From an uncultured Prevotella sp. (GTDB lineage: Bacteria; Bacteroidota; Bacteroidia; Bacteroidales; Bacteroidaceae), in contig NZ_CAMJOS010000009.1 in NCBI RefSeq assembly GCF_946407605.1, positions 1 through 64,000 on the forward strand: 64,000 bases of DNA. The letters are read 5' to 3'. The position numbers and the translations under genes are program-made. This document shows positions 1 through 64,000 of this stretch, one piece after another; positions within the stretch are counted from its first letter, which is position 1, and each line of letters opens with the position of its first letter. Under the pieces are notes generated by a model. The model did no database searches and was not told the DNA's origin. It was given only the letters and a program-made list of their open reading frames with translations.

Positions 1-52
1 CGTGACCTCCTGCGTGACAGGCAGGCATTCTAACCTACTGAACTAACGCACC
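1..52 (-). tRNA. tRNA-Asp (GTC), 3' part cut by window edge
   Basis: On the minus strand the gene starts GGTGCGTTAGTTCAG, and the anticodon stem-loop CCTGC-CTGTCAC-GCAGG carries GTC, which reads aspartate codons. The visible part is identical to the second copy at 90-163. The T arm and acceptor 3' strand lie before base 1, so the gene is incomplete here. It is the downstream member of a tandem pair and is probably processed from the same transcript. Confidence 0.93.
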
Positions 53-89
53 AGTCCATAATATTTTGAGTGCTTGCAGACCTGAGAGG

Positions 90-163
90 CGGTGCGTACG
101 AGATTCGAACTCGTGACCTCCTGCGTGACAGGCAGGCATTCTAACCTACTGAACTAACGCACC
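90..163 (-). tRNA. tRNA-Asp (GTC)
   Basis: This is a complete cloverleaf on the minus strand. A seven-pair acceptor stem GGTGCGT/ACGCACC is followed by a D arm with TAGTTCAGT, the anticodon loop CTGTCAC (GTC) and a T arm with GTTCGAATC. Discriminator G is at 90, and the next bases read CCT, so CCA is not encoded and must be added after transcription. It is identical over the shared length to the copy at the window start. Confidence 0.96.
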
Positions 164-192
164 ATTTTGCGTCTCTGTCTGTTTTGCGGGTG

Positions 193-200
193 CAAAGGTA
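193..200 (-). promoter_or_regulatory. -7 box of the tRNA-Asp pair
   Basis: Minus strand reads TACCTTTG, the Bacteroidetes -7 consensus TAnnTTTG, about 30 bases before the first tRNA. No TTTG lies at the usual -33 distance, only a T-rich stretch, so the upstream half is weak. Confidence 0.55.
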
Positions 201-281
201 TTACTTTTTCTTCAAATAAAAAAATGTTTTGACAGAAACTTTACACCGGATAACATCCTTTAACAATCTGATGTCGCTCTG

Positions 282-1337
282 TTATGCCGACTGGAATTCC
301 TCTAAGAATCGGGTGTCGTTCTCAGAGAACATACGCAGGTCAGAGACGCGATACTTCAGGTTGGTAATACGCTCAACACCCATACCAAAGGCATAGCCAC
401 TATACTCTTTAGAGTCTATTCCACACTGTTCCAGCACGTTGGGGTCAACCATACCACATCCCAGAATCTCTACCCAACCGGTGTGCTTGCAGAAACCGCA
501 ACCCTCACCGCCGCAGATGAAGCATGAGATATCCATCTCCGCAGAGGGCTCTGTGAAGGGGAAATAGGAGGGACGAAGACGAATCTTCGTGTCGGCACCA
601 AACATCTCCTTGGCAAACGAAAGCAACACCTGTTTCAGGTCGGTGAATGACACGTTCTTATCGATATACAGACCTTCGACCTGATGGAAGAAACAGTGAG
701 CGCGGGCTGTGATGGCCTCATTACGATAGACACGACCCGGGCAGATAACGCGGATAGGAGCTGTCAACTTCCCATCCTCGGTATGCATATTCTCCATCAC
801 ACGGGCCTGAACACTTGATGTGTGGGAACGCAGAAGAATATTCTTGGTAACGTCGTTGGGATGCTGAGATACAAAGAATGTGTCCTGCATATCGCGGGCG
901 GGGTGGTCGGCAGCAAAATTCATCTTGGTGAATACATGCAGGTCGTCCTCCACTTCAGGACCGTCAGCCAACACAAAGCCCATACGACTGAAGATGTCGA
1001 TAATCTCGTTAGTCACAATGGTGAGCGGATGGCGCGTACCCAATTGGATGGGGTAGGGCGTGCGGGTGAGGTCGATGGCTTCGTCAACGCTATCCTGAGC
1101 AGTACATGCCTCGCGCAGCATATTGATGCGGTCGGTAATGCGTTGCTTCAGTTCGTTAATCTTCATACCCACTTCTTTTTTCTGCTCGGCGGGTACTGAG
1201 CGGAAGTCTTTCATCAGCTCGTTAAGTTCACCATTCTTACTCAGGTATCTCAGTCGGAGCTGCTCTACTTCCTCAGCATTCTTGGCCTCCAGCGAGTCTA
1301 CTTGCTGAAGGAGTTGGTCTATTTTTTCAAGTATCAT
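282..1337 (-). CDS. pheS: phenylalanyl-tRNA synthetase alpha subunit
   Basis: This is the catalytic alpha chain of cytoplasmic PheRS, which charges tRNA-Phe as an alpha2beta2 enzyme. The 351-residue product has the N-terminal coiled-coil that binds tRNA (about residues 1-90) and then the class II synthetase core. The core ends in the motif 3 signature GMGVERI followed by a conserved Leu-Arg-rich tail. I start at 1337 (MILEKIDQLL) because the longer track ORF runs through the promoter and has no conserved sequence there; AGGA lies just upstream. It follows the TonB receptor gene on the same strand but has its own strong promoter. pheT is not in the window. Confidence 0.96.
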   Translation of the reverse strand: MILEKIDQLLQQVDSLEAKNAEEVEQLRLRYLSKNGELNELMKDFRSVPAEQKKEVGMKINELKQRITDRINMLREACTAQDSVDEAIDLTRTPYPIQLGTRHPLTIVTNEIIDIFSRMGFVLADGPEVEDDLHVFTKMNFAADHPARDMQDTFFVSQHPNDVTKNILLRSHTSSVQARVMENMHTEDGKLTAPIRVICPGRVYRNEAITARAHCFFHQVEGLYIDKNVSFTDLKQVLLSFAKEMFGADTKIRLRPSYFPFTEPSAEMDISCFICGGEGCGFCKHTGWVEILGCGMVDPNVLEQCGIDSKEYSGYAFGMGVERITNLKYRVSDLRMFSENDTRFLEEFQSA

Positions 1338-1363
1338 TTTCCTAAAAATTGCAATTTCGGATG

Positions 1364-1395
1364 CAAAGGTACTGCAATTCGAGGGAAAAACCAAA
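1364..1395 (-). promoter_or_regulatory. pheS promoter
   Basis: The minus strand has TTTG (1395-1392), a 20-base spacer and TACCTTTG (1371-1364), an exact match to the Bacteroidetes -33/-7 pattern. It sits 27 bases before the pheS start codon and supports that start. Confidence 0.8.
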
Positions 1396-1443
1396 TGAAA
1401 ATGGATTTTTCTTCTGAAAAGCCTGTCCTTGCATCCGAAAGTG

Positions 1444-3525
1444 TTACTGTAACAGCTGTATCTTGACACCGCCAATGAGCCAGAGGCCAGGTTGCTGTAC
1501 ATTACCGAAGTCTACATACGAACGGTTATCCAGCAAGTTGTTGGCTTCGACATAGAGCGTATAGCGAGGGGCTTCCCATTGTACGCGGGCATCAACTAAC
1601 GCATAGGGACGATAGTCGCAAATCTCGTCACTAAAGTTGGTGTATGAGCCTACACGGTCCTGCCAACGACAGCTCAAACCCATACTGAGTTGTCGCCAGA
1701 CGTCCGTCTGAAGTCGTGCTACTAATTTATGGCGCAAGTATTCCAAGGCGTATTGTGATACGATGCCCCGCTCCAAATCTTTATCTTGTTCTATATAATT
1801 ATATGAAATGTCTAGCGTAGACTGGTGTGTCTCCAACTTCAGCAGATGGCGCAGGTCTAATGTGGCATTAGCCTCAATGCCGTAGGAGTTAATCTTCGTA
1901 TGATTGACGCTCTGCCATTGTGCCTGCTCACCCTGTCGTGTGTCCATCACCCAGTCAATCATGTCTTTTCCGTGATGATGATAGGCTGTGAACTTAGCCT
2001 GGAATATGTCAGACTGATAGTTTGCGCCAACTTCTATAGCCTGCATCTCTTCTGGTTTTAGATGTGGGTCGGCAGCATAGCCTTGCAGTTTGTAGTACAT
2101 CTCTGTGAACGAGGGTGGCCGCAGCGATGTGTTATATGAGGCAAAGAGCTTTAGCTTATGAAGGGATGGATTCTCCCATGCCACATAACTGATATCAACT
2201 CCTGGATAGATGGTCATATTCATGCTGCTCCACGTGCTCTTGGCGGCCACGAAACCTGCAGAGAGGGTGAATCTCCTTAGTAGTAGATTATGTTCTAGAT
2301 GGGCTGAGATGTTGGTACGGTTGACGCCCAACGTGTAGTCGCGGTCTGTGCCGGCAATATGGTGTGTGTTGAAGAGCGGCTCACCTAGGTTACCGCTCAC
2401 CAAATCCTCGTTTCTGAGTTCAGCACCAAAGGCAGTGCGACCAAGAGTCCAGTCAAAGTAGCTGTTAAGCTTTAATCCATATACATCGCAACGGTTATAA
2501 TTATACTTCATAATGTCGGGTTGTCCACGATAGCCTTCATAGCGGTCGCGATTCTGGTTCCAATATAAGGCAGGCATGAAATGGACGAAACCGCGTTTGT
2601 TCTCACCTTGCAGGGCGGAATAAATCTTTGTGGTATGTTCATATTGTTCATCGGCTTGCCAACGGGGTGTGGCATAGAAAGTGCCAGACCCCCATCCTTT
2701 GTCGGCTATACCTACATGCCATGATAGTCGCACCTGTTCATCATCGTAGTTGCCTTGATAGAATGCCTTTGAACCACTGAAGTCAGTGTTAAGCCTACCA
2801 CTCTTGGAACGTGAATAGCCGTCGCTTCGGGTATATGATGATGAAATGGAATTGTTGCCCATAGACATGCGTCCACCAATTCTGCCATAGCCATACGAGC
2901 CTCCTTCCGCGTAGATCTCAGTACCTTTATTATGGGATGTAGTCACAATGTTGATAGCACCAACGAGCGACGAGGTTCCATAGATACGTCCAGCGGGACC
3001 TTCAAGCACTTCGACACGCACGATGTCGCTCAGGTCGCATGGCAGGTCAAAGGTGTTATGGGCAGTCTGTGGATCACAGATATTTATGCCATTGAGCAGG
3101 ACTGTGATTTGCTCTTGGGTGCCTCCGCGAATTGAGATGTCTGTCTGTGAACCTAAAGGCCCGCGTTGTCGGACGTCGATGCCGACAGCCATCTTGAGCA
3201 AATCGTTAATACTTTGTACTGGCGCCTGCGCAATGTCCTCGCGGCTCAGTACAGTTACCATTCTCGCAGCCTGACTCACTGTCAGGGGGGCTCGGGACCC
3301 CATGACGCATACATCATCAAGCGTCACTTCGCGAGCAGGGGTTTTGGTGGAGTCTACACGCCATGTCTCATCACTGATACTTTCGGCCTTGGCTGCAGAG
3401 AGTGTAGCCACGCTGAGTACAGAGATGATAACTTCGCGTCCCAAACTGGCAAAGACGGAATAGCCTTTGCGCTGAAAATGATGGAACACCAAAACCTCAC
3501 GCTTGTTGAACTGAGGTTTAATCAC
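1444..3525 (-). CDS. TonB-dependent outer membrane receptor (BtuB-like)
   Basis: This is an outer-membrane beta-barrel that imports a scarce ligand, such as a cobalamin or a metal chelate, using TonB energy. After an N-terminal export segment (VLSVATLSAAKA, about 35-47), residues about 75-195 form the plug domain, with SINDLLK, SIRGGTQEQ and VEVLEGPAGRIYG. The rest is barrel ending in an aromatic/hydrophobic C-terminal strand. At 693 aa it is a typical small receptor with no SusC-style N-terminal extension and no SusD partner nearby. The only possible start is GTG at 3525, which overlaps the clpC stop by 8 bases, so translation is probably coupled to clpC. The substrate cannot be read from sequence; vitamin B12 is only a guess from family resemblance. 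Confidence 0.88.
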   Translation of the reverse strand: MIKPQFNKREVLVFHHFQRKGYSVFASLGREVIISVLSVATLSAAKAESISDETWRVDSTKTPAREVTLDDVCVMGSRAPLTVSQAARMVTVLSREDIAQAPVQSINDLLKMAVGIDVRQRGPLGSQTDISIRGGTQEQITVLLNGINICDPQTAHNTFDLPCDLSDIVRVEVLEGPAGRIYGTSSLVGAINIVTTSHNKGTEIYAEGGSYGYGRIGGRMSMGNNSISSSYTRSDGYSRSKSGRLNTDFSGSKAFYQGNYDDEQVRLSWHVGIADKGWGSGTFYATPRWQADEQYEHTTKIYSALQGENKRGFVHFMPALYWNQNRDRYEGYRGQPDIMKYNYNRCDVYGLKLNSYFDWTLGRTAFGAELRNEDLVSGNLGEPLFNTHHIAGTDRDYTLGVNRTNISAHLEHNLLLRRFTLSAGFVAAKSTWSSMNMTIYPGVDISYVAWENPSLHKLKLFASYNTSLRPPSFTEMYYKLQGYAADPHLKPEEMQAIEVGANYQSDIFQAKFTAYHHHGKDMIDWVMDTRQGEQAQWQSVNHTKINSYGIEANATLDLRHLLKLETHQSTLDISYNYIEQDKDLERGIVSQYALEYLRHKLVARLQTDVWRQLSMGLSCRWQDRVGSYTNFSDEICDYRPYALVDARVQWEAPRYTLYVEANNLLDNRSYVDFGNVQQPGLWLIGGVKIQLLQ

Positions 3526-6049
3526 TTTGAATTGTTGTTTGTAATTGAATGGAAAGTTCTTCCTTGTCGGGATGTTTGTCGATTACAATAACGGAACCTG
3601 GCTTAATGCTCTCGTCGAGAATCATCTCACAGATGCCGTCTTCGATATAGTTCTGGATGGCACGTTTCAGAGGACGGGCACCAAACTGCACATCATAGCC
3701 TTTAGTGGCTACGAAGACCTTGGCAGCATCTGTCAACTGCATTTCATACCCCAAATCCTTGATGCGCTTAACCAGTCCTTTCAGTTCGACGTCGATAATC
3801 CGTTTGATAGCCTCCATATCCAATTGGTCGAAGGTTATAATTTCATCAAGACGATTGAGAAACTCGGGAGAGAACTGCTTGGACAACGCCTTCTGGATGA
3901 TGGAACGGGCATGTTCGCGGTCTTTCTCATTCATGTTGATGCCCAGCGTAGAGGCGGTAAAGCCAATGCCGTTGCCAAATTCCTTGAGTTGACGGGTGCC
4001 TGCGTTGGAGGTCATGATGATAACCGTATTACGGAAGTCCACAAAACGACCATTGCCATCAGTAAGACGTCCCTCGTCGAGAACCTGTAGCAACAGATTG
4101 AAGACGTTTCCATGAGCTTTCTCGATTTCGTCCAAAAGCACAATACTATAAGGCTTGCGACGAACACGCTCCGTGAGCTGACCGCCCTCTTCATAGCCTA
4201 CATAGCCTGGAGGTGCACCTATAAGTCTGGAGACGTTGAACGACTCGGTATATTCACTCATGTCTACACGAATGAGTGCATCGGCAGAGCCAAACATTTG
4301 TTCTGCCAGCTTCTTGGCTAGATAGGTCTTTCCAACACCCGTCGGACCAAGGAACATAAAGGCACCAATGGGGTGGTTGGGATCTTTCAGTCCCACACGG
4401 TTGCGCTGGATGGCTTTCACCATCTTGTCGATGGCTGCATCCTGTGCAATAACGCTGGCTTTCAATTTTGGAGCCATATCTTTCAGACGGACACCTTCGC
4501 TCTCTGCCATACGCTGAACTGGGATGCCAGTCATCATAGATACCACATCAGATACTTCGACCTCGGTGACAGTCTGTCGTTCTTCGGAATTACCGGCAAG
4601 CCATTTTGTCTGCACCTCAGCCAATTGCTTCTCCAATGCTGACTGCCTGTCGCGGTAGCCGGCAGCCAACTCGTAGTTCTGGTTGCTCACAGCCTGATGT
4701 TTTTTGTCTTTTATCTCATCGAGCTGTTTCTCCAGTTCATCAATCTCGGGAGGTATCTGTGCATTTCTAAGATGTACGCGAGCACCTGTCTCATCCATTG
4801 CATCAATAGCCTTATCGGGCTGAGCACGGTCAGTCATGTAGCGTTCTGTCAATTTGACACATGCTATGATAGCATCTTCGGAGAACTCTACATGATGATG
4901 ATCTTCGTATCGGTCTTTGATGTTATACAGGATTTGTAAAGTCTGTTCAGCAGTGGTAGGTTCTACGAGAACTTTCTGGAAACGACGTTCCAAAGCTCCG
5001 TCTTTCTCTATGCTGTTACGGTATTCATCGAGTGTGGTAGCACCAATACACTGGATGACACCGCGTGCCAATGCAGGCTTCATGATATTGGCAGCATCCA
5101 TACTGCCAGGTGTGGATCCGGCACCGATAATCGTGTGAATTTCGTCAATAAAGACGATAATATTCGGTGTCTGTTCTATTTCCTTGAGAAGGGCACGGAT
5201 ACGCTCCTCAAACTGTCCGCGATATTTCGTTCCTGCAACAACACCTGTCATGTCAAGGCTTACTATGCGGCGGTTGAAGAACATGGGTGAGCATTTACGC
5301 TGGGCTATCATCTGTGCCAGACCTTCAACGATAGCACTCTTGCCTACACCAGGTTCGCCAATCAGTATGGGGTTGTTTTTCTTACGCCGTCCCAGAATTT
5401 CCATCACACGTTGTATCTCTTGCTCACGTCCTACACAGGGATCAAGTTTGCCTTCAAGGGCTGCACGTGTCAAGTCTGTGGAGAAATTATCTAAAACAGG
5501 TGTCTTGGATTTTTCCTTGGGACTATTTGTTGCTGTTTGTGTGGTTTGTGATGTCTGTTCTTCCGTCTCTTCCTCATCCTCATCAGGCAATTGGAGTGCA
5601 TCCTTTGTCTGGGGTGCTTTTAGCAGATTGAGGACATCGGTGTAGTGGATATTCTTGTTTTCCAATATCTGTTTTGCTTCGTTCTCAGAACGATCATGAA
5701 GAATGGCCAACAAAAGATGTTGTTCGTCAACGCATTGCTCGTGTTGCATACGTGCTTCGAGAACGGCCAGTTTCAGTATGTTGTTGGCACTCTCGTTCAG
5801 AAGCAACTCTTCTACATTTGTTTGTTGAAACAGACCATTTGTGTCGTTGAGCTTCATTTCCAATGACAACTTGATATCTTCTTTCTTGATGGAGAGTCTC
5901 TGGAAAATGTCAAATACAGGACCATCTTTCATGCGCATCATAGCCAGTAACAGATGTTCCGGGCCAACGTAGCTGGACGAAAGACGCTGAGCCTCCTCTC
6001 GTGAGAAAGCCAAAATCTCGGAGACTTTAGGTGAAAACTGATTCGTCAT
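3518..6049 (-). CDS. clpC: ATP-dependent Clp protease ATP-binding subunit ClpC
   Basis: This is a cytoplasmic hexameric unfoldase that feeds proteins to ClpP and acts in protein quality control. The 843 residues hold two N-terminal Clp repeats (about 1-150), a charged Gln/Glu/Thr-rich linker, and a first AAA+ domain with Walker A GEPGVGKS and [14 protein letters not shown]-containing middle domain ([11 protein letters not shown]) follows, then a second AAA+ domain with Walker A GPTGVGKT and DEIEKAH and a C-terminal D2-small domain. The UVR/M-domain places it with ClpC rather than ClpA. It starts within the end of the helicase gene (ATGA overlap) and its stop overlaps the receptor start, so three genes are translationally linked. 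Its operon shares lon, another protease. Confidence 0.95.
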
Positions 6050-7314
6050 GAGTTTCCTTTCTTATGTTTGTTCGAAGAAGATTTAGCAAAATGCGTGCCA
6101 GACCTTTTGCTGCCCTTACGATGTCCTCGTCCGCGACCGCCTTTTCTGACCTCCTTCATTGCTTGATAGTCGGGACCTTCTCCAAGTCCTTCAGGTAAGG
6201 GGAGCTTCTCTATCTCCTTCTGAAGGAAATGCTCTATAGGCTTGAAAAAACGGAAGTCGTTGTCGCTGACGAAAGTAATTGCCTCGCCGTCACGATCTGC
6301 ACGGGCCGTTCGGCCAATGCGATGAACGTAATCTTCACTGTCGTGGGGCACATCGAAATTAATAACCATTCTGATGTCGTCAATATCGATGCCACGTGCT
6401 ACGATATCGGTAGCTACCAAGACATCAACCTGACCGGCCTTGAAACGATACATCACATCATCACGTTCGGCCTGGGTTAAGTCGCTGTGCATGGGAGCAC
6501 AATTGATCTTCAGTTTCTGTAAGGTGCGGTTGATGTCCTTCACCTTATCTTTCTTACCGCAGAAGATAATCACACGTTTCAGGTCGCCTTGTTTGAAGAT
6601 GTTTTCTATAATACGTACCTTTTGGGGTTCGTAACAGATATAGGCCATCTGGTGAATCTTTTCTGCCGGACGGCTCACCTTGAGCTTCACTTCTATGGGG
6701 TTATGAAGTAGGGATACGGCCAGCTCGCGAATCTTGGCAGGCATGGTGGCAGAGAACATCACCTTCTGACAACTCTCAGGCAGCAGCTTGTTAATTTGAA
6801 GGATATCCTCCATAAAGCCCATGTCGAGCATACGGTCGGCTTCGTCGAGTACAAAAAATGACGTACGTGAGAGATCAAGATTGCCGACTTTCAGGTGACT
6901 GAGAAGACGGCCTGGCGTGGCGATAACCACAGGTGCACCACCTCTCAGACTCTTTATCTCCTGATCAAAACGTGAGCCGTCGTTGCCACCATAGACAGCG
7001 ATGCTACTAACGTTATCAAGATAGTATGAAAAGCCCTCCATGGCCTGGTCTATCTGCTGAGCCAATTCACGGGTGGGTGACATCACAATGCAATTGATGG
7101 TATCCTCGGGATAGCCGCCGTCATCAAGCATAGAAAGAATAGGCAATAAGTATGCGGCAGTTTTTCCAGTACCAGTTTGAGCTACACCCAATACGTCACG
7201 TCCATCCAGTATCTCTGGAATGCATCGCTCCTGAATAGGTGTCATTTCCTCGAAATGCATATCATAAAGCGCATCGAGGATATTATCATTTAAATATGTT
7301 TCTTCAAATGTCAT
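6046..7314 (-). CDS. DEAD-box RNA helicase (RhlE type)
   Basis: This is an ATP-dependent RNA helicase, probably acting in ribosome assembly or RNA decay. Motifs appear in order: the Q motif (MTPIQERCIPEIL), motif I AQTGTGKT, Ia PTRELAQQ, II DEAD, III SAT, V ATDIVARGIDI and VI HRIGRTAR. The C-terminal tail (about 385-422) is basic (GGRGRGHRKGSKRSG) and lacks a DbpA-type RNA-binding domain, which fits RhlE-like proteins. At 422 aa it is typical in length. It overlaps clpC by 4 bases (ATGA) and follows the lptG-like gene by 23 bases, so it belongs to the lon-clpC operon. Confidence 0.94.
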   Translation of the reverse strand: MTFEETYLNDNILDALYDMHFEEMTPIQERCIPEILDGRDVLGVAQTGTGKTAAYLLPILSMLDDGGYPEDTINCIVMSPTRELAQQIDQAMEGFSYYLDNVSSIAVYGGNDGSRFDQEIKSLRGGAPVVIATPGRLLSHLKVGNLDLSRTSFFVLDEADRMLDMGFMEDILQINKLLPESCQKVMFSATMPAKIRELAVSLLHNPIEVKLKVSRPAEKIHQMAYICYEPQKVRIIENIFKQGDLKRVIIFCGKKDKVKDINRTLQKLKINCAPMHSDLTQAERDDVMYRFKAGQVDVLVATDIVARGIDIDDIRMVINFDVPHDSEDYVHRIGRTARADRDGEAITFVSDNDFRFFKPIEHFLQKEIEKLPLPEGLGEGPDYQAMKEVRKGGRGRGHRKGSKRSGTHFAKSSSNKHKKGNS

Positions 7315-7337
7315 TTTATATTATCGTTCTTTTCCAT

Positions 7338-8447
7338 TTAATTGGGCGCCTGTCGATAGCAGAAATATGCTATGACGGCATATATTAAGTTGGGAATCCA
7401 CGCTGCCAATAAGGCAGGCAGACCGGCGTTGATAGCAAAAGTGGCGCTGATGGTCTGTAAAAGGATATAGGAGAAAGACAGAGCCAGACCAATTCCTAAA
7501 GACAATCCCATGCCGCCTTTGCGCTTTCTAGCTGATAGAGAGGCACCGATGATTGTAAGAATGAAGGAGGCAAACGAAGTGGCTATGCGCTTGTGGTATT
7601 CTACTTCATATTGTACAACATTCTGAGAACCTCGTTCCTGCTGTTTGGAGATGTAGCGCAGCAACTCGGGTGAGGTGAAAGTTTCCTGCTGCCCATTACT
7701 ATAGACGAGGTCCATGGGCTCCATCATAATAAGCGTGTCAATCTCTACTCCTGTCTCAATTTTCTCGCGCAGACCTTTAAGTGTCCTAATTTTGTAGTTG
7801 ATGGCTTTCCAATGATAGCGTGAATCAGAAATGGTGTCGTACTGGATGACGTTGGCCGTCATATGACTAACCAGTTTCTTGTCTTCAAATTTATCAAGCG
7901 AGAAGCCATAGCCACGTTTGATATTATTATCGTATTGCTGCAAATATGCAATAACGCCAGGTGCAACCTGCAACTGAACATTGCTGGCAGAGGTGATGCG
8001 TTTCTTGTTTTTGTATTGTGTTTCGAAATTCAAGCGTACAACGTTGCCATGAGGAATGACATACGCTCCCAGATAGAAATTGAGGATAGCAATAATGGCG
8101 GCTGACACCATGTAGGGTCTCATCAGACGACGGAAACTGGTACCTGCTGCCAACATGGCAATGATTTCGGAATTGCCCGCCAACTTTGATGTAAAGAAGA
8201 TGACGGCAATGAATACAAACAATGGTGAAAAGAGATTGGCAAAGTAGGGAACGAAGTTGGCATAATAGTCGAAAATAATGGCACTCCATGGCGCATGATA
8301 GGTAGAGAACTTGTTTAAGTTCTCATTAAAATCGAACACGATACTTATACTGATTATCAGCAAGATGGAATATATGTATGTTCCAATGAACTTGCTGATG
8401 ATGTATCGGTCAAGCCGTGGGATTAATCGTGCAAGTATTTTCTTCAT
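7338..8447 (-). CDS. lptG: LptF/LptG-family permease (YjgP/YjgQ)
   Basis: This is an inner-membrane permease subunit of the lipopolysaccharide export machine LptB2FG, which extracts LPS from the inner membrane. It has three hydrophobic helices near the N-terminus (from YIYSILLIISISIVFDF onward). A beta-rich periplasmic region follows (about 125-270), and a C-terminal group of three helices contains the family-type segment SARKRKGGMGLSLGIGLALS. Length (369 aa) is normal. LptF and LptG are hard to tell apart; the symbol is my best guess. It overlaps tgt by ATGA, and tgt-lptG adjacency is, as I recall, common in this phylum. The LptB ATPase gene is not here. Confidence 0.85.
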   Translation of the reverse strand: MKKILARLIPRLDRYIISKFIGTYIYSILLIISISIVFDFNENLNKFSTYHAPWSAIIFDYYANFVPYFANLFSPLFVFIAVIFFTSKLAGNSEIIAMLAAGTSFRRLMRPYMVSAAIIAILNFYLGAYVIPHGNVVRLNFETQYKNKKRITSASNVQLQVAPGVIAYLQQYDNNIKRGYGFSLDKFEDKKLVSHMTANVIQYDTISDSRYHWKAINYKIRTLKGLREKIETGVEIDTLIMMEPMDLVYSNGQQETFTSPELLRYISKQQERGSQNVVQYEVEYHKRIATSFASFILTIIGASLSARKRKGGMGLSLGIGLALSFSYILLQTISATFAINAGLPALLAAWIPNLIYAVIAYFCYRQAPN

Positions 8448-9586
8448 ACTCTGCGTCCTAAGTCATTAATCACTGAGCGCTTCCATTGCGTAAAATCGCC
8501 TTGCTCGATGTGCTGACGGGCATCAGTCACCAATCGGAGATAGAAAGCCAAGTTGTGGATAGAGGCTATCTGCAAAGCCAATAACTCCTGAGCTTTGAAT
8601 AAATGGTGAAGATATGCCTTTGAATGCAAGCGGTCTATGTCGCAACCATCGGCGTCGATAGGTGAGAAGTCATTCTCCCATTTCTTGTTGCGCATGTTCA
8701 TAGTACCCTGATAGGTAAAAAGTAGGGCGTTTCGGCCATTGCGGGTAGGCATCACACAATCGAACATATCTACGCCACGTTCTATTGCTTCAAGAATATT
8801 CTGAGGTGTACCCACTCCCATCAGATATCGTGGACGGTCCTTAGGCAGTATTTCATTGACTACCTCAATCATTTCATACATTACTTCGGTAGGCTCACCA
8901 ACAGCCAGACCACCAATGGAGGCACCTCCACCATCGTTAAGCATGCCCAGACGGTCTACCACGTGTTTGGCGGCATCCTGTCGCAAGTCTTTGTATTTAC
9001 ATCCCTGTACAATTGGGAAAAGGGTCTGCTTATGACCATAGAGTGGCTCTGTCTCGTTGAAGCGTTTGATACACCGATCTAACCAACGTTGTGTCAGCCC
9101 AAGAGAACGCTTAGCATATTGATAATCGCTTTCGCCAGGAGGACATTCGTCGAGTGCCATCATAATATCGGCACCGATGATACGCTCGGTATCCATGACA
9201 TTCTCGGGAGTGAAGACGTGTTTTGAACCGTCAATATGACTACGGAACTCACAACCTTCTTCCCTTAACTTGCGTATGCCTGTCAGCGAGAAAACTTGAA
9301 AACCGCCAGAGTCCGTCAGTATGGGACGGTCCCAGGTGTTGAACTTATGCAGACCTCCAGCTTTGCGAAGTGTGTCAAGTCCCGGCCGCAGATATAGATG
9401 GTAGGTGTTTCCCAGAATGATTTGTGCCTTGACTTGCTCACGCAATTCCTGGAAATGAACACCTTTCACGCTGCCGCAGGTGCCGACTGGCATGAAGATA
9501 GGTGTCTTTATCTGTCCATGGTCAGTGGTGATAAGCCCTGTGCGGGCACTGCTATATGGGTCGCTATGTTGCAGTTCGAATTTCAT
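8444..9586 (-). CDS. tgt: queuine/preQ1 tRNA-guanine transglycosylase
   Basis: The enzyme exchanges G34 of GUN-anticodon tRNAs (including tRNA-Asp, encoded at this window's start) for the queuosine precursor preQ1. The TIM barrel carries the substrate motif LTDSGGFQVFS (about 89-99), the nucleophile region SIGGLAVGE and a DCVMPTRNGRNALLFT block, all well conserved. The structural zinc site, usually CxCxxC plus His, is eroded: the region reads DADGCDIDRLHSKAYLHHL, with one Cys only. The gene overlaps both lon and lptG by 4 bases (ATGA). Length is the family norm, so identification is firm despite the altered zinc loop. Confidence 0.95.
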   Translation of the reverse strand: MKFELQHSDPYSSARTGLITTDHGQIKTPIFMPVGTCGSVKGVHFQELREQVKAQIILGNTYHLYLRPGLDTLRKAGGLHKFNTWDRPILTDSGGFQVFSLTGIRKLREEGCEFRSHIDGSKHVFTPENVMDTERIIGADIMMALDECPPGESDYQYAKRSLGLTQRWLDRCIKRFNETEPLYGHKQTLFPIVQGCKYKDLRQDAAKHVVDRLGMLNDGGGASIGGLAVGEPTEVMYEMIEVVNEILPKDRPRYLMGVGTPQNILEAIERGVDMFDCVMPTRNGRNALLFTYQGTMNMRNKKWENDFSPIDADGCDIDRLHSKAYLHHLFKAQELLALQIASIHNLAFYLRLVTDARQHIEQGDFTQWKRSVINDLGRRV

Positions 9587-12048
9587 TTCTTGTCCTCTTT
9601 CTCTTTCTCGTCTTCGATTTCAAACTTCAGCGAATTCTTGACAATCTCATCAGTCAATGCCAAGTTCCATACGTCCTGCACATTCTCCACATAGTGGAAC
9701 TGAACCCCCTGTAGATACATCTCGGGTATCTCCAGAATGTCTTTCTTATTTTCCTGGCACATCACAATATCGGTGATACCAGCACGTTTTGCTGCCAGAA
9801 TCTTCTCCTTGATACCACCTACAGGTAGAACTTTACCACGTAAAGTAATCTCACCGGTCATCGCCATATTCTTACGTACTTTACGTTGGGTTAGGGCAGA
9901 AGCGATAGATGTGGCAATGGTGATACCTGCCGAAGGACCGTCTTTTGGGGTAGCACCTTCTGGCACATGGATATGAATGTTCCAGTTGTCAAAGATGCGG
10001 TAATCGATGTTGAGCTTCTCGGCATGGGCTTTCACATATTCCAGAGCCAACACCGCCGACTCCTTCATCACATCTCCTAGATTTCCGGTTAATGTCAGTT
10101 TCGAACCCTTTCCCTTCGAGAGTGATGTCTCGATGAACAATATCTCGCCACCTACACTGGTCCATGCCAGTCCTGTGACAACACCTGCATAGTCGTTGCC
10201 CTGATAGATGTCACGATAGAATGGCGGTTTGCCAAGCAGGTCTTCCAATGATTCAGGCGTAATTTTCCAGTTGTCAATGCTACCATTCATCTGGCGTCGG
10301 TAAGCCAATTTACGCATGGCTTTGTTAATCTGCTTCTCCAACTGTCTGACACCACTTTCACGTGTGTACTGTTCGATGATTTTCTCAATGGCGGCCTTGT
10401 TGAACTTAGGCTTGCTAGTCAGCATCTTCAGTCCGGTATTCTCCAGTTCCCTTGGTATCAGGTGACGCTTGGCAATTTCTATCTTTTCTTCTGTGATATA
10501 ACCACTCACCTCAATAACCTCCATGCGGTCGAGCAAGGGACGTGGAATAGTGCCGAGGTTGTTGGCTGTGGCAATAAAGAGTACCTTCGATAGATCATAG
10601 TCCACGTCAAGATAGTTGTCGTGGAAAGCTGTGTTCTGTTCGGGATCAAGCACTTCGAGCAGAGCTGAAGCTGGGTCGCCATTGATGGTGCCTTGTGTCA
10701 CTTTATCAATCTCGTCAAGGATGAATACGGGATTGCTTGAACCAGCTTTCTGAATGCTCTTGATGATGCGTCCGGGCATGGCACCGATATAAGTGCGACG
10801 GTGTCCACGAATCTCTGCCTCATCGTGCAGACCGCCCAATGATACACGTACATACTTACGCTTCATGGCCTCGGCAATAGACTTGCCAAGTGAGGTCTTA
10901 CCAACACCTGGAGGTCCATAAAGACAAATGATAGGACTCTTCAAATCGCCACGTAGTGAAAGAACTGCCATATATTCCAGAATACGTTCCTTCACCTTTT
11001 CCATGCCGTAATGGTCATGGTCTAAAATCTTCTGTGCACGTTGTAGGTTTAGGTCATCCTTGGTATAGTCATCCCAAGGCAACGAAACAAATGTCTGTAG
11101 ATAGTTTAACTGGACATTGAAATCAGGACTTTGTGGCTGGAGGTTATCCAATTTGTCTACTTCCTTATAGAAAGTGCGTGCAACATCGTCCGACCATTTC
11201 TTGTCCATGGCTTTGCGAAGCAACTCTGATTTCTCGGGTGACTGCTCGTTACCCATTTCAGCCTGCAGGTTCTTGATTTGCTGTTGCAGGAAGTAGTTCT
11301 TCTGTTGCTCGTCGATATCCTCACGGGTCTTATTACGGATATCCGTCTTTAGCTTCTGAAGGTTTATTTCGCGGTTTAGCGCTTTCATGGCACCAAAGAG
11401 CCGCTCCTTGACGGTTTCCACAGTCAATAGCTTGACTTTCTCCTGTATGGTGAAAGGCATGTTGGAACAGAGGAAACTCAGCATCATCTCGTCATTGTGG
11501 ATATTTCGGATGGCAAACATAGCCTCGTCGGGCATCTCATCAACCATTGAAATATAGCGTTCTGCCATATTCCGTAAGTCATCAATGGCGGTCTTCCATT
11601 CTTTGTCGTGCTTGTCGGGGTGCATCTCTGGCTTGGGCTCAACCTCACCTTCGAGATAAGGCATTAACTTGGTGAGACGTTTTAAATGAAAGCGTCCTAA
11701 TGCCTGCACTACAACCGTAGAGGAACCACCTGGCAGATTAAACTGCTTAACAACCTTAGCTGCCACGCCGTATTCAAAAAGGTCGCCTTCAACAGGCATT
11801 TCAATATCCGGATCACGTTGACATACAACACCTATCAAAGAACTAGTCTTCTCTGCCTGACGTACCAGTTTCATGCTTGACTCACGACCAAGCAGGATGG
11901 GCCATACGACGCCAGGGAATATCACAATGTTCCTGACAGGAAGGATGGGCAGAGTTGATGGGATTTCTCCATCAATCATGTCTGTGATATCTCCTTCCAA
12001 ATCGGCAATCATCGATATGGACTTAGTATTATACTGATTATCGTTCAT
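9583..12048 (-). CDS. lon: ATP-dependent protease Lon
   Basis: This is a cytoplasmic AAA+ serine protease that degrades misfolded and regulatory proteins. The order is the N-terminal LON substrate-binding domain (about 30-230), a coiled-coil helical region, an AAA+ module with Walker A GPPGVGKT and Walker B FILDEIDK, and a C-terminal protease domain with the catalytic Ser in DGPSAG and a Lys about 40 residues later. A short acidic/lysine tail follows. I choose the ATG at 12048 (MNDNQYNTK), preceded by an A/T-rich leader. The alternative ATG at 12066 lies only 11 bases from the -7 box. It is first in the run lon-tgt-lptG-helicase-clpC, so quality-control proteases share transcription. Confidence 0.94.
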
Positions 12049-12076
12049 TTTAATTTTAAACTCCATAATTGGGGTG

Positions 12077-12084
12077 CAAAGTTA
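12077..12084 (-). promoter_or_regulatory. -7 box of the lon operon
   Basis: Minus strand TAACTTTG matches TAnnTTTG. The upstream -33 half is not a clear TTTG. It is back to back with the divergent trmN6 promoter, so both genes share a ~90-base control region. Confidence 0.55.
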
Positions 12085-12115
12085 CGAAAATTAATTGAAA
12101 AATGGCGATGTATTC

Positions 12116-12146
12116 ATTGATTATTAACAAAAAATGTATATCTTTG
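12116..12146 (+). promoter_or_regulatory. trmN6-like gene promoter
   Basis: ATTG (12116-12119), 19 bases, TATCTTTG (12139-12146). The ATG at 12156 follows only 9 bases later, so the transcript has almost no leader. Confidence 0.7.
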
Positions 12147-12155
12147 TGGCCGATT

Positions 12156-12851
12156 ATGGCAAATGAATACTTCAAATTCAAACAATTCACCATATGGCAA
12201 TCCGATTGCGCCATGAAAGTTGGAACAGACGGAACACTTCTTGGTGCATGGGCAGAAGGTGGTCAGAAGATTCTTGATATCGGCACTGGTACAGGACTTA
12301 TTGCACTGATGATGGCGCAACGTTTTCCCGAGTCATATATCACAGGAATAGATATCGACCCTGCTGCTGTTAGTCAGGCACGAATTAATGTTGCACATTC
12401 GCCCTTTGCCGACCATGTGGAAATACTTGAAGCCGATGCTCATGACTTCAATGGTACTTTTGATGCCATTGTCTCTAATCCTCCTTTTTTTGCTGATTCG
12501 TTAATATCTCCAGACTCCCGACGTTCTATAGCACGCCACAGTCTCTCCCTGACATATAAGGCGCTCTTCGAAACAGCTCGTAGATTATTGACGGAGCAGG
12601 GCATTATTTCTGTAGTAGTGCCGTTTGATTATGTACAGAAAGTCAAATCTGAAGCCGCACTAAGCGGTTTCTTTTTACATAGGGACTGGGCGGTCAAAAC
12701 CACGCCACACAAGAATATCCGACGCTTCCTGCTGTCCTTTGGTCTTCATAGTGTTAGGCACATAGATGCAGGCGTCGGAGTCTTAGAAGAGTCGCCGGGT
12801 CAACGTTCTGACTGGTATCGTCAGCTTACAGAAGCTTTCTATATTAAGTAG
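12156..12851 (+). CDS. trmN6: tRNA1(Val) (adenine37-N6)-methyltransferase, TrmN6/YfiC-like
   Basis: This is an S-adenosylmethionine-dependent methyltransferase that, in the characterised family, methylates A37 of tRNA-Val. The Rossmann fold shows the SAM loop LDIGTGTGLIALMMA (about 40-54), the acidic IDIDPAA ribose contact and the N6-adenine catalytic motif SNPPFF. Start 12156 (MANEYFKFKQF) is preferred over the track start at 12102, because the extra 18 codons overlap the promoter and family members begin at FxFKQF. The product is 231 aa, typical for YfiC. It stands alone, divergent from lon and convergent with the poly-His gene, 5 bases from its stop. Confidence 0.87.
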   Translation: MANEYFKFKQFTIWQSDCAMKVGTDGTLLGAWAEGGQKILDIGTGTGLIALMMAQRFPESYITGIDIDPAAVSQARINVAHSPFADHVEILEADAHDFNGTFDAIVSNPPFFADSLISPDSRRSIARHSLSLTYKALFETARRLLTEQGIISVVVPFDYVQKVKSEAALSGFFLHRDWAVKTTPHKNIRRFLLSFGLHSVRHIDAGVGVLEESPGQRSDWYRQLTEAFYIK

Positions 12852-12856
12852 GGCTT

Positions 12857-13066
12857 TTAGTCCATTTTGTATACGATGACAACAGCGATGAACAGTAAGA
12901 TTGCTACAATGCAAAGAATTCTGAACAGCCATTTTTGAATTATTCTTTTTCTTTGTATTGCCAACAGACTGTCTCTCTTGAACTTAGATGCGCCATCCAT
13001 TTTGTGGTGATGATGGTGGTGCTCGTGATGTTCGTGATGATGATGATGATGTTCTTGTTCAGCCAT
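12857..13066 (-). CDS. small poly-histidine membrane protein
   Basis: The 69-residue protein opens with MAEQ and then a run made almost entirely of histidine, interrupted by Glu (HHHHHHEHHEHHHHHH, about 6-21). A basic stretch (FKRDSLLAIQRKRIIQK) and one hydrophobic helix (about 47-66) follow. The helix and positive flank predict a membrane anchor with the His tract on the cytoplasmic side (inference). Such a tract would bind Ni, Zn, Co or Cu, but no function is known to me. The ATG lies two bases after the GH106 stop (TAAAAATG), so it is translated from the same operon. It is not a cloning tag: the codons mix CAT and CAC, and the gene is embedded in native context. Confidence 0.75.
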   Translation of the reverse strand: MAEQEHHHHHHEHHEHHHHHHKMDGASKFKRDSLLAIQRKRIIQKWLFRILCIVAILLFIAVVIVYKMD

Positions 13067-13068
13067 TT

Positions 13069-15603
13069 TTATTGAAGTTTTTTAATTATTATTTCAGAGT
13101 TTAAACCGCTAGGAACAGGTTCCCATTGGTCGTATGTTGTCTTTTTGTAATTAATGTCCACGACATTGATTTCCTCCATCTTACGCCATTTTACGCCCAG
13201 ACGGTCCAGGTCGGCAATGCGATTAGCTGGTAGGTTGGTCACCTCGATGCGTATTTCGTTGTCACCGGCTTTCAGCGTTTGCTGACAGTCGAGCACAAAA
13301 GGCACACTCCATGCGCAGCCAATGAATTGTCCGTTAATGTAGACACGGGCCGACTCGCGGACGTCGCCGAGGTCTATCACCCATTTGCCTTCTTTATAGT
13401 TTCCCTTGGGAAGCCTGAATGTCGTGGTATAGACGCCAGTACCCATAAGTATCTTGGTCTGTTCATCCAATCCTTCCCATGTTTGTAACTGCTGAAGTTG
13501 ATAGGTCTTGCTGACAACTGGCTCACATTCTGTAAAAGAAAGCGTCCAAGGTCCGCTGATTGTTATAGTCTCTATAGTTTTATTTGCTATATTGACTCCA
13601 CAATTATTATCAAGAGTTTCGTCGAATGTCTGAAGAATCATGGATTCTCCACTATGCAAACAGATGTCAAGGCCTTCACGATCGAAAACTGCATCATAGA
13701 TGTCTCCGTTCAGTGGATTAAACCACTTGGCATCCTTAAAAGGAACAGCTAAAGGCACCTTCTGGTGGATGTCCTCAGGCGTCAGGTTGGCTATGAAATA
13801 GTGATAGCCATTGACGTTCTTACGGCGTATAGCTTTCAGTCCACACTTCGTCTTCATCAGTTCCGGCTTTGCCGCTGTCTGAAGAGAGGTAGCATCAATC
13901 TGATAAAAGATATGCGCACCTTGGGCTTTCAGTTGTGCAATATGCTGTTTAACTGGCTCAGGCATGTTATCTGAACCTGGAATAATCAATCCTTTGTATT
14001 GAGTGCCAGCAGCAGTCTCCACCCTGCCATCTTTATATGTTACACCCATCAATAGACGCTCGGAGATATAGTCACAGTCGAATCCGGCACGATCTATGTT
14101 GAGGATGGTCTTGATAAAGTCTGGTGCTAAACGCCCCATTTCATGAATGGAGAATTGCATCAATAATTTATTGATATTCTTTTTCCACATGTCGCGAATG
14201 GGTAGCAATACGAGGAAATCGTTGTCGGGTTGTCCCATTTGCAGGAAACTCTGACAACGGGTAACGTAATCCATAAAGTAAGGAGCGTCGCGCCAGATGC
14301 TGTTGGTAGGACTCATGTCAATCGAAGCATAGAACTTCCATCCAGGCCATTTATCGTCCTTAGGAGAATAGCAGGTGCCGTGAAAGAACATGTGGTTGAC
14401 ACCAGCGCAAAACATTAGGTCGAGGTCGGGTTTTAGTTGCGATAGACTGGTACGGAAGTGCTCCGTAAGCCATGTGAATGTTTCGCTCGAGGTGTAGGGC
14501 TTTCCACAGACATGAGCTGCTGAAGGCGCATACTTGAACATTGAGTAGTCTGAGTCATTTTTTCGGGTTTTGCCTGGATCAGTGCGCAGTCCCTTGATGC
14601 CGAACTCTGAGAGTCCGAAACCCTCTATTTCGGGGATGTCAACAGCAGCGTAGCAGTCGATGAGGTTCGCGGGTGAACCATGAGCCTGATTCCTTGTGAT
14701 GGCCCCGTGCTTATGTGCCCAAGTTGTCCATTGCTCGGTAAAGTTTTCTAATAATAGGTCGCCAAGAGTCTCGCGATAGTCGCTTAATACTTTTGGGTCG
14801 TTTTCTAGCAGTTCCGGTAATTTTTCTTCTAGCTTATAACCACGGCGTTTCTCGAATTCTGCAAATAGTGTCGGTGTCCATGTGGCATCGGCTACCTCAT
14901 ACGAGTCATTGAAGAATGTGTGAGGGTAGGGGGTCTTTGTTCTCTCGAAGGCTTCTTCGATATGATGTAGATAGTTTGCCACAGCCTTATGGTCAAAATG
15001 ATCAATAACGAGACCTTCACCACCAGGGGCAGCACGTTTCACTCTCATTATGCCAAACTTACTGTAAAGAGCAATGACACGCACCCGACCGTCGGCCTGT
15101 GGGAACGTTTTTTGCAATTCGAAGCGACTATTTCTCTGATCCTTAAGTGGTAACGTAAGAATCACTCCATTAGCAGCGAGTTCGTCGGCACCCTCCTTAC
15201 TCATCAGGGTGTCGACAAATACCATCTTTGATGCACTCTCCTCTAATGGCACCCAAGGCCCTCCGAAGGGCCAACCCGTACCTGTGGCCATATCCACTTC
15301 TATGCCGTTCCGGTCAGCTTGTTCAATGGTGTGGCGTAATATTGCCATCCATGCATCAGACAAATAGGTAATGTTATTCGCTTGGTTACCTTGAACACCA
15401 TATATTGGTGTGATTTCTACAGCTCCGATACCGTGTTCTCCATATTCTGAAAGATTCCATTTCAGATTCTCTTGATCCACAGCAGAGCCCAGCCACCACC
15501 AGCGTGTGCCAGGTCTGGCCTCCGTTGTTATCGTAGGCCACGACTGTGCTTCGACAGTCAGTGTTAGCATGGAAAGTGCTATGGCGGAGAGAATCTTTTT
15601 CAT
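13069..15603 (-). CDS. glycoside hydrolase family 106 alpha-L-rhamnosidase
   Basis: This is a secreted enzyme that removes terminal L-rhamnose, probably from pectic rhamnogalacturonan. An N-terminal signal peptide (KKILSAIALSMLTLTVEAQ) is followed by the GH106 start RPGTRWWWLGSAV, then GIGAVEITPIYG and ATGTGWPFGGPWVP, all characteristic of the family. The C-terminal region (about 690-844) is a beta-sandwich with galactose-binding-like features (GVYTTTFRLPKG, RVYINGQFIG). Length 844 aa fits; many relatives are longer. It lies 3 bases downstream of a CE12-type rhamnogalacturonan acetylesterase, which supports pectin as substrate. No SusC/SusD pair is nearby, so this is a partial utilisation locus. 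Confidence 0.9.
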   Translation of the reverse strand: MKKILSAIALSMLTLTVEAQSWPTITTEARPGTRWWWLGSAVDQENLKWNLSEYGEHGIGAVEITPIYGVQGNQANNITYLSDAWMAILRHTIEQADRNGIEVDMATGTGWPFGGPWVPLEESASKMVFVDTLMSKEGADELAANGVILTLPLKDQRNSRFELQKTFPQADGRVRVIALYSKFGIMRVKRAAPGGEGLVIDHFDHKAVANYLHHIEEAFERTKTPYPHTFFNDSYEVADATWTPTLFAEFEKRRGYKLEEKLPELLENDPKVLSDYRETLGDLLLENFTEQWTTWAHKHGAITRNQAHGSPANLIDCYAAVDIPEIEGFGLSEFGIKGLRTDPGKTRKNDSDYSMFKYAPSAAHVCGKPYTSSETFTWLTEHFRTSLSQLKPDLDLMFCAGVNHMFFHGTCYSPKDDKWPGWKFYASIDMSPTNSIWRDAPYFMDYVTRCQSFLQMGQPDNDFLVLLPIRDMWKKNINKLLMQFSIHEMGRLAPDFIKTILNIDRAGFDCDYISERLLMGVTYKDGRVETAAGTQYKGLIIPGSDNMPEPVKQHIAQLKAQGAHIFYQIDATSLQTAAKPELMKTKCGLKAIRRKNVNGYHYFIANLTPEDIHQKVPLAVPFKDAKWFNPLNGDIYDAVFDREGLDICLHSGESMILQTFDETLDNNCGVNIANKTIETITISGPWTLSFTECEPVVSKTYQLQQLQTWEGLDEQTKILMGTGVYTTTFRLPKGNYKEGKWVIDLGDVRESARVYINGQFIGCAWSVPFVLDCQQTLKAGDNEIRIEVTNLPANRIADLDRLGVKWRKMEEINVVDINYKKTTYDQWEPVPSGLNSEIIIKKLQ

Positions 15604-15606
15604 ATT

Positions 15607-16836
15607 TTAATTACCATCGGGTTTCACGTTCTCAACGATAGGTGATGGTGCCCATTGGAAAGTGCGCCAATCATCGGGCTGTGCAGGGTTGAAGTCCTGC
15701 CAATCAGGACGAAGGTATTTGATAATCGGTAGCTGGAGCTGTTTCATACCCATCACTACACATTTTGCCACTTCGTATGCGCCATAGGGGTTGAAGTGTG
15801 TGTTGTCGGCCAGTTCCCGTCCGTACATCTCTTTAGGATAATGTACCAGTGCTCGTTTGGAATCTTCAAATCCCAGTGTCTCGAAGAATACCTTCGTCAT
15901 TTGGTTCAGATCTATTAATGGTACATTCTCCTTCTCTGCTACCATCTTCATGGCTGCGGGGAAGTCACCATGAGTATTGCGTAGTGTTTGATGGTCATCA
16001 TTGAAAGCTCTACGCTGAGTGGGTGTGCAGAACACAATCTCTGCTCCTTTTCCTCGAACTTGATCAATGAATATCTTCAACTGGTACTGATAGTGGTACC
16101 ATGCACCGTCGCCTGGTGCCTTTTCTTTCTCGTCGTTATGTCCGAATTCCACAAAGACATAGTCGCCATGCTTTAGGGAAGTGAGAATCTTATTCAGTCG
16201 CTGCGATGCAATGAAGGAACGAGCTGTGAGACCACTTTCGGCATGATTGCTGATAGCTACCTCAGGACCGAACCAGCGGGTAATCATTTGTCCCCAAGAT
16301 GCCCACGGCTCGTAGTTCTGGTCAACCACAGTGGAATTACCACATAGGTAAATGGTTGGCACGTCGACCTTTTCAATATGGATGCTCTTGACGGCAGGCA
16401 ACGCACCGTTGAACTCCAATGTCAATTTCTCGTCCCAAACGAAATAGTCCTTTTCGCGGTCTTTAATCTTGACGTTCTTGCCTTCCTCGATATATGGCGA
16501 ACGCTTATTGACCACAAATGTCACCTCCTGCGTGTCTTTAGCGTTCTTAGTAGTTATATTGTCCATCATCAATCGGCGACCTTCAGCTCTGACGGTGGTG
16601 TCAGAATTTTTTTTGCCTCCCAGCACAACAGTGACTCGATAGTTGCCGTCGGGGACCGCCACAGAGAAGAAGAATGGCAATGACGGCTTCTTTTTATCAG
16701 GCGATGGCAGTATGTCATATCCATAGCCGTTTTGGCTGTCATACCGAGGTTGCGGCTTCGTCATGTCGAAGTCGAAGGTCTGAGCATTCATGAATAATGG
16801 CAACATTGCCAGTAGTATGGATATCGTTTTTTTCAT
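15607..16836 (-). CDS. rhamnogalacturonan acetylesterase-like SGNH hydrolase (CE12)
   Basis: This is a secreted serine esterase that strips acetyl groups from pectic rhamnogalacturonan so that glycosidases can act. A signal peptide ends at about residue 18 (MLPLFMNAQ). Residues about 20-150 form a beta-sandwich of carbohydrate-binding type. The SGNH domain then shows block I YLCGNSTVVDQ (Ser nucleophile), the block III-type EFGHND and the C-terminal catalytic pair DNTHFNPYGA (Asp and His). This matches YesT/RGAE-type enzymes. It is first in the operon with GH106 and the poly-His protein, behind a strong promoter at 16870-16900. Confidence 0.87.
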   Translation of the reverse strand: MKKTISILLAMLPLFMNAQTFDFDMTKPQPRYDSQNGYGYDILPSPDKKKPSLPFFFSVAVPDGNYRVTVVLGGKKNSDTTVRAEGRRLMMDNITTKNAKDTQEVTFVVNKRSPYIEEGKNVKIKDREKDYFVWDEKLTLEFNGALPAVKSIHIEKVDVPTIYLCGNSTVVDQNYEPWASWGQMITRWFGPEVAISNHAESGLTARSFIASQRLNKILTSLKHGDYVFVEFGHNDEKEKAPGDGAWYHYQYQLKIFIDQVRGKGAEIVFCTPTQRRAFNDDHQTLRNTHGDFPAAMKMVAEKENVPLIDLNQMTKVFFETLGFEDSKRALVHYPKEMYGRELADNTHFNPYGAYEVAKCVVMGMKQLQLPIIKYLRPDWQDFNPAQPDDWRTFQWAPSPIVENVKPDGN

Positions 16837-16869
16837 TATAAATATGAGCCACTCTTAAATGTCTGGCTG

Positions 16870-16900
16870 CAAAAGTACTCCTTTTTTTTCAATCAGCAAA
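16870..16900 (-). promoter_or_regulatory. promoter of the pectin-type operon
   Basis: Minus strand TTTG (16900-16897), 19-base spacer, TACTTTTG (16877-16870): full consensus. It is divergent from the nuo promoter. Confidence 0.78.
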
Positions 16901-16942
16901 AAGATTTTGATAAAATATGTCTTTTGTTTGCAAATAAATTAC

Positions 16943-16950
16943 TACCTTTG
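16943..16950 (+). promoter_or_regulatory. -7 box of the nuo operon
   Basis: TACCTTTG, 46 bases before nuoA. TTTG copies upstream are at 12 and 16 bases rather than 19-21, so the -33 element is imperfect. Confidence 0.6.
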
Positions 16951-16995
16951 CAGCGTTTTAAAGTGAACAATATTGTTATAACACTAAATACTTTT

Positions 16996-17346
16996 ATGAA
17001 TTTCACAATGTTAATCACCGTCCTGGTGACGGCTATTACACTGGTGGCATCAGCCTATGTAATGGCGAAACTATTGGGCCCGCGCTCTTATAATAAGATT
17101 AAGGGAGAACCGTTCGAATGCGGTATTCCTACGCACGGCACCAGTTGGATTCCCATCAACGTAGGCTATTATTTGTTTGCCATCCTCTTTCTCATGTTCG
17201 ATGTGGAAACGGTGTTTCTATATCCGTGGGCAGTCGTTGTGAAGGACTTTGGTGCGTCAGCTTTGCTGTCAATCGGGTTCTTCTTGGTAGTATTAGTATT
17301 TGGCCTGGCTTATGCTTGGCGGAAAGGAGCACTGGAATGGAAGTAA
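16996..17346 (+). CDS. nuoA: NADH-quinone oxidoreductase subunit A
   Basis: This is a small membrane subunit at the joint between the peripheral and membrane arms of complex I. The 116-residue product has three transmembrane helices and the conserved cytoplasmic loop KGEPFECGIP, followed by the acidic second helix (FAILFLMFDVETVFLYPWA), both diagnostic of NuoA/ND3. I start at ATG 16996 (MNFTMLITVL); the longer track ORF begins with TTG near the promoter. Its stop overlaps the nuoB start by 10 bases. Confidence 0.95.
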   Translation: MNFTMLITVLVTAITLVASAYVMAKLLGPRSYNKIKGEPFECGIPTHGTSWIPINVGYYLFAILFLMFDVETVFLYPWAVVVKDFGASALLSIGFFLVVLVFGLAYAWRKGALEWK

Positions 17347-18059
17347 GAAAACCGAAAATCAAGTCTTTGCCCTACGACGAGTTTAAGGATAACGAGTCGT
17401 TGGAGAAGATTGTTGACGAACTCCATGAGGGTGGTGTCAACGTGGTAACCGGCAATCTGGATTCGCTGATAAATTGGGGCCGCAGCAATTCATTGTGGTC
17501 ACTGACCTTCGCAACCAGTTGCTGTGGTATCGAGTTTATGGCTTGTGGCTGTTCTCGTTATGACTTTTCGCGTTTTGGCTTTGAGGTGACTCGTAACTCA
17601 CCCCGTCAGGCTGATCTCATCATGTGTGCAGGTACTATCACTCACAAGATGGCTCCTGCCCTCAAGCGTCTTTACGATGAGATGGCTGAGCCTAAGTATG
17701 TGGTGGCTGTTGGCGGTTGTGCCATTAGTGGTGGTCCGTTCAAGCAGAGCTACCATGTAGTGAAGGGCATCGAGGAGATAGTTCCCGTCGATGTGTTCAT
17801 TCCAGGCTGTCCTCCTCGTCCTGAGGCTATCCTCTATGGCATGATGCAGTTGCAGCGTAAAGTAAAAATCGAGAAGTTCTTCGGTGGTGCTAACCATAAA
17901 CAGACCAAGGCAGAGGCAGAGTTGGGTGTTTCCAATGAGGAACTGATGTATGGTCGTGGAGGTAAGAAACCCATTGTGGTGACTGAGGTACCCCAGGAGT
18001 TTATCACTGAACTCTCTGAGAATACAGAGAACAACAAAGGAAAGGAGGAAGCAAAATGA
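17337..18059 (+). CDS. nuoB: NADH-quinone oxidoreductase subunit B
   Basis: This subunit carries the terminal Fe-S cluster N2, which passes electrons to quinone. It has the adjacent cysteines SCCGIEFMACG, then VGGCAISGG and PGCPPRPEAILYG, supplying the four cluster ligands. The product is 240 aa from ATG 17337 (MEVRKPKIK), with a C-terminal extension of about 50 charged residues beyond the core. The track line beginning at 17118 adds out-of-frame nuoA sequence and is not real at its start. It overlaps nuoA by 10 bases and nuoCD by 4. Confidence 0.95.
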   Translation: MEVRKPKIKSLPYDEFKDNESLEKIVDELHEGGVNVVTGNLDSLINWGRSNSLWSLTFATSCCGIEFMACGCSRYDFSRFGFEVTRNSPRQADLIMCAGTITHKMAPALKRLYDEMAEPKYVVAVGGCAISGGPFKQSYHVVKGIEEIVPVDVFIPGCPPRPEAILYGMMQLQRKVKIEKFFGGANHKQTKAEAELGVSNEELMYGRGGKKPIVVTEVPQEFITELSENTENNKGKEEAK

Positions 18060-19618
18060 AACTGAATCATCTTGTATTTGACTTTGACAAGTTTGCACAA
18101 GAGATGCAGAACTTGAAGGACAAAAAGCACTTCGACTTCCTTGTTACTATCGTTGGTGAGGACTTTGGAGAAGAAGGTCTGGGCTGTGTATATATCCTTG
18201 AGAATACCGAGAACCATGAGCGTTGTAGCGTGAAGATGCTGGCAAAGGTGGTTGATGGTGAGAGTGTGATACCTACCGTCATCAATATCTGGAAGGGTGC
18301 CGACCTGTTGGAACGTGAGTGCTTTGACTTCCTTGGCATCAAGTTCTTAGGTCATCCCGATATGCGTCGTCTGTTCCTTCGTAATGACTTCAAGGGCTAT
18401 CCTCTTCGTAAAGATTTCAAGGCTTCTGATGAGTATAGCCTTGATGATGATGATGAGCCTGACTATGGTATTGAATACTCACTCGATCGCGACGGTCATT
18501 TGCAGCAGAAGGAGAATAAACTCTTCACCTCTGACGACTATGTCATTAATATCGGTCCTCAACACCCATCTACCCATGGTGTGCTTCGTCTTCAAACGGT
18601 GCTCAATGGTGAAACAGTGAAGCGTATCTATCCCCATCTGGGTTATATCCATCGTGGTATAGAGAAGATGTGGGAGTCGATGACCTATCCTCAGACGCTG
18701 GCTCTGACCGACCGTCTGAACTACCTTTGTGCTATGCAGCAGCGTCATGCGCTGGTGGGCGTTATTGAGGAGGCTATGGAGGTAGAACTTACAGACCGTA
18801 TCCATTATATCCGTACCATCATGGATGAGTTGCAGCGTCTAGACAGCCACCTGCTGTTCACCTCTTGCTGTGCTCAGGACTTGGGCGCCCTCACAGCTTT
18901 CCTCTATGGAATGCGTGATCGTGAGCATGTGCTTAATGTGATGGAGGAAACCACTGGTGGACGCCTTATTCAGAACTATTATAGAATAGGTGGCCTGCAG
19001 GACGACATTGATCCTAACTTCGTAAACAACGTGAAGGAACTCTGTAAGTACCTGCGTCCTATGATTAAGGAGTATATGGATGTGTTTGGCGATAACATTA
19101 TTGCCCACAACCGTCTGGAGAACGTTGGACCCATGTCGCTTGGCGACTGTATTAATTATGGTGTCACAGGTCCTGCAGGTCGTGCATCTGGTTGGAAGAA
19201 CGACGTTCGTAAGAACCATCCCTACGATATGTACGACAAGGTGAACTTCGAGCAGATTACTTTCGACACATGTGACTCAATGGGTCGTTATCTTGTTCAT
19301 ATCAACGAGATGTATCAGAGCTTGGATATCATCGAACAGCTCATTGACAATATTCCTGAGGGCGACTTCTATGTGAAGCAGAAGCCTATCATCAAGGTGC
19401 CCGAGGGTCAGTGGTACTTCTCTGTAGAGGGTGCTGCAGGTGAGTTCGGCGTTTATCTCGACTCTAACGGCGACAAGATTCCTTACCGCATGAAAATGCG
19501 TCCTATGGGTCTATCGCTCGTGGGTGCCCTCGACCCGATGCTGCGTGGCCAGAAAATTGCTGACTTGGTGACTACTGGTGCTGCCATTGATATTGTTATA
19601 CCCGACATTGACAGATAA
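18056..19618 (+). CDS. nuoCD: fused NADH-quinone oxidoreductase subunits C and D
   Basis: One 520-residue chain contains NuoC (about 1-130, with FDFLGIKFLGHPDMRRL) joined through an acidic linker to NuoD (about 155-520, with NIGPQHPSTHGVLRL and HLGYIHRGIEKMWE). Together they form the quinone-reducing module; NuoD lines the quinone pocket with the conserved His/Tyr region. The fusion is also found in Enterobacteria and, as I recall, is normal in Bacteroidetes. The next gene is nuoH only 11 bases later: nuoE, nuoF and nuoG, which would bind NADH and FMN, are absent here. Confidence 0.95.
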   Translation: MKLNHLVFDFDKFAQEMQNLKDKKHFDFLVTIVGEDFGEEGLGCVYILENTENHERCSVKMLAKVVDGESVIPTVINIWKGADLLERECFDFLGIKFLGHPDMRRLFLRNDFKGYPLRKDFKASDEYSLDDDDEPDYGIEYSLDRDGHLQQKENKLFTSDDYVINIGPQHPSTHGVLRLQTVLNGETVKRIYPHLGYIHRGIEKMWESMTYPQTLALTDRLNYLCAMQQRHALVGVIEEAMEVELTDRIHYIRTIMDELQRLDSHLLFTSCCAQDLGALTAFLYGMRDREHVLNVMEETTGGRLIQNYYRIGGLQDDIDPNFVNNVKELCKYLRPMIKEYMDVFGDNIIAHNRLENVGPMSLGDCINYGVTGPAGRASGWKNDVRKNHPYDMYDKVNFEQITFDTCDSMGRYLVHINEMYQSLDIIEQLIDNIPEGDFYVKQKPIIKVPEGQWYFSVEGAAGEFGVYLDSNGDKIPYRMKMRPMGLSLVGALDPMLRGQKIADLVTTGAAIDIVIPDIDR

Positions 19619-19629
19619 AAGAAGAAGGT

Positions 19630-20727
19630 ATGGAACATATATTTGATTTTTCACAAGTAACCACCTGGTTCCACGAGCTGCTGACGCAGACGCTGGGTCT
19701 GGGCGAATTCTTAGCAATCTTGATAGAGTGTGTGCTGGTTGGATCTGTCATACTGGGCGCCTATTCTGTCATTGCTATGATTCTTATTTTCATGGAGCGT
19801 AAGGTCTGCGCATACTTCCAGTGCCGTATTGGCCCGGTTCGTGTAGGTCCTTGGGGCTTGCTGCAGGTGCTGGCCGACGTGCTGAAGATGCTTATCAAGG
19901 AGATTTTCTTCGTTGACAAAGCAGATAAACTGCTCTATATTGTTGCTCCCTTCCTGGTTATCATCGGCTCTGTTGGCGCTTTTGCCTTCCTGCCCTGGAA
20001 CCGTGGTGCTCACATCCTCGATTTTAACGTAGGTGTATTCCTGCTCACCGCGATTTCCTCTATTGGTGTAGTAGGCATCTTCTTGGCTGGTTGGGGTTCT
20101 AACAACAAGTACTCTGTTGTATCGGCCATGCGTGCTGCTGTGCAGATGATTTCTTACGAGATGTCTCTCTGTCTCTGCCTGATTACTGCCGTCATCTTGA
20201 CTGGCACCATGCAGGTTAGTGGTATCGTTGAGGCTCAGGCCGGACCTTGGGGCTGGCTCATCGTACAGGGTCATGTTCCCGCTATCATCGCTTTCCTCGT
20301 ATTCCTTGTAGCAGGTAATGCTGAGGCTAATCGTGGCCCGTTCGATATGGCTGAGGCTGAAAGTGAGTTGACCGCTGGCCATCATACCGAGTATTCAGGT
20401 ATGGGCTTCGGCTTCTTCTATCTGGCTGAGTTCCTCAACCTGTTTATCATTGCTGGTATCGCTGCTACCGTATTCTTGGGTGGCTGGGCACCTATTCAGA
20501 TTGGTGTAGATGCCTTCGATGAGGTGATGCAGTATATTCCTGGCATCGTTTGGTTCATGGGTAAGGCTTTCCTGCTGGTTTGGCTGCTCATGTGGATTAA
20601 GTGGACGTTCCCCCGTCTGCGTATCGACCAGATTCTGAAACTGGAGTGGAAGTATCTTATGCCACTGGCACTCATCAACCTGGTGCTGATGACAGTTGTC
20701 GTGGCCTTTGGCTTATATATTAAATAA
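19630..20727 (+). CDS. nuoH: NADH-quinone oxidoreductase subunit H
   Basis: This is the membrane subunit that, with NuoB and NuoD, forms the quinone access channel and couples reduction to pumping. At 365 aa it has about eight to nine transmembrane helices. It carries the ND1 signatures ERKVCAYFQCRIGPVRVGP and RGPFDMAEAESELTAG, plus the tail KWTFPRLRIDQ. It follows nuoCD by 11 bases and is followed by nuoI after 11 bases. Confidence 0.95.
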   Translation: MEHIFDFSQVTTWFHELLTQTLGLGEFLAILIECVLVGSVILGAYSVIAMILIFMERKVCAYFQCRIGPVRVGPWGLLQVLADVLKMLIKEIFFVDKADKLLYIVAPFLVIIGSVGAFAFLPWNRGAHILDFNVGVFLLTAISSIGVVGIFLAGWGSNNKYSVVSAMRAAVQMISYEMSLCLCLITAVILTGTMQVSGIVEAQAGPWGWLIVQGHVPAIIAFLVFLVAGNAEANRGPFDMAEAESELTAGHHTEYSGMGFGFFYLAEFLNLFIIAGIAATVFLGGWAPIQIGVDAFDEVMQYIPGIVWFMGKAFLLVWLLMWIKWTFPRLRIDQILKLEWKYLMPLALINLVLMTVVVAFGLYIK

Positions 20728-20738
20728 GGTATAGCAAA

Positions 20739-21284
20739 ATGGAAGATAACAAATCATATTTCGGAGAAATAGGGCGTGGTATCAAGACGTTGGCTACCGG
20801 TATGAAGGTGACCTTGAAGGAATACGCCAAGGATTACTGGACCAATAAATGTACTGAGCAGTACCCTGAGAACCGTAAGACTACGCTCCATGTGGCTAAG
20901 CGCCATCGCGGACGTTTGGTCTTCAAACGCAACGAGGAAGGTGCCTATAAGTGCACCGCTTGTACGCTCTGCGAAAAAGCCTGTCCTAACGGTACTATCA
21001 AGATTACCGCCCACATGGAAGAAGACCCTGAGACGGGCAAAAAGAAGAAGGTGCTTGACGATTATCAGTACGACCTTGGCGACTGCATGTTCTGCCAGCT
21101 TTGTACCAATGCCTGCAACTTCGATGCTATTGAGTTTACCAACGACTTCGAGAATGCCACGTTCAGTCGTGGCGCTCTGGTCCTCCACCTCGACAAGGAG
21201 GTATACGAGGGCGGTTCACTGCCCAACATCTTGGAGGGTGGCGCTGACTGGCAGGTCGGTAAGTTTAACACTAAAAAGAAGTAA
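20739..21284 (+). CDS. nuoI: NADH-quinone oxidoreductase subunit I (2x4Fe-4S)
   Basis: This is a ferredoxin-like subunit that relays electrons to cluster N2. Two cluster motifs are visible, CTACTLCEKACP (about 74-85) and CMFCQLCTNACNF (about 112-124); the second has Asn where Pro is more usual. The 181-residue length includes N-terminal amphipathic and C-terminal extensions. With NuoEFG missing from the operon, this subunit is the likely entry point for electrons from a soluble donor such as ferredoxin; that is inference. Confidence 0.94.
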   Translation: MEDNKSYFGEIGRGIKTLATGMKVTLKEYAKDYWTNKCTEQYPENRKTTLHVAKRHRGRLVFKRNEEGAYKCTACTLCEKACPNGTIKITAHMEEDPETGKKKKVLDDYQYDLGDCMFCQLCTNACNFDAIEFTNDFENATFSRGALVLHLDKEVYEGGSLPNILEGGADWQVGKFNTKKK

Positions 21285-21292
21285 ACTGCACT

Positions 21293-21802
21293 ATGGCTAG
21301 TATAGTAGTATTTTCTATTCTCGCTCTTGTCATTCTGGGTTCAGCCCTGTTGTGTGTGACAACGAAGCGAATCATGAGAGCCGCCACCTATATGTTGTTC
21401 GTGCTCTTTGGGGTAGCAGGTCTTTACTTCCTGCTCGATTACACCTACCTGGGTGCTGCTCAGATTGCTGTTTACGCTGGTGGCGTAACGATGATCTATG
21501 TATTTGCCATCCAGTTGGTTAGCAAGCAGACACTGCAGGGTATGGTAGGGCATATAAAGTGCTCACGCATGCTTCAGGGCTTGCTTCTCTCTGTGGTAGG
21601 TCTGGCAACGGTAGCTGTTGTTTTCCTGAAGAACAGCTTTATAAGCGCCGCTACGACCGACGAGTTGCCTATGGATCAGATTGGAACCGCCCTGCTGGGT
21701 AGTGACAAGTATCAGTATGTGTTGCCGTTCGAGTTTATCTCAGTATTCCTGCTGGCATGTATCATCGGCGGTTTGGTTGTATCACGTAAAAAGGAGGATT
21801 AA
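21293..21802 (+). CDS. nuoJ: NADH-quinone oxidoreductase subunit J
   Basis: This is a membrane subunit near the quinone site with five transmembrane helices. The 169-aa product contains the family segment LDYTYLGAAQIAVYAGGVTMIYVFAI (third helix with its pi-bulge region). It starts 8 bases after the nuoI stop and ends 3 bases before nuoK. Confidence 0.93.
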   Translation: MASIVVFSILALVILGSALLCVTTKRIMRAATYMLFVLFGVAGLYFLLDYTYLGAAQIAVYAGGVTMIYVFAIQLVSKQTLQGMVGHIKCSRMLQGLLLSVVGLATVAVVFLKNSFISAATTDELPMDQIGTALLGSDKYQYVLPFEFISVFLLACIIGGLVVSRKKED

Positions 21803-21805
21803 GCT

Positions 21806-22114
21806 ATGGTACCTGTAGAATGTTATTTTGTGCTGAGTGCACTGCTGTTCTTCATCGGCGTCTATGGTTTCGTCACCCGTCGCAACCTCATCGCTATGCT
21901 CATCTCTATCGAGCTGGTGCTCAATGCCGTTGATATCAACTTCGCAGCGTTCAACCGCCTGCTGTTCCCCGGTGAGCTCGAGGGCTTCTTCATGACGCTC
22001 TTCTCAATCGGTGTGAGTGCAGCCGAGAGTGCTGTGGCTATCGCGATTATTATTAATGTGTTCCGCAATTTCAAGAGTGACAGCGTGGACGCTATTTCTA
22101 ACATGAAAGGATAA
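21806..22114 (+). CDS. nuoK: NADH-quinone oxidoreductase subunit K
   Basis: This is a three-helix membrane subunit whose buried glutamates form part of the proton path. The 102-residue sequence has GVYGFVTRRNLIAMLISIEL and VSAAESAVAIAIIINVF, matching NuoK, including the Glu in each of the last two helices. It is tightly packed between nuoJ and nuoL. Confidence 0.94.
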   Translation: MVPVECYFVLSALLFFIGVYGFVTRRNLIAMLISIELVLNAVDINFAAFNRLLFPGELEGFFMTLFSIGVSAAESAVAIAIIINVFRNFKSDSVDAISNMKG

Positions 22115-22123
22115 AACGACGCT

Positions 22124-24115
22124 ATGATCTACGAATTATCTTATTTGATTCTGCTTCTGCCGCTACTGTCCTTCATCGTGTTGGGACTGGCAGGCATGAA
22201 GATGCAGCACAAGACTGCCGGACTTATCGGTACTTGTTCGCTGTCACTGGTTACGATTCTCTCTTACTGGACGGCAATCACTTATTTCACTGCCGACCGT
22301 ACTGCTGAGGGTGTGTATCAGACTATCGTGCCCTTCAACTTCACATGGTTGCCTCTGGGCAATCTCCACTTCGACATGGGTATCCTCCTGGATCCTATTT
22401 CGGTGATGATGCTCATTGTCATCTCAACTGTGTCGTTGATGGTTCACATCTACTCATTCGGCTATATGCACGGTGAGAAAGGTTTCCAGCGTTACTACGC
22501 TTTCCTAAGCCTCTTCACCATGTCAATGCTGGGCTTGGTTTTGGCCACCAACATCTTCCAGATGTATATGTTCTGGGAGCTCGTGGGTGTTTCTTCTTAC
22601 CTGCTCATCGGCTTCTACTATCCTTTGAAGCCCGCCATTGCAGCCAGTAAGAAAGCTTTCATCGTGACCCGCTTTGCCGATATGTTCTTCCTGATTGGTA
22701 TTCTGACCTTCGGCTACTACACCGATTCGTTCAGCTTCTCGTTTGCTGGCGATATCGTGATGGGGCAGGGCACCACACCGTTCATCGAGGGCAATATGGC
22801 CAAGGCCGTTGCCGCAGGAGGTTTTATCCTGCCTACAGCCCTTGTGCTGATGTTCATCGGTGGTGCTGGTAAGAGTGCTATGTTCCCCTTGCACATCTGG
22901 TTGCCCGATGCTATGGAGGGCCCGACGCCTGTATCTGCACTTATCCACGCTGCTACGATGGTGGTGGCTGGTGTGTTCCAGATTGCACGTATGTTCCCCC
23001 TCTGGATTGAGTATGCCCCCGAGGCCATGTCGATTGTGGTTTGGGTGGGTGTTATCACCGCCTTCTATGCTGCTGCTGTGGCTTGCGCCCAGAGCGACAT
23101 CAAACGTGTACTGGCCTTCTCAACCATCTCGCAGATTGCCTTTATGATGGTGGCTCTGGGTGTATCGCTACCTGGTCATCATGGTGCTATCCTCGATAAT
23201 CATGCACAGCTGGGTTACATGGCTGGTATGTTCCACCTGTTTACTCATGCTATGTTCAAGGCTTGTCTGTTCCTGGGTGCCGGATGTATCATCCACGCTG
23301 TTCACAGCAATGAGATGGCTCTGATGGGTGGTCTGCGCAAGTACATGCCTATCACTCACATCACCTTCCTCATTTCGTGTCTGGCCATCGCTGGTATCCC
23401 ATTCTTCTCGGGCTTCAGCTCAAAGGATGAGATTATTACTGCCTGCATGGAGTACAGCCCGGTAGTAGGTTGGATCATGACTGGTATCGCTGCCATGACT
23501 GCCTTCTATATGTTCCGTTTGTACTACGGCATCTTCTGGGGTACAGAGAACAAGGAGGCTCATGAGAACCATACTCCCCATGAGGCTCCGTTGACGATGA
23601 CCATTCCTCTAATAGTGCTCTGCATCATCACTATGGGTGTAGGTATCTATTCTACATTGGCAGGCTTCATGGAGTGGGGTGGTAGCTTTGGCAGCTTCGT
23701 TTCTGCTGCTGGTACCGACTACACTATCCACTTCAACACTCAGATTGCTGCTACCTCTACTGTGATTGCTATTCTGAGCATTTGCTTGGCCACCTATATT
23801 TATAAAGGTGAGAACCAGCCTATTGCTGACCGTCTTTATAAGACGTTCCCCAAGTTGCATCGTGCAGCCTACAAGCGTTTCTATCAGGACGAGATTTGGC
23901 AGTATGTCACCCACCGCATCATCTTCCGCTGCGTCTCTACGCCAATAGCCTGGTTCGACCGCCACGTTGTTGACGGCACGTTTAACTTTATGGCTTGGGG
24001 TGCTAACGAAGGCGGTGAGAGCCTGCGTGCTTGGCAGAGTGGCGATGTACGTAAGTATGCTGTGTGGTTCCTCACTGGCACAGTGGCATTAACGCTCGTT
24101 TTACTTGCTTTATAA
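22124..24115 (+). CDS. nuoL: NADH-quinone oxidoreductase subunit L
   Basis: This is the antiporter-like distal pump subunit of complex I. At 663 aa it has about 16 helices. It carries the family sites FWELVGVSSYLLIGFYY, LHIWLPDAMEGPTPVSALIHAATMV and the lysine/histidine-lined broken helix region, plus a long C-terminal lateral segment. The stop is followed by two copies of a 16-bp direct repeat before nuoM. Confidence 0.95.
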   Translation: MIYELSYLILLLPLLSFIVLGLAGMKMQHKTAGLIGTCSLSLVTILSYWTAITYFTADRTAEGVYQTIVPFNFTWLPLGNLHFDMGILLDPISVMMLIVISTVSLMVHIYSFGYMHGEKGFQRYYAFLSLFTMSMLGLVLATNIFQMYMFWELVGVSSYLLIGFYYPLKPAIAASKKAFIVTRFADMFFLIGILTFGYYTDSFSFSFAGDIVMGQGTTPFIEGNMAKAVAAGGFILPTALVLMFIGGAGKSAMFPLHIWLPDAMEGPTPVSALIHAATMVVAGVFQIARMFPLWIEYAPEAMSIVVWVGVITAFYAAAVACAQSDIKRVLAFSTISQIAFMMVALGVSLPGHHGAILDNHAQLGYMAGMFHLFTHAMFKACLFLGAGCIIHAVHSNEMALMGGLRKYMPITHITFLISCLAIAGIPFFSGFSSKDEIITACMEYSPVVGWIMTGIAAMTAFYMFRLYYGIFWGTENKEAHENHTPHEAPLTMTIPLIVLCIITMGVGIYSTLAGFMEWGGSFGSFVSAAGTDYTIHFNTQIAATSTVIAILSICLATYIYKGENQPIADRLYKTFPKLHRAAYKRFYQDEIWQYVTHRIIFRCVSTPIAWFDRHVVDGTFNFMAWGANEGGESLRAWQSGDVRKYAVWFLTGTVALTLVLLAL

Positions 24116-24117
24116 AG

Positions 24118-24149
24118 CGTAATAACGATATAACGTAATAACGATATAA
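24118..24149 (+). repeat. two tandem copies of a 16-bp unit between nuoL and nuoM
   Basis: CGTAATAACGATATAA occurs twice head to tail, filling the whole nuoL-nuoM gap just before the nuoM start. No Shine-Dalgarno-like site is present in it. A copy-number change would alter spacing to nuoM. Confidence 0.85.
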
Positions 24150-24154
24150 CGACT

Positions 24155-25663
24155 ATGAATATATTAAGTTTATTCGTTTTGATTCCCGCCCTGATGCTTC
24201 TGGGATTGTGGATTGCCCGCAACCTCAACCAGGTGCGTGGCGTGATGGTGGCAGGTTCGTCTTGCTTGCTTGCCCTGTCAATATGGCTTTGCTATTATTT
24301 CGTAACCGAGCGTAATGGCGGCAATACCGACGAGATGTTGCTGGTAGCCTCTATGCCTTGGTTCAAACCTCTGAATATCGCTTACAGCGTGGGTGTCGAT
24401 GGTATCTCTGTCGTCATGCTGCTGCTGTCAAGTATCATCGTGTTCACAGGTACCTTCGCCTCTTGGCAGCTGAAGCCTCTTACCAAGGAGTACTTCCTTT
24501 GGTTCACCCTGCTTTCTACGGGTGTGTTTGGCTTCTTTATCTGCACTGACATGTTCACCATGTTCATGTTCTATGAGGTGGCTCTGATTCCTATGTACCT
24601 CTTGATTGGTGTGTGGGGTTCTGGCCGCAAGGAGTATTCTGCCATGAAGCTGACGCTGATGCTGATGGGTGGTTCAGCCCTGCTGATTCTCGGCGTGCTG
24701 GGTATCTACTACTTCAGTGGTCACACCACGATGAATGTCAACGAGATTGCTGCTATGCACAACATTCCCGAGGAGATTCAGAATGCGTTCTTCCCCTTCA
24801 TCTTCATTGGATTTGGTGTGTTGGGTGCTTTGTTCCCCTTCCACACATGGTCTCCCGATGGTCATGCTTCTGCGCCTACTGCAGTATCAATGCTCCATGC
24901 TGGCGTGCTGATGAAGCTTGGAGGTTACGGCTGTTTCCGTCTGGCCATGTACCTGCTGCCTGACGCTGCCCAGAACCTCTCGTGGATATTCCTCATCCTG
25001 ACCACCATCTCTGTGGTCTATGGTGCCCTGAGCGCTTGCGTGCAGACCGACCTGAAGTATATCAACGCTTATTCTTCAGTATCACACTGCGGTTTGGTAC
25101 TCTTTGCCCTGCTCATGATGCAGCAGACGGCTTGTACAGGTGCCATCCTGCAGATGTTGTCTCACGGTTTGATGACGGCTCTCTTCTTCGCCCTCATCGG
25201 TATGATCTACGGACGTACCCACACTCGTGATATCCGCGAGTTGGCAGGTTTGATGAAGATTATGCCATTCTTGGCTGTGGGCTATGTCATCGCTGGTTTG
25301 GCTAATCTGGGTCTGCCCGGCTTCTCAGGCTTCATTGCTGAGATGACCATCTTTGTTGGCTCTTTTGGAGCCCACGAGGTTGCTGGCGACCCCTCATCGT
25401 CGTTCCGCATGGTGGCTACCATCATCGCCTGTACGTCGATTGTGGTAACGGCTGTCTACATCCTGCGTGTGGTAGGTAAGATTCTCTATGGCGAGGTTGA
25501 GAACAAGCACTTCCTGGAACTTACCGATGCAACATGGGACGAGCGCGTGGCTGTGTGCTGCCTCATATTCTGTGTGGCTGGTCTGGGTTGCGCTCCTTTC
25601 TTCTTCAGCGATATGATTTCGCCTGCCGCTGGAAATATTCTCAAGTCAATTGGTGTAATGTAA
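24155..25663 (+). CDS. nuoM: NADH-quinone oxidoreductase subunit M
   Basis: This is the second antiporter-like proton-pumping subunit, with about 14 transmembrane helices in 502 aa. Signatures include MFMFYEVALIPMYLLIGVWG, the TM7-8 region FPFHTWSPDGHASAPTAVS (shortened relative to NuoL) and NLGLPGFSGFIAE. The start ATG follows the duplicated 16-bp repeat by 5 bases. Confidence 0.95.
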   Translation: MNILSLFVLIPALMLLGLWIARNLNQVRGVMVAGSSCLLALSIWLCYYFVTERNGGNTDEMLLVASMPWFKPLNIAYSVGVDGISVVMLLLSSIIVFTGTFASWQLKPLTKEYFLWFTLLSTGVFGFFICTDMFTMFMFYEVALIPMYLLIGVWGSGRKEYSAMKLTLMLMGGSALLILGVLGIYYFSGHTTMNVNEIAAMHNIPEEIQNAFFPFIFIGFGVLGALFPFHTWSPDGHASAPTAVSMLHAGVLMKLGGYGCFRLAMYLLPDAAQNLSWIFLILTTISVVYGALSACVQTDLKYINAYSSVSHCGLVLFALLMMQQTACTGAILQMLSHGLMTALFFALIGMIYGRTHTRDIRELAGLMKIMPFLAVGYVIAGLANLGLPGFSGFIAEMTIFVGSFGAHEVAGDPSSSFRMVATIIACTSIVVTAVYILRVVGKILYGEVENKHFLELTDATWDERVAVCCLIFCVAGLGCAPFFFSDMISPAAGNILKSIGVM

Positions 25664-25682
25664 AAATAGGAGGAAAAAGATT

Positions 25683-27125
25683 ATGAACTATTCACAATTT
25701 TTGAATATGATTCCCGAGGCAACTCTGATGTTGGCCTTGATTATCGTTTTCTGCGCCGACTTTGCATTACACAAAAGCGAGCGCAAGACCTATGTGCTGA
25801 GCGTACTCACTGGTGCCTTACTGCTTTGTCAGTTGGTTCCCTGCTTCTTGGCAGAGCCCACTTCGGCATTCGGAGGCCTCTATGTTACATATCCCATTGT
25901 CAACGTGATGAAGACCATACTCACTTTGGGTACATTCATCGTTGTGGTGATGTCGCAGTCGTGGCTTAAGAATAACGTTTGCAAGATTTCCGGCGAGTAC
26001 TATGTGTTGGTACTTTCTACGCTGCTGGGTATGTATATGATGATGTCGAGTGGACACTTCCTCCTGTTCTTCTTAGGACTCGAGATGGCCTCTGTGCCTA
26101 TGGCATGTCTTGTTGCTTTCGACCGCTATAAGAAGAAGTCTGCTGAGGCTGCCGCCAAGTATATCCTCACAGCCACCTTCTCGAGCGGCGTGATGCTCTA
26201 TGGCATCTCGTTCCTCTATGGTGCTGTAGGCACACTCTATTTCGACGATATGGCTGCACAGATGCAGCTCACCCCGCTCACCATCATGGGTATGGTGTTC
26301 TTCTTCAGCGGCTTGGGCTTCAAGATTTCGCTGGTGCCCTTCCACTTCTGGACGGCTGACACCTACGAGGGTGCTCCTACGCCTGTCACAGGTTATCTGA
26401 GTGTTGTGTCTAAGGGTGCTGCCACGCTGACGCTGGCTATTATCCTCATGCACGTCTTCGGACGCATGGTGGAATACTGGGAGCCCCTGCTCTGGATAGT
26501 TATCATGCTTACCATCACCGTGGGCAACCTCTTGGCTATCCGTCAGAACGAGTTGAAGCGCTTCATGGCCTTCTCATCAATCTCGCAGGCAGGTTATATC
26601 ATGCTGGCTGTGGTAGGCAATAGCGCTACCAGCCTCACCGCTCTTACCTTCTATGTGCTGGTTTACGTGGCTGCCAATATGGCTGTCTTCACGGTTATCA
26701 GTACTGTTGAAGAGAACAACGGCGGCAAGACACAGATGAGCGCCTACAACGGTCTCTATCAGACCAACCCCAAGTTGGCCCTTCTGATGACCCTCGCACT
26801 CTTCTCGCTGGCAGGCATTCCTCCCTTCGCAGGTATGTTCTCTAAGTTCTTCGTATTCATGGCTGCTGTAGGTGGTCACGAGAGTGCACCTTTCTGGCCC
26901 TACTTCGTGGTGTTCATCGCCCTGATCAACACCGTGGTGAGCTTGTACTACTATCTGCTTATCGTCAAGGCCATGTATATCACAAAGGAAGAGAATCCTC
27001 TGCCTACTTTCCGCAATGGTGCTGCCATCAACTGGAGCCTCGCCATTTGCACTGTGGGCATCCTGCTCTTCGGCATCTGCTCGTGCATCTACGAATGGAT
27101 AGATAAAGCTGCCACAGCACTCTAA
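25683..27125 (+). CDS. nuoN: NADH-quinone oxidoreductase subunit N
   Basis: This is the third antiporter-like subunit, 480 aa with about 14 helices. FFLGLEMASVPMACLVAF, SLVPFHFWTADTYEGAPTPVTGYLSV and SLAGIPPFAGMFSKFF fit NuoN/ND2. AGGAGG-like GGAGGAAAAAG sits before its ATG, one of the few strong ribosome sites here. It is the last gene of the operon; an intrinsic terminator begins about 20 bases after the stop. Confidence 0.95.
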   Translation: MNYSQFLNMIPEATLMLALIIVFCADFALHKSERKTYVLSVLTGALLLCQLVPCFLAEPTSAFGGLYVTYPIVNVMKTILTLGTFIVVVMSQSWLKNNVCKISGEYYVLVLSTLLGMYMMMSSGHFLLFFLGLEMASVPMACLVAFDRYKKKSAEAAAKYILTATFSSGVMLYGISFLYGAVGTLYFDDMAAQMQLTPLTIMGMVFFFSGLGFKISLVPFHFWTADTYEGAPTPVTGYLSVVSKGAATLTLAIILMHVFGRMVEYWEPLLWIVIMLTITVGNLLAIRQNELKRFMAFSSISQAGYIMLAVVGNSATSLTALTFYVLVYVAANMAVFTVISTVEENNGGKTQMSAYNGLYQTNPKLALLMTLALFSLAGIPPFAGMFSKFFVFMAAVGGHESAPFWPYFVVFIALINTVVSLYYYLLIVKAMYITKEENPLPTFRNGAAINWSLAICTVGILLFGICSCIYEWIDKAATAL

Positions 27126-27145
27126 TCTCCATTCTTACATCAATA

Positions 27146-27187
27146 AAAAAGAATCCGGACCGCAAGAGCGACCCGGATTTTTTTATT
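27146..27187 (+). terminator. nuo operon terminator
   Basis: Stem AATCCGG (27152-27158)/CCGGATT (27173-27179), flanked by A6 before and T7 after, so it could act in both directions. Confidence 0.85.
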
Positions 27188-27285
27188 GCTTAATCTTTAT
27201 TTTTCATTCAAATGCTTTCTATGTCTTAAAGGAATAGGCTTTATACCTCTAAAGGGTCACTCGTACTCGGAAAAACTCAAATTAA

Positions 27286-27317
27286 TTTGGTTTTTCGCTT
27301 AATTTGCAGTACCTTTG
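27286..27317 (+). promoter_or_regulatory. promoter of HAD-panB group
   Basis: TTTG (27286-27289), 20 bases, TACCTTTG (27310-27317): exact consensus, 26 bases before the HAD start. Confidence 0.82.
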
Positions 27318-27342
27318 CACCCGATTTTAAGATGATATTGAA

Positions 27343-27993
27343 ATGAAGCAACTAAAAGCGGCATTGTTTGACCTGGATGGCGTGGTGTTTGACACAGAGC
27401 CACAATATACTGTTTTCTGGGGAAGTCAGTGCAGGCTGTACCATCCGGAGCATCCAGGATTGGAGCACGAGATAAAGGGTTCGACGCTGGACCAGATTTA
27501 TGGTCGTTGGTGGAGCGGCGAACTGGAAAAAGAGCGCGAAACGGTGACTCAGCGTCTGAATGAGTTTGAGGCACAGATGGACTATACATATATTAATGGT
27601 CTGGAGGCTTTTATCAATGACTTGCACCAGCATGGTGTGAAGACGGCTGTGGTGACAAGTAGTAATCTGCCGAAGATGCAGAGTGTGTTCAAGGCTCGTC
27701 CAGAATTCAAGGAATTGTTTGATGAGATACTGACCAGCGAGGATTTTGCCGAGAGCAAGCCGTCGCCCGACTGCTATCTGCGTGGTGCAGCGCGTTTCGG
27801 CGTAGAGCCCAGCGAGTGCGTGGTGTTGGAGGATAGCTTTAACGGACTGAAGTCGGGTAGGGCCGCAGGAATGTTTGTCGTAGGTCTGGCTACCACCAAC
27901 AAGAAGGAGGATATCTCGTCGTTGTCAGATGTGCAGATATCTGATTATGAGGGATTTACGTATGATGCCCTGAGTAAGATATTTAATGTATAA
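27343..27993 (+). CDS. HAD-superfamily phosphatase/phosphoglucomutase-like
   Basis: This is a cytoplasmic HAD subfamily IA protein of 216 aa. Motif I FDLDGVVFDTE has both nucleophile and acid/base aspartates. Motif II is VVTSSN, the motif III lysine is in ESKPSPD, and motif IV is VLEDSFNGLKSG. A small helical cap (about 15-85) resembles beta-phosphoglucomutases and sugar-phosphate phosphatases. The substrate cannot be assigned; hexose phosphate is a reasonable guess. panB follows 16 bases later, so the two are probably cotranscribed without an obvious shared pathway. Confidence 0.83.
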   Translation: MKQLKAALFDLDGVVFDTEPQYTVFWGSQCRLYHPEHPGLEHEIKGSTLDQIYGRWWSGELEKERETVTQRLNEFEAQMDYTYINGLEAFINDLHQHGVKTAVVTSSNLPKMQSVFKARPEFKELFDEILTSEDFAESKPSPDCYLRGAARFGVEPSECVVLEDSFNGLKSGRAAGMFVVGLATTNKKEDISSLSDVQISDYEGFTYDALSKIFNV

Positions 27994-28009
27994 CCTTTAA
28001 TGTAGAAAG

Positions 28010-28831
28010 ATGGCAGGATATTTAGTGAATGACGAGCGCAAGGTAACAACGCATCGTTTTATTGAAATGAAACAAAAGGGTGAGAAGATTTCGATGCTCA
28101 CCTCGTATGACTATACCACCGCTGGCATTGTAGATCGTGCTGGCATTGATGGCATTTTGGTTGGCGACTCGGCCTCGAATGTGATGGCTGGTAACTCGAC
28201 TACGCTACCCATTACTGTGGACCAGATGATTTATCACGCCAAAGCTGTGACCAAGGCTGTGAAGCGTGCCCTGGTGGTGTGCGACATGCCCTTCGGCTCG
28301 TATCAGACTGGCGTTCACGATGGTGTGGTCAACGCCATCCGCATTATGAAAGAAAGCGGCTGCGACGCCTTGAAGATGGAAGGTGGTGTGGAGATTCTTG
28401 ATACCGTCAAGGCCATTTTGGATGCTGGCATCCCTGTGATGGCCCATCTGGGACTGACGCCTCAGTCTATTAATAAGTTTGGTACCTATGCTGTGCGCGC
28501 CAAGGAAGAGCGAGAGGCCCAGAAACTGTTGAGCGACGCAAAGGCTCTGAGCGAGGCAGGTTGTTTTGCTGTGACTCTGGAGAAGGTTCCTGCAGCGCTG
28601 GCTGAGCAGGTCACCAAGGAAATCAGCGTGCCTACGATAGGTATTGGTGCTGGCGGCAAATGTGACGGACAGATTCTGGTGGTAGCCGATATGCTGGGCA
28701 TGAACCAGGGCTTTTCTCCGCGCTTCCTGCGCCGCTATGCCGACCTGAATAGCGTGATGACTGATGCCATTGGGCAGTATGTTACTGACGTAAAGAGTGG
28801 TGACTTCCCCAATGAGAGTGAATCATATTGA
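28010..28831 (+). CDS. panB: 3-methyl-2-oxobutanoate hydroxymethyltransferase
   Basis: First committed step of pantothenate (coenzyme A) synthesis: it adds a hydroxymethyl group from methylene-tetrahydrofolate to ketoisovalerate. The TIM barrel shows [26 protein letters not shown] (Mg and substrate sites), [15 protein letters not shown] and [12 protein letters not shown], all diagnostic. At 273 aa it is normal. panC and panD are not next to it. Confidence 0.95.
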
Positions 28832-28875
28832 TAATTAAAATTTGAGAGTTGAATAGTCAGAATACAACGGTACAT

Positions 28876-30057
28876 ATGCGCCTGTGGCACAGGGAGTTTT
28901 GGCTGATGGCAACGGCCAACTTGCTGCTGTCGATGTCGGTCACCATGCTGATACCGGTTCTGCCCTTATGGCTGCGCCAATGGACGGGGATGGACGACAC
29001 CTTGACTGGACTTGTAATGGCTGCTTTTGCCATAGGACTGTTCCTGCCTGGCGCTTTTTGCTCCTATTTGGTGCAACGCTACCGTCGTAATCTGGTGTTC
29101 ATCATCAGCGTGCTGGTGCTGGCAGCCTCGATGGTGCTGCCTTTCCTGCCGCATTCCGCCTATCAATCGCCCTTAGTGGTTATCCTGTGGCGTGTGATGC
29201 AGGGAGCGGCCTTCGGACTGGCTCAGATGGTGCTCAGTTCTACCCTGATTATCGACACCTGCGAGTCGCACCAACGTACAGAGGCAAACCATTCGGCTAC
29301 CTGGTTTGGACGCTTCGCCCTGTCGCTGGGGCCGATGACTGGACTGCTGTTGCTGAAACTCTCCGATGTGATCTATCCCAATCGTCTGCTCGAAGACTGC
29401 AGCGGCAACTTATCGCCCCTCAACGTGTTCTTTGTGGCTGCAATATGCTGTTTAGCAGCTGTTGTCCTGGTGTTGTTTATCCATTTCCCATTTAGAATAC
29501 CTGAGGACGGTACTCGCCTCATGAGCCTCGACCGCTTCTTCTTGCCGTCGGGCTTCCCTTTGTTCTTCAACCTGATGCTCGTCACGATAGCCATAGGACT
29601 GCTGATGTCGATGGCTGTTCCCGCCAACTCTTACGGTATGGTGATGATAGGTTTCCTGCTGGCCCTATTGGCCCAGCGTTTTGTGTTCCGTGATGCAGAG
29701 GTGAAGAGCGAGGTGATTACAGGACTGCTGCTGATGGCTGCCGCCATGATTATCCTGCTGGCTTCAAGAATGTCGCCACTCACCACACCCCTGCTGGGCT
29801 TGGGTTTGGGCATCGTGGGCGCCCGATTCCTGCTCTTCTTCATCAAGCTGAGTCGCCATTGCCAGCGAGGCACCTCGCAGAGCACCTTCATGTTGGGCTG
29901 GGAGAGTGGACTGGCTATCGGCGTGGGATTGGGCTGTGCCTGCTTCACCCATCATATTCAGCAGCTTCTGACAACAGCTCTCGGTCTCGTCGTCGTGGCC
30001 TTGCTGATGTATGTCTGCTTCACACACCAATGGTTCGTAAGACATAAAAACCGATAA
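28876..30057 (+). CDS. major facilitator superfamily transporter
   Basis: This is an inner-membrane secondary transporter with about 12 predicted helices in two halves. The first helices run LMATANLLLSMSVTMLIPVLPLWL, and the first-loop motif is degenerate (SYLVQRYRRNLVF). Nothing identifies a substrate. I prefer ATG 28876 (MRLWHREFWLM) to the track's TTG at 28849, since the extra nine residues are not conserved-looking and GAGAG directly abuts the TTG with no spacing. The leader resembles the low-complexity sequence AAAATTT-AGAGTT also seen inside carB. It sits between panB and uxaC on the same strand, so it could carry a hexuronate, but this is only context. Confidence 0.8.
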   Translation: MRLWHREFWLMATANLLLSMSVTMLIPVLPLWLRQWTGMDDTLTGLVMAAFAIGLFLPGAFCSYLVQRYRRNLVFIISVLVLAASMVLPFLPHSAYQSPLVVILWRVMQGAAFGLAQMVLSSTLIIDTCESHQRTEANHSATWFGRFALSLGPMTGLLLLKLSDVIYPNRLLEDCSGNLSPLNVFFVAAICCLAAVVLVLFIHFPFRIPEDGTRLMSLDRFFLPSGFPLFFNLMLVTIAIGLLMSMAVPANSYGMVMIGFLLALLAQRFVFRDAEVKSEVITGLLLMAAAMIILLASRMSPLTTPLLGLGLGIVGARFLLFFIKLSRHCQRGTSQSTFMLGWESGLAIGVGLGCACFTHHIQQLLTTALGLVVVALLMYVCFTHQWFVRHKNR

Positions 30058-30075
30058 TTAAAACAACATAAGCTT

Positions 30076-31482
30076 ATGAAACAGTTTAACGACAAAAACT
30101 TTGTGCTGGAGACCGAAGTCGCCCAGGACCTGTATCACAATCATGCGGCTAAGATGCCGATTATCGACTACCATTGTCACCTGATTCCTGAGATGGTGGC
30201 CAACGACCATCGCTTCAAGAGCATTACAGAGTTGTGGCTGGGTGGCGACCACTACAAATGGCGCGCTATGCGTACCAACGGCATAGAAGAGAAATACTGC
30301 ACAGGTAACGAGACCAGCGATTGGGAGAAGTTTGAGAAGTGGGCCGAGACCGTTCCCTACTGCTTCCGCAATCCCCTCTACCATTGGACACATCTGGAAC
30401 TGAAGACCGCCTTCGGCATCGAGAAACTGCTGAGTCCTAAGACGGCCCGCGAGATTTTCGACGAGTGTAACGAGAAACTGAAGCGCCCCGAGTTCTCAGC
30501 CCGTGGCTTAATGAAACACTATCACGTGGAGTGTGTGTGTACCACCGATGACCCCGTTGACGACCTGCACAACCATATTGAGTATGCCAAGCACAAGGCC
30601 GACGACGACCCCATGATGATTCCTGCCTGGCGTCCAGACAAGGCCATGAATATTGAGAAAGCTGACTATGCCAAATACGTAGAACAACTGTCTAACGTTA
30701 GCGGCGTGAGCATTACAAAGTTTGCCGATATGGTCGATGCCCTGCAGAAGCGTCACGACTTCTTTGCCGCCAACGGCTGTAAACTGTCGGATCATGGTCT
30801 TGAGGAGTTCTACGATGAGCCCTATACCGACTCACAAATAGAAACTATCTTCGAGAAGGCTATGCGTGGACAGCAGTTGTCGGATTTGGAGGTTCGTCAG
30901 TTTAAGAACTGCTTCCTGACGGTGATGGCAGAGATGGATGCTGACAGCGACTGGACGCAGCAGTTCCACTATGGTGCCATACGCGACAACAACACGAAGA
31001 TGTTCAACAAACTGGGACCTGATACCGGCTTTGACAGCATCGGCGAGTTCAATACCGCTAAGGCCATGTCGAAGTTCCTGAACAATCTCGAGATGAAGGA
31101 CAAACTTACGCGTACCATTATTTATACGCTGAATCCTTGCGCCAACGAGATGATAGCCACTATGCTGGGCAATTTCCAGGGTGGCGAGCCTGGCAAGATT
31201 CAGTTTGGCTCAGGCTGGTGGTTTAACGACCAGATGGACGGTATGGTGAAGCAGATGAACGCCCTTTCCGTATTAGGCCTGTTGAGTCGCTTCGTAGGTA
31301 TGCTTACCGATAGCCGTTCGTTCCTCTCTTATCCTCGTCACGAGTATTTCCGTCGCATCCTTTGTAACCTGCTGGGCAATGATGTGGAGAAGGGATTACT
31401 GCCAGATGATCGCGAGACGTTGGCCCGTATGGTTGAGGATATTTCGTATAATAACGCGCGTCGTTATTTCAAGTTCTATTAA
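30076..31482 (+). CDS. uxaC: glucuronate (uronate) isomerase
   Basis: This enzyme converts D-glucuronate to fructuronate and D-galacturonate to tagaturonate, the entry step of hexuronate catabolism. The amidohydrolase-like barrel opens with IIDYHCHLIPEM (metal-binding His-x-His). TTDDPVDDLHNH and the C-terminal SRSFLSYPRHEYFRR match the UxaC family, and 468 aa is the usual length. It would use uronic acids released by the GH115 alpha-glucuronidase (45.4 kb) and by pectin breakdown (GH106/CE12). An intrinsic terminator follows. Confidence 0.95.
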   Translation: MKQFNDKNFVLETEVAQDLYHNHAAKMPIIDYHCHLIPEMVANDHRFKSITELWLGGDHYKWRAMRTNGIEEKYCTGNETSDWEKFEKWAETVPYCFRNPLYHWTHLELKTAFGIEKLLSPKTAREIFDECNEKLKRPEFSARGLMKHYHVECVCTTDDPVDDLHNHIEYAKHKADDDPMMIPAWRPDKAMNIEKADYAKYVEQLSNVSGVSITKFADMVDALQKRHDFFAANGCKLSDHGLEEFYDEPYTDSQIETIFEKAMRGQQLSDLEVRQFKNCFLTVMAEMDADSDWTQQFHYGAIRDNNTKMFNKLGPDTGFDSIGEFNTAKAMSKFLNNLEMKDKLTRTIIYTLNPCANEMIATMLGNFQGGEPGKIQFGSGWWFNDQMDGMVKQMNALSVLGLLSRFVGMLTDSRSFLSYPRHEYFRRILCNLLGNDVEKGLLPDDRETLARMVEDISYNNARRYFKFY

Positions 31483-31511
31483 TCGTGAGAATATCGATTG
31501 GTTAAGAAAAA

Positions 31512-31547
31512 GGGGAGTTGTCATAAAAAACTCCCCTACTTTTTTGC
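31512..31547 (+). terminator. uxaC terminator
   Basis: Stem GGGGAGTT (31512-31519)/AACTCCCC (31529-31536), then TACTTTTTTG. The U-tract contains the -33 TTTG of the next gene's promoter. Confidence 0.88.
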
Positions 31548-31574
31548 GTATTTAGAAAAAATGCTGTAAATTTG
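31543..31574 (+). promoter_or_regulatory. promoter of the Wza-like lipoprotein gene
   Basis: TTTG (31543-31546), 20 bases, TAAATTTG (31567-31574), 25 bases before the ATG. It overlaps the uxaC terminator tail. Confidence 0.8.
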
Positions 31575-31599
31575 CAGCCGATTAACAACGAAATAGAAT

Positions 31600-32397
31600 A
31601 TGAAGCGTTTCAATAGAATTGTTTTGCCTTTGATAGCTCTCATGCTTTTAGCAGCATGTGGTACTCAAAAGGACGTTCCCTATTTTCAGAATGCAGAATC
31701 AGTAGACTTGTCGAAATCGCAGTATCTCTTTGATGCTAAGATTATGCCTAAGGACCAGCTGACTATTACTGTCAGCACTACCAATGACGAGGCTGCAACG
31801 CCTTTCAATCTGACGGTGCCTACACCTTATACGGTCAATTCCCGTTCTACCTATTCTCAGGCAATGCTTCAGACCTATCTGGTCGATAATGCAGGAAATA
31901 TCAATTTCCCCATTCTTGGTAGCATCCATGTAGGTGGTCTTACCAAATCGCAGGCTGAGAAGATGATTCAGGATCAGATTAAGCCGTTTATGGCAGAGGC
32001 TGAGAATCCTATTGTAACAGTTCGTATGCCAGGCTATCAGATTTCGGTGATAGGTGAAGTAGCGCGTCCTGGTACATTTACTGTGTCGCGTGAAAAGATT
32101 TCTATTCTTGAGGCCTTGGCCCAGGCAGGCGACCTGACTATCTATGGTCAACGTAAGAACGTGCAGTTGATTCGTGAAGACTCCACAGGTCAGAAGTCTA
32201 TTCATATTTTCGACCTTACGGATGCCAACATCATCAACTCGCCGTATTTCTACTTGCAGCAGAACGATGTGATTTACGTGACGCCTAACAAGGTTAAAGC
32301 CCAGAACTCAAGTGTGGGTAGCATGACGACGCTATGGTTCTCCGCAACGTCGATTCTCATTTCGTTGACATCGCTGTTGTATAACATCTTAAGATAA
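31600..32397 (+). CDS. polysaccharide export lipoprotein, Wza/BexD-like
   Basis: This is an outer-membrane-linked polysaccharide export (OPX) protein. The lipoprotein signal has lipobox LLAACG (Cys about 20). A poly_export domain (about 45-150, KIMPKDQLTITVS) is followed by an SLBB domain (YQISVIGEVARPGTFTVS) and a C-terminal hydrophobic helix (LWFSATSILISLTSLLYNI) that probably spans the membrane. At 265 aa it is shorter than E. coli Wza. No Wzc-type kinase follows; the next gene is glmS, which makes a polysaccharide precursor. It may serve the glycosyltransferase cluster at 58-64 kb or another locus. Confidence 0.88.
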   Translation: MKRFNRIVLPLIALMLLAACGTQKDVPYFQNAESVDLSKSQYLFDAKIMPKDQLTITVSTTNDEAATPFNLTVPTPYTVNSRSTYSQAMLQTYLVDNAGNINFPILGSIHVGGLTKSQAEKMIQDQIKPFMAEAENPIVTVRMPGYQISVIGEVARPGTFTVSREKISILEALAQAGDLTIYGQRKNVQLIREDSTGQKSIHIFDLTDANIINSPYFYLQQNDVIYVTPNKVKAQNSSVGSMTTLWFSATSILISLTSLLYNILR

Positions 32398-32404
32398 ATA
32401 CTGA

Positions 32405-32436
32405 GAGGTTGGGGTTTTTATCCCAATCTCTTTTTT
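32405..32436 (+). terminator. terminator between the export gene and glmS
   Basis: Stem GAGGTTGGG/CCCAATCTC (9 pairs, one G-U) followed by T6. glmS starts 34 bases later with no visible consensus promoter, so partial readthrough is possible. Confidence 0.8.
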
Positions 32437-32470
32437 CATAACACAAACACTTACAAAAAGTAAAACGATT

Positions 32471-34315
32471 ATGTGTGGAATTGTCGGTTATCTGGGAAAA
32501 CGCGAAGCTTATCCCATCCTGATTAAAGGATTGCGCCGTCTGGAGTATCGTGGTTACGACAGCGCAGGTGTGGCCATGATTAATGCCGAAGGCAGTCTGA
32601 ATGTCTACAAGACCAAGGGAAAGGTGGACAATCTGACGGAGTACTGCAGCGACAAGGATGTCAGCGGCAGCATCGGTATTGCCCATACCCGTTGGGCCAC
32701 TCATGGTGAGCCTTCTTCGCGCAATGCCCATCCTCATTATTCAGAATCTCACAATCTGGCTATTATTCATAATGGTATCATTGAAAACTATGCCGACATC
32801 AAGGCCAAGCTGAAGGAGAAGGGTGTGACGTTTAAGTCAGACACCGATACCGAGGTGCTGGTTCAGTTGGTAGAGTATGTGATGACCAAGAAGAACCTCG
32901 ACTTGGTTCAGGCCGTTCAGGTAGCATTGTTCCAGGTGATTGGCGCCTACGCCATCGCCATTATCGACAAGCGTCATCCTGATGAGATTGTGGCAGCACG
33001 TAAGCAGAGCCCGTTGGTGGTAGGTATTGGCGACAATGAGTTCTTCCTGGGCTCCGATGCCAGTCCTATCATTGAATATACTGATAAGGTGGTTTATCTG
33101 GAAGACGGCAACATTGCAGTTATCCGTCTTGGTGAGGAACTGAAGGTCATCAGTATTCTTGGTGAAGAGCAGGAACTTGCAGTAAAGACCGTTGATATTG
33201 ACCTGGGTCAGATTGAGAAGGGCGGCTATCCCCACTTCATGCTGAAGGAGATTTTCGAGCAGCCCGAATGCTTGGTGAACTGCATGCGAGGACGTGTCAA
33301 CGTAGAAGCCGACCATGTGACTCTAAGCGCCCTCATCGATTATCGTCGTCAGCTGCTCAACGCCAAACGCGTGGTGATTGTGGCTTGCGGTACATCGTGG
33401 CACGCAGGCTTGATTGGTAAGCAGATTATTGAGAAGCTCTGTCGCATACCTGTCGAAGTGGAGTATGCTTCTGAGTTCCGCTATCGCAATCCCGTTATAG
33501 GCAAGGGCGACGTGGTGATTGCTATCTCTCAGAGTGGAGAGACCGCCGACACGCTGGCTGCCGTTCAGTTGGCCAAAGAGCGTGGCGCCTTTATCTATGG
33601 CGTCTGCAACGCCATTGGCTCCAGCATCCCTCGTGCCACCGATACAGGTACCTATATCCACGTAGGACCAGAGATTGGTGTGGCTTCTACGAAGGCATTC
33701 ACAGGTCAGGTCACTGTGCTCACCATGATTGCGTTGGCAATGGGTGAGGCCAAGGGCACCATCGACCGCGATGAGTATCTGCAGATTGTGAAAGGACTGA
33801 GCGAGGTTCCTGAAAAGATACAAGAGGTGTTGAAGACCAACGATAAGGTGGCCGACCTGGCACGCACCTTCACCTATGCCCATAACTTCCTGTATCTGGG
33901 TCGTGGTTTCAGTTATCCAGTGGCCCTCGAGGGAGCGTTGAAGCTGAAGGAGATATCCTATATTCACGCTGAAGGCTATCCAGCCGCAGAGATGAAACAC
34001 GGTCCTATTGCCTTGATAGACTCCGACATGCCTGTCGTCGTTATCGCCACTCACAATGCTATGTACGAGAAGGTGCTCTCCAATATCCAGGAGATCAAAG
34101 CCCGTCAGGGTAGGGTGATTGCGTTGGTGACCAAGGGCGATGATACCATTGCCAAGGTGGCCGACGAAGTGATAGAGTTGCCAGAGGTGATGGAGTGTCT
34201 CGAGCCATTGGTGGCTACCATTCCGTTGCAGCTGCTTGCCTATCATGTGGCTGTTTGCAAGGGTAAGAACGTTGACCAACCAAGAAACTTGGCAAAGTCT
34301 GTTACTGTTGAATAA
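32471..34315 (+). CDS. glmS: glutamine-fructose-6-phosphate aminotransferase (isomerizing)
   Basis: This enzyme makes glucosamine-6-phosphate, the entry to peptidoglycan, LPS and amino-sugar polymers. The N-terminal glutaminase starts MCGIVGYLG with the catalytic Cys2 exposed after Met removal, followed by RWATHGEPS and the NGIIENY loop. Two SIS isomerase domains follow (ACGTSWHAG, ISQSGETADT, SYIHAEGYPAAEMKHGPIALID). It ends AKSVTVE, the conserved C-tail. No glmS ribozyme-like leader is apparent in the short 5' gap. Confidence 0.96.
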   Translation: MCGIVGYLGKREAYPILIKGLRRLEYRGYDSAGVAMINAEGSLNVYKTKGKVDNLTEYCSDKDVSGSIGIAHTRWATHGEPSSRNAHPHYSESHNLAIIHNGIIENYADIKAKLKEKGVTFKSDTDTEVLVQLVEYVMTKKNLDLVQAVQVALFQVIGAYAIAIIDKRHPDEIVAARKQSPLVVGIGDNEFFLGSDASPIIEYTDKVVYLEDGNIAVIRLGEELKVISILGEEQELAVKTVDIDLGQIEKGGYPHFMLKEIFEQPECLVNCMRGRVNVEADHVTLSALIDYRRQLLNAKRVVIVACGTSWHAGLIGKQIIEKLCRIPVEVEYASEFRYRNPVIGKGDVVIAISQSGETADTLAAVQLAKERGAFIYGVCNAIGSSIPRATDTGTYIHVGPEIGVASTKAFTGQVTVLTMIALAMGEAKGTIDRDEYLQIVKGLSEVPEKIQEVLKTNDKVADLARTFTYAHNFLYLGRGFSYPVALEGALKLKEISYIHAEGYPAAEMKHGPIALIDSDMPVVVIATHNAMYEKVLSNIQEIKARQGRVIALVTKGDDTIAKVADEVIELPEVMECLEPLVATIPLQLLAYHVAVCKGKNVDQPRNLAKSVTVE

Positions 34316-34318
34316 TTT

Positions 34319-34353
34319 AAAGGCGATACGTTTCTGAACGTTTCGCCTTTTTT
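34319..34353 (+). terminator. glmS terminator
   Basis: Imperfect stem AAAGGCGATACGTT / AACGTTTCGCCTTT with loop TCTG, followed by a T-run. Confidence 0.83.
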
Positions 34354-34399
34354 ATAAAAAGAAATAGGTATTAAAGCAAAAAGATAAAACTGAAGTAGG

Positions 34400-35479
34400 A
34401 TGAAAGATGTAACACTGGTCCTGAGCGACGGGACAACATTCAAGGGAAAATCGTTCGGCTACGATGTGCCTGTGTCTGGTGAGGTGGTTTTCAACACGGC
34501 GATGATGGGTTATCCCGAATCGCTGACCGACCCCTCTTATGCTGGACAGATCATGGTACTCACCTTCCCCTTGGTAGGCAACTATGGCGTGCCGCCTTTT
34601 ACCATCGAGCAAAATGGTATTCCCACCTTTATGGAGAGCGACCGTATCTACGCCTCTGCCATCATTGTGGGCGACTACAGCACAGGCTACTCTCACTGGA
34701 ATGCCTGCGAGAGCCTTGCCGACTGGCTGAAGCGTGAGAAGGTGCCTGGCGTAACAGGCATCGACACCCGTGCGCTGACAAAGGTGCTTCGCGAGCAGGG
34801 TGTGATGATGGGACGAATAGTCTTTGATGGTGAGGCCGTTGAGCCTGATAATGCTAATGAGGACTATGAGTCGGTCAACTGGGTGTCGCGTGTGTCGTGC
34901 AAGGACATCATCCGTTATAACGAAGGTGCAGGCAAGAAGGTGGTGCTGGTCGATTGCGGTGTCAAGGCCAATATCATCCGTTGCCTGATAAACCGTGGTG
35001 TCGAGGTGATTCGTGTGCCTTGGAACTACGACTATACCGCGATGCAGTTCGACGGTCTGTTCCTGGCCAATGGTCCTGGCGACCCTGACATGTGTGAGGA
35101 TGCCGTTCAGATTATCCGCAAGCAGATGTCGTTGAGCCGAAAGCCTATCTGTGGTATCTGTATGGGTAACCAACTGCTGGCAAAGGCCAGTGGCGCCACT
35201 ATCTATAAGTTGAAATATGGTCACCGCTCGCACAACCAGCCTGTTCGCGAGGTGGGCACCAACCGTTGCTATGTCACCAGCCAGAATCACGGCTATGCCG
35301 TCGATGCCTCTACATTGGGTAAGGACTGGCGCGAGCTCTTTGTGAATATGAACGATGGTTCCAATGAAGGCATCTGCCATCAGACCAACCCTTGGTTCAC
35401 CAGTCAGTTCCATCCTGAGGCCTGTTCTGGTCCTGTAGATACAGAGTTTATGTTCGACCGCTTTATTGCTGCGCTTTAA
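34400..35479 (+). CDS. carA: carbamoyl-phosphate synthase small (glutaminase) subunit
   Basis: This subunit hydrolyses glutamine and channels ammonia to CarB for carbamoyl phosphate, used in pyrimidine and arginine synthesis. The N-terminal CPSase domain (GTTFKGKSFGYDVPVSGEVVFNT) is followed by a class I amidotransferase domain. That domain has the nucleophile loop ICGICMGNQLLA, a variation on CxGxCxGxQ, and the His-Glu pair in SQFHPEACSGP. At 359 aa it is normal. No TAnnTTTG box is visible upstream. It is separated from carB by a 43-base purine-rich spacer. Confidence 0.95.
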   Translation: MKDVTLVLSDGTTFKGKSFGYDVPVSGEVVFNTAMMGYPESLTDPSYAGQIMVLTFPLVGNYGVPPFTIEQNGIPTFMESDRIYASAIIVGDYSTGYSHWNACESLADWLKREKVPGVTGIDTRALTKVLREQGVMMGRIVFDGEAVEPDNANEDYESVNWVSRVSCKDIIRYNEGAGKKVVLVDCGVKANIIRCLINRGVEVIRVPWNYDYTAMQFDGLFLANGPGDPDMCEDAVQIIRKQMSLSRKPICGICMGNQLLAKASGATIYKLKYGHRSHNQPVREVGTNRCYVTSQNHGYAVDASTLGKDWRELFVNMNDGSNEGICHQTNPWFTSQFHPEACSGPVDTEFMFDRFIAAL

Positions 35480-35522
35480 AAAGTAAAAGGGTAAGAAGGT
35501 AAAAAAGAAAAAGGGAAAGAAA

Positions 35523-38500
35523 ATGAAAGATCATAAGATAAAGAAAGTCCTGTTACTTGGTTCAGGCGCCCTGAAGATTGGTGAGGCCGGCGAGTTCGAC
35601 TATAGCGGTTCGCAGGCATTGAAGGCCCTGAAGGAAGAGGGCATCAAGACCGTACTTATTAATCCGAATATTGCAACGGTGCAGACCTCCGAAGGTGTTG
35701 CCGATCAGGTGTATTTCCTGCCTGTCCAGCCATACTTCGTCGAGCGTGTCATCGAGAAGGAACGTCCTGACGGCATCATGCTGGCCTTTGGCGGACAGAC
35801 GGCTCTGAACTGTGGCGTGGAGCTCTATCAGAGTGGTGTGCTCGAGAAATACGGCATCCAGGTGCTGGGTACTCCCGTTCAGGCCATCATCGATACTGAA
35901 GACCGTGAGCTGTTTGTGAAGAAACTCGACGAGATTGATGTGAAGACCATCAAGAGCGAGGCTTGCGATAATATCGAGGCAGCCCGTAAGGCCGCTGCCA
36001 CACTGGGCTATCCCGTCATCCTGCGTGCCGCCTATGCTCTGGGCGGACTGGGTTCAGGCTTCTGCGACAATGAGGAAGAGCTCAACAAGCTGGCCGAGAA
36101 AGCCTTCGCCTTCTCGCCGCAGGTGCTGGTTGAGAAGAGCCTGAAGGGCTGGAAGGAGATAGAGTACGAGGTGGTTCGCGACCGTTTCGACAACTGCATC
36201 ACCGTTTGTAACATGGAGAACTTCGACCCGCTGGGCATCCATACTGGCGAGTCTATTGTGATTGCTCCCTCGCAGACGCTTACCAACAGCGAGTATCACA
36301 AGTTGCGTGCGCTGGCCATCAAGATTATCCGTCATATCGGCATCGTGGGCGAGTGTAACGTGCAGTACGCCTTCGACCCCGAGTCAGAGGACTATCGTGT
36401 CATCGAGGTCAATGCCCGTCTGAGCCGTTCGTCAGCATTGGCATCAAAGGCCACAGGCTATCCCTTGGCTTTCGTCGCTGCCAAGCTGGGCTTGGGTTAC
36501 GGTCTGTTCGAATTGAAGAATTCCGTTACCAAGACTACGAGTGCCTTCTTCGAGCCCGCCCTCGACTATGTGGTGTGTAAGATTCCCCGTTGGGACCTCT
36601 CAAAGTTCCACGGTGTTGACAAGGAGCTCGGCTCGTCAATGAAGTCTGTTGGCGAGGTGATGGCTATCGGTCGCACCTTCGAGGAAGCCATCCAGAAGGG
36701 TCTTCGTATGATTGGTCAGGGCATGCACGGCTTCGTTGAGAACAAAGAGCTGAAGATTACCGATATCGACGCCGCCCTGCGCGAGCCTACCGACAAGCGT
36801 ATCTTTGTCATCTCAAAGGCTATGCACATGCCTGAATACACCATCGACAAGATTCACGAGCTCACCAAGATTGACAAGTGGTTCCTGCAGAAGCTGCAGC
36901 ACATCATCGACATCGATGAGGAGTTGAAAAACTCTAAATTTTCAACTCTCACCTTTCAACTTCTAAGAGAGGCCAAGGTCTATGGTTTCACCGACTTCCA
37001 GATAGCCCGTGCCATTGGACTCGAGGAAACCTCCGACAATATGCATCAGGCCATGCTGCAGGTGCGCCGTCGCAGAAAGGAGCTGGGCATCCTGCCTGTG
37101 GTGAAGCAGATTGACACGCTGGCAGCTGAGTATCCTGCTCAGACTAACTACCTGTACCTTACCTATCAAGGTACTACAAACGGCGACTCTGTGGCAGCCC
37201 ATTGTGACATCGCCTACGAGAACGATGGTCGCAGCATCATCGTGCTGGGCTCTGGTGCCTATCGCATCGGCTCCAGCGTCGAGTTCGACTGGTGTGGCGT
37301 TCAGGCTTTGAACACCATCCGCAAGGAGGGCTGGCGCTCAGTGATGATAAACTATAACCCTGAGACGGTATCTACCGACTACGATATGTGCGACCGTCTG
37401 TACTTCGATGAGCTGACGTTCGAGCGCGTGATGGATATCATCGATATGGAGGCCCCTCATGGTGTCGTCGTGTCAACGGGTGGTCAGATTCCTAACAACT
37501 TGGCTATGTATCTCGACGAGCAGCATGTGCCCATCCTGGGTACTCAGGCTCAGGATATCGACGGCGCCGAAGACCGTGCTAAGTTCTCGCAGATGCTCAA
37601 CGAGCTGGGTGTGAACCAGCCCGAATGGAGCGCGCTGACCTCGATGGAAGATATCGACAAGTTCGTAGAGAGGGTAGGGTTCCCTGTGCTGGTGCGCCCC
37701 TCTTATGTGCTCAGCGGTGCTGCCATGAATGTCTGCTCTAACAAAGACGAGCTGGAGCGCTTCCTGCAGTTGGCTGCCAATGTGAGCGAGGATCACCCTG
37801 TGGTGGTGTCGAAGTTCATCGAGCATGCCAAGGAGATTGAGATGGACGCTGTGGCTAAGGATGGCGAGATTCTGGCCTATGCCATCAGCGAGCACATAGA
37901 GTTTGCTGGTGTGCACTCTGGCGATGCCACCATCCAGTTCCCGCCTCAGAAGCTGTATGTCGAGACGGTGCGCCGCATCAAGCGCATCTCGCGTCAGATT
38001 GCTGCCGCCCTGCATATCAATGGTCCGTTCAACATCCAGTATATGGCGCGCGAAAACGATATCCTCGTCATCGAGTGTAACCTGCGTGCCTCACGTTCGT
38101 TCCCCTTTGTGTCGAAGGTTCTGAAACTCAACCTCATCGACCTGGCCACGAAGGTGATGCTGGGACTGCCTGTAGAAAAGCCCTCGAAGAACCTCTTCGA
38201 CCTCGACTATGTGGGCATCAAGGCCTCGCAGTTCTCGTTCAACCGCCTGCAGAAGGCCGACCCCGTGCTGGGTGTCGATATGGCGTCGACAGGCGAGGTG
38301 GGTTGTATCGGCGACAATACCGATACGGCGCTGCTGAAGTCTATGCTGAGTGTTGGTCATCGTATTCCCAAGAAGACCATCCTGCTGAGCACGGGTGGTG
38401 CCAAGCAGAAGGCCGACATGCTCGATGCTGCCCGCATGCTGGTGAATCACGGCTACGAGCTCTACGCCACCAAGGGCACCAGTCAGTATCTTACTGACAA

Positions 38501-38786
38501 CGGCATTGCCAACACCCGCGTGTTGTGGCCTTCCGAAGAGGCCGACGGCGCCAGCGATGCTCCCTCGGCCCTCGACCTGCTGCATGCTCACAAGATAGAT
38601 ATGGTGGTGAATATCCCCAAGGACCTGACTACCCACGAGCTGACCAACGGCTATAAGATTCGTCGTGCAGCCATCGACCTCAACGTGCCTCTGATCACCA
38701 ATGCCCGCTTGGCGGCTGCCTTTATCCAGGCTTTCTGTAATGTGGGCCTCGAAGGCATCGGCATCAAGGCTTGGGGAGAGTATTAA
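35523..38786 (+). CDS. carB: carbamoyl-phosphate synthase large subunit
   Basis: This subunit makes carbamoyl phosphate from bicarbonate, ammonia and two ATP. The 1087 residues hold two homologous ATP-grasp halves, starting LLLGSGALKIGEAGEFDYSG and IVLGSGAYRIGSSVEFDWCG. They are separated by an oligomerisation linker and followed by the C-terminal MGS-like allosteric domain (about 950-1087). In the linker (about residue 470-482) the sequence KNSKFSTLTFQLL is encoded by a stretch resembling a dispersed low-complexity repeat. The reading frame is intact and length is normal. Confidence 0.96.
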   Translation: MKDHKIKKVLLLGSGALKIGEAGEFDYSGSQALKALKEEGIKTVLINPNIATVQTSEGVADQVYFLPVQPYFVERVIEKERPDGIMLAFGGQTALNCGVELYQSGVLEKYGIQVLGTPVQAIIDTEDRELFVKKLDEIDVKTIKSEACDNIEAARKAAATLGYPVILRAAYALGGLGSGFCDNEEELNKLAEKAFAFSPQVLVEKSLKGWKEIEYEVVRDRFDNCITVCNMENFDPLGIHTGESIVIAPSQTLTNSEYHKLRALAIKIIRHIGIVGECNVQYAFDPESEDYRVIEVNARLSRSSALASKATGYPLAFVAAKLGLGYGLFELKNSVTKTTSAFFEPALDYVVCKIPRWDLSKFHGVDKELGSSMKSVGEVMAIGRTFEEAIQKGLRMIGQGMHGFVENKELKITDIDAALREPTDKRIFVISKAMHMPEYTIDKIHELTKIDKWFLQKLQHIIDIDEELKNSKFSTLTFQLLREAKVYGFTDFQIARAIGLEETSDNMHQAMLQVRRRRKELGILPVVKQIDTLAAEYPAQTNYLYLTYQGTTNGDSVAAHCDIAYENDGRSIIVLGSGAYRIGSSVEFDWCGVQALNTIRKEGWRSVMINYNPETVSTDYDMCDRLYFDELTFERVMDIIDMEAPHGVVVSTGGQIPNNLAMYLDEQHVPILGTQAQDIDGAEDRAKFSQMLNELGVNQPEWSALTSMEDIDKFVERVGFPVLVRPSYVLSGAAMNVCSNKDELERFLQLAANVSEDHPVVVSKFIEHAKEIEMDAVAKDGEILAYAISEHIEFAGVHSGDATIQFPPQKLYVETVRRIKRISRQIAAALHINGPFNIQYMARENDILVIECNLRASRSFPFVSKVLKLNLIDLATKVMLGLPVEKPSKNLFDLDYVGIKASQFSFNRLQKADPVLGVDMASTGEVGCIGDNTDTALLKSMLSVGHRIPKKTILLSTGGAKQKADMLDAARMLVNHGYELYATKGTSQYLTDNGIANTRVLWPSEEADGASDAPSALDLLHAHKIDMVVNIPKDLTTHELTNGYKIRRAAIDLNVPLITNARLAAAFIQAFCNVGLEGIGIKAWGEY
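36928..36966 (+). repeat. low-complexity repeat-like stretch inside carB
   Basis: The segment reads AACTCTAAATTTTCAACTCTC and onward, a mosaic of AACTCTCAA-type words. The reverse complement shares AAAATTT-AGAGTT with the panB-MFS gap. It encodes KFSTLTFQLL within the linker between the carB halves. Confidence 0.45.
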
Positions 38787-38915
38787 GGTGAAGGCTGCGA
38801 GTAAGCGAGAGCAGAGCCCGCTCGGTTATACCGCTTGCTACCGAAGGGACGCAAGAAATTGTTTGAGCTTTGCTGAGCGAGAGCAGACTAGACCGAAGGT
38901 CAAAGGTGAAATGTG
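38787..38915. repeat. degenerate repeated segment after carB
   Basis: The 12-mer AGCGAGAGCAGA occurs at 38804-38815 and 38876-38887 in similar surroundings, and ACCGAAGG occurs after each. The end reads AAAGGTGAAATGTGAAAAA. The track ORF 38701-38916 crosses it but is not gene-like. I see no clean terminator for carB here. Confidence 0.5.
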
Positions 38916-38925
38916 AAAAAGAGTG

Positions 38926-38956
38926 GCAAATATTTGGCGATTCGCTGAATATTTGC
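38926..38956. promoter_or_regulatory. 14-pair dyad overlapping the manA promoter
   Basis: GCAAATATT-TG-GCG-ATT-CGC-TG-AATATTTGC is symmetric across its length, with only T-G pairs off. It covers the -33 box and spacer and reaches the base before the -7 box, so a dimeric repressor could block the promoter. The same sequence could form an RNA hairpin only if transcription started further upstream. Confidence 0.6.
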
Positions 38957-38964
38957 TACTTTTG
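38933..38964 (+). promoter_or_regulatory. manA promoter
   Basis: TTTG (38933-38936), 20 bases, TACTTTTG (38957-38964); the manA ATG follows 8 bases later, leaving almost no 5' leader. Confidence 0.78.
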
Positions 38965-38972
38965 CATTTATT

Positions 38973-40010
38973 ATGATGATATATCCCCTTTTGTTTGAAC
39001 CGAACCTGCATACAGTAGTATGGGGTGGTGAACGCTTATGCCCCTATAAAGGGCTGTCTGACGCCTCCGAACCTATTGGCGAGAGCTGGGAGGTCAGCGC
39101 TGTGAAATCCAGTCCCAGTATTGTGGCCAATGGTCATTATGCAGGTCGTGATCTCATCTCTGTCATCAGCGAACAGCCCGAGGCCATTCTGGGCAAGGCG
39201 GTCAGCGATCAGTATCAGGGCCAGTTGCCCCTCCTGGTGAAGTTCATCGACGCCAAGCGCGACCTGAGCATCCAGGTGCATCCTGACGATGCGATGGCGC
39301 AGCGTGAACACGGCAAGATGGGCAAGAGCGAGATGTGGTATATCATCGACGCCCAGCCTGGCAGCTATCTCTATGCCGGCTTTAAGAAGGAGATCTCGCC
39401 TGAGGAGTATAAGCAGCGCATTGCCGACGGCACCATTGTCGATGTGCTGGCGCGCCATGAGGTACGCTCTGGCGATGTGTTCTATCTGCCTGCAGGTCGT
39501 GTGCACGCCATTGGCAGCGGCATCCTGCTGGCCGAGGTGCAGCAGTCGTCCGACGTCACCTATCGCATCTTCGACTACAACCGTCCTGGTATGGACGGCA
39601 AGCCGCGCGAGCTGCATACCGAGTTGGCAGCACAGGCGTTGGACTATCATGTGGAGGACGAGTATCGCACGCTCTATTCCGCAGCCCAGAACCGTGCCAA
39701 CCTCATTGTCAACTCACCCTATTTCAGCGTGCGCGTCACAGAGACCGAGAAGTCGTTCCATCGTAACCTGTTGAAATACGACAGCTTTGTCATCACCATG
39801 TGCATCGCGGGCCACTGTGAACTGCAGTTCCGCCAGACGGGCGAGCGCTTACAGCTGCGCGAAGGTCATAGTTGCCTGATACCTGCTGCGCTGGCCGACT
39901 ACGACGTGGTGCCGCAGCACGGACAGACGCGCATCCTCGATGCGTTTATCGACAATATGGACAAGAGTATTGTGGGCAAGGTGACGCGCTTCCTCCACAT
40001 CTCGGCTTAG
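38973..40010 (+). CDS. manA: mannose-6-phosphate isomerase, class I
   Basis: This is a zinc-dependent isomerase interconverting mannose-6-P and fructose-6-P, feeding GDP-mannose/fucose synthesis or mannose use. The cupin barrel begins LLFEPNLHTVVWGGERL. Zinc ligands appear in SIQVHPDD and KSEMWYIID, and the active-site strand is PAGRVHAIGSGILLAEVQQSSDVTYRIFDYNR. At 345 aa it is the short Bacteroidetes/Firmicutes type rather than the E. coli ~390-aa form. Start at 38973 (MMIYPLLFEP) or the next ATG is equivalent. GDP-sugars could supply the polysaccharide cluster at the window end. Confidence 0.93.
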   Translation: MMIYPLLFEPNLHTVVWGGERLCPYKGLSDASEPIGESWEVSAVKSSPSIVANGHYAGRDLISVISEQPEAILGKAVSDQYQGQLPLLVKFIDAKRDLSIQVHPDDAMAQREHGKMGKSEMWYIIDAQPGSYLYAGFKKEISPEEYKQRIADGTIVDVLARHEVRSGDVFYLPAGRVHAIGSGILLAEVQQSSDVTYRIFDYNRPGMDGKPRELHTELAAQALDYHVEDEYRTLYSAAQNRANLIVNSPYFSVRVTETEKSFHRNLLKYDSFVITMCIAGHCELQFRQTGERLQLREGHSCLIPAALADYDVVPQHGQTRILDAFIDNMDKSIVGKVTRFLHISA

Positions 40011-40016
40011 CGACGC

Positions 40017-40196
40017 TTAATAACGGCTTTCGCGCTTCATCATCCACACCTGCAGCACCACGCCTGCCAGGATGATGAAGAATGGTGTGAGCAGCACCAC
40101 GTTGACGAAGGTGAAATGCAGCAGATGAAGTGCTGCTAAGAGCAAAACTCCCAGCAAAATAAGTGCTAAACCGCTGTATTTCAGTATAAACTTCAT
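40017..40196 (-). CDS. small two-helix membrane protein
   Basis: This is a 59-residue protein starting MKFILKYSGLALILLGV, with two hydrophobic helices (about 7-28 and 30-51) joined by a short HLLHFTF turn and ending in a charged tail KRESRY. I recognise no family. The start at 40196 is chosen over the track start 40292, because the -7 box TATTTTTG (40225-40218) lies just upstream of it. It is convergent with manA, stops 6 bases apart, and divergent from rpsF. Confidence 0.65.
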   Translation of the reverse strand: MKFILKYSGLALILLGVLLLAALHLLHFTFVNVVLLTPFFIILAGVVLQVWMMKRESRY

Positions 40197-40217
40197 ATAA
40201 ATCGTTAAAATTGGGTG

Positions 40218-40225
40218 CAAAAATA
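40218..40225 (-). promoter_or_regulatory. -7 box of the small membrane protein gene
   Basis: Minus strand TATTTTTG, 21 bases before the ATG at 40196. No good TTTG at -33. Confidence 0.45.
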
Positions 40226-40268
40226 CAAAATAATTCGTAATTCTTGGCTTTGAATGCGATTTTTTTTG

Positions 40269-40276
40269 TACCTTTG
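40269..40276 (+). promoter_or_regulatory. -7 box of the rpsF operon
   Basis: TACCTTTG, 46 bases before rpsF; TTGG at 40244-40247 is 21 bases upstream and may serve as -33. Confidence 0.65.
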
Positions 40277-40322
40277 CACCCGCAATTTGCAAATTAAGTA
40301 TTTTTATTAATTAAAAAGTAGT

Positions 40323-40667
40323 ATGAATCAGTACGAAACCGTTTTCATTTTAACTCCCGTTTTGTCTGACGAACAGACAAAGGAAACGGTCGCTAAGTTC
40401 AAGAAGGTTCTCACCGACAAAGGTGCAGAGATTGTGAACGAAGAGGCCTGGGGATTGAAGAAACTGGCTTACCAGATTGAGAAGAAGACCTCTGGCTTCT
40501 ATTTTCTCATTGAGTTCAAGGCTGAGCCAGCAGTGATTAAGACATTGGAGACTGCTTTCCGTCGTGACGAGAAGGTTATTCGTTTCCAGACTGTTAAATT
40601 CGACAAGTTTGCTGCAGAGTATGCTGAGAAGCGTCGCAACAAGCTGGGTAAAAAAGAGGAGGCTTAA
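40323..40667 (+). CDS. rpsF: 30S ribosomal protein S6
   Basis: This is a small-subunit protein that binds S18 on the platform of the 30S particle. The 114 aa show [18 protein letters not shown] at the start and [26 protein letters not shown], both S6 signatures. It is first of the rpsF-rpsR-rplI operon. Here ssb is absent between rpsF and rpsR, as is usual in Bacteroidetes. Confidence 0.97.
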
Positions 40668-40670
40668 ACT

Positions 40671-40937
40671 ATGGCAGAACAGAGTGAAATCCGTTATTTG
40701 ACAGCTCCTTCTATCGATACAAAGAAGAAGAAGTATTGCCGTTTCAAGAAGAGCGGTATCAAGTACATCGACTACAAGGATCCCGAGTTCCTGAAGAAGT
40801 TCCTGAACGAGCAGGGTAAGATTCTGCCCCGTCGCATCACCGGTACCTCTCTGAAGTACCAGCGTCGTGTGGCTCAGGCCGTTAAGCGTGCACGTCAGAT
40901 TGCATTGCTGCCTTACGTAACCGATTTGATGAAGTAA
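40671..40937 (+). CDS. rpsR: 30S ribosomal protein S18
   Basis: This is an 88-aa S18 with [24 protein letters not shown] and the C-terminal [29 protein letters not shown]. It forms a heterodimer with S6 and starts 3 bases after the rpsF stop. Confidence 0.97.
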
Positions 40938-40955
40938 ACAAAGGAGGACGCAAGA

Positions 40956-41492
40956 ATGGAATTGATTTTGAAAGAAGATGTTATCGGCTTGGGATTCAAG
41001 AACGATATCGTGAATGTAAAGTCAGGCTATGGCCGTAACTACCTGATTCCTCAGGGCAAGGCTGTTATTGCTTCTCCCTCTGCTAAGAAGATTCTGGCTG
41101 AGAACCTGAAGCAGCAGGCTCACAAGCTGGCTGCTCTGAAGGCTGCTGCCGAGGAGAAGGCTGCTGCTCTCGAGGGTGTTGCTCTGACCATCACCGCCAA
41201 GGTGAGCGCTACTGGTCAGCTTTACGGTTCTGTTACCAATATGACTGTTGCCGACGAGCTTGCCAAGCTTGGTAAGGAGGTAGACCGTAAGATTATCGTC
41301 CTGAAGGATATCAAGAAGGTTGGTGAGTATGTTGCTGTGGTTCGTTTCCACAAGGAGGTTAGCGCCGAGATCCCCGTTACTGTTGTAGCCGAGGGTGGTG
41401 TTGCTCCTGTAGCTGAGGCTCCTGCTGAGGCTCCCGTTGCTGCTCCTGTAGAGGAGGATATCGACGAGACCGAGGCTCCTGTAGAAGAGTAA
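40956..41492 (+). CDS. rplI: 50S ribosomal protein L9 with acidic Ala/Pro/Glu tail
   Basis: L9 spans from its 23S-binding N-domain through a long connecting helix to a C-domain. The N-domain reads MELILKEDVIGLGFKNDIVNVKSGYGRNYLIPQGKA; the helix is alanine/lysine-rich (about 45-75); the C-domain ends near residue 148. Beyond that, about 30 residues form a tail of APVAEAPAEAP-like repeats and glutamates not needed for the fold. GGAGG precedes the start. A terminator follows. Confidence 0.95.
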   Translation: MELILKEDVIGLGFKNDIVNVKSGYGRNYLIPQGKAVIASPSAKKILAENLKQQAHKLAALKAAAEEKAAALEGVALTITAKVSATGQLYGSVTNMTVADELAKLGKEVDRKIIVLKDIKKVGEYVAVVRFHKEVSAEIPVTVVAEGGVAPVAEAPAEAPVAAPVEEDIDETEAPVEE

Positions 41493-41526
41493 ACGCTGTA
41501 AAACGATTCATTGATATTACAACGCG

Positions 41527-41559
41527 AATCCCAGTCACTTTCCAGTGGCTGGGATTTTT
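41527..41559 (+). terminator. rpsF-rpsR-rplI terminator
   Basis: AATCCCAGTCACT / AGTGGCTGGGATT stem around TTCC, followed by TTTTC. Confidence 0.9.
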
Positions 41560-41596
41560 CTTTGTGTCTGTCCCTCTTCCTCGCGCGTACCTTATA

Positions 41597-41642
41597 ATAT
41601 AAAAATAAGCACCGCAGGCCCTGTATCGAGGCTTGCGGTGCT
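41597..41642 (-). terminator. FGGY kinase terminator
   Basis: Read on the minus strand, AGCACCGCAAGCC/GGCCTGCGGTGCT forms a long stem and is followed by TTATTTTTATATT. Confidence 0.8.
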
Positions 41643-41669
41643 CGTTTGTTGCGAATTGAGTATATCGGC

Positions 41670-43256
41670 TTATTTGTTATCTACAGCAGCCTGCTCAATG
41701 GGTAGGCACTTCTTGTAGTTCTCAATATACTTCTCAAATCCAGCCACATCCTCGGCTGTTGGTGCGATGCTCACGCCAGTGTTGCCAGCAAACACCACAT
41801 CCTCCAGATAGTCGGCCAGCGTCTTGCCGTTCTTGTTAATCAGGTATCCGGCCAGCAGGGCAATACCCCATGCACCACCTTCGCCAGCAGTCTCCATCAC
41901 GCTGATGGGGCTGTTTAGGGCAGCAGCCAGCATGCGCTGCCCCACACCGGCAGTCTTGAAGTAGCCGCCATGGCCCGTGATACGGTCCACGCGAATCATC
42001 TCGTCCTTGAACAGGATGTCGTTGCCTATCTTCAGCACACCAATGGCACCATAGAGGTGGGCACGCATGAAGTTGGCCAGGTTGAACTTGTCGTTGGCAG
42101 AGCGAACGAACATTGGACGACCTTCAGCCAGGCCAGTGACAGGCTCGCCAGACACATAGTTGTAGGCCATCAGACCGCCGCAGTCGGTATCGCCCTCCAG
42201 GGCTTTGTTGAAGAGTTTGCCGTAGATTTCGTTCATGTCGACCTTGATGCCCAGCAGCTGCTGATATTCCTTGAAGAGGCCAACCCAGGCGTTGATGTCG
42301 CTGGTGCAGTTGTTGCAGTGTACCATGGCCACAAGCGAACCATCGGGCGTGGTCACCATATCAATCATCTCGTAAGGCTTGCTCAGCGGCTTCTCCAGCA
42401 CAATCATCGAGAACGAAGAGGTACCTGCGCTCACATTACCCGTGCGCTGCTTCACGGCGTTGGTGGCTACCATACCCGTGCCAGCGTCGCCCTCGGGAGG
42501 ACAGACGGGGATGCCGGGCTTCAGGTGACCGCTCACGTCGAGTTTCTTGGCACCATCAGGAGTCAGGAAACCGGCATTCTCACCTGCGTTCAGCGACTTG
42601 GGCAGGATGTCGAGCAACTTCCAACTATAGCCCTTAGGCTCAATCAGCTTGTCGAACTTCTCCACCATCGTGGCGTCGTAGGTCTTCGTGGCGGGGTCAA
42701 CGGGAATCATACCCGAGGCATCGCCCACGCCCAGCACAAACTCGCCAGTCACCTGCCAGTGCACATAGCCAGCCAGCGTCGTCAGGTACTTGATGTCCTT
42801 CACGTGCTCGTTGTTCTCCAGGATGCACTCGTAGAGGTGCGAGATGCTCCATCGCAGGGGGATGTTATAGTTGAACAGCTTGCTCAGCTCTGCTGCAGCC
42901 TTGCCCGTGTTGGTGTTACGCCAAGTGCGGAAGGGCACCAGAATCTCTTGTTTCTCGTTGAAGGCCATATAGCCGTGCATCATGGCGCTGAAGCCGATGG
43001 CAGCCAGCGACTCAATCTCGCAGTCGTACTGCTTCAGCACGTCCTTGCGCAGTTCGGCGTAGCAGTCCTGCAGACCATACCAGATAGCCTCTATCGAGTA
43101 TGTCCACAGTCCGTCCACCAGCTGGTTCTCCCACTCGTGGCTTCCCTGAGCAATGGGTTTGTTGTCCTGGTCGATGAGTACGGCCTTGATACGTGTGGAA
43201 CCGAATTCGATTCCCAGAATGGCTTTTCCAGCCTCAATGGTTTGTTTTGCAGTCAT
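41670..43256 (-). CDS. FGGY-family carbohydrate kinase
   Basis: This is a cytoplasmic sugar kinase of 528 aa. The FGGY N-domain begins ILGIEFGSTRIKAVLID (phosphate-1 loop). GFSAMMHGYMAF, the substrate region GDASGMIPVDP and the C-domain phosphate-2/adenosine parts (SAGTSSFSMIV, ETAGEGGAWGIALLAG) are clear. It resembles the xylulokinase/ribulokinase-like kinases of Bacteroides pentose loci. No isomerase or epimerase gene is next to it, so xylulose, ribulose or another ketose remain possible. It has its own consensus promoter and a terminator. The upstream Nudix-macro gene is on the same strand, 162 bases away. Confidence 0.85.
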   Translation of the reverse strand: MTAKQTIEAGKAILGIEFGSTRIKAVLIDQDNKPIAQGSHEWENQLVDGLWTYSIEAIWYGLQDCYAELRKDVLKQYDCEIESLAAIGFSAMMHGYMAFNEKQEILVPFRTWRNTNTGKAAAELSKLFNYNIPLRWSISHLYECILENNEHVKDIKYLTTLAGYVHWQVTGEFVLGVGDASGMIPVDPATKTYDATMVEKFDKLIEPKGYSWKLLDILPKSLNAGENAGFLTPDGAKKLDVSGHLKPGIPVCPPEGDAGTGMVATNAVKQRTGNVSAGTSSFSMIVLEKPLSKPYEMIDMVTTPDGSLVAMVHCNNCTSDINAWVGLFKEYQQLLGIKVDMNEIYGKLFNKALEGDTDCGGLMAYNYVSGEPVTGLAEGRPMFVRSANDKFNLANFMRAHLYGAIGVLKIGNDILFKDEMIRVDRITGHGGYFKTAGVGQRMLAAALNSPISVMETAGEGGAWGIALLAGYLINKNGKTLADYLEDVVFAGNTGVSIAPTAEDVAGFEKYIENYKKCLPIEQAAVDNK

Positions 43257-43287
43257 ATTCTTTTTCTTAGTTTTGGGGTTTATGCTG

Positions 43288-43318
43288 CAAAGATACGAAT
43301 AAACGAGCGAAATACAAA
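43288..43318 (-). promoter_or_regulatory. FGGY kinase promoter
   Basis: Minus strand TTTG (43318-43315), 19 bases (containing CGCTCGTTTATTCG), TATCTTTG (43295-43288). A near copy of this promoter block lies at 43373-43399. Confidence 0.82.
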
Positions 43319-43372
43319 ATAAATCTTTATTTATTTTTATTTCCGAGGTGCATCCTACCTAAGACCATCGGT

Positions 43373-43399
43373 CAAAGTACGAATAAACGAGCAAAATAC
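43373..43399 (-). repeat. degenerate second copy of the kinase promoter block
   Basis: CAAAGTACGAATAAACGAGC copies CAAAGATACGAATAAACGAGC of the kinase promoter but lacks one base in the -7 box (TACTTTG), so it is probably inactive. A small palindrome CGAGC-TAT-GCTCG follows at about 43404. Confidence 0.7.
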
Positions 43400-43418
43400 C
43401 CGCTCGAGCTATGCTCGC

Positions 43419-44231
43419 TTACCACCTCGGCGGCAGCACGATATTATCTACGTAATGTGCAGCTTGGAATAAAGGTGCTATTTCCTCATCAGCGAAGCCG
43501 GCGATACCACAGCCGATGCGGGTGACCAGGAAGATAAGGGTAGGGTGCTGCTTGGCAAAGGCGATGAACTCGTCTACGTAGGGCTTGATGGTCTCTACGC
43601 CGCCCTGCATCGTGGGGATGGCATAGCTCTGCCCCTGCAGTCCCACGCCCTGTCCCATGATAGCGCCGAAATAGCGATGGGCAATATAAGCTGCACCGCC
43701 CCCATGCATCCCACGAAGGTTGCTGCCAAACACGAATATCTCGTTTGGCTGGAGCACTGTGATACACTCCGGAGTCGTACGTTTCTGATACGTATATATC
43801 CTCTGTAATCGTTTTATGGCGTCATGCATGATTGTTGCATGGTCAAAAGCCAGTTCTAGTGCAGGCAACTCAGATAGAGGCCACCATGCAGCCTTTGCCG
43901 CATCATCCTGCCCACGTACTGCAACAGGCTTATCGATGACGGCGAGATACGCCACCGTGATGGTGCGACCTCGTGGATCGCGGTTCACGTTGGAGTATGT
44001 GCCTATCTGCTGAATATTAAATACCTGAAGCCCAGTTTCTTCAAACAGTTCACGGATGGCACAATGTTCTGTGGTCTCGTCCATATTCATAAATCCGCCA
44101 GGAAAAGCCCATGCGCCTTTGAACGGTTCGTTTCCTCTCTGGATAAGCAGCACCTTGGGTTCTGCCTCCTTCGTTATTACCACACAGTCAGCCGTAACTG
44201 CCGGTCTAGGATAATTATAAGTATAGGTCAT
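43419..44231 (-). CDS. Nudix hydrolase fused to a macro-like domain
   Basis: This is a 270-aa two-domain cytoplasmic protein. Residues 1-140 are a Nudix fold with a perfect Nudix box (GFMNMDETTEHCAIRELFEE then TGL), expected to cleave a nucleoside diphosphate linked to another group; ADP-ribose pyrophosphatases look similar. After a linker, residues about 165-270 carry FVFGSNLRGMHGGGAA, LQGQSYAIPT and TRIGCGIAGF. I read these as a macro-domain-like ADP-ribose-binding fold (inference from motif layout). The pair suggests a role in NAD or ADP-ribose metabolism. It is not the AraR/NrtR regulator type, since no winged helix follows and the Nudix box is intact. Own promoter at 44258-44288. Confidence 0.78.
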   Translation of the reverse strand: MTYTYNYPRPAVTADCVVITKEAEPKVLLIQRGNEPFKGAWAFPGGFMNMDETTEHCAIRELFEETGLQVFNIQQIGTYSNVNRDPRGRTITVAYLAVIDKPVAVRGQDDAAKAAWWPLSELPALELAFDHATIMHDAIKRLQRIYTYQKRTTPECITVLQPNEIFVFGSNLRGMHGGGAAYIAHRYFGAIMGQGVGLQGQSYAIPTMQGGVETIKPYVDEFIAFAKQHPTLIFLVTRIGCGIAGFADEEIAPLFQAAHYVDNIVLPPRW

Positions 44232-44257
44232 TTTGTTATTGGTTTTAATTTATAGCG

Positions 44258-44288
44258 CAAAGATAGCAAATAATACCTAAACTGCAAA
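44258..44288 (-). promoter_or_regulatory. promoter of the Nudix-macro gene
   Basis: Minus strand TTTG (44288-44285), 19 bases, TATCTTTG (44265-44258); 26 bases to the ATG. Confidence 0.82.
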
Positions 44289-44326
44289 ATAAATACGCAG
44301 ATACTTCCATGTTTTTCTTCTTTTTA

Positions 44327-44356
44327 TTTGGTTTTTCAAAACTTTTTGTATCTTTG
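44327..44356 (+). promoter_or_regulatory. promoter of the lipoprotein gene
   Basis: TTTG (44327-44330), 18 bases, TATCTTTG (44349-44356). Divergent from the Nudix-macro promoter. Confidence 0.72.
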
Positions 44357-44410
44357 CAAACGATAGACTAACACAAAGAAATATGAATTACTAATCAAAA
44401 CAATACTATT

Positions 44411-45193
44411 ATGAATAAAAAAATCTTTGCGATGATGTCTGCTGTTATGGCAGTAGTGATGTCGTTATCGTTTGTCTCGTGTGGCGACGACGAAAAAGAA
44501 TCTGAAACGCCACCAGAAGAACCCCAAGTCATTAATTATGACGAAGCTCTTGTGGGAACATGGAGCGGCAGTGGTACTACGTATGATAACTATCCCATCA
44601 CAGTTTCTGCGCGTTTTAATGCCGACAAGACAGGAACTATTACTATGAAGGTTCCAGCAATAAATGCCAGTATGACTGCTTCCATCTACCATTGGAATTA
44701 TGGTGGAGGCAAGCGTGTGTTGATGTCGTCAGAGAAATTTGACTCCGAACTCTATTGGGATATCATAAGCGGTTCTGTGGAAGCTGGCGAAATGAAGGTT
44801 GAATCCGAATTCTTTGAAGGAAAGCATGTCGAGTACTGGTCAGATGATCTTACTCTCAAGAAAAGTGGTCAAGGGACTTCTAATGGTTCACAAACTGGTG
44901 ACGCCAACATTTCATTGTCTTGGGGAAATCCAACATACCTATCATCTTTAGATAAATATAAATTAGAGGTCACGGTGAAGGTTCACAACGTTAATGCTGA
45001 CGATGTATCACGCCTTGGCATAACTCATAGCGAAACTAAACCGCCTTTGAACAACGACAAGTTTACTACAAGAGAAGTCTCCTTTACTCGCAAAATCGAT
45101 CTAAGGCCAGGTAAGCGTTATTACATTAGAGGCTATGCCGATCTTAGTGATAATTCAACACTTGAAACAATTGAAGAAATAGACTTGAGGTAA
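44411..45193 (+). CDS. hypothetical two-domain lipoprotein
   Basis: The N-terminus is a lipoprotein signal with lipobox SFVSC (Cys about 24) followed by GDDEKES, the acidic +2/+3 residues linked to surface export in Bacteroidetes. An acidic Pro/Glu spacer follows. Residues about 45-150 form a beta-rich, lipocalin-like domain (ALVGTWSGSGTTYD, NADKTGTITMKV), and residues about 165-260 an immunoglobulin-like domain (KLEVTVKVHNVNADDVSRLG, GKRYYIRGYADLSD). I do not recognise a named function. Monocistronic, with promoter and terminator of its own. Confidence 0.72.
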   Translation: MNKKIFAMMSAVMAVVMSLSFVSCGDDEKESETPPEEPQVINYDEALVGTWSGSGTTYDNYPITVSARFNADKTGTITMKVPAINASMTASIYHWNYGGGKRVLMSSEKFDSELYWDIISGSVEAGEMKVESEFFEGKHVEYWSDDLTLKKSGQGTSNGSQTGDANISLSWGNPTYLSSLDKYKLEVTVKVHNVNADDVSRLGITHSETKPPLNNDKFTTREVSFTRKIDLRPGKRYYIRGYADLSDNSTLETIEEIDLR

Positions 45194-45211
45194 GAACCAC
45201 AGCAAAAGAAA

Positions 45212-45250
45212 GGGGAGGGTAGCACAGGCTATCCTCCCCCTCTTTTAATA
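45212..45250 (+). terminator. lipoprotein gene terminator
   Basis: GGGGAGGGTAGC / GCTATCCTCCCC stem around ACAG, then CTCTTTTAATA. Confidence 0.85.
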
Positions 45251-45277
45251 TTCTTTTCTACTTTAATTGATACGGGC

Positions 45278-45308
45278 AGGTTCGCTGTGAAGCGAGCCTA
45301 CTTTTTTT
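45278..45308 (+). terminator. second hairpin with U-tract
   Basis: AGGTTCGCT-GTGA-AGCGAGCCT then ACTTTTTTT; a second intrinsic terminator on the same strand. Confidence 0.75.
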
Positions 45309-45320
45309 GAACATCAAAGA

Positions 45321-45344
45321 CACCAACTCATCTCTGAGTCGGTG
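45321..45344. other. third stem-loop in the convergent gap
   Basis: CACCAACTCA-TCTC-TGAGTCGGTG, nine pairs with one mismatch and no U-tract on the plus side. On the minus strand it is followed by TCTTTG, so it may end GH115 transcripts. Confidence 0.55.
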
Positions 45345-45430
45345 CCTTCGTTCTGTTCTAGTGAAGCGGACGGGTAGGGGATTGTGTCTTTTCCTAATTT
45401 CGGTTGATAGCGATTTTATTTTAAAAGTAA

Positions 45431-47683
45431 TCAATTTTGTATGCTTTTAACAGTCAGCTCGTCGAGAACCACATGATTGTCGAGAGCATGGACTGTAATA
45501 GAGTGACTCCCTTTCTGCAGATGAACCTTTGTGTCACGTATAGCCTGAGCGCGAAGTACATTGTCTTTCCATCGTTCTGAACGGAAGGGTTCCTTCAACG
45601 AATATACAACCGGTTCACCACCATCGATGCTGACACTAAATCGCAAGTCACCGCTGTCAAGAGGATGTGTCGGTATGAGGGCTGTTGTCACGGTGTAGTC
45701 GCCCTCCACGTCGATATCCGCCTTGTAGGTCATGCTCCTGCCCTTGGGCAGTGAGATGGCATTCATGGAGTGACCGAGCATCTGTATGACATCCGCATTT
45801 CCCGATACCGGCACCACTCTTACGTCAACAGTCTTAACCTCTTCTCTCAGACGCCCACGGACATCTTCAAAAACAGGCAGCTTTCGTGGGGTTGCATCCA
45901 TCAGACAGCGCCATTTGCCTCCACGCATCTCATTATACTGACGAGTGAGCGACTGGATCTCATCGTATGCCCGGCGGCTCTCTGCGGAGTCTGTGAGAAT
46001 CTTGGTGCTCATAGCAGATGCAGCCCACACGGGATACTGGATGGCTGCGAAGAAGGCATCATACAGTTCTGGACGCACATAGGCTTTAGCCTCGATGATG
46101 CGAGCCTTGATGCACTCGAAGTCGGCCAGACGACTTGCAGCCTCCTGACGGGAGAATTGCACATCGCCAACTGTGGAGAGGCCACGATGATATTTTTTCT
46201 TGTCGAGCTCCACCTGTGTGAATCCCATAAACTCCGGACGACGCTCGCCACAGAGACGATAGAACTGGAACATAGCAGGATAGAGCCGCTCGCCCGCCTC
46301 ACTACCGAACTGACGACAGAGCCAGGAGCGGAGATGCTGTCCAAGCGAAGAACTGCTGACAGCGTTGATGTTCCAAGCCATGTCGAGGAAGAGTTCCAGG
46401 TCGTAGGCTGCCACTTTCGGATCGTGGACATTGGCAATCCAAAGCCTTCGGGCATTGTGGTCATACGCCTGACGCATCTCATTGTAGACAAGTCCGGGCT
46501 GTGTAGTCGTGAGCCAGAGATAATCGTGAGGACGCCCCCAATAAGAGAGGTGATAATACACTCCCGCACCTCCGCTGCGCTGCTGCTCGCGGGCATCAGA
46601 GAGACGGGTGATATACCCATAGTTGTCATCGCACCACATCAGGGTGACATAGTCCGGCACCTTGAGGCCCTTCTCATACAACTGCAGCACCTCTTTATAC
46701 GGCACAAACATCTGCATCTGCTTTTCGGGTGCTCCGACGTACTTCACTATGAGCTGCTGCTGGTCGTCGATAACCTGCTGCAGGGCCTCGAACTTCTCCT
46801 GTTCAGTGGCATAGCCCTCCATCGAACTGTCGTGAATACCACGCATGCCAATAGTAAATATGTTATTACCGGATGTCTTTACTTCTTTAAGGCGCTCAAT
46901 CCAATACTGTTGTACTGCCTCGCGATTGGTGCGATAGTTGAAGCGTCCTCGTTCGGATACATTCCACTCGCCTACATTGTTGCGCAAAAGCGGTTCACAG
47001 TGCGAGGTTCCTATGACGATGCCGCACGAGTCAGCAACAGCCTTGTTGCCTGGTGTAAGGAAGAATGCCTTTGTACCCTCGTGCATAGCAGGCCAGATGG
47101 CATTGGCACGCAGGCGCAGCAACAACTCGAATATCTTGCGATAAGTGCGGGGACCTATCTCCCCATTGGAGTTTGGCTCGAATGTATTGCAGCTCCAAGG
47201 ACGGATACTCCAGTCTTCATCGTTGATAAAGATACCCCTATAGGCTACACTCGGGCTCTGCTCTGTGGTAAAGTCTCCGCTAAGCACCAGCTTGTCACGA
47301 CGCTCAGGCACTATATCACCCCACCATATCCAAGGCGAGACACCAGCCATGCGCGAGAGCTCCAGCAGTCCATATGCCATTCCCCTGCCATTTCCACCCT
47401 CTACGAAGATGCTTCCATTCTTTGTGTATATGCGGAAAGCGTCAGCAGGAAGAGTCTTTGACAACTGGCAGTTGACGACAGCCTTCTTGGATGCCACAGG
47501 CATCATTCCTGTTACCTGCAGCATATCATCCTTCCACATCGACAGTGCTGTACCAACCACGAGTTCCGCCTTCTTGGGAATATTGTAGGTCACCGGGTGC
47601 TGTCCGTCGAACCACACCACCTCACCGGCAGAAATAATGAGGGAACACTTCAGTACCAGGAATGTCAGTAATATCCTTTTCAT
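45431..47683 (-). CDS. glycoside hydrolase family 115 alpha-glucuronidase
   Basis: This is a secreted enzyme that removes (4-O-methyl)glucuronic acid side groups from xylan, including internal ones. A signal peptide (residues 1-18) is followed by a beta-sandwich N-domain (VVGTALSMWKDDMLQVTG). The TIM-barrel has YRGIFINDEDWSIRPW, LLLRLRANAIWPAMHEG, GTSHCEPLLRNN, TIGMRGIHDSSMEG and MWCDDNYGY, all GH115 signatures. A helical region and a C-terminal carbohydrate-binding sandwich (about 620-750) complete it. At 750 aa it is slightly shorter than the ~800-970 aa of typical members. Released glucuronate would feed UxaC (30 kb). Confidence 0.92.
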   Translation of the reverse strand: MKRILLTFLVLKCSLIISAGEVVWFDGQHPVTYNIPKKAELVVGTALSMWKDDMLQVTGMMPVASKKAVVNCQLSKTLPADAFRIYTKNGSIFVEGGNGRGMAYGLLELSRMAGVSPWIWWGDIVPERRDKLVLSGDFTTEQSPSVAYRGIFINDEDWSIRPWSCNTFEPNSNGEIGPRTYRKIFELLLRLRANAIWPAMHEGTKAFFLTPGNKAVADSCGIVIGTSHCEPLLRNNVGEWNVSERGRFNYRTNREAVQQYWIERLKEVKTSGNNIFTIGMRGIHDSSMEGYATEQEKFEALQQVIDDQQQLIVKYVGAPEKQMQMFVPYKEVLQLYEKGLKVPDYVTLMWCDDNYGYITRLSDAREQQRSGGAGVYYHLSYWGRPHDYLWLTTTQPGLVYNEMRQAYDHNARRLWIANVHDPKVAAYDLELFLDMAWNINAVSSSSLGQHLRSWLCRQFGSEAGERLYPAMFQFYRLCGERRPEFMGFTQVELDKKKYHRGLSTVGDVQFSRQEAASRLADFECIKARIIEAKAYVRPELYDAFFAAIQYPVWAASAMSTKILTDSAESRRAYDEIQSLTRQYNEMRGGKWRCLMDATPRKLPVFEDVRGRLREEVKTVDVRVVPVSGNADVIQMLGHSMNAISLPKGRSMTYKADIDVEGDYTVTTALIPTHPLDSGDLRFSVSIDGGEPVVYSLKEPFRSERWKDNVLRAQAIRDTKVHLQKGSHSITVHALDNHVVLDELTVKSIQN

Positions 47684-47711
47684 TCAGCAATGTCTTTATA
47701 TCCTAAATTCC

Positions 47712-47729
47712 GCAGCACTTTAGTGCTGC
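47712..47729. other. perfect stem-loop in the GH115 leader
   Basis: GCAGCACT-TT-AGTGCTGC lies between the GH115 -7 box and the start codon. It might stabilise the mRNA or act as an operator; nothing decides. Confidence 0.55.
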
Positions 47730-47762
47730 AAATCAAGACAAGCAAAATCATCAATGACATGG

Positions 47763-47770
47763 CAAAGGTA
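47763..47770 (-). promoter_or_regulatory. -7 box of GH115
   Basis: Minus strand TACCTTTG, about 80 bases before the ATG; -33 half not clear. Confidence 0.55.
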
Positions 47771-47822
47771 CAACAAAAATCTGAGAAAATCAGCGCTTTT
47801 GGCGGAATATTTTTTGTTTAAT

Positions 47823-47847
47823 GTGACAGGGGACAGTCCCTTGTCAC
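47823..47847. repeat. REP-like palindrome
   Basis: GTGACAGGGGACAGTCCC then TTGTCAC folds back on itself (GTGACA/TGTCAC and GGGAC/GTCCC around a central A). I recall GGGACAGTCCC-type palindromes as dispersed in related genomes, but this is the only copy I see here. Confidence 0.6.
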
Positions 47848-47864
47848 ACTCTAATGGTATCACG

Positions 47865-48179
47865 ATGGACGTTGAGGTAACGAAATCTGACTTGAAAACC
47901 ATTGTCAGCAAAAACACTCAGGACAACCGTTTCAATGCCTTCAAGAACAAGGTTGCACAGGACATTAGGGGTTTCATTGAAAAAGCTAAATACGAAGGCT
48001 GGCGCGAGGTGATTCCAGGCAAACATCCAGAGACTGCCTATTTCGCTTACTTCAGCAGAGAGCTGGGAGCAAAGGCATATCTCTGTGTTCGCAGAATCAA
48101 GAACACAGGTCTGTTCAAGCCATACGCCATTATTGATCAAACGATGTTCGATGCTGAGATACAAAACCTGCGGAAATAA
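47865..48179 (+). CDS. hypothetical protein, 104 aa
   Basis: The track ORF starts at 47754 but crosses the GH115 promoter region and the REP-like palindrome; the first ATG with normal coding look is 47865 (MDVEVTKSDLKTI). The product is mixed alpha/beta and charged (FIEKAKYEGWREV, KAYLCVRRIKNTGLFKPYAII) with no signal peptide and no motif I recognise. No promoter box is visible. It borders the island and may be part of it or a relic. Confidence 0.5.
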   Translation: MDVEVTKSDLKTIVSKNTQDNRFNAFKNKVAQDIRGFIEKAKYEGWREVIPGKHPETAYFAYFSRELGAKAYLCVRRIKNTGLFKPYAIIDQTMFDAEIQNLRK

Positions 48180-48257
48180 AAAACCGCTGAACTGATTTGC
48201 TAACCCGATTACGGTGCTACTCTTTCATTTCAGCGGGAGGAAATCGTTTCCTTTCGT
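48178..48257 (-). ncRNA. candidate small RNA, minus strand
   Basis: A perfect promoter (48262-48293) is followed by about 80 bases without a convincing ORF. A small hairpin AGGAAA-CGA-TTTCCT comes first, then a closing stem CCGCTGAA (48236-48229)/TTCAGCGG (48191-48184) followed by T6. That gives promoter, structured body and intrinsic terminator in the right order. The hairpin's U-tract directly abuts the stop of the 104-aa gene on the other strand, so the RNA ends tail to tail with it. Function unknown. Confidence 0.6.
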
Positions 48258-48261
48258 GCTG

Positions 48262-48293
48262 CAAAGATAGTTATTTTTTTGTTATCTTCCAAA
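48262..48293 (-). promoter_or_regulatory. promoter of the minus-strand sRNA
   Basis: TTTG (48293-48290), 20 bases, TATCTTTG (48269-48262): exact consensus pointing away from the methyltransferase. Confidence 0.78.
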
Positions 48294-48330
48294 TTTTCGA
48301 GCAGCGAATTCAAAAATAAATGCATTATTC

Positions 48331-48361
48331 TTTGTTTTGTGCAAAATAATTGCTATCTTTG
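48331..48361 (+). promoter_or_regulatory. promoter of the methyltransferase leader
   Basis: TTTG (48331-48334), 19 bases, TATCTTTG (48354-48361). It predicts a start near 48366 and hence a leader of about 330 bases before the ATG at 48695. Confidence 0.78.
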
Positions 48362-48429
48362 CATTCAAGTACTGCCAATTGTAGTAAACTACACTTGCTT
48401 CGGCAGCTCCCTGGGTGCAGGGTGGTGGT

Positions 48430-48504
48430 ATGACTTTTGAGGGTAAAACAAATGAAGCGTACGCTTTTAATTCAAAACGTCTCTTAAGCTTGGCCGCGAA
48501 ATAG
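48430..48504 (+). CDS. candidate 24-codon leader peptide (uORF)
   Basis: ATG at 48430 after GGTGGTGGT opens a short frame, MTFEGKTNEAYAFNSK then RLLSLAAK, with stop TAG at 48502. Its last third lies in the 29-nt element shared with the helicase leader. There the two base differences within codons are both synonymous (TCA/TCG, GCG/GCA). A ribosome here would cover the 5' strand of the large hairpin. Translation is inferred only. Confidence 0.4.
   Translation: MTFEGKTNEAYAFNSKRLLSLAAK
48469..48497 (+). repeat. 29-nt shared leader element, copy A
   Basis: AATTCAAAACGTCTCTTAAG then CTTGGCCGC. It matches copy B (52154-52182) at 28 of 29 bases. Both precede a gene of the same putative system. Confidence 0.85.
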
Positions 48505-48600
48505 ACGATCACCAAAATGATAAAAGTGGACGTTCACGCAGATAGCGTGGGCGTTTATCTTATCTTTTGGTGAAGGCACCGGCCAAGCGCCTGAGACGTT
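48476..48600 (+). other. 125-nt extended stem-loop
   Basis: Paired segments from outside in: AACGTCTC/GAGACGTT (48476-48483, 48593-48600); GCTTGGCCG/CGGCCAAGC (48488-48496, 48580-48588); TCACCAAAA/TTTTGGTGA (48509-48517, 48565-48573); GATAA/TTATC; and ACGTTCACGC/GCGTGGGCGT (48530-48539, 48545-48554) with loop AGATA. That is about 41 pairs. Confidence 0.8.
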
Positions 48601-48694
48601 GGATAAGTATAAACTGTCCACGTTTTTTCATGCGCTTGGCCGATGTCGCGTTATTGAAGAAATTCCGTTCGCTTTCTTCAATAACTATGAAACT

Positions 48695-51442
48695 ATGGCA
48701 AAGAAACTGCAACTTGGCTATAGGGAGATAGAGCAACGATTAGCCGATTCGTTCAGTAAGGGTGTGAATCCATCTGAGGTGGGTTATCAATTACTCTATT
48801 CCTTTGGCAAAAGCGAACGTGACATTGAGCGTTACAAAGAGGGTAAGGGGGTACTTAAAACCTTTGATGGCTTGCTCATCAAGGGCCTTTTCTGCTATCA
48901 ACCCGTCAGTATGTTTGGCTTAACATCACAATTGGAACTACTAAAGACGGAACCACAGATTATCAAGGCAGCACCTAAGATCATTGCTGTAAGTGATGGT
49001 AAGTCAATTTTAGCTTATGATCTCAGGGAAAAAGATACTTATGAGAACCAACTGGAGCGACTGCCCTCTGACTTTGCTTTCTTCTATCCATTGATGGATG
49101 TAGAGCGCGTTCACTATGTGGAGGAGAGCCCTGCAGACATCAAGGCGGCAGAGAAATTAGCCAAACTTCATGACGAACTGCGAGCCTATAATGAGTTCCG
49201 TAGTAATGATGACCTGCACGACCTCAACATTTTTATAACCCGCCTGCTGTTCTGCTTCTTTGCAGAAGATACTGGCATCTTCGAGGAAAACCTTTTTACG
49301 AGTTCGATCCAACGATATACCAAGGAGGACGGTTCGGACCTATCAGACTATCTGGCACATACCTTTAATATTATGGATGTCTCGTTGCGCAGTCGTGAAA
49401 CGCTGAGCATCATCAAGCAGTTCCCCTATGTGAACGGTGGTCTGTTCTCCAAACATATTCAGATACCCAAGATGGGTGCTAAGGCCCGCAGGATTATCAT
49501 TGAGTGTGGCGAACTGGACTGGAAGGACATTAACCCAGACATTTTCGGCTCAATGATCCAGGCTGTGGTTAATCCTGAGGAACGCGCCAATCAGGGAATG
49601 CACTATACGAGTGTGCCAAACATCATGAAGGTGATTAACCCGTTGTTCTTGGATGAACTGCGTGGAGAATATAACAAGCTGAATGAGTTCTATGAGCAGA
49701 AACTTCAGATGAAGAATATTGGCGCACTCTCTGTGAAACAATTCTATGATGACTTGAAGCCTGTGATAAGAAAATGTGATGCTTTGTTGAAGCGCATGAG
49801 TCGCATGAAGTTCTTTGACCCTGCTTGTGGTAGCGGCAACTTCCTGATTATCACCTATAAGTGTTTGCGATTCCTCGAAATGGATATCCTTGCATTACAG
49901 CAGAAGTGTACCCCTCAAGGTGAAATCCTATTTGTGGATAACAGCGTTATATCGCTGAGCCAGTTTTACGGCATTGAGTTGCTCGACTTCCCTCACGAGG
50001 TGGCGATGCTGTCACTCTGGTTGGCAGAGCACCAGATGAACACCAAACTCAATGAGAACTTTGGCGTCAATACCAAGGCCCTGCCCTTGAAGAATATTAC
50101 CCAAATCGTCTGCGGCAATGCCTGTCGTATTGACTGGAATACAGTATGCCCACATACCCCAGATGAAGAGGTCTATATCTTTGGTAATCCACCGTATTTG
50201 GGAAGTCGGAACCAAACCGAAGATCATAAATCAGACATTGATTTCGTTCTTGGAAGAGTTAAATCGCATCGTCGATTTGATTATATTGCAAACTGGTTCT
50301 TTTTAGGTTCCAAATATATTAAAGGCTCGAAAGCGCGTCTTGCTTTTGTATCTACCAACTCCATATGCCAAGGAGAACAATTAAGCCTTTGGGATGAGGT
50401 CTTAGAAAATACGGAAATTGGCTTTGCCTATACGACATTTAACTGGACAAATAATGCAAAATATAATGCTGGCGTATCTGTAGTAATAATAGGCATTAGA
50501 GGGAAATGTAAAGAAAAATGTTTCTTATATGAAGGAGATGAGAAAAAAGAAGTAGATTCAATATCTCCTCGTTTGTCTAATGAGACTTTATATGTGTCTA
50601 TTCAAAAACAGACAAAGTCAATTTCTGATTTGCCTGAAATGAGAAGAGGTAATATGCCTAATGATAAAGAGTATTTAAGGTTGTCTGTTTATGAGAAGAA
50701 GCAGATGATTGACAACTATCCAGACTCATCAAAATATATAAGGCTACAGGTAGGTTCTGAAGAATTCATCAATAGCATTGAGCGATACTGTTTGTGGATT
50801 TCTGATGAGGATTATTCTTCCGCAATATCAATTCCACCAATTAAAGAGCGTGTTGATGCTGTTAGGGAATACCGACTTCATAGCAAAGATGTAACGTTAC
50901 ATGAGCAAGCAAAACGTCCACATCAGTTCAGAGAGTTCTTCGAGTGCGGCGAATGGTCGTTGCTGATTCCAATTGTATCTTCAGGAAGAAGAGATTATAT
51001 ACCAATTGGTTTTCCCCCAAATAAGACCATAGTGCCAAATTCTGCTCAAGTTGTCTATAATGCAGATTCTTTCTTATTTGGATTGTTGTCATCCAAATTG
51101 CACAATATGTGGGTAAAAAAGAATGCAGGAAGGATGAGAAGCGATTTTCGTTACTCAATTTTCCTATGTTACAACACCTTCCCCTTCCCCAAAATCTCTG
51201 CTGAGAAGAAGCAGGAGATAGAATCAGCAGCAGAGGAAGTGCTGATTACTCGTGAGTATTATCCTGAGAAGACTTTGGCAGAGCTTTATGACCCAGACAA
51301 GATGCCACAGGATTTGCGTGAGGCTCATGCCAAACTGGATGACATCGTGGAGAGTTGCTATCCTGGTTATCCTTTTGCCTCAGACGAAGCCCGTTTGGAG
51401 TGTCTGTTTAAGCTCTACGAAAAGATGACATCTGCGAAATAA
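48695..51442 (+). CDS. MmeI/YeeA-like DNA methyltransferase (adenine-N6 type)
   Basis: This is a large class I SAM-dependent DNA methyltransferase, probably the modification and target-recognition subunit of an anti-phage system. From ATG 48695 (MAKKLQLGYREI; 915 aa) there is an N-terminal region (about 1-190) with APKIIAVSDGKS. A helical spacer has the MmeI-type FGSMIQAVVN and GMHYTS. The methylase core has motif I FDPACGSGNF and motif IV GNPPY. A target-recognition/C-terminal part follows, with WSLLIPIVSSGRRDYIPIG and YNTFPFP. I cannot find the D-ExK nuclease of true MmeI, so cleavage, if any, must come from a partner. Bases about 50200-51150 (target recognition) look more AT-rich than the rest. 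TTG 48599 is an alternative start inside the leader hairpin. Confidence 0.85.
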   Translation: MAKKLQLGYREIEQRLADSFSKGVNPSEVGYQLLYSFGKSERDIERYKEGKGVLKTFDGLLIKGLFCYQPVSMFGLTSQLELLKTEPQIIKAAPKIIAVSDGKSILAYDLREKDTYENQLERLPSDFAFFYPLMDVERVHYVEESPADIKAAEKLAKLHDELRAYNEFRSNDDLHDLNIFITRLLFCFFAEDTGIFEENLFTSSIQRYTKEDGSDLSDYLAHTFNIMDVSLRSRETLSIIKQFPYVNGGLFSKHIQIPKMGAKARRIIIECGELDWKDINPDIFGSMIQAVVNPEERANQGMHYTSVPNIMKVINPLFLDELRGEYNKLNEFYEQKLQMKNIGALSVKQFYDDLKPVIRKCDALLKRMSRMKFFDPACGSGNFLIITYKCLRFLEMDILALQQKCTPQGEILFVDNSVISLSQFYGIELLDFPHEVAMLSLWLAEHQMNTKLNENFGVNTKALPLKNITQIVCGNACRIDWNTVCPHTPDEEVYIFGNPPYLGSRNQTEDHKSDIDFVLGRVKSHRRFDYIANWFFLGSKYIKGSKARLAFVSTNSICQGEQLSLWDEVLENTEIGFAYTTFNWTNNAKYNAGVSVVIIGIRGKCKEKCFLYEGDEKKEVDSISPRLSNETLYVSIQKQTKSISDLPEMRRGNMPNDKEYLRLSVYEKKQMIDNYPDSSKYIRLQVGSEEFINSIERYCLWISDEDYSSAISIPPIKERVDAVREYRLHSKDVTLHEQAKRPHQFREFFECGEWSLLIPIVSSGRRDYIPIGFPPNKTIVPNSAQVVYNADSFLFGLLSSKLHNMWVKKNAGRMRSDFRYSIFLCYNTFPFPKISAEKKQEIESAAEEVLITREYYPEKTLAELYDPDKMPQDLREAHAKLDDIVESCYPGYPFASDEARLECLFKLYEKMTSAK

Positions 51443-51453
51443 CGGCAGAAAAA

Positions 51454-51485
51454 TTTGGAAGTTACAGATAAAGTCCGTATCTTTG
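51454..51485 (+). promoter_or_regulatory. internal promoter of the two-gene cassette
   Basis: TTTG (51454-51457), 20 bases, TATCTTTG (51478-51485): exact consensus beginning 12 bases after the methyltransferase stop. Confidence 0.82.
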
Positions 51486-51510
51486 CAGTGTAATTGCAAA
51501 GAAGTGAGTT

Positions 51511-51633
51511 ATGAAACTGACAAAGGAAGAAGCACTGAAGCGTTTTAAAAACGCACTGAATCGCAAGAAGGCTTGGGAAGAAAAGTTCGAAGCGAAATAT
51601 GCTGATGTAACAAACTTGTACACAACAGCATAG
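51511..51633 (+). CDS. 40-aa small protein
   Basis: ATG 51511, 25 bases after the -7 box, opens MKLTKEEALKRFKNALNRKK and ends in TNLYTTA. It is a very charged, probably all-helical peptide, too short for the ORF track. The stop TAG abuts GGAG and the next start (51639), so the two are translated as a pair. The size, charge and pairing recall antitoxins or accessory regulators, but no family is recognised. Confidence 0.6.
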   Translation: MKLTKEEALKRFKNALNRKKAWEEKFEAKYADVTNLYTTA

Positions 51634-51638
51634 GAGTG

Positions 51639-52133
51639 ATGAACAATCTTTCCTTAGACTATATTAACACGAGGTCGCCATATCTGGTCAAACGAGCAGA
51701 TGATGGCGATTATGTGTTTCAGACTGCCAAGGGCGTTATCTATGGCATTGGTTTTATCGAGAACGACCCTCTTGGAGGATGCGAAACTTATCAGTTGTCC
51801 ATCAGTAACCAGAATAAACTCCATGCTTCATACGACCCAGATGTAAAGAACACCACACTTATTATTGTCGATGCGTTCTTCCGCGAGAACTTAGACGGCT
51901 TGCTTTATATGTGTGATACCAGTGATAGCCGTGAAGCTGCACGCAACCGACTGTTCTTGCGATGGTTTGAGGAATCTGCAGAACCAGAACGTTTTACAAT
52001 AAAGACGGCAAGTGCTGTGATAGAAGGGCAGGGGATATATGCTGCTATCATTGTTGAAAACCGGAACCCTATGGCCCAAGCAATTATTGATGACTTTGAA
52101 CTGACAGCAAAGATGCTGACAGAAGACAAATAA
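51639..52133 (+). CDS. hypothetical protein, possibly DUF6169-like
   Basis: A 164-aa cytoplasmic protein starts at ATG 51639 (GTG 51636 is the track start). It has YVFQTAKGVIYGIGFIEND, a beta-rich first half, then the helical DSREAARNRLFLRWFEESA, and a strand-helix end ENRNPMAQAIIDDFELT. It resembles small Bacteroidetes proteins I remember under DUF6169, with low certainty. It is cotranscribed with the 40-aa gene from a private promoter inside the methyltransferase-helicase gap. That arrangement fits an added module such as a toxin-antitoxin pair or an anti-defence sensor; this is conjecture. Confidence 0.6.
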   Translation: MNNLSLDYINTRSPYLVKRADDGDYVFQTAKGVIYGIGFIENDPLGGCETYQLSISNQNKLHASYDPDVKNTTLIIVDAFFRENLDGLLYMCDTSDSREAARNRLFLRWFEESAEPERFTIKTASAVIEGQGIYAAIIVENRNPMAQAIIDDFELTAKMLTEDK

Positions 52134-52153
52134 CAAAGCGCTACAAAACTAAG

Positions 52154-52182
52154 AATTCGAAACGTCTCTTAAGCTTGGCCGC
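52154..52182 (+). repeat. 29-nt shared leader element, copy B
   Basis: AATTCGAAACGTCTCTTAAG then CTTGGCCGC, 28/29 identical to copy A. A second weaker block follows: ATCTTTTGAGGAAAGGCGCTG here against ATCTTTTGGTGAAGGCACCG at 48562. Confidence 0.85.
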
Positions 52183-52198
52183 AGACAGACAAACGTAG

Positions 52199-52239
52199 AG
52201 AATATCTTTTGAGGAAAGGCGCTGAACTAAAGATATTCT
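52199..52239 (+). other. perfect 11-bp stem-loop before the helicase start
   Basis: AGAATATCTTT (52199-52209)/AAAGATATTCT (52229-52239). The loop contains GAGGAAAGG, the only ribosome-site-like sequence near the ATG at 52243. Folding would bring it close to the start codon, or hide it. Confidence 0.8.
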
Positions 52240-52242
52240 GAC

Positions 52243-54261
52243 ATGCTAAAAACTGAAAACACGATTGTTGATATCAAGTATCAACAGACAGGGACGGCTA
52301 CTGCCGTAAACCCCTTAGGAATGCGCGAGATGCAGGCAATGGCCTACGAACATCGTAACAAACGTTTCCTTCTGATTAAGGCACCTCCAGCCTCTGGAAA
52401 GAGCCGCGCACTGATGTTTATTGCACTTGATAAGTTGCAGAATCAGGGACTTAAGAGAGTTGTGGTGGCTGTGCCTGAAAAGAGTATTGGCCGCTCGTTT
52501 AAGAATACCAATCTGACGAATGGTGGCTTCTTTGCCAATTGGGCCGTACCAACATATTTCAATCTGACTGATGTCAAAAACGAGCAGGACAAGAAAGGTC
52601 GTTTTATTGAATTCTTCCGTCAGAATGGTGCGAAGATACTGGTTTGCGCCCATGCTACCCTGCGAAATGGCATGAAAGAACTGGAAGACGAAGCTTTTAA
52701 CGATACATTGTTGGCTATTGACGAGTTTCACCATACCAGTGCTGATGCCAATTCAAATCTTGGCGACGTGGTGCGCAGAGTGATGAACAACTCCACAGGA
52801 CATATCGTTGCTATGACAGGAAGCTATTTTAGAGGCGATGGTGTGCCTGTGCTCAGAGCAGAAGATGAGGCAAGATTCTTCCCTGTAACCTATAATTACT
52901 ACCAGCAACTAAACGGCTACAAATATTTGAAGAACCTGATTTTGGGTTATCACTTCTATCATGGTTCGTATCTGGATCGTATTGGTGAAGTGCTCGATAC
53001 CACGAAGAAAACGATTATCCACATACCCAGTGTGAATGCACGTAGTTCAACGGGACTCGGTAAGTATACTGAGACTGGCGAAATCATGAAAGTGATAGGT
53101 ACTGTCGAATCAAAAGATTATAATACTGGTATTTATAATGTAAGAACTGCTGATGGCAGACTGCTGAAGGTAGCAGACCTTGTGGAAGACGACCAGAAGG
53201 AGCGCAATATGGTGCAAGGATATCTGCAAAACATCAAGCATCGTGACGATGTGGACATTATTATTGCACTGGGTACAGCCAAGGAAGGATTTGACTGGCA
53301 GTGGTGTGAGATGTGTCTGACGGTTGGTGTACGTGGTTCGCTGACTGAAGTGATACAGATTATTGGAAGATGTACGCGTGACTGTGAAGGAAAAGAAACG
53401 GCTCGTTTTGTGAACCTGATAGCAATGCCGGATGCCGAGCAGGCAGAAGTGAAAGTGGCGGTAAATGACTTTTTGAAAGCAATTACCGCGTCGCTTCTGA
53501 TGGAACAGGTGATGGCACCCAGTTGGAAGTTTAAAACCATTAAGGACGAAGACGACGGTAAAGGCGATTTGACGCATACTATTGTTGTGGAAGGACTGAA
53601 GCCGCTGTCAAGCGAAAAGACAAAGACGATTGTTGAAAGTCAACTTGATGATTTGAAGGCTGCTGTATTGCAGGACGACATGATGGTCAAGGCGTTGAGT
53701 GGTTCTACTACAGCAGAAACGATTACCCAGCATATCATTCCAAAGATAATACGTGAACGTTATCCGGAGTTGACGGACGAAGAAATTGAGGAGGTGCGTC
53801 AGCGTTTGCTCCTCGACACCATCATTAAAGGCAATGATATTGTTAATGAAAAAGGTGAGCCAATCTCTTCGATACCAAGTAGTGGCGATGGTGAAGAGAA
53901 GAGTGAAGGAAACAGGCTGATAAAGATTGCCAATAGGTTTATCAATATTGACCAACTTAGTATTAACTTGATTGACACGATAAATCCTTTCCAGCGTGCT
54001 TACGAAGTTATATCTAAGTCGGTAGATGCTAAGACGCTCAAACTGATACAAGATACTATTGCAGAGCAGAAATATGATATGACCTTAGAACAGGCCATCA
54101 TTCTGTTCAAGGGTCCGTTGAAAGAATATGTGGCTGAGCATGATGGGAAAATACCATCAATGGATGATCCTGATCCAAGAGTAAGGGAGTTAGCCGTGGC
54201 TTATGCAAAGATATGGAACCAGAAACGCCGTCAATTGAGCGGACTAGAAATAGGAGAGTAG
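52243..54261 (+). CDS. SF2 DEAD/DEAH-type helicase, YeeB-like
   Basis: This 672-aa ATPase is the motor partner of the YeeA-like methyltransferase. Helicase motifs in order are motif I APPASGKSRA (about 45-54), Ia VVVAVPEKS, II DEFHH, III AMTGSYFRG, V ALGTAKEGFDW and VI QIIGRCTRD. The C-terminal half (about 430-672) is helical with no nuclease motif I recognise. Such helicases translocate on DNA between recognition and cleavage. The start follows the shared 29-nt element and a hairpin. The small gene at 54266 begins 4 bases after its stop, with GGAGAG overlapping the stop. Confidence 0.85.
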   Translation: MLKTENTIVDIKYQQTGTATAVNPLGMREMQAMAYEHRNKRFLLIKAPPASGKSRALMFIALDKLQNQGLKRVVVAVPEKSIGRSFKNTNLTNGGFFANWAVPTYFNLTDVKNEQDKKGRFIEFFRQNGAKILVCAHATLRNGMKELEDEAFNDTLLAIDEFHHTSADANSNLGDVVRRVMNNSTGHIVAMTGSYFRGDGVPVLRAEDEARFFPVTYNYYQQLNGYKYLKNLILGYHFYHGSYLDRIGEVLDTTKKTIIHIPSVNARSSTGLGKYTETGEIMKVIGTVESKDYNTGIYNVRTADGRLLKVADLVEDDQKERNMVQGYLQNIKHRDDVDIIIALGTAKEGFDWQWCEMCLTVGVRGSLTEVIQIIGRCTRDCEGKETARFVNLIAMPDAEQAEVKVAVNDFLKAITASLLMEQVMAPSWKFKTIKDEDDGKGDLTHTIVVEGLKPLSSEKTKTIVESQLDDLKAAVLQDDMMVKALSGSTTAETITQHIIPKIIRERYPELTDEEIEEVRQRLLLDTIIKGNDIVNEKGEPISSIPSSGDGEEKSEGNRLIKIANRFINIDQLSINLIDTINPFQRAYEVISKSVDAKTLKLIQDTIAEQKYDMTLEQAIILFKGPLKEYVAEHDGKIPSMDDPDPRVRELAVAYAKIWNQKRRQLSGLEIGE

Positions 54262-54265
54262 AGGC

Positions 54266-54508
54266 ATGAGTATGATTATAAGAGACATCAAGAAAGAATT
54301 GCTTGAACTATTTGATGATCCTTTGTTGGATGGCGCACGTCCTTTTGCTAAGGCCATTACTGCAGATGACAGAATCATGCAGAAGATTGCTGAGATAAAG
54401 GAATGGATAGCTCAAAATGGTCGTGAACCACAAAAGAATGGTAACTTGAAAGAGAAACTAATGTTTGCATCATTAACGACATTAAAAGAAAAGGGATTAT
54501 GGACATAG
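54266..54508 (+). CDS. 80-aa protein with LFDDPLL motif
   Basis: A small, probably helical, acidic/basic mixed protein: MSMIIRDIKKELLELFDDPL then LDG. The segment LLELFDDPLL is almost the same as LEALFDDPLL at the start of the next protein, suggesting a shared docking peptide or a duplicated N-terminus. The second half (EIKEWIAQNGREPQ, LMFASLTTLKEKGLW) has the pattern of small linker proteins. It overlaps the next gene by 10 bases, so translation is coupled. No known family is named. Confidence 0.7.
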   Translation: MSMIIRDIKKELLELFDDPLLDGARPFAKAITADDRIMQKIAEIKEWIAQNGREPQKNGNLKEKLMFASLTTLKEKGLWT

Positions 54509-55722
54509 ATAAAGAATTGGAGGCATTGTTTGATGACCCATTGTTGAATGTTAGCGAAGAAGAAAAGAGTCTTTTTGAAATTCCACAGGATATGCGAAGG
54601 GTGATTGCCAAGAAGAAAGCTGATTATGTGGCCCAACATAAACTCTGCGAGAACTTCGATGATTACAAACCCTTATTTGCGAAGGTACATCGTGAGTTGA
54701 AACAAGGACTGCGCTCGTTGGTCAAAATTACCAAGACTGCTACACTCGCTGAAGGTCGCTTTTATTTTGTAAGTGGACAAATGCTATTGTTGGAAAAGAT
54801 AGGGGAACTGAAGAAAAGTAGTAACTTCCTTCCAGATGCGAGAACGCGTTGTATTTATGAGAATGGTACTGAGTCGGACATCCTGTTACAAACACTTCGA
54901 AAGAATGTTGTGGGTGACGGGTATGCAGTAACAGAATTGCAGGAAGATGTTAATGGCAAGTTCTTTAGCAATTCTGATATAACAGCAGATGACAAAGTGA
55001 CGGGCTACATTTATGTACTTAGTTCATTATCGCAAGACCCTGTTATCAAAGACGTAAAGCATCTCTATAAGATTGGATTCTCGACAAATAGTGTTGAGCA
55101 AAGAATAGCAAATGCTGAGAATGAACCCACATACTTGATGGCTCCAGTAAAGATTCAAGCTACCTATAAGGTAGTTAATGTAAATTCTCAGAAGTTTGAA
55201 GACTTGATACATCAGGTATTAAAGCCAGCTCAATTCCAAGTGTCTGTATTCGACGATAAAGGTGCAGAGCATCAACCTCAAGAATGGTTCATAGTACCTT
55301 TGCCTGTTGTGGATGTAATTATCCAAAAAATCATGGATGGAAGTATTGTAGGATACACTTATAATCCTGAGCAAGAATGTTTGGAAAAACGAATAATAAA
55401 GGAGAAGTCTACATTCGATACCAAAGGCATGAAGGTTCTGACACTCAATATCAAGAAGATATACTTTGATGATATTCTGAGTGGTGCAAAGAAGATAGAG
55501 TATAGAGAATTGAAGCAGACGACACTCAACAAATATACCTATCTGGATGAATCTGATGGAAAACGCTATCTACGTCGATATGATGCAATACGTCTTTTTG
55601 TCGGTTATCATAAAGCTAGAGAAAGCGCCTTGGTTCAGGTGAAGGATATCACGTACAGGAATGGTGTCGTGGAATATCATTTAGGATTAATCTTAGAAGT
55701 AATAAATAATAAGCATAAGTAA
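54499..55722 (+). CDS. GIY-YIG (T5orf172) nuclease-like protein with C-terminal ASCH domain, YeeC-like
   Basis: This 407-aa protein has an N-terminal LEALFDDPLL motif, a helical region (about 25-160), and a T5orf172-type GIY-YIG domain (about 165-285). The domain shows GYIYVLSSL, LYKIGFSTNSVEQRI (catalytic-type Arg) and FEDLIHQVL (Glu and His). Residues about 310-407 form an ASCH domain (LTLNIKKIYFDDILSGAKKI, YDAIRLFVGYHK), a fold that binds RNA or modified bases. It may be the nuclease of the system, possibly sensing base modification through ASCH; that is inference. It fits the third position of the yeeA-yeeB-yeeC order. Confidence 0.83.
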   Translation: MDIDKELEALFDDPLLNVSEEEKSLFEIPQDMRRVIAKKKADYVAQHKLCENFDDYKPLFAKVHRELKQGLRSLVKITKTATLAEGRFYFVSGQMLLLEKIGELKKSSNFLPDARTRCIYENGTESDILLQTLRKNVVGDGYAVTELQEDVNGKFFSNSDITADDKVTGYIYVLSSLSQDPVIKDVKHLYKIGFSTNSVEQRIANAENEPTYLMAPVKIQATYKVVNVNSQKFEDLIHQVLKPAQFQVSVFDDKGAEHQPQEWFIVPLPVVDVIIQKIMDGSIVGYTYNPEQECLEKRIIKEKSTFDTKGMKVLTLNIKKIYFDDILSGAKKIEYRELKQTTLNKYTYLDESDGKRYLRRYDAIRLFVGYHKARESALVQVKDITYRNGVVEYHLGLILEVINNKHK

Positions 55723-55725
55723 ATC

Positions 55726-55839
55726 AAGTACACGCCTGAACCGACCCAGTTGTGTTCCGGCCTGACCTACGATGAGGTGCTTATCATAGACCCAACTCCG
55801 CCATTCACGCAAGAAGATTACGAACAAGACAACTTATAA
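55726..55839 (+). pseudogene. C-terminal coding remnant
   Basis: Directly after the GIY-YIG stop, and in the same frame, 37 codons read KYTPEPTQLCSGLTYDEV then LIIDPTPPFTQEDYEQDNL and a stop. There is no start codon, and the composition is protein-like and less AT-rich. This looks like the tail of a former gene whose 5' part was lost when the neighbouring genes arrived. The parent family is not recognised. Confidence 0.6.
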
Positions 55840-55845
55840 GAAAAG

Positions 55846-56601
55846 ATGCCCATCAATAAATACATAAGTACCAAAGATGCGGTCCGTCTAACCGGTCTTT
55901 CAACGCAGGAAATTTACGACCTGATTCATAACGGTACGCTTCCAGCTCGCAAAGCCCCCAAAAGCGGATGGCGTATTATGCCACAAGATCTGGCTGGATT
56001 AGGATTGATTAAGAATGAGTCAGACTCTATTGAAGAAGTTCCTCAAACGGAGGACTATATTTCTTATGTAGCAGATGAGGAGCATTACTCAGAGGTATTC
56101 AAACGGATGACAGAAGTGAAACATAGCTTGAAAATAGCAACGGCAAATCTAAAGAACTTTAGCGTTACTATTGAGTCAGATAGCGGAGATGAAAAACTAC
56201 GCTTATGCGACTTCTTCCTGTTACTTGTGGAGCGAGGTGTTCATGTTCAGGTGGTGTGCATGAAGCCTTTCGGATTCTACCTGTACACAAAGGAAAACTG
56301 CCCTCAACTTTTGGACAATCCTCTCTTCGAGTTACGTTATAACGAGCACAACCATATGAAATTATTCGTCTTTGATGATGAATGTGCTTACATTGGTTCT
56401 GCCAACATCACCTCGGCTGCTATAGGCATGCGGGTAAAAAGAAATCATGAAGCAGGGATGTTGGTTAGTGGGGAGAATCTAATAATGGCACCACTACGTC
56501 ATTTTGAAAAGGTTTGGGATAATCCAGACATATTTAAACATACCTGGAAACGTTTTACCAAAATGGCAAAGGAGTTAGAAAAAGCAGTATTATCTAAATA
56601 A
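55846..56601 (+). CDS. HTH domain fused to phospholipase D-like nuclease domain
   Basis: In this 251-aa protein, residues about 5-55 form an excisionase/MerR-type helix-turn-helix (STKDAVRLTGLSTQEIYDLI, then a GWRIMP wing). Residues about 75-240 are a PLD fold with one HKD motif, HMKLFVFDD plus IGSANITSAA. One motif per chain implies a dimer forming the active site, as in Nuc/BfiI-type nucleases. The HTH could read a specific DNA site, making this a DNA-guided nuclease or a self-regulator. It starts 6 bases after the coding remnant and is on the same strand as the restriction-like genes. Confidence 0.82.
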   Translation: MPINKYISTKDAVRLTGLSTQEIYDLIHNGTLPARKAPKSGWRIMPQDLAGLGLIKNESDSIEEVPQTEDYISYVADEEHYSEVFKRMTEVKHSLKIATANLKNFSVTIESDSGDEKLRLCDFFLLLVERGVHVQVVCMKPFGFYLYTKENCPQLLDNPLFELRYNEHNHMKLFVFDDECAYIGSANITSAAIGMRVKRNHEAGMLVSGENLIMAPLRHFEKVWDNPDIFKHTWKRFTKMAKELEKAVLSK

Positions 56602-56617
56602 ATTCTCTTTTGTTCGT

Positions 56618-56647
56618 TTTGGCTGAACAAAAAAATGATTATCTTTG
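56618..56647 (+). promoter_or_regulatory. promoter of the ASCH-like gene
   Basis: TTTG (56618-56621), 18 bases, TATCTTTG (56640-56647); 44 bases to the ATG. Confidence 0.7.
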
Positions 56648-56691
56648 CAAACAGAAAACAATAATTACGTATAACTAAAAATCATAAGACT

Positions 56692-57114
56692 ATGAGTAAG
56701 AATTTGAAATCCAAGTTTGTGGATATTTGCGGAGGCGAAACTCTCATTAAACTGAATTCTGATGACAATGATAACGTTCTAAAACTTAAAGTCAATAAGG
56801 ATACGTTTAAGAGCATTGTAAGCGGTAAGACGAAAGTATATACAGATGCGATTTCTCCTAAAAATCTCAGTATGTTCTTTGTTCTGAATGAAGATGGGAC
56901 TGTGAAGGAGATTAAGGGCGTTCCGCAGTTAAGGAAGTATGAGGCAATTCAATTCATCAACAAAGATGAGTCATATACCTGTCAGATAAACAATGCTGAT
57001 GTGGTATATATGAATCCTGATATTGGAAATATCATACCTTATTCTGAATTAGAGGATGAAAACATTGACTATACTGACTGCATGATATCCTATACTTTGG
57101 GGGAAAAGGTTTAA
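56692..57114 (+). CDS. stand-alone ASCH-like protein
   Basis: A 140-aa protein with LKVNKDTFKSIVSGKTKVY, LRKYEAIQFIN, NNADVVYM and ISYTLG. These align in order with the ASCH domain of the GIY-YIG protein (LNIKKIYFDDILSGAKKIEY, LRRYDAIRLF, VEYHLG). I therefore assign an ASCH-like fold by internal comparison. ASCH proteins bind RNA or nucleosides, and some hydrolyse modified cytidines. It has its own promoter, so it may be an independent sensor or an accessory of the island. Confidence 0.65.
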   Translation: MSKNLKSKFVDICGGETLIKLNSDDNDNVLKLKVNKDTFKSIVSGKTKVYTDAISPKNLSMFFVLNEDGTVKEIKGVPQLRKYEAIQFINKDESYTCQINNADVVYMNPDIGNIIPYSELEDENIDYTDCMISYTLGEKV

Positions 57115-57137
57115 TTATCTTTTAAATATTTCATCTG

Positions 57138-57171
57138 TTTGCTCTTAGTGAACAAATATTGATTATCTTTG
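57138..57171 (+). promoter_or_regulatory. promoter of the plus-strand sRNA
   Basis: TTTG (57138-57141), 22 bases, TATCTTTG (57164-57171); spacer slightly long. Confidence 0.62.
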
Positions 57172-57248
57172 CATCGGAATCCATAATGGCAGGGCATCGC
57201 AATGCCCAGTATGAGGGCGCGAGTCCTGCCATGTGGGTTCCTTTTTTT
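57172..57248 (+). ncRNA. candidate small RNA with intrinsic terminator
   Basis: About 75 bases begin just after a -7 box. They fold as an outer stem GGAATCC/GGGTTCC (one G-U), a second perfect stem TGGCAGG/CCTGCCA, and an inner hairpin GGGCAT-CGCA-ATGCCC, followed by T7. No meaningful ORF is present. It is a compact transcription unit at the end of the island, and I match it to no known RNA family. Confidence 0.65.
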
Positions 57249-57469
57249 GTTGAAGCAGAAAGACTTTAAGTTACATTTTGGTAAGGAAATTGATTTCTCT
57301 ACCAAAGTACACTAGGGACAGGTGAGCGTCTCGCCTAACGGATGATGGTAGAGGGCTGATGGCTGAAGGATGATGTCATGCTCTCTGTCGAAGTAGACTC
57401 CGCAAAGATACAGTCACTTTCGGGTCTTTTCTGACGTTCCTTTCATCCGTTCCAATGGTGTTTTGCAGT
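57249..57469. other. non-coding stretch without recognised content
   Basis: About 220 bases between the sRNA and the palindrome. Minus-strand TATCTTTG occurs at 57412-57405 (CAAAGATA) but points at nothing identifiable. No ORF or structure is convincing. Confidence 0.4.
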
Positions 57470-57511
57470 CGTTCCGATGATACTTTACCCCCCTAAAGTA
57501 TCATCGGAACG
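57470..57511. repeat. perfect 18-bp inverted repeat with C6 loop
   Basis: CGTTCCGATGATACTTTA - CCCCCC - TAAAGTATCATCGGAACG. The arms extend into degenerate copies of a CATCGGAACGA word on both sides. Confidence 0.9.
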
Positions 57512-57574
57512 AGTCGTAGATGCCATCGGAAGCACCTGAAGATGACGTCGGAACGAGTGTAAGATGACGTCAGT
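57502..57574. repeat. imperfect ~22-bp tandem copies of CATCGGAACGAGTnGTAGATG
   Basis: CATCGGAACGAGTCGTAGATG, CATCGGAAGCACCTGAAGATG and TCGGAACGAGTGTAAGATG follow head to tail. On the left arm the reverse complement has CATCGGAACGACTGC and ATTGGAACGGATG. Confidence 0.65.
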
Positions 57575-57605
57575 CACAGAGCCACATACCAAGGAGATAG
57601 TTTGC

Positions 57606-57700
57606 ACGCAGAATTCGCCTTGAATTTACACAGAATTCGCCTTGAATTTACGCAGAATTCGCCTTGAATTTACGCAGAATTCGCCTTGAATTTACGCAGA
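57606..57700. repeat. 22-bp minisatellite, four full copies
   Basis: Unit ACGCAGAATTCGCCTTGAAT+TT at 57606, 57628 (ACACAG variant), 57650 and 57672, with a partial fifth at 57694. There are no spacers, so it is not CRISPR. Confidence 0.95.
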
Positions 57701-57732
57701 GTCGTCGGGAAATACCGATAGTTGCTTTATAA

Positions 57733-57807
57733 GGACTATATACGATATAGTCCCTATTCCTATAAATAGGGACATATAGTCATAGATAGACCATTTGGAG
57801 GTCTATC
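57733..57807. other. three consecutive palindromes after the glycosyltransferase cluster
   Basis: GGACTATAT-ACG-ATATAGTCC; TCCCTATT/AATAGGGA (sharing TCC with the first); and GATAGACC/GGTCTATC. None has a clear U-tract on the minus strand, but they lie where minus-strand transcripts from the cluster would end. Confidence 0.7.
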
Positions 57808-57840
57808 ATGACGTATATGAGAATTGGAGAATTGAGGCAG

Positions 57841-58944
57841 TTATTGCTTGTACAGCGTTTCGTATTGGCGGGCGACCTTGAGGTGGTCGTGATGACGGCG
57901 GACATAGTCGATGCTCTGACGCTTGAGGTCGGGGATGCGCTCTGGATGGAGGATGAGGTCTTCGAGGGCATTGCGGACGCTGTCGTAGGTGGGCTCAACG
58001 TTGATGATGGGGCGCAGCTCGGTCTCGCCGAGGATGTCGTAGCTTTCGGGCTCACCACCGCCAATACAGATGATGCCCTTCGACATGGCCAGCAGGGGAT
58101 TCATGGAGGGGGTATAGCTGTAGAGCTGGTCGAGGATGGCGTCGCTGCCGTCCATCAGTCGCTGGTACTCGGCAAAGGGCACGCCCTCAACCTTGATGAG
58201 CTGCATCTTGTCGGGGTGGGCCTGGAGCACGTCTTCGGCAGCACGGAGCATGATGTCGGTGCCCTTGTAGGCGCTGCGGCCGCGGCTGATACCTATGAAG
58301 ATTTTGGTGAAGGGTGAAGGGTGAAGGGTGAAGGGATTTTGGTGAAGGGAGTTCGCAGGCATCTTGATGGGGAGGGGGATGAAGGAGAGCTTTTCGCGGA
58401 AGTGGGGCTGGTAGCAGACGTAGTCTTCGTAGAGGCCGGCGACGATATGGTCGCAATGGGTGGCGATGTAGCGGTTGAGCGTCTCCTTGGCGGTGCCCAG
58501 CCAGTCGCGCTGCTCTCTGACGGCACACTCATCGGTGCGCAGCTGGTCGCCAATGTTGAAGTCGCTATAGCGCAGGGGCTTGTAGTTGGTGCACTCGCTG
58601 ACCCAGTAATAGTCCATGCCCATGGCGCAGAGCACCACCTTACGGTTGTGGCGGCGCAGGTATTTGAAGATGGGGAGGATGCGCTCGGCCTTCATCTCGA
58701 GGAACATGGGGTTGATGAGTTGCACCACGTCGTAGCCACGCCAGCGCGGCAGGCACGACAGCACCTTGGCCGACAGGCGCAGTCCGCCCAGAGGACCTTC
58801 GTGGCGCGTGAGGTCGATGTCGCGCGGATAGTCTTTCCAGAAGTCGCCATTGGAGGCCACCGTGACGTGGTGGCCCAGCGTGCGCAGTCCTTCGGCCAGT
58901 GTAGCGTGGACGTTGCTGTATTCGCCCAGTAGCAGTATCTTCAT
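57841..58944 (-). CDS. glycosyltransferase family 4-like (GT1/GT4 superfamily)
   Basis: This is a GT-B-fold enzyme adding a sugar during surface polysaccharide assembly at the inner membrane. The N-domain starts KILLLGEYSNVHATLAEGLR with a Rossmann pattern. The C-domain carries GISRGRSAYKGTDIMLRAAE (the usual start of the donor domain) and a GGGEPESYDILGE loop in the donor-binding position. Between domains, at about residue 205-220, the protein reads PFTLHPSPFTK, encoded by a GGTGAAG-type tandem array that seems inserted in frame. It overlaps the upstream GT2 gene by 4 bases and is the last gene of the minus-strand cluster. Confidence 0.85.
   Translation of the reverse strand: MKILLLGEYSNVHATLAEGLRTLGHHVTVASNGDFWKDYPRDIDLTRHEGPLGGLRLSAKVLSCLPRWRGYDVVQLINPMFLEMKAERILPIFKYLRRHNRKVVLCAMGMDYYWVSECTNYKPLRYSDFNIGDQLRTDECAVREQRDWLGTAKETLNRYIATHCDHIVAGLYEDYVCYQPHFREKLSFIPLPIKMPANSLHQNPFTLHPSPFTKIFIGISRGRSAYKGTDIMLRAAEDVLQAHPDKMQLIKVEGVPFAEYQRLMDGSDAILDQLYSYTPSMNPLLAMSKGIICIGGGEPESYDILGETELRPIINVEPTYDSVRNALEDLILHPERIPDLKRQSIDYVRRHHDHLKVARQYETLYKQ
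58304..58350. repeat. in-frame GGTGAAGG tandem array in a glycosyltransferase
   Basis: The plus strand reads GGTGAAGGGTGAAGGGTGAA and onward, with a 7-base period, then ATTTTGGTGAAGGGA. It is translated on the minus strand as FTLHPSPFTK. It lies between the two Rossmann domains, where an insertion is tolerable. Confidence 0.8.
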
Positions 58945-59927
58945 CTCTCTCTCTTGATAAGGGGCAGGGTGCGGAACAGGAAGGCCAGGCCAATCTTGTT
59001 GGTGGTGAGACGGCGGAACCAGGTGTATTTCTTGGTGTAGTCCTTGTCGGGCAGGGGAAAGAGGCTGCGGCTGCGCAGCTCGTTGAGCTGGCGGTCGAGG
59101 TATTTCTTGTTGCGTGTCTCGACGATGACGTTGTAGATATAGTCCATGGTGAGCTGGTGGACGCGGCGCTGCAGGGCGAGGCGGTCGAGCGAGGTGAACG
59201 ACGAGCGTTCGATGCTGAAGGCCGACGTGCAGAGGTCGTTGAGGCGGTAGATGACGGCCTTGAAGTCGTTGAGGCGACGGAGCATCTTACGCAGGTTCTT
59301 GCTGGTGGTGATGGACTCGCTGCGCTGACGATAGAAATAGGCTGGGGCGCTGGTGCGGATGACAGACTCGGCACGCAGCAGGAGCAGCGGTGTGAACTCC
59401 TCGTCTTCGTGGCAGATGCCTGGCGTGAACCTGAGGTTGCCCATGGTGGTGGCCTTGAACAGATAGCCGCAGGCGGTGGCCCTGATATTATTATGGCGCA
59501 TGAGGTCGCTGCCACTGATGGCGGGCAGGTCGTCGTAGGAGTACTGCTTAGCCTGCTTGCGACAGAAGTCGAACATCACCATGTCGGGCTGCTGGAAGCG
59601 TGCTATGTCGAGGCAGTGTTCGTAGAGGTTGCTGACGAGCGTATCGTCGCCATCGACAAACTGGATATAGCGACCCGAGGCGTTCTGCAGTCCGCGGTTG
59701 CGGGCGGCGCTGAGTCCGCTGTTGCGCTGCCTGATATATATAATGGTGTCGGCAAGGTCGGTGAGCGATGCAATAGCGGCACGCTTCGAGCCGTCGTCGA
59801 CGACGATGATCTCACGCTCAAACTCACGCAGCGACAGACTCATGATGCTGTCGATACACTCGCGGAGCAGGGACTCGGGCAGGTTGTAGGTGGGGATGAT
59901 AAAGCTGACTAGTGGTTGCTGTTCCAT
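58941..59927 (-). CDS. glycosyltransferase family 2
   Basis: This is a GT-A-fold transferase of 328 aa. The N-domain has VSFIIPTYNLPESLLRECID, IIVVDDGS, NSGLSAARNRG and the metal-binding FVDGDDTLV. The C-terminal 130 residues are helical and specific to this subfamily (ASTACGYLFKA-like region, CHEDEEFTP acceptor motif). The acceptor sugar cannot be predicted. Overlaps: 19 bases with the upstream GT2 and 4 bases with the downstream GT4, so all three are translationally coupled. Confidence 0.88.
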   Translation of the reverse strand: MEQQPLVSFIIPTYNLPESLLRECIDSIMSLSLREFEREIIVVDDGSKRAAIASLTDLADTIIYIRQRNSGLSAARNRGLQNASGRYIQFVDGDDTLVSNLYEHCLDIARFQQPDMVMFDFCRKQAKQYSYDDLPAISGSDLMRHNNIRATACGYLFKATTMGNLRFTPGICHEDEEFTPLLLLRAESVIRTSAPAYFYRQRSESITTSKNLRKMLRRLNDFKAVIYRLNDLCTSAFSIERSSFTSLDRLALQRRVHQLTMDYIYNVIVETRNKKYLDRQLNELRSRSLFPLPDKDYTKKYTWFRRLTTNKIGLAFLFRTLPLIKRER

Positions 59928-60814
59928 CGGTGAAGGGTTTTGTTGAGTTTACAGAGGGCTCGCAGCCCCAGGATATTGAGCAGCAGCGCCTTTACACGGA
60001 GTTTCAGCGACAGGCCGCGGGTGAAGGGGTTTACACGGAGGAAGGGCAGCACAGGCTGTTGGCCCGTGAGCTCATAGACATCCATCTGGATGTTGACCAC
60101 GTGCAGGTAGTACTCGGCGTCGGGCCACGTCCTTAGCGTGGTGAGGTGAGCATCGAGCAGCATGGCCAGTTGTGGGCCCTGCGCCTGCTGGGTGATGCCT
60201 TGCGGGTTGAGATGATAGATATAGCAGCCCTCGGAGGTGGTGGTGACAGCGCGTGACTGCTGGAGCAGCAGCGGCTGGGTGAACGCATCCTCGAACACAC
60301 GGCCCACAGGAAAGGTAACATGCTGGAAGAGCGCTTTGCGATAGAGCTTGTTGCAGGCGTAGGTGTGGGTGTAGCCCTTGGTGCACAGCCAGTAATCGCG
60401 GGCACTACTGAAGGTGCGGCAGGGCAGCTGTAGCCGTTCGTCGCGACCAGAAGCATGGCGGCGCACAATGGGATACTCGATGATGTCGGTGTCAGGGCCC
60501 ATCAGCGGCAGCAGCGCGGCATAGGAGGCTGGCGCCACCTCATCGTCGGCATCGACAAACGTGAGCCATTCGCCCTGCGCCACACGGATGGCGGCATTGC
60601 GGGCGTCGCTGAGTCCACCGTTAGACTTGTGAACCACGCGGAAATGACTATCCTTCGCAGCCCATTCGTCGCACAGCTGAGGGCAGCCATCAGGCGAGCC
60701 GTCATCGACCAAGATGACCTCGTAGTCGGTGATATCCTGGCGTATGATGCTCTGCAGGCAACGGTCTAAGGTGGCCTCGGAGCGATAGACGGGAACGATG
60801 ATACTCAACTTCAT
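59909..60814 (-). CDS. glycosyltransferase family 2
   Basis: This is a 301-aa GT-A enzyme with SIIVPVYRSEATLDRCLQS, VILVDDGSPDG, SNGGLSDARNAAI and FVDADDE (the DxD-like metal site), plus the VFEDAFTQPLLL acceptor loop. It ends in a basic amphipathic tail. The ATG at 60814 lies 4 bases after a TATCTTTG box, so a private, nearly leaderless transcript is likely in addition to readthrough from the flippase gene. Confidence 0.88.
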   Translation of the reverse strand: MKLSIIVPVYRSEATLDRCLQSIIRQDITDYEVILVDDGSPDGCPQLCDEWAAKDSHFRVVHKSNGGLSDARNAAIRVAQGEWLTFVDADDEVAPASYAALLPLMGPDTDIIEYPIVRRHASGRDERLQLPCRTFSSARDYWLCTKGYTHTYACNKLYRKALFQHVTFPVGRVFEDAFTQPLLLQQSRAVTTTSEGCYIYHLNPQGITQQAQGPQLAMLLDAHLTTLRTWPDAEYYLHVVNIQMDVYELTGQQPVLPFLRVNPFTRGLSLKLRVKALLLNILGLRALCKLNKTLHRWNSNH

Positions 60815-60818
60815 GGCG

Positions 60819-60826
60819 CAAAGATA
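60819..60826 (-). promoter_or_regulatory. -7 box before the GT2 gene
   Basis: Minus strand TATCTTTG, CGCC, ATG. The -33 half is T-rich but not TTTG. Confidence 0.55.
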
Positions 60827-60837
60827 CGAAAAAGTTT

Positions 60838-62349
60838 CTATTCCTCCTGCTTTTTATGCCTGTTTTTTATGCGGCTGATGATGGCCCGCAACTCCATGCG
60901 CTTGTTGAGCTGTATGCCGCAATATACGGTGCAGACGAGGGTGGTGATGCCCATGACGGCGTATTTCTCGACAGGCGAGGGGATGAGTGAGCCCAGCAGA
61001 CAGATGGTGGCCATGATAGAGGTGACGATGATGAGGTTGATGGTCTTGCGCGTGAAGCGGAAGCCATAGCGCCAGGGGATGAGTACCAGGCTGACGGCCA
61101 CATCGACCAGCGACACGCAGAGCGCACCATAGCCCAGACCGTCGAGTCCGAGGTAGTAGTAGAAGGCGCCCATGATGGTGAACGTCTTGGTGCAGCCCCA
61201 TACCGTCTCTACCCAGAAGATGATCTGGTTGTCGCCCTTGGCAAAGATGATGTAGTCGCGAGGAAAGCAGAGTGCCTTGAACACGCTGGCCAGACCGATA
61301 AAACAAATCATTCGCTCGATGCTCAGGAACTCCTCGGTGAGCAGGATGCGGATGGCCAGCGGCGCCGTGAGGATGAGTATGGAAGCCAGCGGCGCAATGA
61401 TGAGCATGATGATCTCCGTTTGCTGGTTGATGACGCGGAACGCCTCGCGCATGTTGGTCTTCACCAGACTGGACAGGTGAGGGTAGTAGTCGGTGGCCAT
61501 AGCGGTAAACACCAGTCCTGTGTATTGGCTGGTGATGACGTTGCTGGCCTGATAGAACCCCACATCCTCTATGCTGCCCACATTGCTGATAAAGGCGATG
61601 AGCGCATAGGTGGTGAGCGTGCCCAGCAGCGAGCCGAAGGTCATGATGGCGCCAAACTTGATGATGCCGCGACCCTGCGTCCACATGGTCTTCATGGAGA
61701 TGTGCTCCTGTGGTGCCGACTGCTTGTTGCGATACGACAGCATGCGGATGACGACGAAATAGACCAGGTTGACAACAATCATGGCTGGCACAATACCCTT
61801 GATGCCCCAGATGAAATAGATGGGCACGCTGAGCAGCAGGCCACAGAGTGGAGGCACCACAGAACAGAAGGCCAGCAGCTTATAGCGTCGTAAGCCCTGC
61901 ATGACAGCCATCTCGCCAGTACCCATCACGTTGAAGAACACAGAGAGGCTGAGCAGGATGAAATAGGGAATGTATGACTGGTCGTTGAACGATGTGTGGG
62001 CCAGCACTGGCGACAGCACCACGGTGACGATGAGTCCCAATAGCGACGCCAGCAGCACGATGCGCCTCACCAGACGGATGGTGAACGCCAGCACCTGCGG
62101 GTCGGCATCGTTGTTGGCCTGAGAGATGGAGGGTACCGCCGACATGTTGAGTCCCATCAGGGCAAACTGCTGTATGGTGTTGGCTGCCGAGGTGAAGATA
62201 GAGGCGATGCCCATGCCTGCCGAATGGAGGATATAGGCCACTAATTTGCCGCGTATGATGTTGACGAGGATGTTGAGTATCTGGGCGCTGCCGAAGATGG
62301 CGGTGCTGGATACTATCCTTCGATATGCGCTGGTTTTCTTATCGTTCAT
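60838..62349 (-). CDS. Wzx-type oligosaccharide flippase (O-antigen translocase)
   Basis: This is a polytopic inner-membrane protein of the MOP superfamily that flips lipid-linked oligosaccharide units to the periplasm. At 503 aa it has about 14 hydrophobic helices, an N-terminal IVSSTAIFGSAQILNILVNI and LSAAN-like TM pairs, and a short basic tail (ISRIKNRHKKQEE). It lies between glycosyltransferase genes, as expected for a Wzx/Wzy-type polysaccharide locus. No polymerase (Wzy) is visible within the window. Confidence 0.9.
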   Translation of the reverse strand: MNDKKTSAYRRIVSSTAIFGSAQILNILVNIIRGKLVAYILHSAGMGIASIFTSAANTIQQFALMGLNMSAVPSISQANNDADPQVLAFTIRLVRRIVLLASLLGLIVTVVLSPVLAHTSFNDQSYIPYFILLSLSVFFNVMGTGEMAVMQGLRRYKLLAFCSVVPPLCGLLLSVPIYFIWGIKGIVPAMIVVNLVYFVVIRMLSYRNKQSAPQEHISMKTMWTQGRGIIKFGAIMTFGSLLGTLTTYALIAFISNVGSIEDVGFYQASNVITSQYTGLVFTAMATDYYPHLSSLVKTNMREAFRVINQQTEIIMLIIAPLASILILTAPLAIRILLTEEFLSIERMICFIGLASVFKALCFPRDYIIFAKGDNQIIFWVETVWGCTKTFTIMGAFYYYLGLDGLGYGALCVSLVDVAVSLVLIPWRYGFRFTRKTINLIIVTSIMATICLLGSLIPSPVEKYAVMGITTLVCTVYCGIQLNKRMELRAIISRIKNRHKKQEE

Positions 62350-62359
62350 GCTTGATGTG

Positions 62360-64000
62360 TCAGAAATCTATGATGTGTAATGTCTTCTGGCCCACAAGGG
62401 CAGCGGCATAGGGGAATCCGCTCTTCATCATGTGAGGGCCTTTGAGCAGGTAGACCTCGCTGGCGCCTGCTATGATGTAGAAGTCCAGGAAGGTCTTCTC
62501 GTAGTATTCGTAGTTGTGCACGTCGTCGTTGCCGATATGCGATATAGTGCCTGGCGTGGTGACGATGTCGAAATGGCGCTGCGCCTCGCGGATAAACGTG
62601 GTGCTGTCGGAACAGATGACCAGGCGCTGGCGCGGATGCTTCTCCTTGATGATGGTGAGCTGGGCCATGCAGCTGTCGAGCAGCTGGCTGCGCTCCTGTG
62701 CCGAGAGAGGCTCGCAATACACCTCTTCGTTGAAGTCGTCGAGGCAGTTGCAGAAACGCGCCGAGACGGTGATATAGTCGCCTGCGATAGCGGCCTTACA
62801 ACGGTCGATGCTGGTCTGCAGACGTGCCGAAGGTTTGAAGAGCGACTGGAACGAATGGCCAAAGTCGTGGTCGTAGCAGAAGGCGGCATTGGTATAGGCG
62901 TGAACCTGATGTTGACGACTGCTGTTGAGCATCTGCACCATCTGCTGTTGGTGCTGCTGACGTTCGGCAGGGGTGTCGAGCACGCTGCTGGCAATGAGCC
63001 TCTCAGACTGAGAAGGGGCAAACGACAGCGCCTCGGAAGGGAGGGTCCAGTCGTAAGTGTTGGGCTCCAGATAATCGCTCAGCACAAAGGGATGAGTGAA
63101 GTGCAACTTAAACGTGCGCCCTATTTGCAAGCAGGCCTGATAGGTGCTCACGGCACCACGCAGACGGTCGATGAGTCCACCGCTGGGTGCATTGCCGCAG
63201 AACATGCTGATGACGTAGGGCTGGCAGTCGGGTAAGGCTGTTGCCTCCTGATAACAAGGTGCTATGGCCTCGATAATCTCCTGCTCTGTGCGTTGGCGGA
63301 TATACCTGTTGGCATAGGCTTTGGGGCACAGGCGCTGTATCATCTTCTCCACCAAAAGCATGGGCTTGTATTTCAGACAAATCAGGGCGAGCACCAAGGG
63401 AAAGCTCACCAGATTGAGGAACTGCAGACGCTCGCCCAGCGTGAGCACGCTGACGTCGAGGCGACGGAAGCAGGTGGAGAGGTTGGTGTGGATCTCGGCA
63501 TCGGCATGAGCCAGCTCGTCGTGATGAATGACAAAGAGGGCTGTCTTCCAACGCCAGTCGCAGAAGGCCCTGCGCATCATCCTGCGGTATTCCTCGCTGT
63601 TGCGGCCAAACTCCTTTTCAATGATGTCGAGCAGTTGCAGACAGGTCTTCTGGGTATGGAACACCTTAGGCGTGATGCGTGTGGTGATAGACTGCTCGTG
63701 GTTCTGATAATAATAGCGTGCCGAGGAAAAGGCCGCGGTGTTGGCATGAATCAGATAGAGACGCTCGTCAACCTCGTCGGAGTTCATCCATATGGGCTCT
63801 TTCTTCTCTGGCCAACTCATGTTAATCCATGCAGAGCGACGATACAGGCCACCGTTACAGCCAATGTGCCATTCAGGAGCCGTCTCCCTGACAAGGTCCC
63901 TGGAGCGATAAACCTTCGTGGTGTCGAAACCTGCAACGGGGAGTGTCGTGGTGGTCTGGCCAGAATCCAAATCAACAACCAGCATCTGGGGATAGACGAT
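62360..64000 (-). CDS. two-domain glycosyltransferase, 5' end outside window
   Basis: The frame is open to base 64000 (IVYPQMLVVDLDSG...), so the gene starts beyond the window and the track's start at 63985 is not its true start. The visible first part (HIGCNGGLYRRSAW, ANTAAFSSARYYYQNHEQSIT) is the second half of a family 2 glycosyltransferase, followed by a helical region with LVLALICLKY. Residues about 255-541 form a separate domain, SMFCGNAPSGGLIDRLRGAV, ISHIGNDDVHNYE and LDFYIIAGASEVYL. It resembles fucosyltransferase-like GT-B proteins that start with a GG(L)xxRLR motif. It therefore probably adds two sugars. The stop is 10 bases before wzx. Confidence 0.75.
   Translation of the reverse strand: MVYPQMLVVDLDSGQTTTTLPVAGFDTTKVYRSRDLVRETAPEWHIGCNGGLYRRSAWINMSWPEKKEPIWMNSDEVDERLYLIHANTAAFSSARYYYQNHEQSITTRITPKVFHTQKTCLQLLDIIEKEFGRNSEEYRRMMRRAFCDWRWKTALFVIHHDELAHADAEIHTNLSTCFRRLDVSVLTLGERLQFLNLVSFPLVLALICLKYKPMLLVEKMIQRLCPKAYANRYIRQRTEQEIIEAIAPCYQEATALPDCQPYVISMFCGNAPSGGLIDRLRGAVSTYQACLQIGRTFKLHFTHPFVLSDYLEPNTYDWTLPSEALSFAPSQSERLIASSVLDTPAERQQHQQQMVQMLNSSRQHQVHAYTNAAFCYDHDFGHSFQSLFKPSARLQTSIDRCKAAIAGDYITVSARFCNCLDDFNEEVYCEPLSAQERSQLLDSCMAQLTIIKEKHPRQRLVICSDSTTFIREAQRHFDIVTTPGTISHIGNDDVHNYEYYEKTFLDFYIIAGASEVYLLKGPHMMKSGFPYAAALVGQKTLHIIDF

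Follow-up and report, generated by a model that had tools for sequence, protein, structure and literature searches.

The 64,000-nt window analysed here, from a rumen Prevotella-type genome, carries a known but barely studied kind of DNA defence. We read the locus (Table 1) as an ATP-dependent restriction-modification system of the dnmA-yeeB-yeeC type with a nuclease that would act in trans, a cargo slot and an attenuator-like leader, and we give this reading a probability of roughly two in three.

Table 1. Features of the island, with window positions and the basis of each assignment
Feature	Position	Strand	Basis
Probable promoter -7 region (TATCTTTGCA type) of the methyltransferase leader	48344-48363	+	sequence
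Structured 5' leader RNA of the methyltransferase	48364-48694	+	fold z -9.25, covariation, no Rfam match
R1, 5' arm of the leader (AATTCAAAACGTCTCTTAAGCTTGGCCGC)	48469-48497	+	pairs with M in 335/336 cells
P2 hairpin of the leader, compensatory changes in outer stem	48509-48573	+	covariation
M, arm complementary to R1 (GGCCAAGCGCCTGAGACGTT)	48581-48600	+	pairing with R1
Terminator-like hairpin and U-tract, mutually exclusive with R1:M	48596-48630	+	in 21/21 leaders
MmeI/DnmA(YeeA)-type N6-adenine DNA methyltransferase, TRD present, cis nuclease motif lost	48695-51442	+	Pfam, PADLOC, alignments
DUF6169 protein, exchangeable cargo of the methyltransferase-helicase slot	51639-52133	+	PF19666 E 1e-31, slot comparison
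R2, nearly identical repeat of R1, 89 nt ahead of the helicase start	52154-52182	+	repeat comparison
SF2 helicase/translocase, YeeB type	52243-54261	+	Pfam, motifs, predicted-fold matches
80-aa protein, detached N-terminal module of YeeC-type nucleases	54266-54508	+	hhalign probability 99.5, E 3.7e-23
GIY-YIG (T5orf172) nuclease with C-terminal ASCH fold, YeeC type	54499-55722	+	Pfam, structure comparison
HTH-PLD protein	55846-56601	+	HTH_17 and PLDc_2 (Pfam)
Small ASCH-like protein	56692-57114	+	weak similarity to ASCH part of the nuclease

Composition of the island

An ORF check placed the genes where an earlier note on this DNA had drawn them. That note had called the first protein an MmeI-like methyltransferase, and five MmeI Pfam domains, all above cut-off, bear this out, together with the motifs FDPACGSGNF and NPPY, both invariant among relatives, a PADLOC match to REase_MTase_IIG (E 3e-281) and an alignment with MmeI (PDB 5hr4) over residues 107-904 (E 1e-163). 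The full set of SF2 motifs claimed for the second protein, a ResIII/DEAD protein by Pfam, was also found (APPASGKSR, DEFHH, TGSYFR, GTAKEGFDW and QIIGRCTRD); these are invariant in relatives, as are the GIY-YIG motif residues of the nuclease. The fold matches of the helicase model include HsdR of EcoR124I and the type ISP enzyme LlaBIII, which are only two among many generic SF2 matches.

The third protein had been described as T5orf172 plus ASCH. The first part stands (Pfam E 8e-14). ASCH, at E 0.03, does not reach the Pfam cut-off, yet the fold predicted for the C-terminus resembles the ASCH structures 3iuw (probability 1.00, TM 0.69), 5y6c and 5gus. The fourth protein is, as proposed, an HTH_17 domain fused to PLDc_2 with a single HxKxxxxD. 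The free ASCH gene reported at the 3' end has no Pfam ASCH match and only a weak resemblance to the ASCH portion of the nuclease (29% over 84 aa, E 2e-4). The ASCH modules, which the earlier note had linked to the sensing of modified nucleotides, might have such a role. The 80-aa gene, the DUF6169 identity of the slot gene and the structured leader were absent from the earlier note.

The GC content of the island, 38-44% against 50-60% in its neighbours, fits horizontal acquisition, and visual inspection of the window's ORFs revealed no integrase. At the 3' side, a 22-nt tandem repeat (ACGCAGAATTCGCCTTGAATTT) is present in four copies (57606-57693). On the 5' side of the leader, the protein P0008 (47754-48179) has only weak matches to the LPD3 and UPF0223 families; locus L006 has a broken homologue of it at the equivalent place.

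A core conserved across phyla

The core is of a known kind, since its gene order is that of the Bacillus subtilis dnmA-yeeB-yeeC (yeeABC) cluster, which is conserved across phyla (PMC9973331). The earlier note had matched this order correctly, and its view that the mix is no named system holds only in part, since the core had already been described. As in the B. subtilis and Vibrio crassostreae clusters, an MmeI-type N6 methyltransferase that has a TRD and lacks the N-terminal PD-ExK motif (judged against five nuclease-bearing controls) is followed on the same strand by a YeeB-type SF2 helicase and a YeeC-type T5orf172 nuclease. The present locus differs from yeeABC in that the nuclease is split, its 80-aa N-terminal module being a gene of its own, and in having a C-terminal ASCH fold on the nuclease, a cargo gene in a slot and a structured leader with a duplicated arm.

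Among 36 loci found through the nuclease, the order methyltransferase, slot, helicase, small gene and GIY gene is kept wherever the contig is long enough, except in the fragmentary L035 and L037. As an independent test, 43 loci were selected by their helicase on viral contigs, a few of which are near copies of each other: the methyltransferase lies on the same strand in all 33 that have more than 1 kb upstream, and the GIY gene is present in 40 of the 43, the three exceptions being short or partial. The earlier note had taken conservation limited to the methyltransferase as the outcome that would speak against its reading, and this is not what was found. The order methyltransferase-helicase-GIY is also found on plasmids of Actinomycetota, Pseudomonadota and Bacillota, and the system is sparse in the sampled genomes (17/393 in the order and 7/297 in the phylum). 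Membership of DISARM, BREX or MADS was rejected: the locus lacks the full gene sets and gives weak partial matches to the DrmMI, DrmC, mad2 and PglX models.

Loss of the nuclease motif in cis

The motif D-x9-E-x-K is kept in all five stand-alone plasmid proteins of the MmeI family (for example DLFWKGVLLVEQK), which have no helicase or GIY neighbours, and is missing from all 12 that are partnered by helicase and GIY genes (the window protein and 11 others); these stand-alone relatives served as the comparison, the nuclease domain of MmeI not being directly alignable. The absence of D-ExK that had been noted before is therefore real. The division between stand-alone and partnered enzymes, like the hypervariability of the TRD described below, is new here. 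With the cis motif gone, cleavage must come from another protein, as the earlier note had inferred, and a single-protein enzyme of type IIL/IIG was rejected on the missing catalytic motif despite the PADLOC match.

Compared with MmeI (type IIL), with which the spacer, the gamma-class N6 methyltransferase, the TRD and the C-terminal bundle are alignable, the nuclease here would act in trans, with a helicase. The logic of methyltransferase/TRD, SF2 motor and nuclease, as well as the fold matches of the motor, recalls type I (EcoR124I) and type ISP (LlaBIII) enzymes, but here the nuclease is a separate GIY-YIG protein and not a PD-D/ExK domain on the motor. On a Pseudosulfitobacter plasmid (L091, 4989-10428), an MmeI-type methyltransferase without the nuclease motif is followed by HEPN and ATP-binding genes, and helicase and GIY genes were not found within about 15 kb downstream; the HEPN and ATP-binding genes are a possible alternative partner set for such a methyltransferase.

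A detached module of the nuclease

In most phyla, about 95 additional residues form an N-terminal module of the YeeC-type nuclease. Prevotella-type loci and Acinetobacter and Proteus plasmids encode this module separately, and it is fused in L032-L034. On the strength of the profile comparison with the N-termini of fused nucleases (Table 1), the 80-aa protein is this module in detached form, which is new here. Both halves, the 80-aa protein and the nuclease, carry an acidic LxxIFxDDPLL motif, and the small protein and these motifs may serve in docking. The window belongs to the Bacteroidales clade to which the ASCH fold is confined; nucleases at a greater distance end short of this fold.

A structured leader with a copied arm

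Before the methyltransferase stands an attenuator-like RNA that shows covariation and has no Rfam counterpart, and a copy of its 5' arm precedes the helicase. This leader, which looks like an undescribed RNA switch, is new here. The leader follows what we take to be a Bacteroidetes promoter; its 20-nt motif has three copies in the island, this one included, and a sigma-70 promoter scan gave no excess above shuffles. R1 pairs with M or, alternatively, the 3' half of M forms a hairpin followed by a U-rich tail, in 21/21 leaders. Across these leaders, 99.1% of cells pair, and cells with double changes number 40 against a shuffle mean of 11.7 (0/500) and at most 10 in slid controls. In the energy model, the truncated transcript prefers R1:M (-98.2 kcal/mol) and the terminator forms when R1 is blocked (-82.9 kcal/mol), which would give the leader alternative antiterminator and terminator states. 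Mutually exclusive hairpins before a U-tract are also the hallmark of known leader attenuators; here, in contrast, there is no Rfam match, the arms are locus-specific and one arm is duplicated before a second operon gene. Rfam held no credible match to this leader or to related leaders in 11 other loci; ceN61 (in the window) and MIR4239 (in L188) were rejected as far below gathering scores and not located at the leader.

The 29-nt R1 sequence recurs as R2 in 18/18 loci with cargo on the sense strand, accompanied by R1 in every contig that extends to the leader, and the energy model gives an R2 x M duplex of -32.5 kcal/mol. Seven loci have R1 without R2, their slot being empty or holding an antisense toxin module or a remnant. 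The R1 element is present in 2 of 251 family genomes, with two copies in each, and was not found in the viral contigs searched. R1 and R2 exactly flank the methyltransferase and its cargo, and cargo has been exchanged between operons, as would be expected of recombination repeats around a cassette; that they are such repeats and not RNA regulatory elements is nevertheless unlikely, as the covarying structure of which R1 is part occurs at many other loci, where a second copy is lacking.

Relatives of the leader in the genus

A covariance model of the leader also finds those of L061, whose methyltransferase is 44% identical, and L036. With a limit of E 0.01, 63 of 120 genomes from the genus have matches; the E-values are rough, the weakest matches are uncertain, and at these positions the palindromic arms also yield some weak antisense matches, few in number. 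Among 22 leaders, the median difference between the arms of different loci is 16 of 26 nt. Median pairing energies are -26.4 kcal/mol for the two arms of one locus, -12.2 between loci and -11.9 for shuffles, and foreign arms pair as well as own ones in 0.6% of cases. The selection of leaders is biased toward pairing because the model rewards it, but this private pairing far exceeds that bias. A second arm copy was seen in none of the 21 other related leaders tested.

The genes 3' of 19 fetched matches include those for EcoRI-type methylases (three loci), DUF4007, an N6/N4 methylase, a C5 methylase, an MmeI-like methylase fragment, an SNF2 helicase, two ResIII proteins, BspA-like repeats and probable lipoproteins, the genes of L184 and L186 being assigned by resemblance to the scanned L183 and L192. 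Relatives of the leader lie before genes for BspA-like repeats or lipoprotein-like proteins in L198 (982-1134, in the window's own genome) and L199-L202, and thus the RNA family is not confined to defence. It is tempting to see here an undescribed attenuator RNA family, common in the genus, that precedes many operons for DNA modification and defence, each locus having arms of its own, and whose arm, copied before the motor gene in this operon, keeps restriction in step with modification by RNA pairing or through one arm-binding factor; we hold this view tentatively, at somewhat less than an even chance.

A variable recognition domain

Across 33 loci, median pairwise identity is 85% for the helicase, 80% for the nuclease and 42% for the TRD, the other parts of the methyltransferase standing at 83% (N-terminal), 71% (core) and 89% (C-terminal). 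In MmeI, base 6 of the site is set by the residue pair 806/808 (Morgan 2009, as cited through PMC9973331 and PMC7261158); the equivalent pair is R-D in the window protein, for which a methylation site ending in AG is predicted, K-D in some relatives and E-R in others. The hypervariable TRD and this alternating pair fit diversification of the target. In L005, the C-terminal end of an older methyltransferase lies behind the present one, the scar of a replacement.

In B. subtilis, where the product of DnmA is GACGm6AG, knock-outs showed no effect on the three phages or the plasmid uptake tried, DnmA alters gene expression and the cluster was judged a relic; the lack of protection there implies that some members of the family may be inactive. 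Homologues in V. crassostreae are reported (PMC9973331) to protect against some phages. By analogy with B. subtilis, the methyltransferase alone might be functional in the window, as an orphan epigenetic regulator beside a decaying helicase and nuclease. We consider this improbable, as both partners are intact and, in complete loci, strongly conserved, more so than the TRD, whose hypervariability fits a restriction system and not a fixed regulator, as does the L005 scar. The role in defence proposed in the earlier note is probably correct.

A slot for exchangeable genes

Between methyltransferase and helicase, the loci variously hold DUF6169, a polyvalent-type kinase, antisense YoeB/RelE or VapC modules, YhcG, HEPN, RhuM or, inside the restriction operon of L032 (4700-6714), a CBASS cyclase with TIR-STING, some of the toxin assignments having been made by eye; in L006, the slot is 23 bp long and has no gene. 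The 13 cargo types require at least 19 changes on the helicase tree. Loci with helicases 84-95% identical to each other share DUF6169 proteins at 93-98% identity, so the cargo has been exchanged between operons. Outside Bacteroidota, the two core genes are contiguous on most plasmids, and no relatives of DUF6169 were found among the viral contigs searched. These comparisons indicate that the junction is a slot for swappable toxin and immunity genes, which is new here, and its cargo may be passengers and not guards.

The earlier note had also counted the PLD and free ASCH-like genes as parts of the system, which did not hold up: their neighbourhoods are not conserved, and we rejected them as core genes. 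An HTH-PLD gene lies 3' of the nuclease only in the window and in L020 (a 32% relative). The closest PLD relative found (73%), at L114 9309-13141, sits 18 bp behind a type III Res gene and is a restriction-associated hitchhiker. The free ASCH-like gene is rare: apart from its own genome, 3 of 300 genomes of the family have weak relatives.

That the core only senses while DUF6169 or HTH-PLD is the effector, a notion prompted by slots housing toxins, HEPN, YhcG or the CBASS cyclase and TIR-STING pair, is very unlikely, since cargo differs between close relatives or is absent (L006 and the plasmid copies) while methyltransferase, helicase, small gene and GIY gene stay, and the PLD protein is shared with a type III system.

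Proposed mechanism and significance

In the restriction-modification system that we favour, the MmeI-type protein would, by homology, read an asymmetric site through its variable TRD and methylate adenine in host sites. At an unmethylated site on incoming DNA, it would stay bound as a sensor and load the SF2 motor. The motor, joined through the 80-aa protein and the acidic LxxIFxDDPLL motifs, would then bring in the GIY-YIG nuclease to cut, in place of the lost PD-ExK nuclease in cis. Enzymes of the MmeI family modify a single strand, and cutting is therefore likely to require two unmodified sites that converge, as in type ISP and type III enzymes. The swappable cargo, here DUF6169, may guard the system. 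In the leader, whose structure is shown by covariation, R1:M pairing would keep the terminator open, and blocking R1 would close it, while R2 could let the same factor, or base pairing with the M arm of the leader, balance restriction against modification.

The yeeABC cluster has been described as a relic and also as a defence system, and this locus and its relatives provide a testable case, with a nuclease that moved from cis to trans, a split subunit, a diversifying TRD and a slot in which toxin and immunity genes gather. A long-standing question is how restriction is restrained until modification is complete, and a leader RNA whose arm is copied before the motor gene would be one answer to it, and one that is directly testable.
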